A stretch of 64,000 nt of DNA, taken from NCBI RefSeq assembly GCF_002109385.1, contig NZ_CP020814.1:3681501-3745500 (forward strand). The letters are read 5' to 3'. A program made the position numbers and the translations under genes. Position 1 is the stretch's first letter, and each line of letters begins with the position of its first letter. Source of the DNA: Halalkalibacter krulwichiae (GTDB lineage: Bacteria; Bacillota; Bacilli; Bacillales; Bacillaceae_D). The notes beneath the pieces are model-generated. The model did no database searches and had not been told where the DNA came from. It saw only the letters and a program-made list of their open reading frames with translations. Shown here one piece after another: positions 1-64,000 of this stretch.

Positions 1-134
1 CCAACTGTAATACTATGAGAGATGATGCTTATAATTAGAAGAGACAGAGCAAGAGGATTCGGTATTCTTCTCGTTCGTATATCGATAATAACAGCTAACA
101 GTAAAAACGCACTCGTTATGATGTAAAGAAACAT
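1..134 (-). CDS. Prepilin peptidase of the Tad/Flp pilus, TadV/CpaA type (partial)
   Basis: Only the first 44 codons lie in the window; the gene runs off the left edge. The start is an ATG at 134 behind a GGAGGA ribosome site. The peptide opens with a hydrophobic helix and then carries DIRTRRIPN, which resembles the D-x-R-x-x-x-I-P-N segment after the first helix of A24-type prepilin peptidases. Such membrane aspartyl proteases cut the leader from Flp pilins. It follows the flp pilin gene by about 30 bp and is the last visible gene of the pilus operon. The catalytic aspartates cannot be fully checked because the rest is missing. Confidence 0.7.
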   Translation of the reverse strand, partial: MFLYIITSAFLLLAVIIDIRTRRIPNPLALSLLIISIISHSITV

Positions 135-164
135 CCTTATCCTCCTACTCTTTGTAACAGTCTA

Positions 165-329
165 TTAAATTGATAGACTTTCAGCAATTTTGTTAAAGAC
201 TTCCATAATTCGGTCACGGAGTGCTGTAATGGCTACAATGACACCAATTAAAATAATCCCTAAAATAACCCCATACTCACTTAATGCTTGACCACTTTCG
301 TCGTTCCAAAACTTTTTTAATAGATTCAT
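165..329 (-). CDS. flp: Flp-family type IVb pilin (54 aa)
   Basis: This short gene encodes a 54-residue protein with a brief basic N-terminus, the segment ESGQALSEYGVILG and one long hydrophobic helix, which is the Flp/Fap pilin layout. The conserved Glu/Tyr of the SEYG motif are present. Processing would occur before the hydrophobic segment by the neighbouring TadV-like peptidase. An AAAGGAGAAAG ribosome site precedes the ATG at 329. It is probably the structural subunit of the pilus made by the upstream cpaB-cpaE-cpaF-tadB-tadC genes. Only one pilin gene is visible; others could lie outside the window. Confidence 0.85.
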   Translation of the reverse strand: MNLLKKFWNDESGQALSEYGVILGIILIGVIVAITALRDRIMEVFNKIAESLSI

Positions 330-347
330 CTTTCTTTCTCCTTTACA

Positions 348-1079
348 TTAATCTTCTTTCGATTCTTTTTTTGATTTTTTTTCTTTCTTTTTTACTTCTT
401 TATATTCGAAATTTGCATAGTAGCTGAAGTAATTCAAATCAAATTCCGGTAGCAATACATCCTCTATTGGAATTCGAAGTTCAAAAGGCTTTGCTTCACT
501 AGAGCCGAGTTCGTCAAATCCCGTTGCTTCTTTAAATGTTGTATCAATCCAAACAAGTCCATTTTGGGTAACAAGCTCGAGCCTTGAGTTCGTTAAATCT
601 TTTCGTTTAAACTTCTGATCTTGATAACCATTCCTTATTAAGCCATGAAGAACGAGTTGATCTTCATCTTCGTACATTAAGGAAGCAATGACATCGATTG
701 TCTTATTCTTTGGTGGTGGATACTTTTCATAATGATCTTCTATAAAGTATTGTATGGTTTGTTCGGCAAAGTTTCTTTCAACATCCTCATCTAGAATGAG
801 CTCGACTTGAGTCCAGCCTTTGTGATTTGTCATCATTTCGACTGGACTAAGCTCAATTTCCTCCTCATCAAGTTCAGTATCAGGGGAAATTTCCACTACA
901 TCCAAAGGTTCATAGCCTCTTTGTTCAAGCCTATGAACAGTTTTGGGATCTAGTGGTATCCTTTCTTCAAGTTCCTCTTCGTTGGTAAGAGAGGTCGAGG
1001 TTGCTGTTGTATTTGCACAAGCTCCCATTACTACTATTAATGCTGCAACAATCAAATATCTCATTAATAGTTTTCTCAT
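348..1079 (-). CDS. Predicted lipoprotein of the Tad locus
   Basis: The 243-residue product starts with a basic N-terminus, a hydrophobic stretch and a lipobox-like VMGAC at about residues 17-21, so it is probably a lipid-anchored surface protein. The rest is acidic (runs of Glu/Asp around residues 33-80), with no motif I recognise. The C-terminus is very lysine-rich (KKKEKKSKK), so the protein is strongly bipolar in charge. It lies 9 bp downstream of the large secreted protein and 18 bp before flp, so it is very likely co-transcribed with the pilus genes. It may be a pilus accessory or anchoring lipoprotein; that is inference from position. Confidence 0.6.
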   Translation of the reverse strand: MRKLLMRYLIVAALIVVMGACANTTATSTSLTNEEELEERIPLDPKTVHRLEQRGYEPLDVVEISPDTELDEEEIELSPVEMMTNHKGWTQVELILDEDVERNFAEQTIQYFIEDHYEKYPPPKNKTIDVIASLMYEDEDQLVLHGLIRNGYQDQKFKRKDLTNSRLELVTQNGLVWIDTTFKEATGFDELGSSEAKPFELRIPIEDVLLPEFDLNYFSYYANFEYKEVKKKEKKSKKESKED

Positions 1080-1088
1080 CGTTTCACC

Positions 1089-2918
1089 TTACCCTCTTCC
1101 AAATAATCCAGAGATCCCTGTTGAAATATTAGTAAGAAGTCTTCCACCAGCTTCTCTCGCCGATTTTAAACCTTCTCCCATTCTTTCCATTCCTTCACTA
1201 ACTTTTGAGTTTACAAAACTGCCTACTTTTGATTCATTCCATTTGTCTCTTATGACAGGAGCATACGTGAACGCTAATGATCCAATCCCGACCACAACAG
1301 AAGCGACAGCTAATCCTGTTGCAAGCGGTGGAATGGCAACTGCTCCCATTGCACCAAGAGCAAGAAGACCACTCGTCATGTTTAAGGCTCCTCCAATTTT
1401 GGCGTGGGTCGCTTTGTCTGATGTCATATCCATAAACCCTGTATAAACTGAAATCCCGTTTAAGCCAGTACCTGCCAATTTCCCAAGAGGTGTATTCACA
1501 AATTTCTTTGCCCATTCCATTGGAGTTGAATTCCATGCTTTGCTAACGAGATTTTTGCCATTTTGAATAGCAGAAGTCGCGAAATTCTTAGTTGCATTCG
1601 TAGCATTGCTAACAAAGCTAGCGATCGTTGACTTTTCCATTAATTGAGCTCCACGTTGCATAAACGCTAAACTTCCTTGCGTCGCACGAAGAATGCCTGC
1701 TTGGGCCCCGTACATTTTTTCCATACCTGAAAAGAACATAGACCCCATCTTTGAATCAGACGTTGTCGCTAACAGTCTCGCTACTTCTTGTGACGATTGA
1801 ATGTCTTGGTAACGATTTGAGACAAGACCATTTGCAACATCCATTAGAGAATTTGCTCCTCGTCCTGCTAATTGCATCGTTCGGTCTAGGTGAGTCACAA
1901 ACGTTGAAACGCCTTGTGCAGCCCACTCTCCACCTACAGCAAATGCCCCGCGAACTTTATTATCCAACCAAGCAAAAGGAGTCATAAGTCTAGAAAAGGT
2001 TAACGATTGAGCAGGTTCGCTTTTACTAAAGATTTCACGCGCATCAATATATTTTTCGAGTAACTCTGTAACAACCTTTTGTGTTTCAGGATCTTCCATA
2101 AGCGGATGTTTCCTTAACGCGAGCAATAGTAAGTCAGCACTTGCTAGATCTTTAAGGTTTATTCCATATAAGCTATCAGCTGCAGCAATATCCTTTAAGT
2201 ACTCCTCTACCAATTGGATTAACTCTTCGCCTTCCGCTTCTTCAAGTGCTTGTTCAAGCTCGTCCTTACTTAGTTGACCGCTTGAATCACCCTCACTGCC
2301 TCGCTCATCATCCCGGTCCGATCCTTCTACTTCGGATAGGTTCCTCTCTGCTGAATTCGGATCACTCGATTCCTCAGTTGGAGTGCTGTTTCCTTCTGGG
2401 TTTGTACTGTCATTCTTCGAGCCAGTCGTTCGACCATCTGGATCATTGCTGTTATCGGTCGGATCGTTGCTCTCGCCACTAGGATCATTTGGATGAAGAT
2501 TCGAATCATTTCTATGGCCTTCTGGATCTTTCCCATTTGTAACATCAGGATCTAAGCCGTTACTGTTATCTCCGTTGATCGGGTCATTAATCGTCCCCGA
2601 AGAACTTCCACCACTTGGATCATAGGGGCTCCCTGTAAAAGTTCCATTCCAGCCAGTGGGGTCATAAGGATCCTGGCCTTTAAAAGAAGGAAAAGAACTT
2701 CCTCCCCCTGAGAAATTCCCACTTGATGAACCACGGCCACTTCGATCATCAGCATTACGGACACCAGGCTTCGGATTAGGTCGTTCTTCCTCTTCTTCCA
2801 CCTCTTCATCTCCCTCTGCAAAGACCATTATTGATCCCGCTGACATCAAAGCAATTGGTTGAAATAAAAGGATGAATAGGAGAGAAAGAACTAGTAGACG
2901 ATTCATCTTTCGTTTCAT
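1089..2918 (-). CDS. Large secreted protein of the Tad locus, Gly/Ser/Asn/Asp-rich, unknown function
   Basis: This 609-residue protein has a signal peptide at residues 1-35. A low-complexity region to about residue 200 is rich in Gly, Ser, Asn, Asp and Pro, with recurring DPxG/NDPSG-like units, and is followed by an acidic helical segment. The C-terminal 350 residues are helical, with a strongly hydrophobic Gly/Ala-rich stretch at about residues 510-560 that could span or insert into a membrane. I do not recognise the family. It sits between tadC and a lipoprotein gene, so it may be a pilus-associated adhesin, minor component or exported effector. The ribosome site is AAAGGAGG and the start ATG is at 2918. 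Confidence 0.6.
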   Translation of the reverse strand: MKRKMNRLLVLSLLFILLFQPIALMSAGSIMVFAEGDEEVEEEEERPNPKPGVRNADDRSGRGSSSGNFSGGGSSFPSFKGQDPYDPTGWNGTFTGSPYDPSGGSSSGTINDPINGDNSNGLDPDVTNGKDPEGHRNDSNLHPNDPSGESNDPTDNSNDPDGRTTGSKNDSTNPEGNSTPTEESSDPNSAERNLSEVEGSDRDDERGSEGDSSGQLSKDELEQALEEAEGEELIQLVEEYLKDIAAADSLYGINLKDLASADLLLLALRKHPLMEDPETQKVVTELLEKYIDAREIFSKSEPAQSLTFSRLMTPFAWLDNKVRGAFAVGGEWAAQGVSTFVTHLDRTMQLAGRGANSLMDVANGLVSNRYQDIQSSQEVARLLATTSDSKMGSMFFSGMEKMYGAQAGILRATQGSLAFMQRGAQLMEKSTIASFVSNATNATKNFATSAIQNGKNLVSKAWNSTPMEWAKKFVNTPLGKLAGTGLNGISVYTGFMDMTSDKATHAKIGGALNMTSGLLALGAMGAVAIPPLATGLAVASVVVGIGSLAFTYAPVIRDKWNESKVGSFVNSKVSEGMERMGEGLKSAREAGGRLLTNISTGISGLFGRG

Positions 2919-2957
2919 TGGTAACCTCCTTTCTCAGTAAGTTAGCCAGCAATGTCA

Positions 2958-3845
2958 CTACTCAGTAAAGAATTGAAATAAATTAATAGCAACTGGTCCT
3001 AGAATGAATATTGCCATTGCTGGAAAAGCAAGTAATACGAGTGGAAAGAAAAGCTTCATAGATGCCTGCTCTCCTAGTTGCTGTGCTTGTTTCTTTCTTG
3101 TTTCCCAGACCTCAGCTGCTTGTTGTCTCAGTACAGCAGTAACACCCGAACTTCCGCGTGCTAACGTTTGCGAAAGAGCCGAGACAAACCTGCTGACTTC
3201 ATCGACTTGGCAGCGGAGTGTCATTTGCTCTAGTGCTTCTTGTTGCGACGTTCCCATTCCAAAACTTTTCATCACTTCTTTAAGCTCTGTCGCTAATTCC
3301 CCTTCTTTCGTTTCTACCACTTCTTTAATAGCTGCAAATAGATTCATCCCAGCATCACAAAGAATCGAAATCGAGTTTAGAACGTATGGGAGTTCTCTAC
3401 GTATTTTTTCTTGTCGCAAGCGAATTCGCTGTTTCAACCAAATATCTGGTATTTTATAACCAATAACAGGTCCTGCAAAAGTAAGAAAGATCAACAGTAA
3501 ATTTTCGCTAATAAGACCAAGAAATAAAAAGTAAAGAGCTGTGCCGATTCCACTTAAGACTCGAAACGTTATAAAATGGTCGACACTCATTTTTTCCTCA
3601 TAGCCCGCTCGAATGAGCCGGCTTTGGATTAGTTCCCTTTTTTCATAACTAATATGAACATTCACTGCGGTAAAAAAGCTTATAACATAAGGTGTAAAGC
3701 GTTCCAATATCCCTTTACGCTTAACTTGAGAAAGTTCCTCAGCAGCTAACAACCGTTTCCGCATACTTAACGCCCGCAGTGATTTCACAGGGAAAAATAC
3801 AACAATGATTAAAACGAACAACCAAAAGGCTATCATCCATTCCAT
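2958..3845 (-). CDS. tadC: Tad pilus inner-membrane platform protein TadC
   Basis: The protein has the type II secretion F domain plan: an N-terminal membrane helix, a cytosolic helical domain, a pair of central helices and a C-terminal helix pair. The segment LPYVLNSISILCDAGMNLFAAIKEV is typical of T2SSF proteins. With TadB it forms the membrane platform on which the CpaF ATPase acts. I place the start at the fourth codon of the open frame (ATG at 3845), because AGGTG lies a normal distance upstream. It follows tadB almost directly. Confidence 0.8.
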   Translation of the reverse strand: MEWMIAFWLFVLIIVVFFPVKSLRALSMRKRLLAAEELSQVKRKGILERFTPYVISFFTAVNVHISYEKRELIQSRLIRAGYEEKMSVDHFITFRVLSGIGTALYFLFLGLISENLLLIFLTFAGPVIGYKIPDIWLKQRIRLRQEKIRRELPYVLNSISILCDAGMNLFAAIKEVVETKEGELATELKEVMKSFGMGTSQQEALEQMTLRCQVDEVSRFVSALSQTLARGSSGVTAVLRQQAAEVWETRKKQAQQLGEQASMKLFFPLVLLAFPAMAIFILGPVAINLFQFFTE

Positions 3846-3854
3846 GTTTATCAC

Positions 3855-4769
3855 CTAAATATCAATATTCGTTACCTTTTTGCCAATTACATAATTAGCG
3901 ACAAGCATGACCGCTGCCAAAAATAATAGAAAATTCCCAAACCACGTTTCATACATCGGTTGCATATATTCAGGATTTGCTACCATAATTAACAGAACTA
4001 ACACAATCGGAAAAACAGTTAATACGCTAGCTTCTAAACGCTTTTGAGAAGTGGCTACTTGTATTTCTTGTTGGATCGAGATCTTTTCTGCAATTCGCTC
4101 AGCGGTGTTTTGAATCACGTGTGTCAAGTTTCCACCTTTTGAACGTGTGACAAGCATTGCATCGACAAATTGAGTAACATCTTCTAGTTGCATTGCTTCT
4201 TTAAATTGCACAAGCGACTGATCAACAGACATACCAAATTCGATGTCATGGTTAATACGCTCAATCTCCTCAAGCATCGGTTTCTCACGATGTGTAATCA
4301 ACTCCTTACGTAAATCTTCTTCACAACGTTTTAACGCAATTTGTAATGAAGATCCTGCCCGTAAAGAGTTTGATATCGAGTACATCCCGTCTTTAAATTG
4401 AACAAGAAACAAAGCTTTTCTTTTGTGTGCCAATCTCTTTCTGCGAAAAGCTGGAAAGAAGACGACTAAACTAGCAAACAGCAACGAAAAGAAAAAGCTA
4501 CGGAAAAACAAAAGCCCGAATGCAAATAGCAAGACGGCGACAAAGGCGGATAAGTATAAATCAGAAGCTTGTGTCTTTGTGCTTAGACGCCTTGTTCTAG
4601 CTGTCTCAACCTTGCTTTCGCGAATCACACCTTTTCGCGCCCATTGCCTTGAGATCCCTTGTTTCATTGGTAATCTCTTTTTAAGAAGGAGAAAGAGGAG
4701 ATCGACAAAAGCAAGCAGAAAAACCGTTATAAAAAACATGAAACCAATTAACAACTCAAAGGAACTCAT
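3855..4769 (-). CDS. tadB: Tad pilus inner-membrane platform protein TadB
   Basis: This is the second T2SSF-domain protein of the locus, about 304 residues. It has two N-terminal membrane helices, a cytosolic domain containing SISNSLRAGSSLQIALK, and two C-terminal helices. The preferred start is the ATG at 4769, which overlaps the cpaF stop as ATGA and is preceded by GGAGG; a longer frame upstream has no good ribosome site. The overlap implies translational coupling to cpaF. It is expected to pair with TadC in the membrane. Confidence 0.82.
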   Translation of the reverse strand: MSSFELLIGFMFFITVFLLAFVDLLFLLLKKRLPMKQGISRQWARKGVIRESKVETARTRRLSTKTQASDLYLSAFVAVLLFAFGLLFFRSFFFSLLFASLVVFFPAFRRKRLAHKRKALFLVQFKDGMYSISNSLRAGSSLQIALKRCEEDLRKELITHREKPMLEEIERINHDIEFGMSVDQSLVQFKEAMQLEDVTQFVDAMLVTRSKGGNLTHVIQNTAERIAEKISIQQEIQVATSQKRLEASVLTVFPIVLVLLIMVANPEYMQPMYETWFGNFLLFLAAVMLVANYVIGKKVTNIDI

Positions 4770-6148
4770 GACCATTCCTCCACCAATGCATCCGATAACA
4801 CACATTCACCATATCCAGCCGCTTCCCATTTCCCTGTTTGCATGAGATCTTCTCCCGTTGATTCAAGCTGACCGACTAAACAACTGTTTGTACTTAGATG
4901 TGGATCCATCTTCCATTTAAATAGATCAACACAATCAATTTCACCATTGACCATCTCACGCACTTCCGTAATTTGAAGTACTTTCCGCGAACCGTCTCTC
5001 ATTCTTCCTAACTGCACAATAATTTCAACCGCAGAAGAGATTTGTCTGCGAATTGCTGAGATCGGAAGTTCAAGTCCTGACATTAAAACCATCGTTTCAA
5101 GCCTTGATAACATATCAGCTGCAGAATTGGCATGACCGGTCGTTAACGAACCATCATGACCTGTATTCATTGCCTGAAGCATGTCTAACGCCTCACCGCC
5201 GCGCACCTCCCCAACGACAATCCGGTCAGGCCGCATCCGAAGCGCCGTTTTCACCAAATCTCTCATTGTGATTTCTCCTTTTTTCTCGATATTAGGAGGT
5301 CTTGTTTCAAGACGAACTAAGTTCACAATTTGATTAAGCTTTAGTTCAGCGGAATCTTCTACGGTAATAATCCGTTCTCTCGGTGGAATATACATGCTGA
5401 GTGCATTTAAGAATGTCGTCTTCCCAGAACCAGTCCCTCCAGAAATGACGATGTTGTATTTCGCATTGACAAGGCGGTGCAAGAGGCTCGCAACACGTTG
5501 ATCAATGGCCCCAAATTCAATTAATTGTTCCATTGTATAAGGGTTATCAGGGAATTTACGAATGGTGACAATTGGCCCTTCAAGCGAAACTGGACGAATC
5601 ACAATATTGACACGAGAACCATCTGGTAGTCTCGCATCTACAATCGGATCACTTTCATCAATTTTCCGATTGATTGGAGCAACGATTTTTTCAATTAAAT
5701 TCAAAAGCTCCGTTTCATTTTGAAACGCTAACGGGTTTCCATCTTCATCTAACGCTAAGGCTAACTGCCCACGTTGTTCGATAAAGATCTGATGAATACC
5801 ATTGATCATAATCTCCGTAATGCTTTCGTCTTTGACAAGTGGATCAATAATTCCGTATCCGATCATTTGCTGTCTTATTTCTTCAGCTAAGATTTGCCGT
5901 TCTTTATTCGTTAAAAGCAAATCTCGAAATTCTTTCTCCGACTCTTTTTCAAGATAATGCCAAATTGCCGTTTGAAGAGCCTTTGCTTCGAGCAAGAGTT
6001 TTTTATTCTTGCTATTTTCTTTTAGAAGATGTTCTCTTACTCTTTTTTTGAGCTCTTCCATTCGATTTTCTAAGTAGTCATTACGATACGTATTCTCTTC
6101 TTCCTCATTAACGTGAAGCTTTTTCTTGATCGCTTCTTCAATGCTCAT
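4766..6148 (-). CDS. cpaF: Tad pilus assembly ATPase CpaF/TadA
   Basis: The 460-residue protein belongs to the type II/IV secretion ATPase family. The helical N-terminal domain is followed by the Walker A loop GGTGSGKTT near residue 240, the Walker B region RPDRIVVGEVRGGEA and the His box TTGHANSA. It hydrolyses ATP at the inner face of the membrane to drive pilin polymerisation through TadB/TadC. The ATG overlaps the cpaE stop codon by ATGA and the stop overlaps tadB in the same way, so the three are tightly coupled. All key motifs are intact. Confidence 0.93.
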   Translation of the reverse strand: MSIEEAIKKKLHVNEEEENTYRNDYLENRMEELKKRVREHLLKENSKNKKLLLEAKALQTAIWHYLEKESEKEFRDLLLTNKERQILAEEIRQQMIGYGIIDPLVKDESITEIMINGIHQIFIEQRGQLALALDEDGNPLAFQNETELLNLIEKIVAPINRKIDESDPIVDARLPDGSRVNIVIRPVSLEGPIVTIRKFPDNPYTMEQLIEFGAIDQRVASLLHRLVNAKYNIVISGGTGSGKTTFLNALSMYIPPRERIITVEDSAELKLNQIVNLVRLETRPPNIEKKGEITMRDLVKTALRMRPDRIVVGEVRGGEALDMLQAMNTGHDGSLTTGHANSAADMLSRLETMVLMSGLELPISAIRRQISSAVEIIVQLGRMRDGSRKVLQITEVREMVNGEIDCVDLFKWKMDPHLSTNSCLVGQLESTGEDLMQTGKWEAAGYGECVLSDALVEEWS

Positions 6149-7413
6149 CGTTGGTCACCTCCACGAGCTAACCAACGTTTCCGTTTCTTTATTCCTAATT
6201 CTTTCTCAGTGAAAACCGGTTCAATTAGATGAGCAATCTGCTTATAGGATCGGTTAATTTTCAAGTTTTGCTTCTCAGCTAGTAAAATACCTCGATTTGT
6301 ATAACCTTGTATTTGTTCATATTTATCAGGGATTACCGCTGCCACTTTCATCGATAAAATCGACTCGAGTTCATTGACAGGAAAGCCTAATGAATCGTTG
6401 TAATGGTTCACAACAAGATAGCGATTTTGCAATGGACGATTTAACGTTTCTACTAAATCAATCGTTGATAACAGTGACCAGCTTGCAGCTATATCTGTCG
6501 TACTGACGTAAATGATGTCTGTTGCTGAACTAATGAGTGAGATGTTTTTTTCTGTTAGATCAGAGGACGTGTCGAATAAAATCACGTCATAGTCTAACCG
6601 TTGAATGGCCGCTACAAGATCATCTGTTTTCTCCAAATCTAAACTTGTCATTTTCATCGGAGTTGCAGCAGCTAACACATCAAGCCGACTTCCTTGTACT
6701 TGCATAGTGTGAATCCCATCTTCTAAATACTTTTGAAGTTCTTCATCCGTCTTCATTGGCTGTTCAAGGACACCAATTGCTTCAGACATTCCTCTGACAT
6801 TTCGAGGCAAGTTCACCATCACTTGAATATTTCCAAATGTCGCAAAGTCAACTAATAACACGCGCTTATCCTTTTTAGCTAATTGACACGCTACATTTAC
6901 AGCGATCGTTGACTTGCCTACCCCGCCTTTTGCTGAGTAGATAAGGACGCTTCTTCCTTTTTCCTGCTTTCTTATCGTTGGATGAGTATTCGTATAAAGG
7001 CGTAACTTCTTCTTCGCATCAAAAGTCAACATTCGCTCGGTCAAAACCCGCATCGGAGTATGGATATACATCAATTCAGCAAACGGTTCTTGCAGAACAA
7101 TCGTTGATTTGAACAAATCTAAACGATCCGTCATAATAATTACTTTTGATAGATTCGTAGAAGATAGCTCTGCCTGCTCTTTTTCGATATTTATAAATTG
7201 CTGGAGCTGAATAAAAGCAATATCAACAGATTCTTTGCTGGCATATTCTATTATTTCATTAATTGATTGAAATCCTTTTTCTACTTTTACAAATGGATAA
7301 TGACTTCCACAATAGTCTTTTAGGCTTTTTGTAAATTCATCGGCTTCACCACAAACAAGAATTCGTATCTCATCCTGCTTTTCACTCTCTTTCACTATCA
7401 CTTCTGTGGTCAT
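6145..7413 (-). CDS. cpaE: Tad pilus localisation ATPase CpaE/TadZ
   Basis: The 422-residue protein has an N-terminal receiver-like domain (about residues 15-130) without the usual phospho-acceptor pattern. A MinD/ParA-type ATPase domain with the deviant Walker A KGGVGKST near residue 165 follows. This architecture is typical of CpaE/TadZ, which positions the pilus machine at the cell pole or membrane. An AAGGAG site precedes the ATG. It lies between cpaB and cpaF, in the usual Tad order. Confidence 0.88.
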   Translation of the reverse strand: MTTEVIVKESEKQDEIRILVCGEADEFTKSLKDYCGSHYPFVKVEKGFQSINEIIEYASKESVDIAFIQLQQFINIEKEQAELSSTNLSKVIIMTDRLDLFKSTIVLQEPFAELMYIHTPMRVLTERMLTFDAKKKLRLYTNTHPTIRKQEKGRSVLIYSAKGGVGKSTIAVNVACQLAKKDKRVLLVDFATFGNIQVMVNLPRNVRGMSEAIGVLEQPMKTDEELQKYLEDGIHTMQVQGSRLDVLAAATPMKMTSLDLEKTDDLVAAIQRLDYDVILFDTSSDLTEKNISLISSATDIIYVSTTDIAASWSLLSTIDLVETLNRPLQNRYLVVNHYNDSLGFPVNELESILSMKVAAVIPDKYEQIQGYTNRGILLAEKQNLKINRSYKQIAHLIEPVFTEKELGIKKRKRWLARGGDQR

Positions 7414-7431
7414 TCTATTAATCTCCTTACT

Positions 7432-8139
7432 CTATTGACTCATTATCACTCGGTTAACCTCTTCACGTTCTCCGTTCCAAGGATTTAAGATAAGATCTAT
7501 CTCTCCTAATCGTTTCGCGTGCGTTAGGGCAACAGCATCTTGTGGGGAGACAAGTAATGTTACATGCTGTACAACATTTTCTTTCTCTAAATCATTAACA
7601 GTAAATTTCTCTAACTCAAAGACTTCCACTTGTTGAAGAATCATTTCAGAATAGGGAATTCCTTCTAAAGTTTGACCCGTAAAAATCACGTCTACCCAAT
7701 CTTCCTTCTTGAGGATATTGTTGACAGCAGAATCTGGCTTCAGTGCAACAGTTACTAATCGTTTATCCATTGGAACGAATGCAGTCAAATCAACTTGTCC
7801 ATTTGACTGTAAGTAAAGCTGCTGTGCCTCTGGAAAAATTACAAGCTCTTCATCCAATTTCATTACGTCTCCAGCTTGAATATCCTTTAGCGTGATCGCA
7901 CCAACTAACTCGGCTTCCGACATAATCCGATTGCCTGCTAGCATTCCAGCGGCATTCGCTTCCACTGTAATTTCTTTCATGTGGTGTTCCTCAATCGTTT
8001 GTCTTGCGGGAATATCCTCAGCTGCGACGATAACGGTAACCGTATCTTGAAGTTGATTTAAAAATTGATAAGTAAAAAAAGCGACCATCGACGCACTAAA
8101 CATGATTAATATGATTCGTAAGCTGATTTTGCCAACCAT
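7432..8139 (-). CDS. cpaB: Flp pilus assembly protein CpaB-like, SAF domain
   Basis: The protein has one N-terminal membrane helix (residues 6-28) followed by a SAF domain beginning VIVAAEDIPARQTIEEHHM, the usual start of CpaB/RcpC proteins. A second domain follows (about residues 110-230), as in the RcpC/CpaB group. In Gram-negative bacteria CpaB is a periplasmic assembly factor; here it should act outside the membrane, near the cell wall. It lies 18 bp upstream of cpaE. A GGAGGA ribosome site supports the start at 8139. Confidence 0.82.
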   Translation of the reverse strand: MVGKISLRIILIMFSASMVAFFTYQFLNQLQDTVTVIVAAEDIPARQTIEEHHMKEITVEANAAGMLAGNRIMSEAELVGAITLKDIQAGDVMKLDEELVIFPEAQQLYLQSNGQVDLTAFVPMDKRLVTVALKPDSAVNNILKKEDWVDVIFTGQTLEGIPYSEMILQQVEVFELEKFTVNDLEKENVVQHVTLLVSPQDAVALTHAKRLGEIDLILNPWNGEREEVNRVIMSQ

Positions 8140-8168
8140 TCTAATCCTCCTGTTAATTCGAACAAAGG

Positions 8169-8915
8169 CTATGCTTTGAGCCTTTGTTTTGCTTCATACG
8201 TAAAAACTTCATAATCAAATGCTTCTCTTTCAGATCTTCGTTCTAAATAAAGCAGATTTAACACAGCTGCTTGAAATGGAATCAATGAAATATGTACAAA
8301 ACTTGAAATAAATGCTGTGACATAAAAAGAACTACTTTCGATTAAAAAAGCAATCATGATCGCCGTAATAGCTTGAACAGCTAAAAACAGACAATAAACA
8401 CCAGCAACAACGAAAAACGAGCCTCTTACGATTCGTACACTACGCTTTAAAGCTTTGAAAACTTGCTTTTTTTCTTCAAGTGCCATCACTTGAGGGAAAA
8501 ACAAAAAATAAATAAATAGAATAATACCAGGAAGAATAAAGAGCATTGAGCCTAGGGTTGATAACACAAAGATCAAAGTCCCTCCGATAATCAATGAAGG
8601 AATAAGCTTGTTGAAAGCTCTGCGAACCAGTTTTCGTTGGTCCTTCTTTGAGTGCTCATCTGTAACCATCATAAAATACATTAGATAAGCTGTAGCAGCC
8701 AGTGAAAACGAGATAGAAGCAAAACTCATAAAAACAGTTGATAATTGCGATCCTTCCATAAAAAGACTGCTAACAAAATGCAACAGAAAAAAATAGACCA
8801 AAACCATAACATAGAAGAAGATCGAAAGTTTTTTTAAAAGCGAAACACCGAGTTTCAATCCACTATTTAACAGATCATTTAATGATTGCGGCATCACATG
8901 TTCTTCCTTAATCAC
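8169..8915 (-). CDS. Multi-pass membrane protein linked to the Tad operon (copy 1)
   Basis: The protein is about 248 residues with roughly six hydrophobic helices. Its motif ILPGIILFIYFLFFPQVMALEEK also occurs in a related form in the adjacent protein at 8908-9555. This layout resembles the membrane domain found in some glycerophosphodiester phosphodiesterases and other Bacillus YciC-like proteins, but I cannot name a function. I chose a GTG start at 8915 because GGAGG lies 8 bases upstream; it overlaps the previous stop by 8 bp. The next gene is cpaB. Confidence 0.6.
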   Translation of the reverse strand: MIKEEHVMPQSLNDLLNSGLKLGVSLLKKLSIFFYVMVLVYFFLLHFVSSLFMEGSQLSTVFMSFASISFSLAATAYLMYFMMVTDEHSKKDQRKLVRRAFNKLIPSLIIGGTLIFVLSTLGSMLFILPGIILFIYFLFFPQVMALEEKKQVFKALKRSVRIVRGSFFVVAGVYCLFLAVQAITAIMIAFLIESSSFYVTAFISSFVHISLIPFQAAVLNLLYLERRSEREAFDYEVFTYEAKQRLKA

Positions 8916-9555
8916 GTCGTTCACCTCCAATCTTTTTCATTTTTCCTTTTTGATACATAAAATAATAAGCAAACGCCTCGAAAGGAACTAAAAGCGAGGC
9001 CGCCGTAACCTGTGCCAGCATTTCATCAATAAATGGTACGTAAACGAAACATGTCGCCAGTAAGATGTATAATAAATAAAAGAAAAACGTTAGACTTGCC
9101 AGACGGAACCAGACTGTTTTCACGATAGAGGCACTTTCTCTCAATGCTTGTCCGTTTGATTTCCCATCTTTTATCACAACAAAAGGATAAAAAGCAAAAA
9201 CAATCATCAGAATAACGCCAGGTATTAGAAAAAAGAAAAAGCCAATCGAGACAAATAGAGCGTACAGCATAGACGTTGTTAGAAGTACGGTTATATACAT
9301 TCCACTAATGAATACACCGTTCATCTTCTGATAAAGCATAATTGTGAGTCCGTATAAACTAGTTGAAATCATTAAGTAGAAAAGAGAGGAAACAAACAAT
9401 CCAACACGATTATTTATGAAGGTAATTTCAGTCAGTAAGCTTGTACTGATTATATGTACATATGAAATTAAGAACATAACAAAAACAGCCAATAAGCTAC
9501 AAATAGCATAATAGCTAATCTTCTTAAATGGCCTTTGGTCGACAAAGGTCGTCAT
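8908..9555 (-). CDS. Multi-pass membrane protein linked to the Tad operon (copy 2)
   Basis: The protein is about 215 residues with about six membrane helices. It shares with its neighbour the central pattern of a long helix, IPGVILMIVFAFYPFVVIKDGKS and a following Arg/Ser-rich loop, so the pair looks like an old tandem duplication. The ATG at 9555 has GGAG 8 bases upstream and overlaps the DUF192 stop as ATGA. Its function is unknown. Its place in the pilus operon suggests a role in the envelope or in pilus assembly. Confidence 0.58.
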   Translation of the reverse strand: MTTFVDQRPFKKISYYAICSLLAVFVMFLISYVHIISTSLLTEITFINNRVGLFVSSLFYLMISTSLYGLTIMLYQKMNGVFISGMYITVLLTTSMLYALFVSIGFFFFLIPGVILMIVFAFYPFVVIKDGKSNGQALRESASIVKTVWFRLASLTFFFYLLYILLATCFVYVPFIDEMLAQVTAASLLVPFEAFAYYFMYQKGKMKKIGGERRD

Positions 9556-9908
9556 CGTTCCATCTCCTCTTTCACCCATTCGATATAATCGCCTATTCGA
9601 ATCACATCGTTTGAAAATTTTCCCGCTTCAGCTTCCACGACATAGAGTGCTTCAGCTACTTTAGGCGACACCCTCCATGGGGAAAGATTGACTATTTTAT
9701 AGACGACTTGATGATGGTCGTTTACAAACAAAACATCGATCGGCATCCTCATAAACCAAGTATGAATTTGATTACATGGTTGAATAATCATTGCCCTATT
9801 CGGGAAGTTCTTTTTGCCCATTAAACCAATGAATCTTGAGAACGATGTCTGTGCTTCTATTACATTTTGAGCAATTCTTTTGTCTGTTACAGATCGATTA
9901 ATAAGCAA
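9552..9908 (-). CDS. DUF192 family protein, first gene of the Tad operon
   Basis: The 118-residue protein carries the DUF192 pattern: SRFIGLMGKK, then IHTWFMRMPIDVLFVN, then V-x-K-I-V-x-L-x-P-W. The function of this small beta-rich family is not established. The start is a TTG at 9908 with AAGGTG upstream. The stop overlaps the next gene by 4 bp, so it is coupled to the pilus locus. A signal peptide, common in Gram-negative members, is absent, so this copy is probably cytosolic. Confidence 0.75.
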   Translation of the reverse strand: MLINRSVTDKRIAQNVIEAQTSFSRFIGLMGKKNFPNRAMIIQPCNQIHTWFMRMPIDVLFVNDHHQVVYKIVNLSPWRVSPKVAEALYVVEAEAGKFSNDVIRIGDYIEWVKEEMER

Positions 9909-10364
9909 GTTTCACACCTTATTTCAAACTAAAATCGTTTCAAGCAAAAATGAACATACTTATATTTACATGAATTCATGATTAAAACAATTGTCCCCAA
10001 AATACAGCAGGGTCAATAGTACCGACCAATTTTTACTAATTACTCTTTAATATGTTCTATTAATATGACAAACTAGATAAAAACAGGAGGAAAGTCTCTT
10101 TGTATTTTCTTGTAAAAAAGTAGAAGTTTTTGACGTTTTTTTGCTTATAAACGGTATTACACGAAGCTTTGACAAGCATCCCTGAATCGAGAGATTAATA
10201 AATTGGAAAAAATTAGAATGTGTGCATCTTCCTTTTTTTACGCCAAATTTCGACACTTTCTATAAAAAGGAATTAACCCCTATAGGTCAAAAGTATAAAA
10301 ACATCGAGATTTGTAGTACTTTCTAATCAAATTGCATGTTCGTAAGCGAAAAAGGTCTTAGACA
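9909..10364. other. Gene-poor, AT-rich region ahead of the Tad operon
   Basis: About 450 bp separate the DUF192 start from the VanZ terminator. A 69-codon open frame on the minus strand here (10047-10256) has no convincing ribosome site and a low-complexity product, so I do not call it. The promoter of the pilus operon must lie here, but no clear -35/-10 pair, riboswitch or operator stands out. Confidence 0.4.
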
Positions 10365-10405
10365 AACAAAAAAAGCATGAGTCCGGTTCCATACCGAATT
10401 CATGC
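10365..10405 (-). terminator. Rho-independent terminator of the VanZ-like gene
   Basis: On the minus strand a hairpin with GCATGA...TCATGC arms and an inner CGGT/ACCG pairing is followed by a run of seven T. Confidence 0.8.
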
Positions 10406-10452
10406 CTACTAAACTGCACTATGGGAATAGATTTCCCCTTCTGGTGGACGTG

Positions 10453-11328
10453 TTAGCCTACGTATCTGCGGTTCACACGCTCAACCTTTCTGCGTTTGTT
10501 CTTTTTTGTCTTGAAAAATAACACAAAGGCTAAGGTCACACCTGTTAGTCCACCAGAGAAATCTAAAAGCACATCTTCTACTAATGGAGAACGATTTGGT
10601 GTGAATGCTTGGTGGACTTCATCAGATATCGCATACATTAAGACAAATATAAGTGATCCGATGTAACTAGTAGCTCGTCTAAAACCACACGCGATTAAAG
10701 CACGGTACATAAGAAAGCCAAGTACGAAAAAGAGACTAAAATGAGCTGCCTTTCTTAATAAAAATTCAATGAATCCTTCTAGCCCTGATCGCTCAACACT
10801 TACTATATTTCCTGCGTACGTAAATTCGATTCCTGATACGACCTCACGTACTCTTTCTCCCATTAGACGTTCTTTTAAAAAGAGCAATCCTTCCTCAAGC
10901 CTAAAAGCAAAAAGGATCCCTGTGAACATTAGAGTTGTGGAAACAACGAATAGAACTGTCATTACCGCTAAGACTTTAAAGAAGCGTTTATAGCCTTTCT
11001 TCCGTATATAATAAAACGATAACAGTGAAACAAATCCAACGCAGATTACCATTAAAACAAGCGCTAGCCCAACTAGCCATTTCCATTTTTCAACGATAAT
11101 GGTGAGCGTCTGTTTAAACCCATTTTCTTCAACATATAGTCGATGCTGAACATGTTCTAACCTCAATTGCTGATACATCTCTTTTATCTTATCTATATCT
11201 GTAACCTGACTTAAGTAAGGCCTAATATCTTGCTGTTCATAAGGTTGCGAAGAAGCAGTGAAAATCACCGCCGCCACAAAAAAGACGGGCAACCAATAAA
11301 GAACAATGAGTTTCGTCCATTTTTTCAT
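10453..11328 (-). CDS. VanZ-like family membrane protein
   Basis: The 291-residue protein has an N-terminal helix, a soluble loop with coiled-coil character (residues 35-80), two central helices and a C-terminal VanZ domain with RKAAHFSLFFVLGFL and ISDEVHQAFTPNRSPLVEDVLLDFSGG. VanZ of Enterococcus gives low-level teicoplanin resistance, but the family is broad and most members are uncharacterised. I start it at the ATG at 11328, which has AAAGGAG six bases upstream; the open frame extends 11 codons further without one. It stands alone with its own terminator. Confidence 0.75.
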   Translation of the reverse strand: MKKWTKLIVLYWLPVFFVAAVIFTASSQPYEQQDIRPYLSQVTDIDKIKEMYQQLRLEHVQHRLYVEENGFKQTLTIIVEKWKWLVGLALVLMVICVGFVSLLSFYYIRKKGYKRFFKVLAVMTVLFVVSTTLMFTGILFAFRLEEGLLFLKERLMGERVREVVSGIEFTYAGNIVSVERSGLEGFIEFLLRKAAHFSLFFVLGFLMYRALIACGFRRATSYIGSLIFVLMYAISDEVHQAFTPNRSPLVEDVLLDFSGGLTGVTLAFVLFFKTKKNKRRKVERVNRRYVG

Positions 11329-11411
11329 ACATGACTCCTTTGCTCGCTTTCTGCGAATCAATGAACCTAGTTTATCACACTGCCCGTATTCATATACTCA
11401 CATTTTAAACC

Positions 11412-11444
11412 AAAAAACCGCTACGACCTAAAGTAGTCATAGCG
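11412..11444 (-). terminator. Terminator after the MMPL/membrane protein unit
   Basis: On the minus strand CGCTATGAC pairs with GTCGTAGCG (one mismatched position), followed by GTTTTTT. Confidence 0.8.
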
Positions 11445-11462
11445 ATTCTCATATAAAATCCT

Positions 11463-11864
11463 TTATTCTTTATCGGTAATTTTTGGTCCAAACACAAAGG
11501 TCATCACAGCAAAAAGCATAAAGCTCGCCATTAAAATGCTTCCACCGACAATATAAAAAATCAGACTAAACGTTTCAGGCGCCCATGCTGGCTGGAAGTA
11601 ATGCATCCACATTCCAAACGTAAGACCAAAACTTCCGATTAAGGCTGTCCACACATGATAGTTTGCTAGTCTTGAAGTTTTCGGAATGGAGAAAAGGGCG
11701 TAAAACGCTGCAAATGCAAATAAAGAAAGCCAACCTACAAGCAAAATATGAGCATGGATGGCACGGAATAAATACGAGCCAGCTCCCGCCATATGAGATC
11801 CGATAAAAATACCTATTACGGCATAAATTGCTGAAAAGCGAAGCAAGATTTTTGTTCTATTCAT
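11463..11864 (-). CDS. Small four-helix membrane protein, possibly related to haem-copper oxidase subunit I
   Basis: The product is about 133 residues and almost entirely membrane-embedded, with four hydrophobic helices. The segment RAIHAHILLVGWLSLF has a helix with two histidines of the kind seen in short oxidase-subunit-I-like proteins, but haem or copper binding is not shown. The ATG at 11864 has GAGGTG 7 bases upstream and overlaps the end of the MMPL gene by 8 bp, so it is coupled to it. An assigned function would be speculative. Confidence 0.55.
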   Translation of the reverse strand: MNRTKILLRFSAIYAVIGIFIGSHMAGAGSYLFRAIHAHILLVGWLSLFAFAAFYALFSIPKTSRLANYHVWTALIGSFGLTFGMWMHYFQPAWAPETFSLIFYIVGGSILMASFMLFAVMTFVFGPKITDKE

Positions 11865-14069
11865 TTTCTGACACCTCATTTTTTTGAAGACTAATTTTCT
11901 TTTGCGGCCACCAATTCCATTGTTTTAGAAGGGTTACAATTGCTGGTACGAGCATTCCCCGAATAACAAACGCATCTAGGAGAATACCAATTGAGACGAT
12001 AAAGCCGAACATAAATAATTCTAAGATTGGTTGTGTCATTAATACACCAAACGTAGCTGCTAGGATTAGACCAGCTGATGAAATTACGCCACCCGTTAAT
12101 GCCACTCCACGATAGACCGCTTCCTTAATGGCAAAGGTCCGGTTCTCCTCACGAATTCGTGAAATAAGCATGATGTTATAGTCGACACCAAGAGCCACGA
12201 GGAACACAAACGCGTATAGAGGAATTAGATAGCTCATCCCGTCGTACCCAAATACGTTTTCAAAGAAGAACCAACTTAGGCCAAGTGCTGAAGCGTACGA
12301 GAGCAAGATCGTTGCCATCATGTAAATCGGTGCGATTAAGGAACGAGTATGGAAAATCAACATCGCAAAAATAACGAGCGTTACGAACAGAACAACTAAT
12401 GTCGTATCTCGATTACTAACAGCCCGGATATCAGCTGAATTAGCTGTTTCACCACTGAAGTAAAGTTGATACTCATCCGAGTTTAACCCACTACTTGAAA
12501 GCAGTTTTTCTTTTGACTCAATTAAGTGATCAACAAGATCCAAAGCTGCTTGATCATAAGGATTCATTGAAAGGATCATATCATACTTGATTGCTTGTCC
12601 CGATTCATTTATAACCGAAGCTCCATGTCCCCATCGACTCTTAATTCCTCAACTTCTGGCATTGTCGTCGAGTTAACTCCTTCTAGATCAATGAGCTGAC
12701 GATTGAGTTGATCTAACACCGTTAATTCTTCTTCTGAAAAAGTAAAACCTGTTTCTTTCTCGATTAAAATTGTCACAGGGGCTAATTCCCCAGCCGGAAA
12801 CGCTTCTTCTAATTGCTCAAATCCAATTCGAGACTTCATATCCTCTGGGAATGATTGAATGATGTTAAACGAATACTGAGCGTTTGTTAGATTCAAAGCA
12901 TTCACGAGTAAGAAGACGATAACTAGACCACCTGCAAGCAAAGGCTTTTTGGTTACAAATCTGCCTATTGCACTCCAAAAACGATTCTTTTCGATTGTTT
13001 TCTCGCCGACTTTAGGAATAAACGGCCAAAACGAACGACGGCCAACCAACGTAAACAAGGCTGGGATTAACGTCAGACCTGCTACTAAGACGATTGCAAT
13101 CGTGATCGCAAACACCGGAGCAAAATTTTGATAAGGTCCATATTTCGCTAGTAACAATACTAACATGGCTGCAAAAACCGTTCCACCACTAAAAAAGATC
13201 GGTTCAGCTACTTCTTTAACAGCTTCTTCCATCGCTTCGTGTTTATTGTCACGTTTTCGTAATTCTTCTCTAAACCTAGAGAAAACAAATAAACTATAAT
13301 CAGTTGTTGCACCAAATAATAGAATCATAACAATCGAAAGCGATTGTGCTTCAATTTCGAATACACCATTTGCAGCAAAGATTCCTAAAACTCGATCAAC
13401 CACTTGATAGACTAAAGCCACAGCAACGAGTGGAATAACCGCAAGCAATGGTGACCGATATATCACAATTAACAAAAGAAGTACTAATACAATCGTCGAA
13501 AACAACAACACTAAATCCGCGTTGGAAAAAATCGCAATCGTATCTGATGCAATTCCAGCAGGACCTGTAATCATCAAAGTCCCACTTTCTAATACCGTTT
13601 CACTAAAGTCCTCAATGTCCACAACAGTCTCATTTACATCAGACATTTCAAGGCTGTCAAACAGCAAGACTGGTAAGACTAGCGTTGATTGATCTTCAGA
13701 GCGGAATTGTTCTTTTACAGGCACAGGAAAATGATGAAACGGTACCGTAGACTCAATCGTCTCTAAAGCAAATTCTTCTTCAATCCATTGGCTGACTTGA
13801 TCAATTTCAGCGAAATTTTCCTCACTCCAACCATTTTCATTATGAAACACTAACAGCGCAAGAAATCCAGTGTCTTCCGGAAAATACTCATTTACCTTTT
13901 CACTGGCAATGACAGACTGGGCTTCTTTCGGCAAGTCGTTTTCACCTGTATTAACCTTGTAGTCATTTGCTGGTGGCGCAGCACTTAGTGCCCCCGCAAC
14001 GGCCACCCATACAAGCAAGATCAACCAGACCCACTTTCGATTTGAAACAAATGTAGCTATGTTTTTCAT
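11857..14069 (-). pseudogene. MMPL/RND-type transporter with one apparent frameshift
   Basis: Two open frames (14069-12609 and 12579-11857) together make one MMPL protein of about 737 residues, similar in size to Bacillus YdfJ. Each half has an N-terminal helix or loop and a five- to six-helix MMPL block; the halves carry GATTDYSLFVFSRFREE and GVDYNIMLISRIREE, the paired aspartate-containing motifs of the family. The break lies at the GGGG run 12629-12632. Adding one G restores a continuous reading through VDGGHGASVINESGQA. The family exports lipids or hydrophobic compounds; the substrate is unknown. The upstream two-component system may control it. The break is probably a sequence error. Confidence 0.8.
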
Positions 14070-14152
14070 TTTTATCCTCTTCCTTCATTTTTCATTCTCT
14101 AGCTTGCAAACAAAATAGTACTACCTCAATATGAACATAAGATGAACAAGTA

Positions 14153-14197
14153 AGGTGGCGTCTCAAAAGGTTTATTTTACCTTTCTAGACGCCACCT
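14153..14197. repeat. Long inverted repeat downstream of the sensor kinase gene
   Basis: The arms AGGTGGCGTCT and AGACGCCACCT are perfect complements and continue inward through AAAGGT/ACCTTT. There is no strong T run on either side, so it is a poor terminator. It could be a transcript-stabilising hairpin or a remnant of a small repeat element. Confidence 0.55.
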
Positions 14198-14226
14198 CTG
14201 ATTCGGACTTTTGAGCCAGCCCCATA

Positions 14227-15645
14227 TTATTGTCGTGACATCGGTAGTGTAAATGTAAACACAGATCCTTCTCCAAGTGTACTTTTTACATCGATCGTTG
14301 TTTCATGTAAGTCAATAATCGTTTTAACGATCGCTAGACCAATGCCTGTGCCGACCTTTTTCGTTCTCGCTTGATCTGATTTAAAAAACCGTTCCCAAAT
14401 TAACGGAAGTTCTTCAGGTTTAATGCCTTCACCGCAATCTTCAATGCTAATCATGAGGTTCTGATCTACTTGCTTCAATCGTACGATTACCTTACTAGCA
14501 GGATGTGAAAAGTGAATAGCATTCTCTATTAAATTCATCATCACTTGCTCAATCCGGTTCGCATCAGCAAAGACACTTACATCATTTTCTGGTGAAAGTA
14601 ACTCCACCTCCACATTATGTTTGATCACTTGCGGCTCCAACTTGGCAATAAGTAACCTTATTTGCTCACTTATATTATAAGTCGAACGTTTTAGCGTAAT
14701 ATGTCCAGACTCAAGTTGCGACATTTCAAGTAAATCATTTACGAGCTTAATCAAGCGCTCGGTCTCACTTTTCATAATCGTATAATAATGTGGCTTTCGC
14801 TCATTGGGAATCGTCCCATCTAATAAGGCAACTAAGAAACCTTTAATGGACGTAAGCGGTGAGCGCAAATCATGTGAGACGCTTGAGATAAAGTCTCTGC
14901 GCATTTGTTCAAGGCCCTCAAGTTCTTTTGCCATATAATTAAACGTTTGACCAAGTTGTCCAATTTCATCTTTTGAAGTCACAGACACTTTTTGTGAAAA
15001 CTCTCCTTTAGCAAGTTGCAAAGCAACACGATTCATATCTCGAAGCGGTGCTGTAATTTTACGTGAAATCACAAAAAGAATAAGGGCGGAGCACGAAATC
15101 GTAATCGAAAACGTGAAAAAAATCATAAAAAGCACTTGCTTATATTGATGATCAAGTTCATAGAAAAACATCACCATTGCATATTCCTTTTCGTGTTCAA
15201 GACTTAGATGAATCGGTTTTGAAATGGCGTAAACAAAATGACGGTCGATTCTCGATCCTTCAGCAAATTGTTCTCCTTTTAGAACCGACTGTATTATCCC
15301 CTCGTCTAACGTCACTTCTGGAACTTCTGGCTTTTCAGGTTCTAACAATAACTGTCCGCTTTCATCATAAATGAAAATACTGCTTTTCTCTTGCGTTAAA
15401 CTCAAACGTAAAGCAGAGAGGAAAAGCTCATTTTCCCATTCGGATTCCTCAGCAAGCCTCAGTTGTTCTTGGAGTTGTTCCTGATAATGCGAAAATGTTT
15501 CATCATAGTCGTCATACAGATTTAGATGAAACAGATAAAGAAAAATTGAACTAAACAAAAAGAAGGACAGGAACAAGATGAGAAGATAAGTTAGAAATAA
15601 CTTTATAAATATCCCATTCCCATTATCTGTTAGGACATTCTTCAA
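14227..15645 (-). CDS. Membrane-bound sensor histidine kinase
   Basis: The 472-residue protein has a membrane helix at residues 14-36, an extracellular sensor region of about 130 residues, a second helix near residues 175-197, a HAMP domain and a HisKA domain with SSVSHDLRSPLTSIKGF (phospho-accepting His near residue 260). The ATPase domain has NLIENAIHFSHP, EDCGEGI and GTGIGLAIVK. All catalytic motifs are intact. Its start overlaps the end of the response-regulator gene by 23 bp. It probably senses an envelope signal and phosphorylates that partner. The MMPL transporter next downstream is a plausible target. Confidence 0.88.
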   Translation of the reverse strand: MKNVLTDNGNGIFIKLFLTYLLILFLSFFLFSSIFLYLFHLNLYDDYDETFSHYQEQLQEQLRLAEESEWENELFLSALRLSLTQEKSSIFIYDESGQLLLEPEKPEVPEVTLDEGIIQSVLKGEQFAEGSRIDRHFVYAISKPIHLSLEHEKEYAMVMFFYELDHQYKQVLFMIFFTFSITISCSALILFVISRKITAPLRDMNRVALQLAKGEFSQKVSVTSKDEIGQLGQTFNYMAKELEGLEQMRRDFISSVSHDLRSPLTSIKGFLVALLDGTIPNERKPHYYTIMKSETERLIKLVNDLLEMSQLESGHITLKRSTYNISEQIRLLIAKLEPQVIKHNVEVELLSPENDVSVFADANRIEQVMMNLIENAIHFSHPASKVIVRLKQVDQNLMISIEDCGEGIKPEELPLIWERFFKSDQARTKKVGTGIGLAIVKTIIDLHETTIDVKSTLGEGSVFTFTLPMSRQ

Positions 15646-16319
15646 ATTTATACCCCACCCCTCTAATCGTTTTCAAAGACCATTTAAGAGAATCAGTATT
15701 TAGCTTTTCACGAATTCTTTTCACATGAACATCAATCGTCCTGGAATCTCCATCAAAATCATAGCCCCAAATATGATCTAACAGCTGCTGCCTTGTAAAC
15801 ACTTGATTTCGATTAGAAGCAAAGAAGTACAACAATTCAAGTTCCTTTGGGGCATCACGACTTCCTCCCATCAAGATATACTTTGTATTGTTTCATATCA
15901 ATCGTGAGTGAGTTCAATTCAATTTTCTCCTTTGTAGCGTCTAAAAGATTCGCACGACGCATAACTGCCTTCATTCTCGCGATTAATTCATTCGGATCAA
16001 AAGGCTTAACGACATAATCATCAGCGCCTAGTTCTAAGCCGCGAATTTTATCGTAACTTTCTCCTTTCCCCGTTAACATAATGATAGGAACGAGAGGATT
16101 ATCCCTTCTAATTTCCTTGCAAATCTCCCAGCCACTTACCTCAGGCAGCATAATATCAAGAATGACAAAGTCAGGATCTTCCTCATAATACGCTTCCATT
16201 CCTTTCTCTCCTTGATAACGAGTTATAAATTGATATCCTTCTTTTTCTACATAGAGCTGAACGAGCTCACAAATATTTGGGTCATCTTCAACCATTAGGA
16301 CCTTTAGCGCCTTTTTCAT
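15623..16319 (-). pseudogene. OmpR/PhoB-family response regulator with two apparent frameshifts
   Basis: The receiver domain (16319-15855) has the acidic pair EDD, the phospho-acceptor in FVILDIMLPEVSG and the Lys in VVKPF. The winged-helix domain continues in another frame from about 15874 to 15623, with VFTRQQLLDHIWGYDFDGDSRTIDVHVKRIREKLN. Adding one G near 15864 and one C/G at 15849-15852 restores GREVVMPPKELELLYFF, the normal junction of the family. The frame offset equals two lost bases. It is the partner of the adjacent kinase. A sequence error is more likely than true loss, since the kinase is intact. Confidence 0.82.
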
Positions 16320-16378
16320 ACAAGCGTCCCCCTACTCTATTACCGCAAAAGCTGATCGCTTTCTTTATTGTTTGTTTA

Positions 16379-16410
16379 GTTATAGCATAGATATGTGAAT
16401 GGAATGTGAA
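16379..16410 (-). promoter_or_regulatory. Candidate autoregulated promoter of the two-component operon
   Basis: On the minus strand two TTCACA half-sites (16405-16410 and 16394-16399) repeat with an 11-base period. A TGC-extended -10 TATAAC lies at 16379-16384. Direct repeats with this period are typical of OmpR-family regulators such as PhoP, so this could be the binding site of the regulator encoded downstream. Confidence 0.5.
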
Positions 16411-16571
16411 TAAAGGGTGAGATATTGGAAAAAGACTGTGCTTAAATGTATCCACTGAAGATGAAGCTTTATAATCAGTGGTAGGAAACCTTACAAAATA
16501 TGTATCTTAATAGAATAAATCAGTTAAACTCCAACTTATACACTGAATCTATTTCAAAAGGAGCAGAAGGA

Positions 16572-16985
16572 ATGTTATCAATCTCTGAAGCAGCTTATTT
16601 AGCCGGTATAATTGATGGAGAAGGAACTATCACTTTAACAAAAATGAATAAAACAGGAAACCGCAGACCTATTATTTCAATTGCTAGTACAGATAAAGAA
16701 TTGCTGGATTACATTCAAAATTTAATAGGAGGGTACATAACTACAAAGAAAAATTACAAGCCCGGCACACATAAAGATTCATATGTATTAACAATTAAAA
16801 AGAAACAAGCTGTTTTCTTTTTGCTAGAGGCAACCCTACCTTTCCTTAGAATTACGCCGAAAAAAGAACGTGCCGAGTTAATACTACAATTTTATGATAA
16901 AATCACTCCTCGGAATGGAAAATACTCCTCTTTTGCATATGAACGCAAAAAGAAATTCGAAGAAAATTTTCTTTCGATCACTTAA
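16572..16985 (+). CDS. Free-standing single-motif LAGLIDADG homing endonuclease
   Basis: The 137-residue protein has one LAGLIDADG motif, YLAGIIDGEGTI, at residues 9-20 with the metal-binding acidic residue (Glu17) kept. Single-motif members act as homodimers that cut long DNA sites. The start is the ATG at 16572 with AAAGGAG 8 bases upstream; an in-frame ATG at 16500 lacks a ribosome site. The gene is on the strand opposite to ssrA and converges on it: its stop is 50 bp from the CCA end of the intron-split tmRNA gene. No intron or host gene surrounds it, so it is free-standing. It could be the mobility partner of the ssrA intron; another target is possible. No frameshift is seen. Confidence 0.88.
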   Translation: MLSISEAAYLAGIIDGEGTITLTKMNKTGNRRPIISIASTDKELLDYIQNLIGGYITTKKNYKPGTHKDSYVLTIKKKQAVFFLLEATLPFLRITPKKERAELILQFYDKITPRNGKYSSFAYERKKKFEENFLSIT

Positions 16986-16993
16986 TAACAAAC

Positions 16994-17022
16994 AACCGCA
17001 TGACCTATGCGGTCATGCGGTT
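16994..17022 (-). terminator. Hairpin terminator between ssrA and the endonuclease gene
   Basis: A perfect 12-bp stem (AACCGCATGACC and its complement) with a five-base loop is followed on the minus strand by the T-rich GTTTGTTATT. It probably ends the tmRNA transcript and may also serve the convergent endonuclease gene. Confidence 0.7.
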
Positions 17023-17035
17023 GACGGTATGGTTT

Positions 17036-17670
17036 TGGTGGAGACGGTGGGACATGTAATTCCAAGCTTTCGCATTGGCACTGACTATATCTTGAACTTA
17101 ATTAACTATTAAGTCCCTTGGCGTGTTATGAAGCACATAAATTTGTGTATGACTAAATGCTCCATCCTAGTACTACCATACAGGCAGCCTATGAGTCGAT
17201 ACACGGCTGTTGGATTACTCCACATACCGCTCGATATTACCTTATCATCCTTATCGGATGACGTAGGCTTCATCGATAAAGCCAAGTTATCACTCATGTG
17301 TCACCACATGAGGCGACTATTTCCATAATCGAACCCACGTCCAGAAATAACGACACTTACGCTTCTACGAGCGTAGTCACTGTATTAGCATTTCGCCAAC
17401 ACTTCGGCCCAATGACAGGCTTCCATGAGGCTAGTCTGATTATTCTCTTCCTTCACCCTCAGACGGAGGGTAACCGGCGTAGCCCACTAAGAGTGAGTCC
17501 CAGATCCTACCACATGGGCGATGGAGGGTGGAACCGCAGAGTGCTATTAAGCTGCTACTGCGAAGTTGTTGTTTTCTTTGCCAGTTAATGGCTTTGGCGT
17601 TTTAACGAGGCCGACCCCCTCGACTCGCCACGTAAGCACGACCTATCCCTGTCGAATCCAAAACGTCCCC
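17036..17670 (-). ncRNA. ssrA: tmRNA gene split by a group I intron
   Basis: The 5' exon is 17670-17328 (343 nt) and the 3' exon is 17052-17036 (17 nt, ending in CCA); together they make 360 nt, like Bacillus subtilis tmRNA. The 5' end GGGGACG pairs with the 3' acceptor strand, and the conserved GGATTCGACAGGGAT follows. The tag frame starts at 17582 and reads GKENNNFAVAA with tandem stops TAA TAG, giving the tag AGKENNNFAVAA once the tRNA-borne Ala is added. The T-stem GTGGG/CCCAC is rebuilt only after the 275-nt insert in its loop is removed. The RNA rescues stalled ribosomes with SmpB, whose gene is next upstream. Confidence 0.96.
17053..17327 (-). mobile_element. Group I intron in the tmRNA T-loop (275 nt, no internal ORF)
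   Basis: P1 is a perfect 7-bp hairpin, CGAU|UAU GGAA AUAGUCG, with the U.G pair exactly at the 5' splice site (U at 17328). The loop GGA can pair with the 3' exon UCC to give P10. P2 is an 8-bp stem with a GUGA tetraloop (17293-17312). The S element AAGAUAUAGUC lies at 17083-17093. A GAAA-capped P9-like stem is at 17062-17078, and the last base is G. A subgroup IA3 intron in the tmRNA T-loop has been reported for Clostridium botulinum; this one has the same position. I have not assigned the subgroup here. Confidence 0.95.
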
Positions 17671-17769
17671 CAGTTAAAAGCTAGCTAGGAGGCTTCCCTC
17701 TTTGCTAAGCGGCTTACTAAACATAGTTGCACAGAACTTAAGATGATGTCTCTCTCGCTCTGTGCTTTT

Positions 17770-17797
17770 ATTATAGCATACTCATTTTTGAATACAA
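17770..17797 (-). promoter_or_regulatory. Promoter of ssrA
   Basis: A TTGTAT -35 (17792-17797), a 16-base spacer and an extended -10, TGC-TATAAT (17770-17775), lie about 100 bp upstream of the mature tmRNA 5' end. They are followed by a leader that must be removed by processing. Confidence 0.7.
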
Positions 17798-17833
17798 CTG
17801 GTAATTCTCTACCAGAAGTACCAATCCAGACAT

Positions 17834-18307
17834 TTAGCCCTTCATACGATCTTTCATTGCACGTTCAACTTCACGCTTTGCATCTTTACGTTTCAAAGTT
17901 TCACGCTTATCATAATTCTTCTTTCCTTTTGCAAGCCCAATTAAAACTTTCGCAAACCCATTTTTTATATACACTTTTAATGGAACGAGTGAATATCCTT
18001 TTTGCTGTGTCTGCCCTATTAATTCGTTAATTTGCTTTTTATGGAGAAGAAGCTTTCTTGCACGTGTTGGTTCATGGTTATAACGATTACCTTGCTCGTA
18101 CTCACTAATGTGTGCGTTATGAAGATAAACTTCTCCATTGACGATACGCGCAAACGAATCTTTTAAGTTCATGCGACCCGCACGCATTGATTTGATTTCC
18201 GTACCTTTTAACACGATTCCTGCTTCATACGTTTCTTCAATAAAATAATCATGTGTGGCTCTCTTATTTTGAGCGACCACGTTACGATCTTTGTCTTTTA
18301 CCGCCAT
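17834..18307 (-). CDS. smpB: SsrA-binding protein SmpB
   Basis: The 157-residue protein matches SmpB in length and sequence: the N-terminus with [20 protein letters not shown], the central [21 protein letters not shown], and a basic C-terminal tail ([20 protein letters not shown]) that enters the ribosomal decoding centre. It binds tmRNA and is needed for trans-translation. It lies just upstream of ssrA and downstream of rnr, the usual Bacillus order. The tmRNA it serves is intron-split here, while the protein itself looks normal. Confidence 0.96.
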
Positions 18308-18420
18308 TTGCTACACCCTTTTGCTTCATGACATTTCTTTTATGATAGCAAATTTGAAAGAATGCCGTCAATTTGATCTTGCTTTTCTTCTATAAAGAAT
18401 AAAAACGTAAGAAGGCACAG

Positions 18421-18467
18421 AAAAAGGAAAGCCACTGAAAAAGTAAATGTTTGACTTTTTTCAGCGG
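18421..18467 (-). terminator. Terminator after rnr
   Basis: On the minus strand GCCGCTGAAAAA pairs with TTTTTCAGTGGC (one wobble), followed by TTTCCTTTTT. It suggests smpB also has its own start of transcription. Confidence 0.75.
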
Positions 18468-18505
18468 CTTCTTTCAGGGTTCCTGATTTTCCTATCTGAG
18501 CTGAA

Positions 18506-20896
18506 TTACTTCCGACGCTTTTTCCCTTTTTTTCGCTTAACACTCGGAGCATTCTCATAAAACTTCTTCTTTTTACGTCCACCTGATTTCTCAGCTTTGG
18601 CTCCAGCAGCGCCTTCTTTCCCTCTGCCTTTAGCTCCGTCCTTGCCTCGGCCCTTTCCACCATTACGGCCTTTAGCGCCAGTTCCATTACGTCCGCCACC
18701 TCGGCTTTCACGCTTCCCGCCAACAATCACTTTTGGACGATCTCGTGCTTCGCGGCGTTCTCGCGGCTTCATACCAACGACTTCAAAGTCAATCGAAGCT
18801 TCATCGACATTAACATTTGTCACTTTCACTTCAATTTCATCACCAATTCTAAATGTCTTCCCTGTTCGCTCACCGATCATCGCATAATGCTTTTCATCAT
18901 AATGATAGTAATCATCGGTTAAATAACTAACATGAACAAGTCCTTCGATTGTGTTTTCAAGTTCAACGAACATTCCAAAATTGGTTACACCGCTAATCAT
19001 ACCTGTAAATGTTTCGCCAATTTTATCTTCCATATACTGAGCTTTTTTCACACTATCGGTATCGCGCTCCGCTTCAACCGCACGTCTTTCCATTTCAGAA
19101 GCATGACGTGTCAGCTCTGGTAGAATTGCATTCATTCGTTCCTGTGTTGCTTCATCAACATTGCCTTTTACGATATATTCACGGATCAACCTATGAACAA
19201 GCAAGTCAGGATAACGTCTGATTGGTGAAGTAAAATGAGTATAATATTCAGTTGATAAGCCAAAGTGACCAAGACTATTTGTATCGTATTTTGCTTGCTG
19301 CATCGAGCGAAGCATTACAGTACTAATAACTGTTTCTTCTGGCTCTCCTTTTATTTCTTCAAGCAGTTTTTGCAACGCACGCGGATGTACTGTGTTCGCA
19401 TTTCCTCGCACGACATAACCGAAGTTTGTAATAAACTCAAGGAATTTTCCTAGTTTCTCCGCATCTGGATCTTCATGAATGCGGTACACAAACGGAAGCT
19501 TAAGCCAGTGGAAATGTTCTGCTACCGTTTCATTGGCAGCTAACATAAATTCCTCAATTAATTTCTCTGCAACAGAACGTGTGCGAAGAACGACATCGGT
19601 TGGCTTTCCTTCCTCATCAACCAATACCTTTGCTTCTTTGAAGTCAAAATCAATCGCTCCACGGTCAAAACGCTTTTTACGAAGAATGGCCGCTAATTGT
19701 TCCATTTCTTCAAAAAACGGCACAAGCGCTTCGTAGCGACTTCGCGTCTCTTCATCTTGATCAACTAAGATTTTATTTACATCGGCATAGGTCATACGCT
19801 CTGTCGTTTTAATGACACTTTCGAAAATCTCATGACCAACAACTTGCCCGTTTGTATCGATTTCCATTTCACATGTGAGCGTTAGGCGATCAACTTGTGG
19901 ATTTAAGCTACAAATCCCATTAGAAAGACGATGTGGAATCATTGGGATGACTCGGTCTACCAAATAAACACTTGTCGCACGATCAGCTGCTTCCTTGTCT
20001 ATAGGTGATCCCTCTTTGACATAATGACTGACATCAGCAATGGAAACACCTAGCAAATAGTTGCCATTGTCAAGACGTCTAACATGTACAGCGTCATCCA
20101 AATCTTTCGCATCTGCACCATCAATGGTTACTATCGTTTCATCGCGTAAGTCTCGTCGGCCCTTTGTATCATCTGGATCAATCGTCTCTGGAACTGAGTT
20201 CGCATGGTTAATTACCTCTTCTGGGAACTCAGTCGGAATACCATGCTTATAGATAATTGAAAGAATATCCATACCTGGATCGTTTTTATGACCAAGTACT
20301 TTAATTACTTGTCCTTCCGCACTCATGCGTCCTTCCGGGTACTTGATGATTTTGACAACAACTTTATGACCATCAATCGCTCCTCCGGCGTTATCCTTTG
20401 GAATGAATATGTCATTGGCAATTCGCTTATCATCCGCAACGACAAATCCATACGAACCTTGATCCGAATAGGTTCCGACAACCTCTGACGTTCCCCGTTC
20501 TAGTATTCGAATGACTTGTCCCTCAGGTCTTGTACCTGATGACTTTTGATTTAAACGAACTAGTACGGTATCGCCATTCATGGCACTGTTTAAATCGCCA
20601 CTCGTTACATAGACATCATCCATGCCCTCTACTTCAGGAAGGATGAATGCAAATCCTTTAGCATGACCTTGAACTCGCCCACGTACAAGGTTCATTTTTT
20701 CTGGAATGCCATAGCGATCCGTTCTTGTTCGAACAATTAACCCTCTATTCTCCAGTTCATTTAATGATTTCACTAATTCTTTAAACTCGTCGCTTCCTTG
20801 AATGTTAAACGCTTCTTCAATCTCTGTAATAGAAAGAGGCTTTTCCGCCGTTTCGCGAAAGTGACTTAATAATTGTTGTATTTGTTCTTCGTTCAA
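18506..20896 (-). CDS. rnr: Ribonuclease R
   Basis: The 796-residue protein has an N-terminal winged-helix domain (to about residue 65), cold-shock domains, the RNB catalytic domain with [16 protein letters not shown] (the Asp cluster that binds metal, near residue 280) and an S1 domain near residues 640-720. A very basic Gly/Lys/Arg tail of about 70 residues ends it. It degrades structured RNA 3' to 5' and works with SmpB-tmRNA in clearing faulty mRNA. A GAAAGGAG ribosome site supports the start. It lies downstream of the esterase gene in a likely operon. Confidence 0.96.
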
Positions 20897-20944
20897 TTGA
20901 TAAACTCCTTTCGTTCAAACAGCTTCTCTCTATGAGATGTTTGG

Positions 20945-21691
20945 CTAAACTGACCAATCGAGTTTTTCCAAAAACTGATAGACATCTTCATGAAGCTGTT
21001 CTTTCTCTTTTCCTAATGTAATGACATGTGTTGAATTTTCATACCATTTTAATGATTTCTCTTCGGCTTCAACTGTGTCATGAATGATGTTGGCACTGTC
21101 GATATCAATCATTTCATCATGACGGGCTTGTACAACAAATGTTGGCGAGTAAATATAATCAAGATTTTCTTTTACATCCTCTATCAGTTGTTGTAATGCT
21201 TTTAATGTTCCCATTGGTGTCTCTTTAAAAGCATTCATCTCTTGTTCAATTTGCTCTTCCGGCTTTTGTTCTAGCTTTTTATACCCTTTTGCATAAGCAA
21301 GAACCCCTTCATAAATTGCTGATTCTGTCTTAGGCCTCATTGGGGCACACATTGGCACAATTCCCTTTATAGGTAGAGTGTACCCGATTTTTAGTGAGAA
21401 TACCCCTCCTAAGGACAAGCCGCATACCGCTATCTCTTCATATCCTTCATCTTTTAAATACTGATACCCAGAAATGACATCGTCCCACCAATCTTCAGGT
21501 CCCGTATGTACTAATTCTTCAGGAGGTACGCCATGTCCTTTATATAATGGAGCATGGCAAGTATAACCTTGTTTCTGCAAATAACGACCAAGCATCCTTA
21601 CATCTGCCGTCGTTCCGGTAAAACCGTGCAAAAGCAAAACGGCTCGTTTCCCTCCTTCAAACGTAAATGGCTTAGGAGCAACTACTTTCAT
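20945..21691 (-). CDS. Carboxylesterase, Est30 type
   Basis: This 248-residue alpha/beta hydrolase has the oxyanion region LLLHGFTGT, the nucleophile elbow GLSLGG (Ser near residue 93), an Asp in ARHDEMID and a catalytic His in [10 protein letters not shown]. Length and motifs match the Est30 carboxylesterase of Geobacillus and the Bacillus homologue encoded near secG and rnr. Its N-terminus overlaps the end of the upstream hydrolase gene by 20 bp. It hydrolyses short-chain esters in vitro; the natural substrate is not known. Confidence 0.88.
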
Positions 21692-22400
21692 CTACATCGT
21701 CTTCCTCTCTACATAAAAATGATTCGACTTTTTCAATTAATAACTCTCTCTCAAAACCATGACAAATAAGGTGTTTTGACTTTGGTAAGAAGGCTAATGC
21801 CTTTTTATTTGAACCAATGTTCTGATATAAATACAGCGCACTCTTTTTCGGGACAATGCCATCTAACTCACCTTGTAAGATAAGCGTTGGAACCTTTACC
21901 CGATTTACATATGGTTTAATCTTTTTCACGACCTGCATAAATTGCATAACGGCTGACATCGGTGTTTCAACGACTTTTTTGTGATAGTGCTTGAAATGTT
22001 CATCATGATCCAGCTCTCCTTTTAAACGAAGACGTACGATATCCTTCAATTCTTGGATGAGCTGTTGGGGATTCACATAATAAGCCGCGGCACTTAACAG
22101 CACTAATTTTTCTACAGGGTATTTTGCAGCGATATAAGACGCTAACATACCTCCCATCGAAAACCCAACCACATACACTTTATCACACCGCTTTAGTAGT
22201 TCCCTGATTGCTACTTCTGCGACTAACACCCATTCCTGATACGTCACTTCTTTTAAATTGCCTGTAGGTCCGTGACCCGGTAGTGTCGGCGTATACACAA
22301 GCCATTTCTTTTCATTTAAAAAATAGGTTGAGATCGGCTCCACTTCCCATGGCTCTCCCGTAAATCCATGCAAACAAAGACAACCAATCATCTCACTCAC
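21672..22400 (-). CDS. Alpha/beta hydrolase (second esterase-like protein)
   Basis: The 242-residue protein has [15 protein letters not shown], the nucleophile elbow GFSMGGM (Ser near residue 87), [10 protein letters not shown] near the expected acid and SKHLICHG with the catalytic His. It is related to the next gene and probably arose by an old tandem duplication. It heads the unit hydrolase-esterase-rnr behind a strong promoter at 22454-22482. The substrate is unknown; the catalytic triad looks complete. Confidence 0.8.
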
Positions 22401-22453
22401 CTTTTTCTTCTTGATTTTGAAATTAGTTGATTCGTAAGGAACGTTAATTTATT

Positions 22454-22482
22454 TTATTATTTCCCGTTCATAAGAGTGTCAA
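22454..22482 (-). promoter_or_regulatory. Sigma-A promoter of the esterase-rnr unit
   Basis: On the minus strand a perfect TTGACA -35 (22477-22482) and TAATAA -10 (22454-22459) are separated by 17 bases. Confidence 0.7.
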
Positions 22483-22550
22483 AACAAGCTTCTTATTAAG
22501 CGTACTCTTGTTGCTTACGGCAAGCAAGGGATCAGACTTTGCCTATGCAC

Positions 22551-22579
22551 AAAAAAACAGCAGGCTATTGCCTACCGCT
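22551..22579 (-). terminator. Terminator of secG
   Basis: On the minus strand a 10-bp stem with G.U pairs (AGCGGTAGGC / GCCTGCTGTT) and an AATA loop runs into seven T. Confidence 0.75.
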
Positions 22580-22580
22580 T

Positions 22581-22810
22581 TTAGATTAAATATGCAACTG
22601 CAATGGTTAGAACAAAAAATAGTACAGCTAAAACTATGGTTGCTTTTCCTAAAACGGCATCAATACCACGAGCCTTCTGCTTCCCCATTAGCTGCTCTGC
22701 CCACCAGAAATAGCACCTGAAAGTCCAGCACTACGACCAGATTGTAATAATACAACTGCAATTAAACTGATTGATACGATCACAAGTAAAACCGTTGCTA
22801 CTCCAAGCAT
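22581..22810 (-). pseudogene. secG: Preprotein translocase subunit SecG with one apparent frameshift
   Basis: From the ATG at 22810 the frame reads a first helix, [17 protein letters not shown], and then stops early. One added G in the GGG run at 22700-22702 restores [21 protein letters not shown] and a second helix ending at 22581. The repaired length is 76 residues, the same as Bacillus subtilis SecG. SecG joins SecYE in the membrane channel and aids export. The gene lies upstream of the esterase-rnr unit as in other Bacilli and has its own terminator. SecG is not essential in B. subtilis, so real loss is possible, but a homopolymer error is more likely. Confidence 0.85.
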
Positions 22811-22914
22811 GAATTACACCTCCAAGCACAGTTTGCGCTAGTATTACTGTACCACAGAAAGGCTACAAGGCTCAAGACATTTCCCAAACACTCTCTTGTT
22901 CAACTCGTTTTGTA

Positions 22915-22943
22915 GCATAAATATTTCTTTTCCCCAAATACTA
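22915..22943 (+). promoter_or_regulatory. Candidate sigma-G promoter of sspH
   Basis: GCATA (22915-22919), a 17-base gap and AATACTA (22937-22943) resemble the forespore sigma-G pattern ahead of a small acid-soluble spore protein gene. Confidence 0.5.
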
Positions 22944-22973
22944 AGACTATAACTTATAAAAGGAGTGAAACAT

Positions 22974-23156
22974 ATGGATGCAAATCGAGTCAAACAAATC
23001 CTTTCCTCTTCTGCTGATATCGATGTCACATACAATGGAACGTCGGTATGGATTGACCAGTTAAACGAAGATGGCAAGACAGCTACGGTTCATTTAAGAG
23101 GCCCGTTAGAAGAGCGAACACAAGTAGACATTTCTGAGCTAAACGAAGAAGTGTAG
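22974..23156 (+). CDS. sspH: Small acid-soluble spore protein H
   Basis: The 60-residue protein begins MDANRVKQILSSSADIDVTYNG and contains SVWIDQLNEDGKTATVHL, the SspH family pattern. SspH proteins are minor spore-core proteins made in the forespore. The ATG at 22974 has AAAGGAG at a good distance; the in-frame GTG three codons earlier overlaps that site. A terminator follows at once, so it is monocistronic. Its presence shows the organism forms endospores. Confidence 0.93.
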   Translation: MDANRVKQILSSSADIDVTYNGTSVWIDQLNEDGKTATVHLRGPLEERTQVDISELNEEV

Positions 23157-23174
23157 ACTACATATTGGATTTGA

Positions 23175-23207
23175 AAGTGACTCAGAAGCTTGAGTCACTT
23201 GTTTTTA
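23175..23207 (+). terminator. Terminator of sspH
   Basis: A perfect 10-bp stem AAGTGACTCA/TGAGTCACTT with a six-base loop is followed by GTTTTT. Confidence 0.88.
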
Positions 23208-23244
23208 TGTAAAATCAGGCAGTTTCTATCACTTTAAACATCTA

Positions 23245-23278
23245 GGGACGTTTCAAATGTTTGAAACGCCCCTTTTTC
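23245..23278 (+). terminator. Second hairpin between sspH and the Gln-rich gene
   Basis: GGGACGTTTCAAA pairs with TTTGAAACGCCCC (one mismatch) around a TG loop, with five T on the plus strand. It lies between convergent genes and may also serve the minus-strand gene ending at 23280. Confidence 0.6.
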
Positions 23279-23279
23279 A

Positions 23280-23660
23280 TTATTGTAGATTTTGCTCAGA
23301 AGCCATTGCTTCGTATACTTGCTTTTGAGCTTGGAACACTTCTTCTCTTTCTTGGACAACTTGGTGTTTCTTTTGAATCACATCTTGCTGCGTCTGTCGC
23401 AGCTGTTGTTGTTTGCTCGTCACCTGCTGATGCATTTGCTCAAGATCAAGTTTCTGTTGCTGCACTTGCTGCTGCGCTTGTTGAAGTTGTTGCTGTGCTT
23501 GCTGCAGCTCTTGATTTTCCATTTGAAGCTTCTGCTGTGCTTGTTGCAACGCAGATTGCGCTTGCTGTAACTGCTCGGGTGATCCACTTGTCTGCGCTTC
23601 AATTAAAGCCGCGTTGGCTTCTTCTAACAAAAGTTGAGCAGGATTCGTATCTGGATTCAT
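23280..23660 (-). CDS. Glutamine-rich coiled-coil protein, unknown function
   Basis: The 126-residue product is almost one long predicted coiled coil: from residue 28 onward it is dominated by Gln, Leu, Ala, Lys and Glu with QQAQQQL-like repeats. There is no signal peptide or membrane segment. GGAGG lies 9 bases before the ATG, so translation is likely. The composition makes homology hard to judge, and I know no family for it. It lies between sspH and a MerR-type regulator gene; a spore-related or structural role is only a guess. Confidence 0.6.
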   Translation of the reverse strand: MNPDTNPAQLLLEEANAALIEAQTSGSPEQLQQAQSALQQAQQKLQMENQELQQAQQQLQQAQQQVQQQKLDLEQMHQQVTSKQQQLRQTQQDVIQKKHQVVQEREEVFQAQKQVYEAMASEQNLQ

Positions 23661-23760
23661 GATAAGATACCTCCAATTCCTTTGATTGAGTTTACGTGCC
23701 CAATCATATCGTGCGCATTAAACACTTTTCTATCCTGTGCAATCACTGGCAGAACGGTTT

Positions 23761-24501
23761 TTACAAACCCTCCTTCTCATCAGCAAAATAAGCCATCGCT
23801 TCGCTCATAAACTGAGCTAATCCTTCACCATATTGGTCAATATTTTTCGTGAAACGCTCATCAACGATATACATTTGACCAAGTCCTTTAAAGGCCTCTT
23901 TTGAATACGTACCAAAATGTGTATTTAAACACTCAAACCATTCTTTAATGGCTGCTTGTGACTGTTCTGATTGAGGCGAAATATGTCTCAATGAAGCAAG
24001 CTGAGAATAAATGTCTCGTACTTTCTGCTCAGTCTCTTTTGACATTCCTGCCACTTTCTTTTTAGATTGCTCAATAGCTTCATCTCCCCAGCGCTCGCGG
24101 GCCTCTTTTTCATAGCGGTTGTCACTAAAGTCAAATCCATCAATTTTTTCAGTATCTGTCATCTCTACTTCTCCTTTCAAATGTTTCATCGATTTCTCTA
24201 CATTTTGAATCAACGCGTCTAGCTGATTACGCTTTTGAATTAATTTTGTCCGATGTTGTTCTAACGCTTGCTGTTTGTCAAATGAAGAGCTGTGGATGAT
24301 TTGCTTAATGTCTTTCAAAGAAAAATCCAACTCCCGATAAAACAAAATTTGTTGCAACATCTCCAAGTCTTCCTGCAAGTAAAGACGATATCCCGTATCA
24401 GTTTGTTGCAATGGTGACAACAGGCCTATTTCATCATAGTAATGGAGGGTTCGAATACTGATCCCAACCAAGTCAGCAACTTCCTTTACTTTCCAAGCCA
24501 T
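23761..24501 (-). CDS. MerR-family regulator, Mta/TipAL type with TipAS-like effector domain
   Basis: The 246-residue protein has the MerR winged-helix N-terminus (VKEVADLVGISIRTLHYYDEIGLLSP), a dimer coiled coil at about residues 80-115 and a C-terminal TipAS-type helical domain (from about residue 125, with LGQMYIVDERFTKNIDQYGEG). This matches Mta of Bacillus, an activator of multidrug-efflux genes that also controls itself. The promoter 24528-24558 has the 19-base spacer these regulators need. No efflux gene is adjacent, so its targets are likely elsewhere. Confidence 0.88.
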   Translation of the reverse strand: MAWKVKEVADLVGISIRTLHYYDEIGLLSPLQQTDTGYRLYLQEDLEMLQQILFYRELDFSLKDIKQIIHSSSFDKQQALEQHRTKLIQKRNQLDALIQNVEKSMKHLKGEVEMTDTEKIDGFDFSDNRYEKEARERWGDEAIEQSKKKVAGMSKETEQKVRDIYSQLASLRHISPQSEQSQAAIKEWFECLNTHFGTYSKEAFKGLGQMYIVDERFTKNIDQYGEGLAQFMSEAMAYFADEKEGL

Positions 24502-24527
24502 CTCCTCCCTGCCTCCTTTCTATTTTC

Positions 24528-24558
24528 ACTGTAAGCCATCACGTAACGTTAGAGTCAA
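24528..24558 (-). promoter_or_regulatory. MerR-type promoter/operator of the Mta-like gene
   Basis: TTGACT (24553-24558) and TACAGT (24528-24533) are separated by 19 bases, with the dyad-like CTAACGTTACGTGAT between them. A 19-base spacer is the mark of MerR-controlled promoters, which supports autoregulation. Confidence 0.7.
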
Positions 24559-24607
24559 CGGGAAATATTGAAATAATGGAATCCCTTCACTATCAATAAA
24601 AAAAGAC

Positions 24608-24652
24608 TTAAATAAACGTTTGTTTAACACAATTAAACAAACGTTTATTTAA
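24608..24652. repeat. Perfect 20-bp inverted repeat with 5-base spacer
   Basis: The arm TTAAATAAACGTTTGTTTAA and its exact complement flank CACAA. Each arm is itself a near-palindrome around AACGTT. On the minus strand GTCTTTTTTT follows, so it could be a weak terminator. The internal symmetry also suits a TetR-type operator. Confidence 0.65.
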
Positions 24653-24661
24653 TGAAAGGCT

Positions 24662-24684
24662 AAAGGGTGTCTAGGACACCCTTT
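24662..24684 (-). terminator. Terminator of the catabolic operon
   Basis: A perfect 10-bp stem AAAGGGTGTC/GACACCCTTT with a CTA loop lies directly after the quinone reductase stop codon. Confidence 0.72.
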
Positions 24685-24687
24685 ACG

Positions 24688-25383
24688 CTACTTATCAAAC
24701 GGTTTGGCAACCGTAAAGGCCTTTGCAATTCGAGCGACACGCTCTCCTAATCGAGATGCCATTGTTAATTCTTCTTCAACAGGGATCCTTGAACCATCTG
24801 GTCCTGCTAATGTAGAGACTCCATAAGGGGAGCAGCCAATCGCTTGATCAGTTAAATACTCTGGGTTCTCTGTATATGGGAGCCCAACAAACAGCATTCC
24901 GAGATGAAGAAGCGGAACTAATGATGAAAGAAGTGTCGCCTCATGTCCTCCGTGTATGGAGCCCGCACTTGTGAACAATGCTGTTGGCTTCCCTTCTAAA
25001 TCACCCGTCGTACAAAATTGACCGGCTTGATCAAGAAAAGATTTCACTTGCGCTGGCATTGAACCTAAATACGTCGGAAATCCCCAGATGATACCGTCTG
25101 CTAATCGCAAATCCTCCATCGCCGCGATCGGAATACTCGCTTGTTCTTCCTGTACGCGGTCATAATCTTCCACTCGTTTCGTTAATTTAAAATGTTGACC
25201 AAGTCCTTCCTCTTTTTGATTGCTTCGCTGGTTGACGACACGAATAGATGGATCGTTGAATTCTGGGATTCGAACAAGTTTATAACGAACACCCTCAACC
25301 CGTTCGACTCCCTTTGCGATTGCTTCACTTAATGTCGCTATATGTCCAAATGCACTGTAATACACAATAACAACCTCCGTCAT
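24688..25383 (-). CDS. NAD(P)H:quinone oxidoreductase, flavodoxin/WrbA type
   Basis: The 231-residue flavoprotein has the FMN-binding YYSAFGHIATLSEAI loop at the N-terminus, GIIWGFPTYLGSMPAQVKSFLDQ and the TSAGSIHGGHEATLLS segment typical of WrbA-like enzymes. It is longer than classical WrbA, with an insertion around residues 45-85. It reduces quinones by two electrons with NAD(P)H. It is the last gene of the catabolic operon, 4 bp after an amidohydrolase, so it may protect against or handle a quinone-like product. That link is inference. Confidence 0.82.
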   Translation of the reverse strand: MTEVVIVYYSAFGHIATLSEAIAKGVERVEGVRYKLVRIPEFNDPSIRVVNQRSNQKEEGLGQHFKLTKRVEDYDRVQEEQASIPIAAMEDLRLADGIIWGFPTYLGSMPAQVKSFLDQAGQFCTTGDLEGKPTALFTSAGSIHGGHEATLLSSLVPLLHLGMLFVGLPYTENPEYLTDQAIGCSPYGVSTLAGPDGSRIPVEEELTMASRLGERVARIAKAFTVAKPFDK

Positions 25384-25387
25384 GTCA

Positions 25388-26701
25388 TCACCCTCTTCCT
25401 AATTGAATGGAACCATTCACTTCATAATGCCTACTCGTCGTCGTTGAAACGAGCCAACGCCCTCCTCCAAAAACAGCTCGTGTTTGTGGAAGTTCTGCAA
25501 ATAACCTTTCTACCGACGTAGCATCGATAATGACAAAATCGGCTTGTTGCCCGGTTGCAATACCCTTTTCTTGTTTTCCTGTAAGCTTAGCTGGTATATC
25601 TGTAATCATCTTTAAAAGTGTCGGTATATCCTCTTTTCCGCCCAAATGAGCGGTATAACCTGTTAATTGAGCAATTTGCAACAAATCTCCCCGTCCAAAT
25701 GGATGGAACGGGTCACATACATTATCAGATGCTGTAGCAATCGGAACACCAGCCTCTAGTAACTCACGGACTCTTGTAATTCCTCTGCGAATGATACCGG
25801 TATCCCCTCTTCCTTGTAAATATAAGTTTGCTGCCGGAAGTGTGATGGCTCCTAAATGCGCTTTTTTCATTTCCTCAATGACCATTTTCGCCTTTTGCTC
25901 CTCCATTGCTGCTAATGAACAAAGATGATCTACAACTACTTTCCCTTGATAGTGAAATTGCTTCGTTTTTTCGGCTATGTACAACACTGTATCAACAGCT
26001 GGATCATCGCTCTCATCTGTATGAAGATCGAGCGGCAAGTTGTGTTGTTTTGCATAAGAGAAAATCTCATCGATACACTCTAATGGCTTTTCACTAATGT
26101 GAGGAGCACCCCCAACGCCATCGATATCCATTTTTAACATTTTTTCAATTTTCGTTCGATCAAGATCAGTATAAGGATAATAGGGCAGCATCGGATAGAC
26201 CTGAATCGTCATGACAGAAGCTAGCTCTCGCTTTAATTCTAGGGCCATTCTGATTCCACGAAAGGTCGTTTCTTCCTGGACTCTCGTATTAAAGTCAATA
26301 TGAGTCCGTATCGTAGTCGTTCCATGAGCTAAGGCTCCTAAAGCCGTTTTTCTCATCCGCTCTTTCACTTGTTCATCCGTAAACGATTCGGATGCTTTCG
26401 TATAACTCTCTATCGCTTCTAGCAAAGTGCCACTTTTGTTTTCAGCAACAAAAAGGGTATGCGACTTATCTAGATGCATATGAGCATCGACCATTCCTGG
26501 TAAAAGGATCCGTCCTTCCCCGTCCCAGACAATATCATTTGTCGTCATTAATTCTTCTTGCAAATAAGAAAACGCGCGCTCCCCCTTTACCTTTGATGGA
26601 TGAGGAACTAACTCGACAACAGAACCATCTTTAATCGAAATAGTGTAAAATAGTTCTTTATCCAACGTTGGAATCTTAACATTGACGATTTTCATATTCA
26701 T
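25388..26701 (-). CDS. Cytosine-deaminase-like amidohydrolase (copy 2)
   Basis: This amidohydrolase-superfamily protein has the metal motif DAHMHLDK near the N-terminus, HTDESDD (metal His and catalytic Glu) and ATASDNVCDPFHPFGRGDLL near the C-terminal third. The pattern follows CodA-type deaminases, including creatinine and isocytosine deaminases. I start it at the ATG at 26701, 14 bp after the previous stop, with AAGGAGG 7 bases upstream; the open frame extends 13 codons further without support. Its substrate is probably a cyclic amidine or amide; cytosine itself is not proven. It is related to the gene just upstream. Confidence 0.82.
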   Translation of the reverse strand: MNMKIVNVKIPTLDKELFYTISIKDGSVVELVPHPSKVKGERAFSYLQEELMTTNDIVWDGEGRILLPGMVDAHMHLDKSHTLFVAENKSGTLLEAIESYTKASESFTDEQVKERMRKTALGALAHGTTTIRTHIDFNTRVQEETTFRGIRMALELKRELASVMTIQVYPMLPYYPYTDLDRTKIEKMLKMDIDGVGGAPHISEKPLECIDEIFSYAKQHNLPLDLHTDESDDPAVDTVLYIAEKTKQFHYQGKVVVDHLCSLAAMEEQKAKMVIEEMKKAHLGAITLPAANLYLQGRGDTGIIRRGITRVRELLEAGVPIATASDNVCDPFHPFGRGDLLQIAQLTGYTAHLGGKEDIPTLLKMITDIPAKLTGKQEKGIATGQQADFVIIDATSVERLFAELPQTRAVFGGGRWLVSTTTSRHYEVNGSIQLGRG

Positions 26702-26714
26702 TTCTCTTCCTCCT

Positions 26715-27998
26715 TCAAACAAAATCAAGCTTTTCATCATTTAACTTCAGTGTATCAGCTACATGTAAAACGGTTTGCTGTAAAGGAGTCTCAGCTATGA
26801 TATGTCCTTGTGAGATTACTACTTCGGCGACTGGTTGTCTTCTTATTAGATCATGAGCATCGCTTGCGGTTACGAGCAGTAAATTAGCCAAACACCCTTT
26901 CTTAATCCCATAGTTATCTATGTTTAATATTTTAGCTGGGGTGGATGTAATCATTTCAAACACGTCTTGAAAGTCGTCCAATCCCGTCATATGGGCTAAA
27001 TGAATAAGCATATGACAAGCATTAAGCAAAGATCCTGTACCTAATGGATAAAAAGGGCTTAAAAAATCATCATGGGCAATAGCAACAGGGACACCCGCCT
27101 CATGTAGATCTTTTACCCTTGTAATTCCCCGACCTTTTGGCCATGAGTCAAGACGCCCTTGCATGACACTACTTATAAGCGGAGCCGTCACCACATTGAT
27201 TTCAGCCCTTTTCACCAAACTGATTACTTTTCTAACGTAAGCTTCATTATAATAGCTCATTGCATTTAGATGACTAACGGTCACGCGTTCTTTTAGCCCA
27301 GATTCATAAGCAAGATCTGCGACAACTTCAAGATACCGTGATTGGAGATCATCAATTTCATCACAAAAGATATGGAGAAAGCAATTGCTCTCTTGCGCTC
27401 GTTGAAAGCAATAGACAAGAGAGGCCACTCCCTTTTCACGTGTTGGCTCAAGATGAGGAACAGCACTAATCCCGTCGATTCCAAGTGCAATTGCTTGATC
27501 AAGCTGCTCTCTTCCTGCTTGCGAACTGAGGCCGCTTTGTGGAAAGGCAACCAATTGTAGTGCCATAAAAGGGGCAACTTGTTTCTTTACTTGAAGCAAT
27601 GCTTTTAAGGCAATCAAATTAGGGTCTGAGACATCCACCATGCTTCTCATAAAAAGCACACCTTGCCCCGCCATTGTTCGAATGACGTCAAGAGCTCTTG
27701 ACGTGACCTCCTTCTCCGTCATCGTTTGCCGATACTCATTCCATAATTTAATGCCCTCAAACAATTCACCTGATTGGTTAAATGCCGGAAACCCGCATGT
27801 CAACGCCGTATCTAAATGAATGTGTGATTCAACATAGGGCGGTAGTACAACTCTTCCTTTCCCATCAATTGTTTTAAGTGCAGAGTCTGAGATCGACCCA
27901 ATGGCTACGATTCGGTCTTGTTTGATGCCAATATCGATTGACTCGCTATCAGTTAACCTGCGGACACCTTTAATGAGGAGATCATACAATCTGATCAC
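26715..27998 (-). CDS. Cytosine-deaminase-like amidohydrolase (copy 1)
   Basis: The 427-residue protein has ESHIHLDTALTCG, HIFCDEIDD and AIAHDDFLSPFYPLGTGSLL, so the metal ligands and the catalytic Glu of the CodA family are all present. The start is a GTG at 27998 inside the end of the upstream oxidase gene; a TTG at 27989 with AGGTGATC upstream is an alternative. It differs strongly from copy 2, so the two probably act on different ring intermediates of one pathway. It is co-transcribed with the oxidase and transporter genes. Confidence 0.8.
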   Translation of the reverse strand: MIRLYDLLIKGVRRLTDSESIDIGIKQDRIVAIGSISDSALKTIDGKGRVVLPPYVESHIHLDTALTCGFPAFNQSGELFEGIKLWNEYRQTMTEKEVTSRALDVIRTMAGQGVLFMRSMVDVSDPNLIALKALLQVKKQVAPFMALQLVAFPQSGLSSQAGREQLDQAIALGIDGISAVPHLEPTREKGVASLVYCFQRAQESNCFLHIFCDEIDDLQSRYLEVVADLAYESGLKERVTVSHLNAMSYYNEAYVRKVISLVKRAEINVVTAPLISSVMQGRLDSWPKGRGITRVKDLHEAGVPVAIAHDDFLSPFYPLGTGSLLNACHMLIHLAHMTGLDDFQDVFEMITSTPAKILNIDNYGIKKGCLANLLLVTASDAHDLIRRQPVAEVVISQGHIIAETPLQQTVLHVADTLKLNDEKLDFV

Positions 27999-29349
27999 CT
28001 GCCAATGCTAGACGATTCGTTTTTCCTGGGTTTAAAAGATCAAACGGATCATTATGCATTTTCGCATCGCAAATAGCGTCAATCCAATCATCTTTTCCCC
28101 CTTCCTCTAATACATACGTATGAGGGTTGCTTACTTTAATCCCGCATTCACGGAACGTTGCAATGATTTCTTGTAGTCGTTCAATTGTCGTAAACCGAAT
28201 GATTGGTTGTGAGTTCGGCACAACCTTACCACCGGCTTTAATCCATTCAAAATGAATCAGTACCTCATCTTGATACACCTTTTTTAATGTCCTCACCTGA
28301 GAAAGATAATCTCTTGGATCGAACCGCCCTTGAAGATACGTATCAGTTGGATGTCTGTTCAACCACCAAAGGGTAACATGGTTCCAACTGAAGTCACTAC
28401 TCCGTAACTTATGTTTCTTTATATATTCAGAAAAGGATGCAGCAATAGTTCCGCCATCGTTTTCTACTTGTTGCTTAACCTTTTCAATATGACAAGAATC
28501 AATTTGCAGTAAGACGGTTGCTGTTCTTGCATTTGTAAACGTTTCAATCGGACGAAAAGCAGCTGATAACGGAGCTTCACACACGGAGACTAAACGCTTT
28601 TTTATAATCGGATCATTTGCAACCTTCTCTGAAAAAAGAAGCGCTTGATCAAGTCCGGTAAAATGAACGAACAGATCAACCCAATTCGTTCTTGGAGCTA
28701 ACGCCAAAGTCGCTTCTAAGATGATCCCAGATATCCCATAGCTATGAATATATTGAGCTAGTTCTTCTTTCGATTGGACTAGTTGCTTTCTTGGTGTTTC
28801 TTCCATTGTTAAAATCGTCAGAGACAAAATATTTCCTTCATCCCATAACGTTCCATATTCAATAGAACCTATTCCCCCTGTTCCACCCGCAATAAACCCT
28901 GCGACCGTTGATTTCAAATACGTGCTAGGGAAAAAGCGGAGCTCTTGATCGCTTTCTTTTAGCAAACGTTCAATTGTGCCAAGCTTAACACCAGCTTGAA
29001 ATGTTCCTGCTCCTTTCTCAATGTAAATGACGTTTGTTAGCCGACTTGTATCTAACACAATCCCGCCCTTTAGTGGCACAATTTGACCATAGTTCCCCGT
29101 TCCTCCCCCTCTTACTACAATTGGAACTTTGTATCTTACGGCAAATTTTATAATGTCAATTAACTCTTTTTCTGATCTTGGTGATAGCACACAATCTCCA
29201 AAACGATCAGTAAGTTGTTCACGTAGGATAGGTGAATACCAATAATAATCTTGAGACATACGTTTGACATATTTCTCTTTTTTATTAATGACTTCTTTTT
29301 CAAATTCCGTATCTACTTTTTGTAGCCAATTCGTTGAACAATCCATCAC
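27982..29349 (-). CDS. FAD-linked oxidase, GlcD/VAO type (copy 1)
   Basis: The 455-residue protein has the FAD-binding PCMH fold with VVRGGGTGNYGQIVPLKGGIVLD (about residues 78-100), FFPSTYLKSTVAGFIAGGTGGIGS and a C-terminal substrate domain ending DPFDLLNPGK. This is the pattern of D-2-hydroxyacid dehydrogenases and related oxidases. No iron-sulfur partner gene is present, so it probably uses a diffusible acceptor. It is clearly related to the oxidase at 33059-34416 and overlaps the next amidohydrolase gene by 17 bp. Confidence 0.85.
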   Translation of the reverse strand: MMDCSTNWLQKVDTEFEKEVINKKEKYVKRMSQDYYWYSPILREQLTDRFGDCVLSPRSEKELIDIIKFAVRYKVPIVVRGGGTGNYGQIVPLKGGIVLDTSRLTNVIYIEKGAGTFQAGVKLGTIERLLKESDQELRFFPSTYLKSTVAGFIAGGTGGIGSIEYGTLWDEGNILSLTILTMEETPRKQLVQSKEELAQYIHSYGISGIILEATLALAPRTNWVDLFVHFTGLDQALLFSEKVANDPIIKKRLVSVCEAPLSAAFRPIETFTNARTATVLLQIDSCHIEKVKQQVENDGGTIAASFSEYIKKHKLRSSDFSWNHVTLWWLNRHPTDTYLQGRFDPRDYLSQVRTLKKVYQDEVLIHFEWIKAGGKVVPNSQPIIRFTTIERLQEIIATFRECGIKVSNPHTYVLEEGGKDDWIDAICDAKMHNDPFDLLNPGKTNRLALAGDQIV

Positions 29350-29405
29350 AAACCTCCCTAATAAAGAAGGTACAGCTACGTCTTTGGCTGCACCTTCTTC
29401 TTCCG

Positions 29406-30200
29406 TTAGTGTTTTAATCCAGATTCAATTTCCCCTACTAGTCGACTGAACTCATTTGTACTTCTAAACGATTCATTGCGCTCATAAGGTGGGACTTCAT
29501 ATACGTTCGTAATTCGACCTGGTCTTGCACTCATAACAGCAATTTTCGTTGATAGAAAGACTGACTCAAACACATTATGAGTGATAAACAAAACAGTCAT
29601 ATTCGTTTTTTCCCAAATACGTAGCAGCTCATAATGCAAGTTTTGTCTCGTCATTTCATCTAAAGCTCCAAACGGCTCATCCATTAACAATAGTTTCGGT
29701 TTAGCAATTAATGATCGCGCGATCGAAACCCTCATCTGCATTCCGCCTGATAGTTGCCTCGGCAAAGCTTTCTCATAACCTTCTAATCCAACCATCTCAA
29801 GCACATTCATCGCTTTTTCATAGCGCTCTTTTTTGGCAACTCCCTTTAATTCTAATGGCAATGCCACATTATCGATTACTGGCTTCCACGGCAGCAAGGT
29901 CGCATGCTGAAACACAAAGCCAACTTCATCCCGATTAATCACGGTGTCTGTTGATGTTGGAGTAATCATTTCAATTGCACCTGTAGTCGGTTCGCTTAAG
30001 CCTGCGATAATTTTGAAAATAGTTGATTTCCCACAGCCAGAAGGCCCGACAAACGACATAAACTCGCCTTCTTCGATATCAAGATTTACTTCACTCAAAG
30101 CGACGATCTTCTGATCATAAGTTTTGCTCACATTGTTTATCCTTAGCTTCGGCTTTTTTTGTATAAGGACATCCTCTTTCGTTGCCACCTCAATTTTCAC
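29406..30200 (-). CDS. ABC transporter ATP-binding protein, SsuB/TauB/ThiZ type
   Basis: The 264-residue ATPase has Walker A GPSGCGKST, Q-loop VFQHATLLPW, signature LSGGMQMRVSIARSL, Walker B LLLMDEPFGALDE and the switch His in FITHN. It belongs to the nitrate/sulfonate/taurine/thiamine-precursor importer group. It powers the permease at 32125-32988, which receives substrate from the lipoprotein at 31055-32071. The creatininase-family gene lies between the transporter genes, which ties the enzyme to the transported compound. Confidence 0.92.
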   Translation of the reverse strand: MKIEVATKEDVLIQKKPKLRINNVSKTYDQKIVALSEVNLDIEEGEFMSFVGPSGCGKSTIFKIIAGLSEPTTGAIEMITPTSTDTVINRDEVGFVFQHATLLPWKPVIDNVALPLELKGVAKKERYEKAMNVLEMVGLEGYEKALPRQLSGGMQMRVSIARSLIAKPKLLLMDEPFGALDEMTRQNLHYELLRIWEKTNMTVLFITHNVFESVFLSTKIAVMSARPGRITNVYEVPPYERNESFRSTNEFSRLVGEIESGLKH

Positions 30201-30215
30201 AAGCTTCCTCTCCTT

Positions 30216-31031
30216 CTAAACAAACTGCGGCTTTTTGAATTGGTCCATCTCAAATGTGCTTATAACTTGTAATGTATGGGCTGCAGCTACACTTAAACGC
30301 TTTAATACTTCCTCACCCTTCTCCTTTGTCGCTTGCTGTGCATTTCCGGCAATCCCTGAGTCTGAAAGGTCATTAATGATCCAAGCTACATAAGGCCCAC
30401 CTTTGATTCCGACATGAGCCTCGTAATCAAAAAATTCATTTGGCGCCTGATCCATGTTCACCCATTCTTCTTCTAAGGAAAGAATAAGCGATGTCTCAAC
30501 CTCACCTCCGTGAATCCCAAAGGTGAGTTCTTCCTCTGAAAACAGTTGCGCTAACTCTTGTTTATGATCCATCGCATTCATTCGAAATACCATCAGCTCT
30601 GTTTCAATTCTGAGATCGCGGGCAACCATGTTTAATAAGTCAACGTTTCCACCATGTGTATTAAATAATACGATTCTTCTAAATCCACTTGTCTTCACAC
30701 TTCTGCCAACATCCATAATGACTTGCCGCAACGTTTCGGTTGATAACGTAATTGTACCCGGATGACCTAAATGTTCTGTACTTTTTCCATATGGCAAAGG
30801 CGGCAACATCCAAACGTGATCTTGCTCGGAAAGAAGATTAAAAGCTGATGCTAATAGCCCTTCAGCAATGAGTGTATCGGTGTATACAGGTAAATGTGGA
30901 CCATGTTGTTCAACAGCTCCAACCGGCAAGACGACTACTCCTTTTTCTTTATCCAAGTGTTGAACTTCTTTAGAAGATAGCCTTGGCAAGAAAAATTCCT
31001 GCCACGCCTTGCTATTTTGTCTTTGTTTCAT
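30216..31031 (-). CDS. Creatininase-family amidohydrolase
   Basis: The 271-residue protein has the family metal site: GAVEQHGPHLPVYTDTLIAEG (Glu, His and Asp ligands near residues 37-50), NTHGGN and IHGGEVETSL. The family opens cyclic amides or formamides: creatininase, ArfB and MftE-type proteins are known members. No mycofactocin or riboflavin genes are nearby, so a ring-opening step in catabolism is the simplest idea. It is placed between the solute-binding protein and ATPase genes, 15-23 bp from each, so it is in the same operon. Confidence 0.85.
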   Translation of the reverse strand: MKQRQNSKAWQEFFLPRLSSKEVQHLDKEKGVVVLPVGAVEQHGPHLPVYTDTLIAEGLLASAFNLLSEQDHVWMLPPLPYGKSTEHLGHPGTITLSTETLRQVIMDVGRSVKTSGFRRIVLFNTHGGNVDLLNMVARDLRIETELMVFRMNAMDHKQELAQLFSEEELTFGIHGGEVETSLILSLEEEWVNMDQAPNEFFDYEAHVGIKGGPYVAWIINDLSDSGIAGNAQQATKEKGEEVLKRLSVAAAHTLQVISTFEMDQFKKPQFV

Positions 31032-31054
31032 GTGACTTGCCCCTCCTTTAATTA

Positions 31055-32071
31055 CTAGTTCAAAAAGTCAGTTGTAAATACTTCTTCTGCTGGAATTTGT
31101 GAGTCTAGTAGCTCTAAGCCTACTAATTGGTCTATTAAAGTTTGCCAGCGTTCCTCTGACATATATCCAACCCCATGAGTTACTGCGTCGTCACCAAATA
31201 CCAACTCCTCCATTTTTTCCGTTGCATAAGCCATTTGCTCAACAGTTTTATCAGGATTTAGTTCAATGATATAGTCATAAACTTTTTCCGGATCTTCTTT
31301 AAACGCTTCCCAGCCCTTCTTTGTTGCATCTACATATGCTTGAACGATTTCAGGATGCTCTTCGATAAAATCTTTTGTCGTAAATAACACATCACCATAT
31401 GGGGAATAACCAGAATCAGCAATAAGCAAATGCCCTGTTTCAACTCCTTCTTCCATTAAGTAATAAGGCTCTGACGTCACATACATTTGCGAAGCTGCTT
31501 TTTCATTTGCAACAAATGTAGAGTTATCTCCTGTATAGACACGATTTTGTGATTGTTCAATGTCATATTCGCTTACTAAGTATTCCCAATATCCAGCACC
31601 TGCGGCTGTATAAATCTCATAACCATCTCCTAAATCATCGAATGATTCGATTTGTTGATCTTTATGAAACATAATGCCTTGCGGTGTTTTTTGGAAGTTT
31701 GCAAATACAGCCACTAACGGAATGCCCTCATTAATGGCATATAACACTTGATCAGCTTGTGCCATACCAAATTGTGCACTTTTAGAAGAGACAATCGATA
31801 TCGAAGAGACTTGTGGACCACCTGGCTCTGTCGTCATCTCAATTCCAGCTTCTTCATAATAACCTTCCATTTGTGCATAGTACTGACCGGCATTTTCCAC
31901 TTGAGGAAACCAGCTTGTAATTTGCTTCATCTCAAACAACTCAGCTGATTCATTGGCCTCAATCGTTGTGTCTTCACGCTCTGTTTCTGTTGTTACTTCT
32001 TCTACTTCCGTTTCCCCACATGCAGTTAGTGCAATCAATAGTGTCATACTAGCAAACAGTTTTTTAACCAT
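31055..32071 (-). CDS. ABC transporter substrate-binding lipoprotein, NMT1/THI5-like
   Basis: The 338-residue protein has a lipoprotein signal with ALTAC at about residues 14-18, an acidic linker and the SsuA/THI5-like fold starting ITSWFPQVENAGQYYAQMEGYYEEAGIEM. Members bind aliphatic sulfonates, pyrimidine thiamine precursors or other small N-compounds. It lies between the permease and creatininase genes. Binding a pyrimidine-like or creatinine-like ring would fit the neighbouring deaminase-type enzymes; this is inference. Confidence 0.88.
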   Translation of the reverse strand: MVKKLFASMTLLIALTACGETEVEEVTTETEREDTTIEANESAELFEMKQITSWFPQVENAGQYYAQMEGYYEEAGIEMTTEPGGPQVSSISIVSSKSAQFGMAQADQVLYAINEGIPLVAVFANFQKTPQGIMFHKDQQIESFDDLGDGYEIYTAAGAGYWEYLVSEYDIEQSQNRVYTGDNSTFVANEKAASQMYVTSEPYYLMEEGVETGHLLIADSGYSPYGDVLFTTKDFIEEHPEIVQAYVDATKKGWEAFKEDPEKVYDYIIELNPDKTVEQMAYATEKMEELVFGDDAVTHGVGYMSEERWQTLIDQLVGLELLDSQIPAEEVFTTDFLN

Positions 32072-32124
32072 TTCATTACCCCCGTTATGTTTCTATTAAT
32101 TGATGTGTGTATTGGTAGAAGCTT

Positions 32125-32988
32125 TTATTCAGATTCCATCTCCGATTCGTGCCATGAGCTTAAGAATAACTTTGAAAGATAGCTAACAATGAGGAAGAAC
32201 GTAACTCCTAGTACAGCCGCAGATAGTCCTAGTGCAAATAAATATGGAGTTTGGAGTCTTGACGCAGCAACTGTAATCGCATAACCTAAACCACCAGCTC
32301 CACCACCTACACCAGCGATGTATTCTCCGACAATTGCTCCAACAACGGCTAATGTACAAGAAATCTTTGCACCAGCAATAATGTAAGGTAGCGCCGCAGG
32401 AAAGCGAAGCTTCCACATAACCTGCCATTTGGATGCATTGTACAAGTAGAATAAGTTTTTCATATTATGATCGGTTGCATTGAGCCCGATTAATGTGTTT
32501 GACAGCATCGGGAAAAACCCAATCGTAAAAGCAATAATAATGATCGCCTTCATGCCTGACCCAAACCAAATTACGATAATTGGAGCGATTGCAACTACAG
32601 GAATCGTTTGTAAAATGATCGCATATGGATACAGACTTCGCTCAACCCATTTGGAGCTAGCCATTAACACCGCAACACCAATTCCACCAATTACGCTAAA
32701 AATAAAACCAAGCACAGATTCAATAATGGTTGTCAATAACGCACTTGATAACAGGGACCAGTTTTTCACCGCGGCATCGACAATATCAGTAGGTTTGGGC
32801 AAAATATAGTGCGGAACTCCAATTAGTGAAACAATTCCTTGCCATAGTGAAACAAAAAAAATAAAAGCAATAAGAGGAAGGAAAGCTTTTTTTAATCGAT
32901 CGTAAAATTTTGTCTTCATTACAGGCACTGAACTGGTGCTTTTAGGGATTGTTAGTTGACTTGCCGTATTGGCTGCATGTCTAGACAT
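32125..32988 (-). CDS. ABC transporter permease, SsuC/TauC/ThiX type
   Basis: The 287-residue protein has about six membrane helices and the coupling EAA-like loop ASKWQVMWKLRFPAALPYIIAGAKIS, as in binding-protein-dependent permeases. The N-terminal 25 residues are polar and could be cytosolic. It follows the frameshifted oxidase gene by 70 bp and precedes the binding-protein gene. It is the only permease in the cluster, so the transporter should be a homodimer. Confidence 0.9.
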   Translation of the reverse strand: MSRHAANTASQLTIPKSTSSVPVMKTKFYDRLKKAFLPLIAFIFFVSLWQGIVSLIGVPHYILPKPTDIVDAAVKNWSLLSSALLTTIIESVLGFIFSVIGGIGVAVLMASSKWVERSLYPYAIILQTIPVVAIAPIIVIWFGSGMKAIIIIAFTIGFFPMLSNTLIGLNATDHNMKNLFYLYNASKWQVMWKLRFPAALPYIIAGAKISCTLAVVGAIVGEYIAGVGGGAGGLGYAITVAASRLQTPYLFALGLSAAVLGVTFFLIVSYLSKLFLSSWHESEMESE

Positions 32989-33058
32989 GACAGGTCACCT
33001 CCACGTTTTGATTTCTCCTTATTTGTAAAACCATTTCCACCAACATTTTAAAGCCCCC

Positions 33059-34416
33059 TTACAATCGTTCTTTTACTAATTCATAGACTGGCAATTTCTC
33101 TTGATTCAACAAGGCATATGGATCATTATCTCGTTTCTTTTTTGCAATCGATTCTAATTGTAAATTCCACCCTCCTGCTCCAAGTAAATAAGTGTGAGGA
33201 TCATTGACTGTCGCACCTATTTCATTAAAGAAATCTATGATTTCATATAATCGTTCATAGGATTGAAACTTAATTAATGGCAGTCCAGCTGGAACGAGCT
33301 TGCCTCGATCCCTCAACCATTCCACATGAATTAGCACTTCATCTCCATAACGGTTCTTAATGTTGTCAATCTGATTATGAATGTCTTCTAAAGAGAAAAA
33401 GTTTTGCAAATAAGTCCAGCTCTTATCATTTTTTAAAGCCCATAACGTCGTGTGATTCCAGGTGAAATCTGAAATGCCGATTCCTTTACGGTAACGTTCA
33501 GCTTCGACTGAATGAACAATACATCCTCCTGACTTTTCTGCAAGTTCGATCATTTTCTTACGGTCCTCTTCAGCTATTTCAATGAGAACTAAATGGTTTG
33601 TCTTTGCTACCTCTTTCATGATTTTCTTCAATGGACGGAAGAAAGTTGGAATTGGCGCTTCAACGACCGTAACAAGTCTTTTTCTCCACTCTGTCCCCTC
33701 TGCAATGCTTCGTGTGAACTGAAGAGCATCCTTTAAATCATCAAAGCTAATTAGTTCCTGCGTCCATCGATTCTTCGGTTTGATCGGGATAGTTATCTCT
33801 GTTATTATTCCGGTTGTCCCGTAACTATGGATGTAATCCAATAACTCTTCTTTCAAAACAACTATTTCCCTCACTTCCTCTTCCATCGTCAGCACTTTAG
33901 CTTCTAAAACATTGTCGTCCCAAAGGTTCCCCATGTAACAGAACCAACGCCTCCTGAACCTCCTGAGACAAATCCTCCGATTGTCGCTTTTACAAATGTT
34001 GAAGGATAGATCGTTAATTCTTGATTTGTCGCTTCAATTTGTTTTTCCAAATCTCTCATTCTCATTCCAGCTTGTACACGGGTAAAGCCTTCACCTACTT
34101 CTAATACTTTGTTAAGTTTACTAAGATCCACCACTACGCCACCTGTCATTGGAATCGCTTGCCCATAATTACCTGTCCCAGCCCCTCGAACTGTAACAGG
34201 AAGCTTTTCATCAACCGCTACTTGTAGTGCTTTTTTCAATGACTCAACTGATTCTGGGATGATGACGTAATCTGCCTGTTTCTTAGAAAGTTCTTTCTCT
34301 AAAACAGGAGAGTACCAATAATAGTCTTTTGAAAGCTTAGCTATAGCTTCTGTTTCCATAACAACATTTTGACTTCCCACTGCTTCAACCAATTTCATTC
34401 TTACCACTTCAGACAT
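33059..34416 (-). pseudogene. FAD-linked oxidase (copy 2) with one apparent frameshift
   Basis: The two frames 34416-33904 and 33934-33059 form one PCMH-type flavoprotein of about 452 residues. The first half has TVRGAGTGNYGQAIPMTGGVVVD and the second half the substrate domain. The break is at the CCCC run 33929-33932; one added base restores GSVTWGNLWDDNVLEAKV. It is a clear paralogue of the oxidase at 27982-29349, with the same N-terminal DYYWYSP motif. It is the first gene of the catabolic operon. The break is probably a sequence error; if real, only the other oxidase is active. Confidence 0.8.
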
Positions 34417-34419
34417 TCA

Positions 34420-34634
34420 TCTCATCCCTTCTTTTTCTTTTTTTACTTCGTTTAATCATCATAAATTTTAAAAGATTCTTAATATATTTCGAATATAAAG
34501 TTAGCGTAATCGAAAAACATACCGAATTGTTAATTATAGTTAGGTTATCTAACGCATATTTTACGAACGTTTTTATTTGGTATCGCTGCTTATTTTCGTC
34601 TTTTTGTAAGATATAACTAAACTAGAATAGAGTA
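34420..34634 (-). promoter_or_regulatory. AT-rich promoter region of the catabolic operon
   Basis: This 215-bp stretch between the cyclase terminator and the first oxidase gene must carry the operon promoter. It holds GTTAGATAACCTAAC (a 5-bp dyad) followed at once by TATAAT on the minus strand. This is a possible operator next to a -10 element, but no good -35 is seen. No regulator gene is adjacent. Confidence 0.4.
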
Positions 34635-34664
34635 CAAAAAAAGCGCAACCTCATCTGATTGCGC
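34635..34664 (-). terminator. Terminator of the cyclase-family gene
   Basis: On the minus strand GCGCAA/TTGCGC arms are followed by seven T. This separates the cyclase gene from the oxidase-transporter operon. Confidence 0.8.
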
Positions 34665-34739
34665 ATTGAACGAAATCAAAGAAAGTCGCGTGACATTTCC
34701 TCTTGTATGGTATGAATAAAATGCCATACATAAATTATT

Positions 34740-35420
34740 TTAAATTAATAAGGCAACTGCTCTAATTGGAGAGCCAGTTCCATGACGGATTTTCAATGGC
34801 AAACCGATATACAAAAACCTCTTGTTCATGACTTTATGTAAGTTACAAAGGTTTTCAGTGTTTGTTATTTGAAATTCACGACAAGCAAGATGGCCTGAAA
34901 ACTTTCGATCTTCTGGGTGGTCAATTGAAGGTGTATCGACTCCTATGTTCTTAACACCTTGTTCAGCTAACCATTTTGCAGCTAAATAATGCAATCCAGT
35001 ATGCGAAGTAAACCAAGCATCTGTTCCATAAGCACGATCATAGTGACCTGTATAAAGCAATACAATGTCTCCTTCTTCAATTTTCTGATTAGCTACTTTC
35101 AGAGCCTCTTTCAAATCGTTCTTTTTAATGTAGTGGTCTGACTTAACATGTGAAACATCAAGACAAATGGCAGGTCCATAAAACGAGTCTAAGTCCATCT
35201 CATCGATAGTCGGTCCTTCTGGGTCAAATTCATATATCGCGTCACTGTGCGTTGGACTATGCTCATTAATTAGGAGATTATTTCTAGCAAATTCAAACCC
35301 TATCGTTCGTTTGGAGCTTTCATGTGAGTCATTTGAAAAAATCACTGTTTGTTGTTGTACTGGTAAAACCGGCATTCCTTGAAAAATCTCTTGTGTTAGA
35401 TCAATGATCTTTGATGTCAT
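34740..35420 (-). CDS. Cyclase-family metal hydrolase (kynurenine formamidase-like)
   Basis: The 226-residue protein belongs to the cyclase family (kynurenine formamidase, isatin hydrolase). The metal motif appears as NEHSPTHSDAIYEF near residue 52, with both His and the Asp kept but the usual HxGTHxDxPxH spacing and Gly/Pro changed. GVDTPSIDHP and SGHLACREFQI follow as in the family. Such enzymes open amide or imide rings. It has its own terminator but sits just upstream of the amidohydrolase cluster on the same strand, so a shared pathway is plausible. Confidence 0.75.
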   Translation of the reverse strand: MTSKIIDLTQEIFQGMPVLPVQQQTVIFSNDSHESSKRTIGFEFARNNLLINEHSPTHSDAIYEFDPEGPTIDEMDLDSFYGPAICLDVSHVKSDHYIKKNDLKEALKVANQKIEEGDIVLLYTGHYDRAYGTDAWFTSHTGLHYLAAKWLAEQGVKNIGVDTPSIDHPEDRKFSGHLACREFQITNTENLCNLHKVMNKRFLYIGLPLKIRHGTGSPIRAVALLI

Positions 35421-35573
35421 GACACTCTTCCTTTCTGTTTTAAATGTTCATGCTTGTTACCTTTTTTATCAAGCTTTGATTTCGATACCCGAAGGATTAT
35501 AGCAAAAGAATAATAGAAAATAACATCTTCTTGGTGCATTCAGTCATCTTATCTGACAAACTTTTCGTAAAGC

Positions 35574-35625
35574 AAAAAGCACATGTCCGTGAAGTAGTTC
35601 TATACTGCTTCACGGACATGTGCTT
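35574..35625 (-). terminator. Long hairpin terminator of the 111-residue protein gene
   Basis: An 18-bp perfect stem (AAGCACATGTCCGTGAAG and its complement) is followed on the minus strand by TTTTTGC. It is one of the longest stems in the window. Confidence 0.85.
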
Positions 35626-35626
35626 A

Positions 35627-35962
35627 TTAGAAGCCCCACCTAAGGTACATCGTTAATGTACAGCATTGCTCAGCACGTAGAATAAAAGTAACCCCAGTAG
35701 GTGTATAGTTCGTTTCAACCATCGTTGGTACACCCGTCTCCCTTAGAATTTGATCGACTGCCTCATCATCACTTTTTTGCGCAGCATCCATTAATTGAAA
35801 CATTTTATCTTGCGAGGATAATAAACTATTGATTACGATTCTGCCATGCTCCATTAATGTTTGATAAGCTTGCAAAGACTGTTGAAAAGTTGTTGTATCT
35901 ACAGGAGGAAATTGACGATTGTCATATTCAGGCTGGAATTGATAATACACTTGAAATGCCAC
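35627..35962 (-). CDS. Small hypothetical protein with a Cys-Cys C-terminus
   Basis: The 111-residue protein starts at a GTG at 35962 behind GGAGG. The N-terminus is rich in Tyr, Gln, Phe and Pro (YYQFQPEYDNRQFPP), the middle is helical, and the end is CCTLTMYLRWGF. The composition recalls small spore-coat-type proteins of Bacillus, but I do not firmly recognise the family. It has its own strong terminator, so it is monocistronic. No signal peptide is seen. Confidence 0.6.
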   Translation of the reverse strand: MAFQVYYQFQPEYDNRQFPPVDTTTFQQSLQAYQTLMEHGRIVINSLLSSQDKMFQLMDAAQKSDDEAVDQILRETGVPTMVETNYTPTGVTFILRAEQCCTLTMYLRWGF

Positions 35963-36165
35963 TGTATTCGACCTCCAAATTCACTCGCTGATACACTATA
36001 TGTGTACCACCTAGTTAGAGTGAGAAAAAAGGAACGTGTATTTCTCTGCGAACACCTCGTCAATCCTTTTCATATGTTCAACTTTTTTCCTTTTTTATCA
36101 TTGTCCAATCATGATCATTTTTCTTCACATATACTTTAGAAAGAAGAGATAAAGGAGGAAAGTAC

Positions 36166-36753
36166 ATGAAAATTATATATTCTAGCATTTTCCTTTTTTT
36201 ATTGGCTCTGTTTCTGTCCACTTGCTTCCTTCCCTCTGAACGAACAAAGTCGCCTCTTTCCCTAGAAGATACAGCTGAAGAAGCCATTCAACTGCTAAAA
36301 ACTAAGGATATGGAACGGTTAAGTGAACACATTCATCCAAACGATGGCGTTCGCTTCTCCCCTTACGGCTATGTAGACCTACAAGAAGATGTCGTCTTCA
36401 CTACCGAGCAGATGAAGAACGGGTTGACCGATGAAACGGTCTATCAGTGGGGCTATTTTGATGGAACTGGCGAGCCTATTAAGATGACCTTCAAGGAATA
36501 TTACGACCGTTTTGTGTATGATGAGGATTATGTCAACGCAGAGGAAATTTCCTATAATAAAAGACTCGGCCATGGAAACAGTATTGATAATACAAAGGAA
36601 GTTTATCCAGGAGCCACGATTGTTGAATACCACTTTCCTGGGTTTATCGAAGAATATGAGGGAATGGACTGGCGCAGCCTTCGATTCGTATTAATTGAAG
36701 AGAATAATAGGTGGTATTTAGTAGGTATTATTCATGATGAGTGGACTAGTTAA
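36166..36753 (+). CDS. Predicted lipoprotein, unknown function
   Basis: The 195-residue protein has a signal sequence with the lipobox LSTC at residues 17-20, so it should be lipid-anchored outside the membrane. The mature part starts with a helical segment (EDTAEEAIQLLKTKDMERLSEHIHP) typical of small NTF2-like or stress-related Bacillus lipoproteins, followed by a beta-rich domain with many Tyr and Glu. AAAGGAGG precedes the ATG. It converges on eno and shares a terminator with it. Confidence 0.72.
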   Translation: MKIIYSSIFLFLLALFLSTCFLPSERTKSPLSLEDTAEEAIQLLKTKDMERLSEHIHPNDGVRFSPYGYVDLQEDVVFTTEQMKNGLTDETVYQWGYFDGTGEPIKMTFKEYYDRFVYDEDYVNAEEISYNKRLGHGNSIDNTKEVYPGATIVEYHFPGFIEEYEGMDWRSLRFVLIEENNRWYLVGIIHDEWTS

Positions 36754-36762
36754 GGAAAAGGC

Positions 36763-36797
36763 AAAAAAAGACGTGTGTCCAACCCACACGTCTTTTT
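36763..36797. terminator. Bidirectional terminator between the lipoprotein gene and eno
   Basis: The stem AAAAAGACGTGTG/CACACGTCTTTTT has A and T runs on both sides, so it can stop transcription from both strands. Confidence 0.88.
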
Positions 36798-36821
36798 CCA
36801 ATTCATTACTTCTTTAAGTTA

Positions 36822-38207
<1,386 letters not shown>

Positions 38208-38250
38208 TTAATGTTCGACTCAAAAGCCAAACTTCCTGCTAAATACTTTA

Positions 38251-40547
<2,297 letters not shown>

Positions 40548-40565
40548 TCATATAATATTTGAAAA

Positions 40566-41750
40566 TTACTTATCGTTTAATGCAACGAGTCCAGGAAGTT
40601 CTTTACCTTCCATGAATTCTAGCGATGCTCCGCCACCAGTTGAAATGTGGCTCATCTTATCTGCAATACCAAACTTTTCAACAGCTGCTGCAGAGTCTCC
40701 TCCACCGATTACAGAGTACGTGTCTGTACTTTCAGCAAGAGCTTCTCCTACACCGCGAGTACCTTTTGCGAATGCATCAAGTTCAAACACACCCATTGGT
40801 CCGTTCCAGATAACAAGTTTTGACTCTGAAATGACTTTACGATATGTATCAATCGTTTCTGGTCCGATATCAAGAGCTTCCCAGTCTTGAGGGATTGAAT
40901 CAATTGCAACGACCTTTGTATTAGCATCATTTGAAAAATCATCGGCAACTGTCACATCTACAGGCATGTAGAAATTGACATTGTTTGCTTTTGCTTTTTC
41001 CATAAATGATTTTGCAAGATCAATCTTATCTTCTTCAAGAAGTGATTCTCCTACCTCATGACCAAGTGCTTTCACAAATGTATAAGCTAGTCCACCACCG
41101 ATAATTAAGTTATCGACTTTATCTAGAAGATTATCAATAACACCAATCTTGTCTTTTACTTTCGCACCGCCAATGATCGCTGTGAAAGGACGCTCTGGGT
41201 TAGAAAGAGCTTTGCCAAGTACATCTAACTCTTTTTCCATTAGCAATCCTGCCACTGCTGGTAAGTGATGAGCAATCCCTTCTGTTGAAGCATGAGCACG
41301 GTGAGCTGCACCGAATGCGTCATTTACATACACATCTGCTAATGCTGCAAATGCTTTCGCTAATTCCGGATCATTTTTTTCTTCTCCAGGATAAAAGCGA
41401 ACGTTTTCAAGTAGAAGAACTTCTCCTTCAATAAGAGAGTTAGCTGCATCTTCTGCTTGCGGACCAAAAGCTTCATTGACTTTTTTCACTTCTTTCCCTA
41501 GTAGTTCGCTTAAGCGTTCTGCTACTGGAGTCAAGCGAAGTTCTTCCACAACTGTCCCTTTTGGACGGCCAAGGTGTGAAGCAAGAATAACCTTAGCTCC
41601 TTGCTCTACTAACGCATTGATTGTTGGAATTGCCGCACGAATACGAGTTTCGTCTGTCACTTTTCCGTCCTTCATTGGAACGTTAAAGTCCACACGACAA
41701 AATACCTTTTTCCCTTTCAGGTCAACATCACGAATCGTTTTCTTGTTCAT
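40566..41750 (-). CDS. pgk: Phosphoglycerate kinase
   Basis: The 394-residue protein matches the family length. It has the substrate motif [11 protein letters not shown] near the N-terminus, SHLGRPKG, the hinge and [12 protein letters not shown], and the nucleotide-site GGGDSAAA near the end. It makes ATP and 3-phosphoglycerate from 1,3-bisphosphoglycerate. It follows gapA behind a terminator-like hairpin, as in B. subtilis, where gapA mRNA is more abundant than the downstream genes. Confidence 0.97.
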
Positions 41751-41792
41751 TTGCTAAACCTCCTGCGTTTTTTGTGAAACGTAAAAAATACA

Positions 41793-41829
41793 GAGGAAAA
41801 AGGAGGAAAATGCTATCTTCTTCCTCCTC
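41793..41829 (-). terminator. Partial terminator between gapA and pgk/tpi... readthrough point
   Basis: On the minus strand GGAGGAA pairs with TTCCTCC across a 12-base loop and runs into TTTTTCC. It lies directly downstream of gapA and upstream of pgk, so some transcripts must read through. Confidence 0.65.
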
Positions 41830-41846
41830 TTACCAACTGTTACTTA

Positions 41847-42893
<1,047 letters not shown>

Positions 42894-42912
42894 CTAAAAG
42901 AGCTAGGCTCTT

Positions 42913-43938
42913 TTATCTACGAATGTTTAATAAAGATTCAGCAGCTGCTTCATCTGTAATCAGTACATCGCTCGGTCTATATTTCATATAAGCAGCAATT
43001 GCTTCTGCTTTTGAACTTCCACCTGCGACTGAAATGACAGATTTGTGCTCGCCTAGGTCATCAAGCTGTAACCCGATCGTACGTTGCTTATGGATCAATT
43101 CACCGCTTCGATTAAAATAATAACCAAACGCTTCTGCTACAGCCTCTTCCCGATTTAGCTTGTCAATAAACGAATTAACTGAATCACGTCGCTTCGCCAT
43201 TGTCTTGGCATCACCAATACCATGAATCACCGTACAAGCTGATTGGATCAACTTTAGGATATCCTTAACGGATGGTTCTAATACAAGTGATGAGTAAGCT
43301 TCTTCACTTATTTGATCAGGGACATGCAATAACCGATATTGAGCACCGGCCCGACTAGCCAATTCGGCACTAATCGTATTTGCCTGGTTCTCCACTTGTT
43401 CTCCAAGTCCGCCTCGAGCTGGAACAAAGACCGCTTTTTTAATTTTCGGATCTGGTTGCATCATTTCAGCAACGGCCGCAAGTGTCGTTCCGCCCATAAC
43501 AGCGACAACGTCCTCTGGCTCAATAATCCGCTTTAACTCACTAATACAAGCGCGCCCCATCTCTCGCTTAACCCAGTTGTCTTGATCGCTGTTTCCAGCT
43601 ACAACAATGACTTTCTTTACACCTAAATCAGCTTCTAGCTTCTTTTCTAGCTCTCGCAACCCAAGCAAATCCTTCATCATATCTTCTAGTTGCAGAAAAA
43701 GCTTTTCTCCTTCTTCTGTAATACTCATTCCTGCAGTTGCGACATGAACAAGGCCCTGGTCTTTCAAAAACGTAACCTCACCTCGCAGCACCCGTTCTGA
43801 AAGCTGGAGGTTCGCCGATAAGCTTCTTCGACCAATTGGCTGCATGAGCTTAATGTAATGTAGGATGCGATACCGCTTGATCATGACTTCAAGTAAATCA
43901 GGTAATAATTTTTTTTGAATGTCTAACAATACTTGCAT
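42913..43938 (-). CDS. cggR: Central glycolytic genes regulator CggR
   Basis: The 341-residue protein has an N-terminal winged-helix domain (RRSLSANLQLSERVLRGEVTFLKDQGLV) and a SorC-type sugar-phosphate-binding domain (VVAVMGGTTLAAVAEMM and later HGIGDAKTMAKRR). It represses the cggR-gapA-pgk-tpiA-gpmI-eno genes and is released by fructose 1,6-bisphosphate. It is the first gene of that operon. A good match to its paired operator lies just upstream. Confidence 0.95.
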   Translation of the reverse strand: MQVLLDIQKKLLPDLLEVMIKRYRILHYIKLMQPIGRRSLSANLQLSERVLRGEVTFLKDQGLVHVATAGMSITEEGEKLFLQLEDMMKDLLGLRELEKKLEADLGVKKVIVVAGNSDQDNWVKREMGRACISELKRIIEPEDVVAVMGGTTLAAVAEMMQPDPKIKKAVFVPARGGLGEQVENQANTISAELASRAGAQYRLLHVPDQISEEAYSSLVLEPSVKDILKLIQSACTVIHGIGDAKTMAKRRDSVNSFIDKLNREEAVAEAFGYYFNRSGELIHKQRTIGLQLDDLGEHKSVISVAGGSSKAEAIAAYMKYRPSDVLITDEAAAESLLNIRR

Positions 43939-43965
43939 AGAGCGAATAACTCCTTTTTAAAGGTG

Positions 43966-44001
43966 GACTATTTTTGTCCCACATAGACTTTTTACGTCCC
44001 G
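43966..44001 (-). promoter_or_regulatory. CggR operator
   Basis: On the minus strand CGGGAC-N6-AGTC-N4-TGGGAC-N6-AGTC matches the known CggR site CGGGAC-N6-TGTC-N4-CGGGAC-N6-TGTC with few changes. It lies 28 bp upstream of the cggR start. Confidence 0.85.
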
Positions 44002-44009
44002 ATCTGTGC

Positions 44010-44054
44010 AAAAAAAAGACCAAATCCTTCCTACAGGTTCATATTACCAAGGAT
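44010..44054 (-). terminator. Terminator of the glutaredoxin-like gene
   Basis: On the minus strand ATCCTT...AAGGAT with an inner GGT/ACC pairing is followed closely by a run of eight T, ahead of the CggR operator. Confidence 0.6.
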
Positions 44055-44070
44055 CAGGCCAATAAACAAG

Positions 44071-44334
44071 TTATATTTGCCTATTTAATTCAAGTAAACG
44101 TTTTCTTATTTTATCTTTTGTGATAATTCCGTAATCTACCTCTTCCCCGTTGATTACCACAACCGGGATCATAATTTGATATTTCTCAAGAAGAACATCA
44201 TCCTTATAAATATCAACGATCTTCATTTCAAATCCAAATTCCTCTGCTAAAGGTTGTAGCTGATCAATCGCCTTATCACAAAGCGGACAATCAACCTTTG
44301 ACATCACTGTTACATCTAACATTTGTAGAATCAC
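44071..44334 (-). CDS. Glutaredoxin-like (DUF836) thioredoxin-fold protein
   Basis: The protein is about 84-87 residues with the redox motif CPLC near residue 17, the cis-Pro region MIPVVVINGEEV and a short C-terminal helix. This matches the DUF836 glutaredoxin-like family. The start may be a few codons inside the open frame (MLDVTVMSK). It lies between sigL and cggR on the same strand. Its partner is unknown; TrxB is encoded elsewhere in the window. Confidence 0.82.
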   Translation of the reverse strand: MILQMLDVTVMSKVDCPLCDKAIDQLQPLAEEFGFEMKIVDIYKDDVLLEKYQIMIPVVVINGEEVDYGIITKDKIRKRLLELNRQI

Positions 44335-44410
44335 TCACTTCTATACAATTTAAAAATTGCGCCAGCGTTTTTTAAAAATGCAATGAGCGAAGCCGTTGCC
44401 ATCCCTTAAG

Positions 44411-44439
44411 CCTTCTATGAGCGATCTTCTCATAGAAGG
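44411..44439. repeat. Inverted repeat downstream of sigL
   Basis: The arms CCTTCTATGAG and CTCATAGAAGG form a perfect 11-bp stem with a 7-base loop, but no T run follows on either strand. The rest of the 44335-44567 gap shows no gene. Confidence 0.55.
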
Positions 44440-44567
44440 CGCGCAACGTGCGTAGCCATTGCTCTCCCTTGAATACGCTTAAAGCTCTGCATCAGCTCAA
44501 AAATGTCCTACGTTACCTACTTTCTTACCGAACAAACCTTCATCATTATCCTACATTACCAGCATTT

Positions 44568-45881
44568 CTATTCAAATCTTTTCCGCTTAGAGGACGAAGG
44601 GATGCCTAATTCATCACGGTATTTGGCGATCGCACGCCTTGAAACCGTAGTTCCCTTTTCCTTTTCCAGCCACGCAACGATTTTCGCATCAGATAATGGC
44701 TTTTGCTTATTTTCACTCGCAATTAGCTCTTTCATCCATTCTTTAATCGAACGGCTTGATGTCGATTCTCCTATCCCGCTTTGAACACCCGAAGAAAACA
44801 AGGACTTTAATTCTATGACTCCTCTTGGCGTATCGGCAAATTTATTTGTCGTTGCTCGACTTACCGTTGATTCATGAACATCAATTTCTTCAGCAATTTC
44901 TTTTAAAGTCAGCGGCTTCAAGGCCCCATTTTTATTTAAAAAGTACTCTTTTTGATGCCTTGCGATTGCTTCTCCTACCTTAACAATCGTTTGTTTTCGC
45001 TGTTGAATGCTTCGCATTAACCATTGAACTTGTTGAATTTTTTGCTTTGCATATTGAGAAGCTTCTTGATCCCCCTCTTGACGAAGCAACTTTTCATAAT
45101 GATGGTTTAGTCCAACATTCGGAATTAATTCATCTTCTAAATGAACAAGGAGATCTCCTTCATGAGGTACGATTCTTAATTCGGGCTTCACAAATTGGAC
45201 TGGCTCCGCGATATATTGAGTTCCTGGACGAGGATCTAATGTTTGGATTAGATCATTTACTTCTTGTATTTCAGCTAAACTAACATTTAATTTTAACGAA
45301 ATGTCTTTCCACTTCCGCTTCGCAAAGGCATCCATATAATGAGTGATCACTTGCTCCGCTAAAAAATTTCTGCTGTCTAGACGCTCTAATTGCAAAAGCA
45401 AACATTCTTGTAAGTCTCTAGCACCTACCCCTGCTGGATCAAAACTTTGCATGGTGAAAAGTGCATCTTCAGCTTCCTCAATATTTATAGAAAGCTCCTC
45501 AGAAATCTCCTCAAGAGACCTCGAGAGATAGCCATCCTCTCGTAAACTATATACAAAATAAGTAATTTCTTTTTTTTGTTTATCTGATAACCGTAACTCT
45601 TGAACTTGTAATAAAAGATGATCAAACAAGCTCGTTCGGCTCACATGCGCATAGTCAATTGGAGAGGCATGCTCTTCATTTCTATTTGGTGTAAAAGTCG
45701 AAAAAGAATAATCTTCTAACTTTGACCGTTCTTTCACTTCCAATAATGGGTTTTCAAGTGCTTGTTCTTGAATGAAATTCGTTAGTTCTACTGCAGAATA
45801 CTGTAACAAGTGAATAGCCTGACGCAACTCTTGAGTCATTACAAGACTTGTCGTTTGTTGTTGATAAAGACCAAACTGCAC
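44568..45881 (-). CDS. sigL: RNA polymerase sigma-54 factor
   Basis: The 437-residue protein has the Gln-rich activator-interacting N-terminus (LYQQQTTSLVMTQELRQAIHLLQYSAVEL), the core-binding region, the HTH with LKEIAEEIDVHESTVSRATTNKF and the RpoN box in VSRRAIAKYRDELGI. It directs transcription from -24/-12 promoters with enhancer-binding activators. I start it at the GTG at 45881, which has GGGGAGGGG upstream; the open frame is 9 codons longer. A cre-like site at 46049-46062 suggests CcpA control, as known for B. subtilis sigL. Confidence 0.94.
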   Translation of the reverse strand: MQFGLYQQQTTSLVMTQELRQAIHLLQYSAVELTNFIQEQALENPLLEVKERSKLEDYSFSTFTPNRNEEHASPIDYAHVSRTSLFDHLLLQVQELRLSDKQKKEITYFVYSLREDGYLSRSLEEISEELSINIEEAEDALFTMQSFDPAGVGARDLQECLLLQLERLDSRNFLAEQVITHYMDAFAKRKWKDISLKLNVSLAEIQEVNDLIQTLDPRPGTQYIAEPVQFVKPELRIVPHEGDLLVHLEDELIPNVGLNHHYEKLLRQEGDQEASQYAKQKIQQVQWLMRSIQQRKQTIVKVGEAIARHQKEYFLNKNGALKPLTLKEIAEEIDVHESTVSRATTNKFADTPRGVIELKSLFSSGVQSGIGESTSSRSIKEWMKELIASENKQKPLSDAKIVAWLEKEKGTTVSRRAIAKYRDELGIPSSSKRKRFE

Positions 45882-46048
45882 GATTTTGCCCCTCCCCTCA
45901 AATAGCAAAAAAATTTCGTTCTATTACCTTTTACAACGTCCAAGCTCAGCATCTCAATGAAACTTCTACTCTTACAATCTTTAAGGCTAAGCTTACTATC
46001 TATTAGCACCCCTATAGAAAGGCTCCTTTTTCAATCTTCACTTAACAT

Positions 46049-46062
46049 TGTAAGCGCTTTCT
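46049..46062. promoter_or_regulatory. cre-like CcpA site upstream of sigL
   Basis: TGTAAGCGCTTTCT matches the catabolite-responsive element TGWNANCGNTNWCA at all but the last base and has the central CG. It lies about 170 bp upstream of the sigL start, in the sigL-clpP divergent region. Confidence 0.55.
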
Positions 46063-46257
46063 AATTTCTATGCTACCCTTAGTTTATTTCATTCCTATAT
46101 TTCTATTATAAATGATGAACTAGTTTAAAACTATGGAATCGTCCTTTCATCGTTTAGATATTTTAAAAACGGGTATTATGAAAGGAGGGTTTAAAACGAT
46201 TGATATGGAATAGTATGTATAAGAGGTTTCTTAAGCCTCTAAAAGAAGGCGAAAAAA

Positions 46258-46286
46258 TTGACCTTCTTTGACCATTCTTGTATGAT
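46258..46286 (+). promoter_or_regulatory. clpP promoter with CtsR operator
   Basis: TTGACC (46258-46263), 17 bases and TATGAT (46281-46286) form a sigma-A promoter. The reverse complement of 46258-46273 reads GGTCAAAGAAGGTCAA, the CtsR heptad repeat, covering the -35. Heat-shock repression by CtsR is therefore expected. Confidence 0.85.
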
Positions 46287-46330
46287 GTACATAAGTAAAA
46301 CTCAAAACCACATTTAAAGGAGGATTTATT

Positions 46331-46915
46331 ATGAATTTAATCCCTACAGTTATTGAACAAACAAACAGAGGAGAACGCGCATACGACATTTACTCTCGTT
46401 TATTAAAAGACCGTATCATTATGCTAGGTAGTGCGATTGATGACAATGTAGCAAACTCCATTGTAGCACAATTGCTCTTCCTTCAAGCAGAAGATCCTGA
46501 AAAAGATATTTCAATCTACATTAACAGCCCAGGTGGTTCTATCACAGCTGGTATGGCCATCTACGATACGATGCAATACATCAAGCCGAAAGTATCAACT
46601 ATTTGTATTGGTATGGCTGCATCAATGGGTGCTTTCCTTCTAGCAGCAGGTGAAAAAGGAAAACGTTTTGCACTACCGAACAGTGAAGTCATGATTCACC
46701 AACCACTTGGCGGAACACAAGGTCAAGCATCAGACATCCAAATTCATGCAAAACGCATCATCGAAATGCGTGAAAGCTTAAACCGCATCTTAGCCGAGCG
46801 CACAGGCCAACCTCTTGAAGTAATCGAGCGTGACACAGACCGCGATAACTTCATGATCGCAGCTAAAGCTCAAGAATACGGTTTAATTGATAAAGTAATT
46901 CCTGCTACAAAGTAA
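46331..46915 (+). CDS. clpP: ATP-dependent Clp protease proteolytic subunit
   Basis: The 194-residue protein has the catalytic Ser in [14 protein letters not shown] (near residue 98), His in MIHQPLGG and Asp in RDTDRDNFM. It forms the tetradecameric protease core used with ClpC and ClpX; tmRNA-tagged proteins ending in Ala-Ala are among its substrates. AAAGGAGG precedes the ATG. A CtsR site covers its promoter, and a terminator follows, so it is monocistronic. Confidence 0.97.
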
Positions 46916-46929
46916 ATAAGGTTTTGTGT

Positions 46930-46968
46930 AACAGGCTAGAACAGAAATGTTGTAGCCTGTTTTTTTAT
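46930..46968 (+). terminator. Terminator of clpP
   Basis: ACAGGCTA/TAGCCTGT arms are followed by TTTTTTTATTT. Confidence 0.88.
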
Positions 46969-46991
46969 TTCATTTTCCGCTCAGTCCCCAT

Positions 46992-47030
46992 AAAAAAGAC
47001 ACCGTTCCCCCATCGTGGTTATCGGTGTCT
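46992..47030 (-). terminator. Terminator of the yvcI-rapZ-yvcK-whiA-crh unit
   Basis: On the minus strand AGACACCG/CGGTGTCT arms are followed by TTTTT, just after the crh stop codon. Confidence 0.85.
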
Positions 47031-47036
47031 ATAGGC

Positions 47037-47291
47037 TTATTCTGTTTCAATAAATTCACTTAAAGCTTCTAGGGCTTCTGCCTCGTCCTTGCCCTCAGTA
47101 ATTAGTGTGATCGTTGTTCCATGACTTAATGCTAAGCTCATAAGCCCCATGATACTTTTGGCGTTTACTTTTTTCTCATCTTTTTCAATAACAACCTCAG
47201 ATAAGAAACGAGATGCCTCTTGTACAAATAGTGCTGCTGGTCTTGCTTGTAATCCTACTTTTCGTTGAATGGTTACTTCTTTCTTTAACAT
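47037..47291 (-). CDS. crh: Catabolite repression HPr-like protein Crh
   Basis: The 84-residue HPr-fold protein has Gln at position 15 (KVGLQARPAALFV) in place of the phosphotransfer His, and keeps Ser46 in NAKSIMGLMSLA. That combination defines Crh, which is phosphorylated by HPr kinase on Ser46 and acts with CcpA but not in sugar transport. HprK, its kinase, is encoded at the right edge of the window. It is the last gene of the yvcI-crh group. Confidence 0.96.
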   Translation of the reverse strand: MLKKEVTIQRKVGLQARPAALFVQEASRFLSEVVIEKDEKKVNAKSIMGLMSLALSHGTTITLITEGKDEAEALEALSEFIETE

Positions 47292-47327
47292 AATAATTCC
47301 TCCTCTTTCACTACATAGTAATTTATT

Positions 47328-48284
47328 TTATTTATTTAGATTTAGTGTCTGGCCATTTCTTAACTTATCAGCGATCTGATCAATCTTTCTTAGCCGATGA
47401 TTGACACCAGATTTGCTGACTGTTCCTCCTTCGACCATTTCACCTAGTTCTTTCAACGTTACATCTTGATGCAGTACACGTAGTTCAGCGATTTCTTTTA
47501 ACTTTGGTGGAAGCTGGTCAAGTCCAATGACCCGATCAACATAGCGAATATTCTCTACTTGTCTAAGTGCAGCACCGACTGTTTTGTTCAAATTGGCGGT
47601 TTCACAATTGACAAGACGATTCACCGAGTTTCGCATATCTTTCATAATACGAACATCCTCGAAATAAAGCAAAGCTTGATGCGCACCAATAATGTTCAAA
47701 AATTCGGTAATCTTTTCGCTCTCTTTCATATACGTAATGAAACCCTTTTTACGTTCCAATGTTTTGGCATTTAATTCATACTCGTTCATCAGTTCACATA
47801 AAGAGTCATTATGTTCCTCATAAAGAGAGAAGATTTCTAAATGATAGGACGACGTTTCGGGATGGTTAATGGATCCGCCAGCTAAGAAGGCTCCCCGTAA
47901 ATATGCTCGTTTGCAGCATGCATCCTTTGTTAACTCAGGTGAAATAGTCCTAACAAAAACAAAGCCTTCGCTTAAGATCTTAAGCTTTTCTAGCAGTTCC
48001 TTTGCCTCATGTTGCATACGGACAAGGTAGACGTTGTTCTTCTTAAGCCTCATTTTTTTCCGAACTAGCAATTCTACAAACATCGTCGGATAGACTCGTT
48101 TAATTAATGTATATATTCTTCTAGCGATGGCAGCGTTTTCGGTTGTAACATCTAAGCTCAATTTCATTTGACTAAATGAAACAGAGCCATTCATGCGAAT
48201 CAAAGCAGCTAATTCAGCCTGCGCACAGCAGTCTTCATGTTCTAGCTGCGTTAATTCTTTTTTCGTTTTGGCTGCAAAGGACAT
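47328..48284 (-). CDS. whiA: WhiA, sporulation/cell-division DNA-binding protein
   Basis: The 318-residue protein begins [15 protein letters not shown] and has [17 protein letters not shown], the degenerate LAGLIDADG-type fold of WhiA, and a C-terminal HTH ([27 protein letters not shown]). WhiA binds DNA and affects division and chromosome segregation in Bacillus. The LAGLIDADG-like core has no cleavage residues here and should not be confused with the endonuclease at 16572-16985. It lies between yvcK and crh. Confidence 0.95.
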
Positions 48285-48351
48285 TGCCCCTCACTCCTTT
48301 CAGCCGTATAGTACAAATTTGATTACTATGATTTACACTATACGTATTCCC

Positions 48352-49299
48352 TTATCTTGTTACACGTAGAATAGCCTCAGAAACCTTGGTCGCGTTATGC
48401 CTTAGCATATTATTTTGTTCTGTGACGAAGTGATCTTGAATGATCGATATCCCGAGCTTTCTAAGACGTTCTTCATCAACAATGACCGGTTCAGCTCCTT
48501 CTACTTCATAACGCTCTCGCAACTCTTTCGAAATCGGAGAACCATTTACGAGAATATTCTCTACTAGCTCATCTCCACAGTGAGAAATAATCGCTTCTAT
48601 ATGATCAGCGGCTGTGTAATGATCGGTTTCACCTACTTGGGTCATTACATTACAAATATATACTTTATTGGCCGGTGACTGTTGTATCGCCTCTACCACT
48701 CCTGGAACGAGCAGATTCGGTAGAACACTCGTGTAGAGGCTTCCCGGTCCTAGCACAATTAAATCAGCTTCATTAATGGCTTTTATCCCAGCTTGTAACG
48801 GTTGTATGTTCTCTGGTGTTAGGAACACTCGTTTAATTTGTTTCTTTTCAAGCGGAATTAATGATTCCCCTGTTACAATCGTTCCATCAGCCATTTCTGC
48901 ATGAAGAACAATGCTCCTATTAGAAGCAGGGTACACATTTCCTCGAACGTTTAGTACTTTGCTAATTTCTGTTATCCCTCTAGCAAAATCACCTGTTATA
49001 GAAGTCATACCAGCAAGCAATAAATTGCCTAGTGAGTGCCCCGACAACCCATTTCCATTTGAGAAGCGATGTTGAAAGAGCTCTTCTACTAAAGGTTCCA
49101 CCTCGGCTAAAGCTACTAAAACGTTTCGGACATCTCCTGGTGGTGGGATGTCTAGTTCTTTGCGAAGTCTGCCTGAGCTACCGCCATCATCTGCGACTGT
49201 AACAATCGCAGAGATGTCGACCGGAAAAGCCTTCAGTCCCCTCAATAGCACCGAAAGGCCCGTACCTCCCCCAATGACAACTACTTTTTTTCTAATCAC
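48352..49299 (-). CDS. yvcK: YvcK/GlmR-type regulator of carbon flux to the cell wall
   Basis: The 315-residue protein starts [40 protein letters not shown] and carries [18 protein letters not shown], the signature of the CofD-like YvcK family. Bacillus YvcK (GlmR) binds UDP-GlcNAc and is needed on gluconeogenic carbon and for normal cell shape. It overlaps rapZ by 4 bp and precedes whiA, a conserved order. Confidence 0.95.
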
Positions 49300-50192
49300 T
49301 TATATGCTTCCTTTCCTTTCTCAATATCCCGATGACTTACATGCAACGTATATTCATTTGCAAACTCTTTTCCGAAATATTCGGCTAAGGTGACGGAACG
49401 GTGTTTTCCACCAGTACAACCAATTCCAATCACAACCTGACTCTTGCCTTCCCTTTTGTATTGCGGAAGCATAAATTTAAGCAGATCTGAGAGTTTTTCA
49501 ATAAATTGCTGTGTCTCAGTCCACTTTAATACATATGAAGATACTTCTTCTTCAAGTCCTGTTTTGGGCCTCATGTGATCAATGTAATGCGGATTCGGCA
49601 AGAAACGAACGTCGAAAACAAGGTCAGCATCAATTGGAATTCCATATTTAAAGCCAAAAGACATCATATTCACAGTAAATGGGTGCTTTTCATCTAAAGA
49701 GAACCTCTGAATGATTCTTTCTCGCAGCTGAATTGGTTTCATTTCTGTTGTGTCAATGATCTGTTGAGCTCTGCCCTTCATTTCTTCTAGCATTTCTCGT
49801 TCTAACCGAATTCCTTCCAGTGGCAATCCATTTGGAGCTAGCGGGTGTGAACGTCTTGTTTCTTTGTAACGTTGGACGAGCTTGGCATCTTTTGCATCTA
49901 GGAATAAAATTTGCAGCTTGTAATTTAATTTCAGCGACATGCTAATGGAATCAATTGCTTCGAACAAGTGATCAAAAAACTTGCGTCCACGTAAATCGAT
50001 AACAAGTGCCACTTTATCCATCTTCCCATTAGACCCTTCTATTAACTCAACAAATTTCGGAATAAGAGCTGGAGGAAGATTATCGACACAAAAGTAGCCT
50101 AGGTCTTCGAAGCTTTGAACGGCTACCGTTTTTCCTGCTCCTGACATTCCTGTAATAATGACAATTTGAATTTCTTCCTGTACGATCGACAT
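49296..50192 (-). CDS. rapZ: RNase adapter/nucleotide-binding protein RapZ (YvcJ)
   Basis: The 298-residue protein has Walker A GMSGAGKT near residue 16, [27 protein letters not shown] and the C-terminal [17 protein letters not shown]. In E. coli RapZ senses GlcN6P-pathway signals and guides RNase E; in Bacillus YvcJ is a GTP/ATP-binding protein affecting competence. It lies 12 bp after yvcI and overlaps yvcK. Confidence 0.95.
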
Positions 50193-50204
50193 CCTCGTCC
50201 CTCC

Positions 50205-50675
50205 TTAAGGTTGTTCTGGTGTGACCCGATATGAAATCAACTCAAAGTCCTTTGTATAATAAAACGTTCCATACATGATCCCTTTACCATGAAACACATG
50301 TCGAAACATATGTTTATCTCCAGGTGCCATTGGCAGATTAGGAACCTCTGTAATTTGTTTCCATTCTAACTTTCCTTCTGGTGACTGCGCCAGTTGCTTA
50401 CCTTGGAAACTAGTTGCATGAAAAGTGAACATCATCCATTCATCAGCAACTTGATCTCCTTCCATAATGACAATCGTTGATACAGCCCGCAGATCAGCAG
50501 ATATAATTAGCCCTGTTTCTTCTCTAAATTCACGTTCCGCAGATTCTTTGATCGTTTCACCTGGTTCCATTTTGCCACCTGGTGCAACCCACCAACCACG
50601 GCTAGGCTTTTGTAAAACTAATGCTTTGTCTCCAGTTGTTAGTACACAATTAGTTATCCTTTGCAACAGCGCCAC
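50205..50675 (-). CDS. yvcI: Nudix hydrolase YvcI
   Basis: The 156-residue protein begins VALLQRITNCVL and has a complete Nudix box, GGKMEPGETIKESAEREFREETGL. Nudix enzymes hydrolyse nucleoside diphosphate derivatives; YvcI has been linked to RNA or nucleotide clean-up, but the substrate is uncertain here. I start it at the GTG at 50675, with AGGAG 8 bases upstream and alignment to the Bacillus start; the open frame extends 16 codons more. It heads the yvcI-rapZ-yvcK-whiA-crh unit. Confidence 0.88.
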   Translation of the reverse strand: MALLQRITNCVLTTGDKALVLQKPSRGWWVAPGGKMEPGETIKESAEREFREETGLIISADLRAVSTIVIMEGDQVADEWMMFTFHATSFQGKQLAQSPEGKLEWKQITEVPNLPMAPGDKHMFRHVFHGKGIMYGTFYYTKDFELISYRVTPEQP

Positions 50676-51153
50676 CTCACGTTCTCCTAATAGACATTGC
50701 TCACTAGTAGCAATGTCAAGCAATGGGTGAAGCAGCTACTCTGATGTGATCGTTTCACACAAACACCTTGATTGATTTCTCAACAAAGCGAGTCAGCTAT
50801 GCGTGACCATTGCATACTCGTTCTATTATTTTATTATACAATTAATTGAATCGTGTAACAATTGTTAGAAATAGGGAATAGCTCTTTTCAGCTTATTTAT
50901 GTATGTTTTGTGAAAGGAAATGAAAAAAAGGGCACGAACGTAAACGCTCGTGCGAAGAAATTATATAAAAAAGGGGGTCAATTACTTAATTCTATCTTAC
51001 CCTTTTTATATTTCACTCTTGTTACAGAAGCATTAAGATGGAGTGACGTTTAATCGACAGTTTGTAAAAAAATTTGAGTTTCTCCCATTATTTTACAAAT
51101 CTACAAACTCCTTTTATCTATTAACAGAAGCCCCTGCTTGCAAGCAAGAGCTA
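50676..51153. other. Intergenic region between yvcI and trxB
   Basis: About 480 bp without a convincing gene. A 63-codon plus-strand frame (50862-51053) has an unlikely sequence and no ribosome site. A GCACGA/TCGTGC hairpin lies near 50932-50955, and a TATAAAAAAGGG...CCCTTTTTATA imperfect dyad at about 50964-51010. The promoter for yvcI must be here but is not clear. Confidence 0.4.
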
Positions 51154-51195
51154 AGCCACTGAAAAGGTATTCTCTTTCTTTCCTTTCCAGTGGCT
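51154..51195 (-). terminator. Terminator of trxB
   Basis: On the minus strand AGCCACTGGAAAGG pairs with CCTTTTCAGTGGCT (one mismatch), directly after trxB. The trailing T run is weak. Confidence 0.65.
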
Positions 51196-51200
51196 TATCG

Positions 51201-52166
<966 letters not shown>

Positions 52167-52230
52167 TCAAAGCGTCTTTATACTCATATCGTAAGGGAAC
52201 AATGTGTCCTCTGTCTATTTATCTGCTCAG

Positions 52231-53280
52231 TTAGTCAACCCATATGTCAACACAAACTAGGTCTTCGCTCCAACCTTCTACTTTTTGTTTCTCTAGCAAT
52301 CTCTTGGCTTGTTTCGAACCAGAATCAGCAGCTCTTGTAAAAACCGACTGAGCCCGCTCTATTTTGCCAACATGATACATTGCCACGCCAAACGTATAAA
52401 GCAGGTCTGGACGTAATTCAAATTCCCATCGACCTAACTCTTTTAATCGCTCGTAAGCCAATTGGTACTCGCCTACTACGCAAAGAGTTTCGGCGACCTT
52501 CACATAATGATCTCCATCAATCGGATAAACACGTTGCAACGATTTTATAAATGGTTCAGCTTTTTTAGCTTTTCCTTTTTTCGTATAAAATACTGCTAAA
52601 TTTGCAATTGTAAAAAGGTTGCCTGGGTCTTTTTCTAAAATGGATTCACTAATCTCAAAAGCTTTTTCATCTCCTAAACGGAAATAAGCTTCGGCCAAAT
52701 GATTATACGCAGCCCAATACGTTGGGTGCATTTCAATGATTCGTTTTAATAATTCAATTGAGGATTCAAGCTTTCCTTGACGTAATAACGAACATGCACG
52801 TTCATGCTGGGCAATAAGCTCATCTTCGTGATCGTCGAACTCCTCCCAGTCCTCTTCCTCACGCTCAGAACGAAGCAATTCCAGAAGATCCTTAGCATCT
52901 TCTGAAAAACGCTCATTCGGACTTGTTTCTAAGTAACGTAAAGCCATCCGTTCCGCTCTTTCAAACAAGCCTAAATAAGCATAGTTGTTTGCCATAAAGA
53001 AATAGCATTCTTCTACATTCGTTTCATTGTCGTCTAATACATTTTGCAAAATTTCATTCGAGCGCTCGTACTCTCCAACTTCTGAGAGAACTGCTGCTAA
53101 TTGAACATGAAAAACAGGCTCCGTACTCGTTATTTTAACTGCTCTTTCAAACAGCTTAACCGCACGATGCAAGTGATTCTTTCGATAAGCCTCTATCCCA
53201 CGATGGAAAAAATAGTCCCCGCTTTGAAATAGAGGAACAACTTTATTCTTTTCATGTTCATCTTTCGGTATTAATCCCAT
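52231..53280 (-). CDS. Tetratricopeptide-repeat protein (YvcD-like position)
   Basis: The protein is about 349 residues and consists mostly of TPR units, for example HRAVKLFERAVKITSTEPVFHVQLAAVLSEVGEYERS and later WAAYNHLAEAYFRLGDEK. There are at least six such helix pairs. There is no catalytic domain. I favour the ATG at 53280 (MGLIPKDEHEKNK), with GGAGG upstream; an ATG 9 codons earlier is possible. It is probably a cytosolic scaffold; its partner is not known. It sits between the his operon and trxB, as yvcD does in B. subtilis. Confidence 0.8.
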   Translation of the reverse strand: MGLIPKDEHEKNKVVPLFQSGDYFFHRGIEAYRKNHLHRAVKLFERAVKITSTEPVFHVQLAAVLSEVGEYERSNEILQNVLDDNETNVEECYFFMANNYAYLGLFERAERMALRYLETSPNERFSEDAKDLLELLRSEREEEDWEEFDDHEDELIAQHERACSLLRQGKLESSIELLKRIIEMHPTYWAAYNHLAEAYFRLGDEKAFEISESILEKDPGNLFTIANLAVFYTKKGKAKKAEPFIKSLQRVYPIDGDHYVKVAETLCVVGEYQLAYERLKELGRWEFELRPDLLYTFGVAMYHVGKIERAQSVFTRAADSGSKQAKRLLEKQKVEGWSEDLVCVDIWVD

Positions 53281-53404
53281 GAAGTTCGGTTCCCTCCAGC
53301 TTCTCATTCATACGTTACAGTATACAACATTTTCTTGTCCTTAGGGGACAGAATTCGCGAAAGATCGACGAGAAACTCTATGCAGAAATATTTGAATTTT
53401 CACC

Positions 53405-53437
53405 ACAAAAAGCCCTCGCCATTCTTTAGCGAGGGCA
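53405..53437 (-). terminator. Terminator of the his operon
   Basis: On the minus strand GCCCTCGC/GCGAGGGC with a 9-base loop is followed by TTTTTG, about 60 bp after the hisI stop. Confidence 0.88.
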
Positions 53438-53493
53438 AAAGTTATGTGAAAGGGAGCGTCTCTGGATCAAACTTTAGAGACAACCGCTCATTG

Positions 53494-54120
53494 TTATTTA
53501 TGTCTTTCCTCTAACACTTTTAACACTTCATCAAGTGGTAGCTTCTGCTCACGTAAGAGCACAAGTACATGGTAGAAAAGATCGGCTACTTCCCACTTCA
53601 ATTCCTCAGGGTCACGGTTTTTCGCCGCGATGATGACCTCACCCGCTTCTTCACCGACTTTTTTCAAAATCTTATCAACGCCTTTTTCAAATAAATACGT
53701 CGTATAAGCCCCTTCCGGCATTTCTGCTTCACGCTCAGCAATTGTGCGCTCAAGCTCGTCCATAATCGCAAAACGTGTTGAATTCACTTTCACTGGCTGT
53801 TGTTCCAAAAGTGAATCAGCAAAACACGTGTATTCTCCTTTATGACATGCAGGTCCCGCTGGATCAACAAGAACAACAATGGCATCAGCATCGCAATCAT
53901 AGCGCATGTCGATGATTTGCTGCGTATTTCCTGATGTTGCCCCCTTATGCCAAAGTTCTTGGCGTGAACGTGAGTAGAACCACGTTTCACGTGTTTCAAG
54001 GGATTTCTCTAATGATTCTTTGTTCATATAAGCAAGCGTTAATACTTCCTTGCTTCCTGCATCTTGAACAATCGCGGGCACAAGGCCATTTTGATCAAAT
54101 TGAATTGTATCAATGCTCAT
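53494..54120 (-). CDS. hisI: Bifunctional phosphoribosyl-AMP cyclohydrolase / phosphoribosyl-ATP pyrophosphatase
   Basis: The 208-residue protein fuses an N-terminal cyclohydrolase ([20 protein letters not shown], and metal-binding [22 protein letters not shown]) to a C-terminal pyrophosphatase ([25 protein letters not shown]). It performs steps 2 and 3 of histidine synthesis. The start overlaps hisF by 4 bp. It is the last gene of the operon, with a strong terminator. Confidence 0.96.
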
Positions 54121-54875
54121 CGTACGGTCACGTCCTTTTCTTTTAAATACGTCTTCACTTCAGCAACCGACGTTTCTTTATAGTGAAAGATCGAAGCTGC
54201 AAGGGCCGCATCGGCTTTTGCCTCGACAAATACATCATAAAAGTCTTCTTTCTTTCCAGCACCGCCTGAAGCAATAACAGGAACAGTAACAGCCGCATTT
54301 ACTGCTTTTGTTAGCGCAAGATCAAAGCCGGTTTTCGCTCCGTCTTGGTCCATGCTCGTTAATAAAATTTCTCCTGCTCCTAAGCGAACCGCTTCTCTTG
54401 CCCAATCTGTTACTTCCCACTCGGTTGCTTGACGCCCACCGTGTGTGTAAATTCTCCATGAGCCTAACTCTTCATCCCACTTTGCATCAATCGCCACTAC
54501 AATACATTGAGACCCAAAGAAATCGGCTCCTTCTTTAATCAATTCAGGACGTTTAACAGCAGCCGTATTCAAAGAGACTTTATCTGCTCCAGCGCGTAAG
54601 ACACGCTTCATGTCTTCAAGCGAGTTAATCCCACCGCCAACGGTAAAAGGGATCGCTAACGTTCCAGCTACCTGCTCGACGACTTCAACCATCGTTTCAC
54701 GGCCTTCATGAGAAGCTGAAATGTCAAGAAAAACGAGCTCGTCTGCCCCTTGTTGATCATAAAATGCCGCAAGTTCTACCGGGTCACCTGCATCACGCAA
54801 ATCAACGAACTGAACGCCCTTGACGACCCGTCCTTCTTTTACATCCAAGCAAGGCACGATTCGTTTTGTTAACAT
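54117..54875 (-). CDS. hisF: Imidazole glycerol phosphate synthase, cyclase subunit HisF
   Basis: The 252-residue (beta/alpha)8 barrel has the catalytic Asp in [15 protein letters not shown], the phosphate loops [27 protein letters not shown] and [13 protein letters not shown], and the second Asp in [15 protein letters not shown]. With HisH it makes imidazole glycerol phosphate and AICAR. It lies 1 bp from hisA and overlaps hisI. Confidence 0.97.
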
Positions 54876-54876
54876 G

Positions 54877-55611
54877 TTATTCGCCTCCTTGGAGAGCTTC
54901 TTCTAACGTAAATTGATTTGTATAAAGGGCTTTGCCGACAATCGCCCCACTAACACCGCGGTTTTTGCGTTCACGTAGTTCTGTTAGGTCGTCTAGTGAA
55001 CTTACTCCGCCTGAAGCGATAACCTGCTTACCAGTTGCTTCAGCTAAGTTTGTAATTGCCTCTGTATTCGGACCTGAGAGCATGCCATCACGAGAAATAT
55101 CTGTAAAAATAAACACTTCAGCTCCGTAACGAGCGAGCTCTTGTGCGAGTGTCTCAGCTTTCACTGATGACGTTTCAAGCCAGCCCTCTGTCGCAACAAA
55201 TCCATCACGAGCATCTAGACCAATCGCAATGCGCTCACCGCCGTACTTTGCGAGCATTTCTTTCGTAAAACTTGGGTTGTTCACTGCGACACTGCCTAAG
55301 ATGACACGGTCCACTCCTTGATCAAGGTAAAACGCCACATCTTCTGCTGTACGGATACCACCACCAACTTGGACTTTTACATTTAACTCCTTCGCAACAC
55401 GGAGAACATGCTCATGGTTGACACGCTTTTTCGCTTTGGCTCCGTCTAAGTCGACCATATGAATCCACTCTGCTCCGCTATCAGCAAAGAGCTTTGCCAT
55501 ATCAAACGGCGAATCGCCATAAACGGTTTCTTGATCATAATCACCTTGAACAAGACGAACACATTTTCCGTCTCTCATATCAATCGCTGGATAAATAACA
55601 AAATTACTCAC
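54877..55611 (-). CDS. hisA: ProFAR isomerase HisA
   Basis: The 244-residue (beta/alpha)8 barrel begins [22 protein letters not shown] and has [26 protein letters not shown] and [14 protein letters not shown], the HisA catalytic and phosphate-binding residues. I start it at the GTG at 55611 with GGAG upstream, which overlaps hisH by 8 bp; the open frame runs 20 codons further inside hisH. It isomerises ProFAR to PRFAR. Confidence 0.96.
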
Positions 55612-56248
55612 GTATTTCTCCTCCTTGTGTGACAAGCTCTCCGAAGTTACGAAGAATCGCCATACCAACATCGCTGCTTTTTTCTGGGTGAAACTGAGTG
55701 CCTAACACATTGCCGCGTCCAACAACTGCTGGCACCGTTACATCATACTCACTCGTTGCAATTAAAACGTCTTCCGCTTCTGTTTTCACCACATAAGAAT
55801 GAACAAAATATACATGTCCTTCTTCTACATCCGTTAAGAGGTGGTTTTCAGGCTGTCTGAACGTTAACTTGTTCCAGCCCATATGAGGGACTTTATATGT
55901 AATACCATTGGCATTATGACCGACAAAGCGATCAACACGTCCTGGTAAAAGCGCTAATCCTTTTGTTTCCCCATGTTCTGTACTTTCTTCAAATAACAGT
56001 TGCATACCGAGGCAAATACCAAGTAACGGTTTGCCAGACTCCGCCCAATCGCGCAGAAACTCTGTCATGCCCATTTCATTTAACGTCTTCATTGCATCTG
56101 GAAATGCCCCTACTCCTGGTAACAACAACCCATCTGCTTTCTTTAACTGTTCAATATCATCTGTTAACACATACTCTAACTCAAGGCGTTCTAGTGCTTT
56201 ACTAACACTATGTAAATTCCCCATCCCGTAATCAACAATGCCGATCAT
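55604..56248 (-). CDS. hisH: Imidazole glycerol phosphate synthase, glutaminase subunit HisH
   Basis: The 214-residue glutamine amidotransferase has the nucleophile Cys in [13 protein letters not shown] (near residue 79) and the His/Glu of TQFHPEKSS near residue 185. It supplies ammonia to HisF. It lies directly after hisB and overlaps hisA, which keeps the HisH-HisF partners close in the operon. Confidence 0.97.
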
Positions 56249-56249
56249 C

Positions 56250-56840
56250 TTATAACATTCCTTTCGTCGACGGGACTCCTTTTACGCGCTCGTCGATACT
56301 CGTAGCTTCGTCTAGTGCACGTGCTAACGCTTTAAACACCGCTTCAATCATGTGATGTGTGTTCGAGCCATAATGAACGATAATATGAAGGTTCATGCGC
56401 GCTTCAAGCGCAAGCTTCCACATGAATTCATGAACAAGCTCTACATCGAATGTCCCTACCTTTTGACTTGGAAATTCAGCACGAAACTCAAGATGTGGAC
56501 GGTTGCTTAAGTCAACGACTACTTGCGCTAACGTCTCATCCATAGGAACAAAGGCGTTGCCGTAGCGGCGGATTCCTTTTTTATCGCCTAATGCTTCTTT
56601 TAACACATGACCAAGGCATATTCCGATGTCTTCCGTCGTATGATGATCATCGACTTCGGTATCCCCTTTCGCATCTACCTTTAAGTTGAAATGACCATGT
56701 TTTGTAAAAAGGTCTAGCATGTGAGTTAAAAACGGAACTCCTGTTTCAAGCTCTGATTTCCCTTCCCCATCAATCATAAAATCAAGGTTAATTTGTGTTT
56801 CCCCTGTTAATCGTTCGATTTGTGCGCGTCTTTCTGTCAT
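56250..56840 (-). CDS. hisB: Imidazoleglycerol-phosphate dehydratase HisB
   Basis: The protein is 196 residues from the ATG at 56840, 1 bp after the hisD stop; the open frame is 13 codons longer into hisD. It has [18 protein letters not shown] and [11 protein letters not shown], with the metal-binding HHxxE. It is the monofunctional dehydratase, without the phosphatase domain of enterobacterial HisB. Confidence 0.96.
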
Positions 56841-56841
56841 C

Positions 56842-58113
56842 TTAGTTATCCTCCAACCTAATATCAATTGCTCGTGCATGTGCTTCTAAACCTTCTAAAC
56901 GAGCTAATGCTGAGATTTTATGTCCATGCGTTTGTAACGCTTGTTTGCTATATGAGATAATGCTTGATTTTTTCGTGAAATCATCGACATTTAGCGGACT
57001 TGAGAATCGAGCAGTTCCGTTTGTCGGAAGCACATGATTCGGTCCAGCAAAATAATCACCGACTGGCTCTGAGCTATAGGCGCCGACAAAAATGGCTCCA
57101 GCGTGGCGAATTTTCCCTATAAGATTCATTGGCTCTTCTGTCAGAATTTCCAAGTGCTCTGGTGCAAGTTGATTCACCACATCGATCGCTTCTACTAAGT
57201 CACGCGTTACATAAATTGCACCGTAATCACGGATCGATGCTTCTGCAATCGCCTTTTTCGGTAAAGTTGCGAGCTGTGTTTCAACCTCCCCTGCCACTTG
57301 ATCAGCTAACTCTTGGGAATTCGTCACAAGAACTGCCGAAGCTTGCTCATCATGTTCAGCTTGGGATAATAAGTCTGCTGCAATGTAACGTGGATTTGCT
57401 TTTTCATCCGCCAAGACCACAATCTCACTTGGTCCAGCAATCATATCGATGTCTACTTTGCCAAAAACAGCCCGTTTAGCTAAAGCGACGTAAATATTGC
57501 CTGGCCCAGTAATTTTATCAACCGGCGCAATTGATTCCGTTCCATAGGCAAGCGCTGCTACCGCCTGAGCTCCTCCGACTTTATAAATTTCAGCAACCCC
57601 TAACTCACTTGCTGTCACAAGAACACTTGCTGGTAGCTTCCCATCCGCTCCTGCGGGAGATACCATCACAATTCGCTTCACACCAGCGACTTGTGCCGGA
57701 AGTACATTCATCATGATCGAAGAAGGATAAGCCGCTTTTCCTCCAGGAACATACACCCCCACAGAATCAAGCGGTGTGATCTTTTGTCCGAGAATCGTTC
57801 CGTCTTCCTTTGCTGTCATCCATGATTGTCGCTTTTGACGTTCATGGAAATCTCGAATGTTCACAATCGCTTCACGGAGGGCTTGAAGGAGGTCTTCACT
57901 AATTTGTGAATATGCCCCTTCTAGCTCTTCTTTCGTTACACGGAACTGCTCAAGGCTAGCGCCATCAAATTTCTTTGTAAGCTCGCGTAAAGCTGTGTCT
58001 CCCTTTTGACGAACTTGTTCAATAATCGCCTCCACTGCCTCACGCTGTGCTTCTGTTCCCGTATCAAGATCGCGAGTAAGACTAACCGTTTCATTTACAG
58101 GTTGAATTTTCAT
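56842..58113 (-). CDS. hisD: Histidinol dehydrogenase
   Basis: The 423-residue enzyme has the NAD-binding [38 protein letters not shown], the zinc and catalytic region [30 protein letters not shown] and [16 protein letters not shown]. It performs the last two steps, histidinol to histidine. It overlaps the hisG stop by 4 bp and lies directly before hisB. Confidence 0.97.
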
Positions 58114-58748
58114 TGCTCTTCCCCCTCAATGACATGTGAAAGGCGTTCAACCATTTGATCGATGCGTTCATCTTGCATCCGGTAACTAACAGGGTTGACG
58201 ATTAAACGTGATGTAATCGGTACAATTGTTTCAAGTTCAACAAGGCCATTTTCCTTTAACGTTCTACCTGTTGAGACAATGTCGACAATACGATCAGCAA
58301 GGCCAATTAATGGTGCAAGCTCAATCGAACCGTTTAGCTTTATAATTTCTACTTGCTCGCCTTGTTCTTTAAAGTATCGGGTGGCGAGGTTCGGATATTT
58401 TGAAGCTACTTTCGGGTTAATGTCTTTCTTTTCATAGCCCGGTAAACCCGCGACCGCTAAGTAACATTCACTAATTTTCAGATCAAGAACTTCATATACC
58501 GTACGCTCTTCCTCAATCATGACATCCTTTCCTGCAACACCTACATCAGCTACACCGTGTTCGACATAAGTTGGAACATCCATTGGCTTAGCTAGAATGA
58601 AGCGCATCTTTTCTTCAGGTACATCTATGATTAATTTACGCGAATCATCAAATTCAGCTGGGAGCTGATACCCTGCTTTGCGCAACAATTCTAGCGCCTC
58701 TTCAAAAATTCGCCCCTTTGGCATCGCAACCGTTAACCAATCGTTCAT
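58110..58748 (-). CDS. hisG: ATP phosphoribosyltransferase, short form
   Basis: The protein is 212 residues from the ATG at 58748, the length of short-form HisG (Bacillus about 213); the open frame extends 23 codons with no support. It has [31 protein letters not shown] and [18 protein letters not shown], the PRPP-binding loop. Short HisG lacks the regulatory domain and needs HisZ, encoded just upstream. It catalyses the first committed step of histidine synthesis. Confidence 0.96.
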
Positions 58749-58749
58749 T

Positions 58750-59922
58750 TTACGCTTCTCCTTTCTTTTGACCAATGAAATAGAGGACATCTGTAAATTG
58801 TTCCGACATCCCATCAAGATCTGTTACACCAGCAATGTCTTGTACGACCACAGCTTTGCCTTCTTGTCGTAAGCTCACTGCTTCACGGAAAGCTTCTGCT
58901 CTTCTTTCCTTGCTAAACATAATACATGTTGCTTGACGTTGTTCTGCTTTTTTACCAATAGCTTCAACAAGTAAGTCTAAACGGAGTCCAAAGCCTGTTG
59001 CCTGTCCTGGTCGCTCAAACTTGCCAAGTAACTCATCATAGCGACCACCGCTGCAAAGTGGCACCCCTAAGTTGCTGCTGTACCCTTCAAAGACGGCTCC
59101 TGTATAGTAACTCATGTGCAAAACGAGATTTAAATCTAGCTTGACGAAATCCTCGATGCCATAGCTTTCAAGCACTTGCCACAATTCTTCTAACTCTGCT
59201 AATGCTTTAGCACCTTGTTCAGTCGAAACAAGCTTGGATGCGTCCGTAAGCATCTTTTTATCTCCTCGAAGCTTTAAGAGACCGAGTAGTCTACCTTTGT
59301 CAATCGAAGAAATCGGCAGGTTTTTCACATGTTCTTTGAAACCAACATAGTTTTTCTCATATAGAAATCTTCTTAATGTATCTGACTGTTCACCGACAAT
59401 GTCTTCTAGTAATGCATTCACATAGCCAATGTGACCAATAGCAATTTTAAAATGAGATAGTCCGGCACTTTTTAACGCTGAAGCCATGAGTGCAATTACT
59501 TCTCCGTCTGCACTAACGGTTCCATCCCCAATTAATTCTACTCCAATCTGTTCAAACTCAGCTGGCTTACCACCTTCATGTTGCTGAGCACGATACAAAT
59601 TTGATTGGTATGACAGTCGAAGCGGATAAGCCTCTCCCTTCATACTTGAAGCAACTAAACGTGCAATCGGTGCTGTCATATCAGGCCTGAGCACCAATGT
59701 ATTTCCTTGCTGATCAAGTAATTTGAATAATTGTTGATCTAAAATAGCGGAAGCAAGTCCGACTGTTTCGTAATATTCTAATGTTGGCGTTTCAACCATT
59801 TGATAACCCCAAGCTGACATCTCTTCTTCTAATTGCTCACGAATCTGCTTTTTCATTTCATACATTTCAGGTAATGTATCCCGCATACCAAGCGGCTTTT
59901 CAAACATAAATGGCTTAGACAT
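58750..59922 (-). CDS. hisZ: ATP phosphoribosyltransferase regulatory subunit HisZ
   Basis: The 390-residue protein is a histidyl-tRNA synthetase paralogue with [35 protein letters not shown] and [14 protein letters not shown], but lacks the anticodon domain of true synthetases. HisZ activates short HisG and mediates histidine feedback. It is the first gene of the his operon, with AGAAGGAG before the ATG at 59922. Confidence 0.95.
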
Positions 59923-59952
59923 CGACTGTCACTCCTTCTGTTATCTCCGTTC

Positions 59953-59972
59953 ATCTGCTTGAACAAGCAGAT
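59953..59972. promoter_or_regulatory. Perfect 9-bp palindrome in the his leader
   Basis: ATCTGCTTG and its complement flank AA, about 30 bp upstream of the hisZ start. It could be a leader hairpin or a repressor site; no T-box elements are seen here. Confidence 0.45.
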
Positions 59973-60093
59973 CCCCATTCTTTTTATCTTTCTTATAATT
60001 CGCTACTTTTGTCAAAATACCTGTTTTTTTGTTGTCTTTAAATTTCAAATACTTTAGTTCGCTAATATGCTAACAAGATAAAGTATAGTGATT

Positions 60094-60122
60094 AGTTTAC
60101 ATCGAGGGTATGCCAGCGTCAA
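60094..60122 (-). promoter_or_regulatory. Sigma-A promoter of the his operon
   Basis: TTGACG (60117-60122) and TAAACT (60094-60099) are separated by exactly 17 bases, giving a leader of about 165 bp before hisZ. Confidence 0.7.
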
Positions 60123-60176
60123 CTGTTTTAAGTAAATCTGAACGAAAAATATGAAAATAATGTTTATTCGCCTTTC

Positions 60177-60243
60177 TTATCCACAGTCATGGGAGTGGTT
60201 AATTTTCTGAATAATGTTTTTTGTGTGACTTTTCTGTGGATAA
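60177..60243. other. Pair of perfect DnaA boxes in inverted orientation
   Basis: TTATCCACA at 60177-60185 (plus) and at 60235-60243 (minus) both match the consensus DnaA box at 9 of 9 positions. They lie in an AT-rich gap between the his promoter and yvoF. No origin genes are near, so this may be a DnaA regulatory or titration site. Confidence 0.6.
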
Positions 60244-60330
60244 TTGATCACCTGTGTATGACTCTGTTAGTAAATTGCAAAGATTGGGGATACATTGACT
60301 CAGCCAGCTCAGCTATATACAGCATCAAAC

Positions 60331-60366
60331 AAAAAAACCGCTGCTAGATTCGTTCATCTAGAGCGG
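60331..60366 (-). terminator. Terminator of the hprK-lgt-yvoD-ppaX-yvoF unit
   Basis: On the minus strand CCGCTCTAGAT/ATCTAGCAGCGG (one mismatch) with a six-base loop is followed by seven T, right after the yvoF stop. Confidence 0.85.
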
Positions 60367-60373
60367 CTTTCTT

Positions 60374-60856
60374 CTATTCTTTTATTATTCTCATTGGGTT
60401 CCCGCCAACAAAAGCTCCAGCAGGAACATCTCGATGAACGAGTGTCCCAGCTGAAACAATTGCGCCATCTCCAATCGTCACACCTGGAAGAATGGTCGTG
60501 TTCGCACCAATCATCACTTCATCGCCAATGATAACATCACCGAGACGATATTCTTTGATTAAATACTCATGTGCTAAAATCGTCGTGTTGTAGCCAATAA
60601 TCGAGTTACGCCCGATGCTAATTCGTTCTGGAAACATAATGTCCATCATCACCATTAAAGCAACGGCCGTTTGCTCACCGACCTTCATCCGTAAAAACGT
60701 GCGGTACAGCCAATTTTTCACACCAATAAAGGGCATATATCTAGCAATTTGAATGACGATGAAGTTCTTTACAACTTTCAAAAACGGCACCGTTTTGTAG
60801 ATTTGCCAGAGTGAATTGGCAGATTGGACTGGATATCGCTCCGTTTTCCGACTCAC
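60374..60856 (-). CDS. yvoF: Acyltransferase with left-handed beta-helix repeats (YvoF-like)
   Basis: The 160-residue protein has hexapeptide repeats such as ISIGRNSIIGYNTTILAHEYLIKEYRLGDVIIGDEVMIGANTTIL and AIVSAGTLVHRDVPAGAFVGGNPMRIIKE, the LbH acetyltransferase fold. The substrate is unknown. Its start overlaps ppaX by 4 bp. In B. subtilis yvoF has the same place after ppaX. Confidence 0.85.
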   Translation of the reverse strand: MSRKTERYPVQSANSLWQIYKTVPFLKVVKNFIVIQIARYMPFIGVKNWLYRTFLRMKVGEQTAVALMVMMDIMFPERISIGRNSIIGYNTTILAHEYLIKEYRLGDVIIGDEVMIGANTTILPGVTIGDGAIVSAGTLVHRDVPAGAFVGGNPMRIIKE

Positions 60857-61500
60857 GACTGATCCGCTCCGACAATCGCGATTAAATCACGCATGTTGGA
60901 TAAAATATAGTCTGCTTCGAATGTACGAATTCTTTCTTCGCCTTTAATTGACCAACCGACAACAGCTGTTGGGATTCCTAAATTTTTCCCAGCTTGAACG
61001 TCAAAATGACTGTCCCCGATCATCATCGCTGTCTCTTTTGAAGAACCAAGAGCTTTCAAGGCTTTTTCAAGAGGCTCTGGATCAGGCTTAGCCTTCTCAA
61101 CGTCATCTAATCCGATGACAACATCAAAATACTGATCGAGACCTGTTAACTTCAAGCCCATTAACGCTGTTTTACGAATCTTCGTAGTTACAATGGCAAT
61201 TTTAAAGCCTCTCTCATGAAGCTCTTTAATGGTTTCGTACACACCTTCATACTCAGTCACAAGTTCATCATGCTTTGCATGGTTAAATGTACGATACGTT
61301 TGAATCATATCGTCCACTCGTTCTGGATCAACTTTTTCAAAGCTGTCCTTTAAAGGAGGCCCGATAAAATCAATCACATGTTCTCTTGTATATTCACCAG
61401 GACGATACTCTTCAAGAGTATGCAGAAACGAGGCAATGATTAATTCATTTGTGTTAATTAAGGTACCATCTAAGTCAAATAACAAAGTATCAATGTTCAT
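60853..61500 (-). CDS. ppaX: Pyrophosphatase PpaX
   Basis: The 215-residue HAD-superfamily protein has the catalytic LFDLDGTLINTNE, the TTK motif and the acidic MIGDSHFDVQAGKNLGI. PpaX hydrolyses the pyrophosphate made when HPr kinase/phosphorylase dephosphorylates P-Ser-HPr; hprK is in the same operon. It overlaps yvoF by 4 bp and the yvoD end by 11 bp. Confidence 0.93.
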   Translation of the reverse strand: MNIDTLLFDLDGTLINTNELIIASFLHTLEEYRPGEYTREHVIDFIGPPLKDSFEKVDPERVDDMIQTYRTFNHAKHDELVTEYEGVYETIKELHERGFKIAIVTTKIRKTALMGLKLTGLDQYFDVVIGLDDVEKAKPDPEPLEKALKALGSSKETAMMIGDSHFDVQAGKNLGIPTAVVGWSIKGEERIRTFEADYILSNMRDLIAIVGADQS

Positions 61501-62443
61501 AAGTTGCTTCCTTTCTTTCGATCTCTTGTTTTTTCTCTAACTTCTTCCACACATATGCAATCGCAATTGTTAAGACGATGGCTGTAATCACTCGAATTAA
61601 AAGCAATGGCCACACGGGGATTCCTAGAGGAATGAAGATGAGTGTATCTTCAATGACCGCATGACACGCCACGAGAAAGATGAACACTAGGTACAAATCT
61701 TTCTTTTCTACTCCATCTTCTTTAACAGCTTGAATCATTACACCCGCTCCAAAAGCAAGGCCAAATAAAAGACCGGATGCTAGAGTAGTCGACGTATTCT
61801 CTTTAATTCCTAACATTTTGGTAAAAGGTCGCATTCCTTTTGAAATAAACTTCAGCCAATTTTTCTCTTTCATAATTTGAACGACAATCATAAGAGGAAT
61901 CACGATCAGCGCCAGTTGTACAATTCCTAAAGATGCGCTCATTACCCCTTGCCAGCCAACTTGCAGCCAATTTTCCGCAACAGGCTGAGTCGTGTTGGAA
62001 ACAAATCCGTACTGGGCGGTTTCCTGACCACCATTCCAAAAAAGATTAATTACAAAAGCAGAGAATAAAGCGAGACCGATTCTAACTGCCAGCACAACCG
62101 ACATTCGGATGCCCACTTTCGCAGCAACCGCTGATTCGATAAACAAGTTATGAGAGAAGGAAAGCATGACTGCTAAAATGAAAACTTCCTTCACCGTTAA
62201 CTCTAACGTTAAAATCGCACCGATTGCCGCATACAAATTAAGAACATTCCCTAGAACGAGTGGAATCGCAGCTTCTCCTGATAAGCCTATCAGTCCCATT
62301 AAAGGAGCAAGCAAATCGGCAAGCCAACCTAGAACGGGCGTGTACCCTAAGATTGTAACAATTAAGGTGATTGGAAAAATGATTTTTCCAAGCGTCCATG
62401 TTGTTTGTAGACCGACAAGTAATCCGCGCTTAAGCATCCCCAT
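61490..62443 (-). CDS. yvoD: Nucleoside-recognition (Gate domain) membrane protein YvoD
   Basis: The protein has about 317 residues and eight or more membrane helices, with two Gate-like repeats (around ILGYTPVLGWLADLLAPLMGLIGLSGEAAIPLVLGN, and FAGAGVMIQ in the second half). The family also includes spore maturation proteins A/B and nucleoside transporters; its true function in Bacillus is unknown. I start it at the ATG at 62443, with GGAGG 8 bases upstream. It lies between lgt and ppaX. Confidence 0.83.
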   Translation of the reverse strand: MGMLKRGLLVGLQTTWTLGKIIFPITLIVTILGYTPVLGWLADLLAPLMGLIGLSGEAAIPLVLGNVLNLYAAIGAILTLELTVKEVFILAVMLSFSHNLFIESAVAAKVGIRMSVVLAVRIGLALFSAFVINLFWNGGQETAQYGFVSNTTQPVAENWLQVGWQGVMSASLGIVQLALIVIPLMIVVQIMKEKNWLKFISKGMRPFTKMLGIKENTSTTLASGLLFGLAFGAGVMIQAVKEDGVEKKDLYLVFIFLVACHAVIEDTLIFIPLGIPVWPLLLIRVITAIVLTIAIAYVWKKLEKKQEIERKEATYEH

Positions 62444-62463
62444 GCTACTCTCCTCCATCTCCA

Positions 62464-63323
62464 TTATTTTTTCTTTTTCTTTTTGTTTTTGCTTTGTTTT
62501 TTTGTTGTAGGCAATGCTGGGTCAAAGTACCTCGGCGTATTTGATTGCATTCGACGATAAATAATCAGTATAACCGCGATTACAATCGCGATGATCGATA
62601 CAACTTGAGCCGTCTTCAGCACACCACCGATCAACAAGTAGTCTAATCGTACTGCTTCAAGCCAGAAGCGTCCGAATGAATAGTAGATCATATACGTCAT
62701 AAAGATTTCACCTTGGCGCAGGTTAAACCTTCTTAAATAAATAAGCAAAAGAAATCCTAACAAATTCCAAATCGATTCATATAAAAACGTTGGATGATAA
62801 TAGGTTCCGTTGATATACATTTGATTAATAATAAATTCTGGTAACAGTAAGCTTTCTAAAAATTCTCTCGTAACAGGACCGCCATATACTTCTTGATTCA
62901 TGAAGTTCCCCCAGCGGCCGATTGCCTGAGCTAAAATTAAACTCGGTGCTGTTATATCAGCAATTTGCCAAAATGAGTATCCACGTTTTTTACAGAAGAA
63001 ATACGCTGTGAGCATTCCCCGATGACCCCACCGTGAATAGCTAGGCCACCTTCCCATATGTAAAAGACCCGTATCGGATCATCGGCAAATTGCTCCCACC
63101 TAAAGATTACGTAATATAGTCTTGCTGATAAAATGGCGATCGGTAAAGCAAATAAAAGCAAATCCGCATATGTATCTTTCGGAAAACCACGCTTCACTGC
63201 TTCTCTAGTTGCAATAACGTACCCGATTGCCACCCCTAAACCAATTAAAGCACCGTACCAATAGATCGTAAAAGGCCCTAATTGTAAAAACACCCTACTT
63301 AACGGTTCAATTGTTTCTTCCAT
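62464..63323 (-). pseudogene. lgt: Prolipoprotein diacylglyceryl transferase with one apparent frameshift
   Basis: Frames 63323-62952 and 63057-62464 make one Lgt of about 286 residues. The first part has [18 protein letters not shown] and [12 protein letters not shown]; the second has [20 protein letters not shown], the Lgt signature, and ends in a Lys-rich tail. The break is in the CCCC run 63017-63020; one added base gives [14 protein letters not shown]. Lgt adds diacylglycerol to lipoprotein Cys, and this window encodes at least three predicted lipoproteins. Sequence error is the likelier cause, since lgt loss would hit many lipoproteins. Confidence 0.85.
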
Positions 63324-63361
63324 TGTTCCACCTCACCTTACTTCCTTTGCCTTTAGAAAAC

Positions 63362-64000
63362 TTAACGAAATTCGTCGTGATCTGCTTCTTCAATCACGTC
63401 TGTTAACCGCGATGAGAACTCTTGAGCGGCGTCATAGCCAAGACGCTTTAAGCGATAGTTCATCGCAGCCACTTCAATAATAACAGCTAAGTTACGACCA
63501 GGTCGAACCGGAACCGTCAACTTTGTAATTTCTGTATCAATAATCTTCATTTTCTCTTCATCAAGTCCTAAACGGTCATAAGCTTTGTTTTGATCCCATA
63601 GCTCAAGATGAATGCAAAGTACAATTCGTTTATATGGACGAACCGCTCCCGCTCCAAACAGAGTCATGACATTGATGATTCCTAGTCCACGAATCTCAAG
63701 CAAATGTTGGATTAAATCTGGAGAACGCCCTACCAATGTTCCCTCATTTTCTTGACGAATCTCGACCGAGTCATCTGCAACTAGGCGATGTCCACGGCGC
63801 ACAAGGTCGAGAGCGGTCTCACTTTTACCGACTCCACTATTCCCCGTAATTAATACACCAATTCCATAAATATCAACAAGAACACCATGAACAGCTGTCA
63901 TTGGTGCAAGCTCACTCTCAAGGTACGTGGTTATGCTACTACTTAAGCGTGTCGTTGGCATATTGGAACGCATAAGTGGTACGCCTACTTTTTCAGCGGC
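63362..64000 (-). CDS. hprK: HPr kinase/phosphorylase (partial, N-terminus outside the window)
   Basis: The visible 212 residues are the C-terminal catalytic part: Walker [49 protein letters not shown] and the HprK-type [32 protein letters not shown]. The reading frame runs to base 64000 without a start, so the beginning lies beyond the right edge. HprK phosphorylates Ser46 of HPr and Crh; crh is at 47037-47291. It heads the lgt-yvoD-ppaX-yvoF unit. Confidence 0.95.

Follow-up and report, generated by a model that had tools for sequence, protein, structure and literature searches.

A free-standing LAGLIDADG gene beside intron-split tmRNA genes of Bacillota: a candidate for collaborative homing at a ribosome-rescue gene

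Introduction

Collaborative homing has been described for phages (PMC3984707, PMC10448857). As those accounts present the ICP1 system, an ORF-less group I intron has a free-standing endonuclease gene alongside it, and the site targeted by the enzyme matches the one at which the intron is inserted. The pair reported here likewise joins an ORF-less intron to a neighbouring putative endonuclease gene. Its host gene is a cellular non-coding RNA, the tmRNA gene ssrA, and its enzyme a single-motif LAGLIDADG protein, whereas the ICP1 enzyme is T5orf172. Unlike the ICP1 system as portrayed there, the tmRNA pair recurs in dozens of bacterial species, with a LexA-type box before many copies.

The tmRNA intron was reportedly first described by Williams in 2002. 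Group I introns at T-loop position 7 of tmRNA genes are found mostly in Bacillota, and endonuclease genes lie inside 36 of 883 of them, about 4% (PMC11915505); the words downstream, adjacent and free-standing are absent from the main text of that survey, and we found no mention there of a neighbouring gene. A search of the open-licence literature turned up no report of free-standing endonucleases associated with tmRNA introns and none of LexA-controlled homing endonucleases. On our best reading, the pair is a case of collaborative homing, which would be new for a cellular RNA gene.

Among LAGLIDADG enzymes, the closest described relatives by fold are I-CreI and I-MsoI, single-motif proteins that act as homodimers, are intron-encoded and have their targets in 23S rDNA. 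The enzyme described here also has a single motif, and its predicted fold matches theirs with TM scores up to 0.80; it differs from both in being free-standing and tmRNA-linked.

Results

A split tmRNA gene of Halalkalibacter krulwichiae converges on a free-standing endonuclease gene. We analysed a window of 64,000 nucleotides (positions 3681501-3745500) from a genome of 4.61 Mb in a single contig (Table 1). Rfam calls a tmRNA lacking its 3' end at 17326-17662 on the minus strand (RF00023, 158.9 bits); the 3' strand of the T-arm goes unseen because a 275-nt insertion (17327-17053) splits the T-loop, and ARAGORN, run on the window, does not call the split gene. The insertion follows TTCGAT, between T-loop nucleotides 6 and 7, with boundaries set by the usual group I rules (U at -1, terminal G), and its site appears to be T-loop position 7 of the published survey (PMC11915505). 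It scores 35.4 bits against RF00028 (E 2.8e-7), below the gathering score of 50, and we infer a group I intron that would be self-splicing.

The first-pass annotation of this locus had described an intron with no internal ORF and, outside it, a LAGLIDADG gene as the only homing-type endonuclease nearby, 50 bp from the split tmRNA on the opposite strand and converging on the 3' exon. The coordinates confirm that layout: 50 bp separate the LAGLIDADG stop codon from the end of ssrA at 17036. The only intron ORFs of at least 60 aa encode 62 and 66 aa, and a search of the genome with the 137-aa protein itself as query (E <= 0.01) returned a single match. The hairpin between the two genes has an equivalent in several relatives within the genus, and smpB and an RNase R-type gene are the neighbours on the far side of ssrA. 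Past the endonuclease gene, a response regulator gene (15623-16319, minus strand) is split into two overlapping frames, a 154-aa receiver part and an 83-aa DNA-binding part, by a frameshift or a sequencing error.

Table 1. Features of the tmRNA locus in the window, with the basis of each assignment
Feature	Position in window	Strand	Basis
AAAGGAG, plausible ribosome-binding site of the endonuclease gene	16557..16563	plus	read from sequence
Predicted free-standing single-motif LAGLIDADG homing endonuclease gene, 137 aa	16572..16985	plus	Pfam, AlphaFold, PDB matches
Terminator-like hairpin separating the convergent ssrA and LAGLIDADG genes	16993..17023	minus	terminator scan
ssrA, T-loop split by intron	17670-17036	minus	
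ssrA 3' exon (3' strand of T-stem and acceptor, CCA)	17036..17052	minus	
Inferred group I intron in the tmRNA T-loop, no endonuclease-sized ORF	17053..17327	minus	boundaries and RF00028 E 2.8e-7
ssrA 5' exon (tmRNA body)	17328..17670	minus	RF00023 158.9 bits
smpB (tmRNA partner protein), context	17834..18307	minus	PF01668 E 1.3e-64
RNase R-type gene (rnr), context, host marker	18506..20896	minus	PF00773 RNB E 7.5e-119

The gene encodes a conserved protein with the predicted fold of a LAGLIDADG endonuclease. In Pfam it matches LAGLIDADG_3 (PF14528, E 1.2e-9) and LAGLIDADG_1 (PF00961, E 7.3e-7), both above the cut-off, and its AlphaFold model has a pLDDT of 93.3. Foldseek against the PDB ranks I-MsoI and I-CreI at the top (I-CreI 2i3p, TM 0.80), with 16-26% identity in the structural alignments listed. 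The acidic residue closing the LAGLIDADG motif is conserved in 38 aligned relatives, in which Y9, A11, G12, I14, D15, G16, E17 and G18, as well as T112, R114, N115, G116 and Y118, are invariant. Judging by the model, the product is expected to be an I-CreI-type endonuclease acting as a homodimer. Median dN/dS is 0.15 (30 non-independent pairs with dS of 0.05-1.2, among 72 stop-free sequences), and many copies have therefore been kept for protein function. Searches with the protein gave no match in NCBIfam and none among plasmids at 1e-5. PHROG 5046, labelled HNH endonuclease, matches it at 4.5e-21; Pfam and fold both indicate LAGLIDADG.

The gene keeps company with interrupted tmRNA genes. The 13 genomes of the genus comprise eight with an interrupted ssrA, five of which carry the gene (in G002 with a stop codon), and five with an intact ssrA, none of which does. 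Across the family it occurs in 7 of 41 genomes, and the two copies outside the genus (L026, L027) adjoin intron-bearing ssrA. We then took 397 genomes sampled from the larger order. A pattern for the intact T-arm, allowing one mismatch, matches 301 of them; a strict pattern for the intron 5' junction matches 73 of the remaining 96 and none of the 301. At E <= 1e-10 the gene is present in 45 genomes of 25 genera: 41 of the 96 without the intact T-arm pattern against 4 of the 301 with it (Fisher p 1.4e-24, in a test that ignores relatedness). Stratified by family (15 gene-bearing families, 184 genomes), 41 are observed against 24 expected, with a Mantel-Haenszel odds ratio of 31, and none of 200,000 within-family shuffles equals the observed count. 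Roughly four in ten intron-bearing genomes have the gene (31 of 73 in the strict set); at the same threshold it is absent from 55 of the 96 non-intact and 42 of the 73 strictly intron-bearing genomes.

Most of these copies lie close to ssrA. The tmRNA gene is near the endonuclease gene in 35 of the 45 genomes: in the window, at a distance of up to 1.5 kb in 24 of the 29 best loci, and at up to about 7 kb in a further 10. Its T-loop is interrupted in 33 of the 35, a few of them with a 3' exon unmatched by the pattern, and intact in two: G297, and G382, whose endonuclease gene is a fragment. Of the remaining ten copies, eight come from genomes that lack the intact pattern, and the strict intron pattern matches seven of these eight; the last two, in G153 and G357, have 36-40% identity and stand in genomes with intact ssrA. 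These two and the G297 copy (loci L073, L069 and L071) form a second subfamily of 132-133 aa, lacking the C-terminal RNGKY motif, in one family with intact ssrA. All three have GAACACTTGTTC at about -69, and the distance between gene and ssrA is about 0.65 kb in L071 and about 9 kb in G357.

In a phylum sample the gene occurs in 7 of 398 genomes: all four stop-free copies (the window and L292-L294) adjoin intron-bearing ssrA, while decayed copies adjoin intact ssrA in L295 and L296 and intron-bearing ssrA in L297. G427 has a further decayed copy (L298) at a locus without a T-arm. An order sample around G758 contains the gene in 2 of 22 genomes (G758, G814), both intron-bearing.

A named-genome set extends the association and defines the layout. 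It comprises the best 80 of 183 relatives from a contig scan, 21 of which share their gene sequence with the first survey, and ranges over Halalkalibacter, Neobacillus, Cytobacillus, Mesobacillus, Virgibacillus, Fictibacillus, Rossellomorea and others, as far as Clostridia. In 71 of the 80 loci ssrA lies within the flanks of up to 6 kb (67 found by blastn with the 5' part of the window ssrA, 4 by Rfam, run on 12 of the 80). It was not found in the other nine, two of which (L171, L197) end within 800 bp. Gene and ssrA are convergent in 71 of 71, and ssrA bears the intron in 67 of 71, or 49 of 53 once shared loci are removed; 63 of the 67 intron calls come from the pattern, the others being L160, L201, L202 and L205, the last called from its readable part. 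The four loci with intact ssrA are L199, where the gene has a stop; L203 and L207, where an intact gene lies about 1.1 kb away; and L206, where an intact gene adjoins ssrA. Among 58 loci with a pattern-matched ssrA end, the gap between the genes has a median of about 45 bp, is at most 100 bp in 43, and ranges from -54 (a partial match) to 602; in these 58 a terminator-like sequence at the end of ssrA precedes the gene. At 430 nt the intron of L146 is long, but none of its six translations contains a long open frame.

The gene-intron association proposed in the first-pass annotation is strongly supported by these counts, which hold within families and extend to the named loci, and the co-occurrence survey revealed no wide occurrence of the gene beside intron-free ssrA, though cases exist. 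The gene lineage tracks tmRNA genes and, in Bacillota, mostly intron-bearing ones.

Its recurrence in many Bacillota gives the pair the look of a selfish element in two parts, aimed at an important RNA gene. We think it reasonably probable, from the genomic pattern, that the gene encodes a tmRNA-dedicated homing endonuclease that carries the ORF-less intron along by collaborative homing. In a cell where an ssrA allele with the intron encounters one without it, the enzyme, a putative cutter of the intron-free T-arm, would cleave the intron-free allele at or beside the T-loop. Donor-templated repair would then copy intron and endonuclease gene together, some 50 bp apart. The intron would splice out of the transcript, so that tmRNA stays working, and by splitting the target it would protect the donor. 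With tmRNA preserved by splicing and the donor shielded by the intron, the enzyme could sit outside the ribozyme, behind the ssrA terminator. The T-arm hairpin was considered as a symmetric site for a homodimer and set aside: its centre is odd and the best even-centred 22-mers reach 5 of 11 half-site matches, a weak lead only.

Against a strict two-part reading stand intact genes at intron-free ssrA and the many introns without a gene. Intact copies beside an intron-free tmRNA gene occur in L071, L203, L206, L207 and the phage-type locus L210, and decayed ones beside intron-free ssrA in L075, L199, L295 and L296. The enzymes encoded by these intact copies may target another version of the T-arm, or a site past it.

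Relatives of phage type are found at tmRNA genes as well. The two best matches on viral contigs, L210 and L211, are both tmRNA-linked: in L210 the gene lies directly behind an intact tmRNA, and in L211, where the tmRNA gene is permuted, it occupies the intervening part and lies 12 bp past the CCA. They are the tmRNA-linked cases among 80 viral loci kept from 299 relatives, of which 20 were checked by Rfam and 60 by ARAGORN alone, a program that misses split genes and missed the permuted L211. Ten named phage records match the protein, and we inspected three. In the best match, Sphingobium phage Lacusarx, the gene overlaps the start of an annotated permuted ssrA; the tmRNA genes of L211 and Lacusarx are both permuted and lack a T-loop intron of the window type. 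Upstream of the Lacusarx endonuclease gene and permuted tmRNA (L299, about 2288-2407) is a tRNA-like sequence with an apparent insertion near the anticodon, which ARAGORN does not call. CcrRogue (33%) has no tmRNA annotated nearby. The relative in Gordonia phage WilliamBoone (L301, 2489-2986; 30% identity), which carries an HNH endonuclease annotation, is situated within a tRNA array, where the 5' part of a tRNA-Ser gene overlaps it; a search for a direct repeat at that locus found none.

L210 may record how such a gene inserts. Its gene is flanked by two 19-bp copies of ACTCCCGCCGCCTCCACCA, the tmRNA 3' end starting in the T-loop, although the second copy's first A could be part of the stop codon. 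The repeat would mark an insertion event 1-2 nt away from where the intron lies; it may also be of att-type origin. A point against our favoured reading is that, were recognition confined to the T-arm, the restored T-arm would remain a target.

These intron-free neighbours are what one would look for if the enzyme homed without the intron, cutting its own insertion site just downstream of ssrA while the intron hitch-hiked by co-conversion. That account is unlikely, in our view, even though it accommodates the intact copies at L071, L206, L203 and L207, the phage-type tmRNA genes of L210 and L211, and the usual position of the Bacillota gene just past the ssrA terminator. Behind the CCA the sequence differs from locus to locus, in contrast to the conserved T-arm, and a passenger intron would be predicted to leave more intron-free neighbours than the 4 gene-bearing genomes among 301 with an intact T-arm.

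Endonuclease gene and intron covary beyond the divergence of their hosts. For this comparison we kept 54 of 81 loci, dropping 27 for an RNase R below 700 aa, a short gene or an intron that was long or missing. The correlation between gene and intron distances is 0.72, and given RNase R the partial Mantel correlation is 0.55 (p 5e-4); gene and SmpB distances, given RNase R, correlate at 0.18. Such covariation fits joint inheritance. Together, association and covariation indicate that the two parts are co-inherited, with exceptions and many intron-only genomes. Recent horizontal transfer was considered and rejected, with no pair of distant hosts sharing a near-identical gene and intron among the 54 loci. 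The closest endonuclease pairs come from close hosts.

Linkage could also be passive, the gene having landed by an already intron-bearing ssrA and then been inherited vertically or lost. The lack of any clear recent cross-genus transfer among the 54 loci suits this idea, as does the residual correlation of each part with RNase R given the other (0.29 for the gene, 0.33 for the intron). We nevertheless judge it quite improbable: the association persists within families, covariation exceeds host divergence, stop-free copies show low dN/dS, and phage-type tmRNA genes have separate associations with the gene.

Many intron-bearing tmRNA genes do without the endonuclease. For 16 of the 42 gene-less genomes with the strict intron pattern the ssrA locus was retrieved; behind ssrA we found an endonuclease relic in 1 of the 16 (L104) and transposon-end-like starts in three (L107, L108, L111), with a possible fourth by eye (L109). 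Some LAGLIDADG proteins are maturases, a sequence search of solved structures lists the mRNA maturase 2ab5 (E 0.0064), and low dN/dS would suit a trans-acting maturase or a host-adopted factor for splicing the tmRNA intron, a role that we regard as very improbable given that the gene is missing from 42 of the 73 genomes with the strict intron pattern, that stop-containing copies stand by intron-bearing ssrA (G002, L136, L173, L176, L180) and that intact copies exist without the intron.

Transposon insertion separates one copy from ssrA and may separate others. In H. akibai (G001) the gene lies 39 kb from ssrA on one contig, and an element starting TGTGACTTGAACC splits the terminator-like hairpin that lies between the two; a target duplication of 5 bp, ACCGC, was identified by eye. 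Two TniQ proteins are encoded in the element, along with a TniB-type ATPase and a protein that combines TnsA and transposase domains: the element is a Tn7-like transposon. It spans L077:3140-10842 and L079. Similar transposon-end sequences start about 25-35 bp behind the ssrA CCA end in G005, G009 and G010, which together with G001 suggests a transposon group using ssrA as its attachment site. Across both surveys we examined 18 copies without an adjoining ssrA, including G336, where ssrA is 6.6 kb off. A transposon-end-like match within 400 bp behind the gene is present in strict form in 9 of the 18 and with two mismatches in 2, against 17 of 250 control windows for either kind; three copies are close to a contig end, and four have neither a contig end nor such a match. 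Insertion between ssrA and the gene is demonstrated in G001 only.

That the ssrA 3' end is merely an integration hotspot, with the endonuclease as leftover cargo of integrative elements, is highly unlikely: the 19-bp tmRNA 3'-end duplication around the L210 copy resembles an att duplication, in L297 (G079) the intron 3' end, 3' exon and flank are repeated about 1.7 kb behind ssrA, near the decayed endonuclease gene, and the Tn7-like element of G001 did insert beside ssrA, yet among 83 loci scanned (the window and L130-L211) an exact second copy occurs only in L210, the window, L188 and L190 show two-mismatch matches far from the gene or inside it, ten loci show none, and cargo is not expected to favour intron-bearing ssrA.

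A LexA-type box precedes many copies of the gene. In Firmicutes the Cheo/LexA box reads GAACN4GTTC (PMC2248561). A perfect match lies upstream of the gene in 13 of 51 first-survey loci; in the overlapping set of 81 loci (the named set and the window) the box is perfect in 18, has one mismatch in 30 and is missing from 33. Shuffled sequences contain it perfectly in 0.05% and with one mismatch in 2.9% of cases, and 465 control windows further upstream contain 2 perfect and 10 one-mismatch boxes. Its presence in 48 of the 81 loci suggests SOS-response control of the gene. Neither the window copy nor L130 and L132, which are closely related to it, have an upstream box within one mismatch; SOS control, if real, is therefore a trait of the family that the window copy lacks.

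Discussion

Our results point to a gene and an intron joined by position, association and covariation, for which collaborative homing at tmRNA is the reading we favour. A broader interpretation, which we hold tentatively and at a little under even chances, is that the enzyme belongs to an endonuclease lineage dedicated to bacterial and phage tmRNA genes. Its members would cut the T-arm, be encoded outside the ribozyme, be damage-induced in many hosts, and insert harmlessly by way of the intron or, as in L210, of a copy of the tmRNA 3' end.

The spread of tmRNA introns gains a testable answer from this arrangement. Known tmRNA introns are mostly without endonuclease genes, and a separate adjoining gene could supply what they lack. 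A tmRNA-dedicated lineage, if true, would help explain why only about 4% of tmRNA introns code for an endonuclease. The boxes before many copies raise the idea of a damage-inducible homing endonuclease. If the pair works as proposed, collaborative homing would extend from phages to a cellular ribosome-rescue gene.
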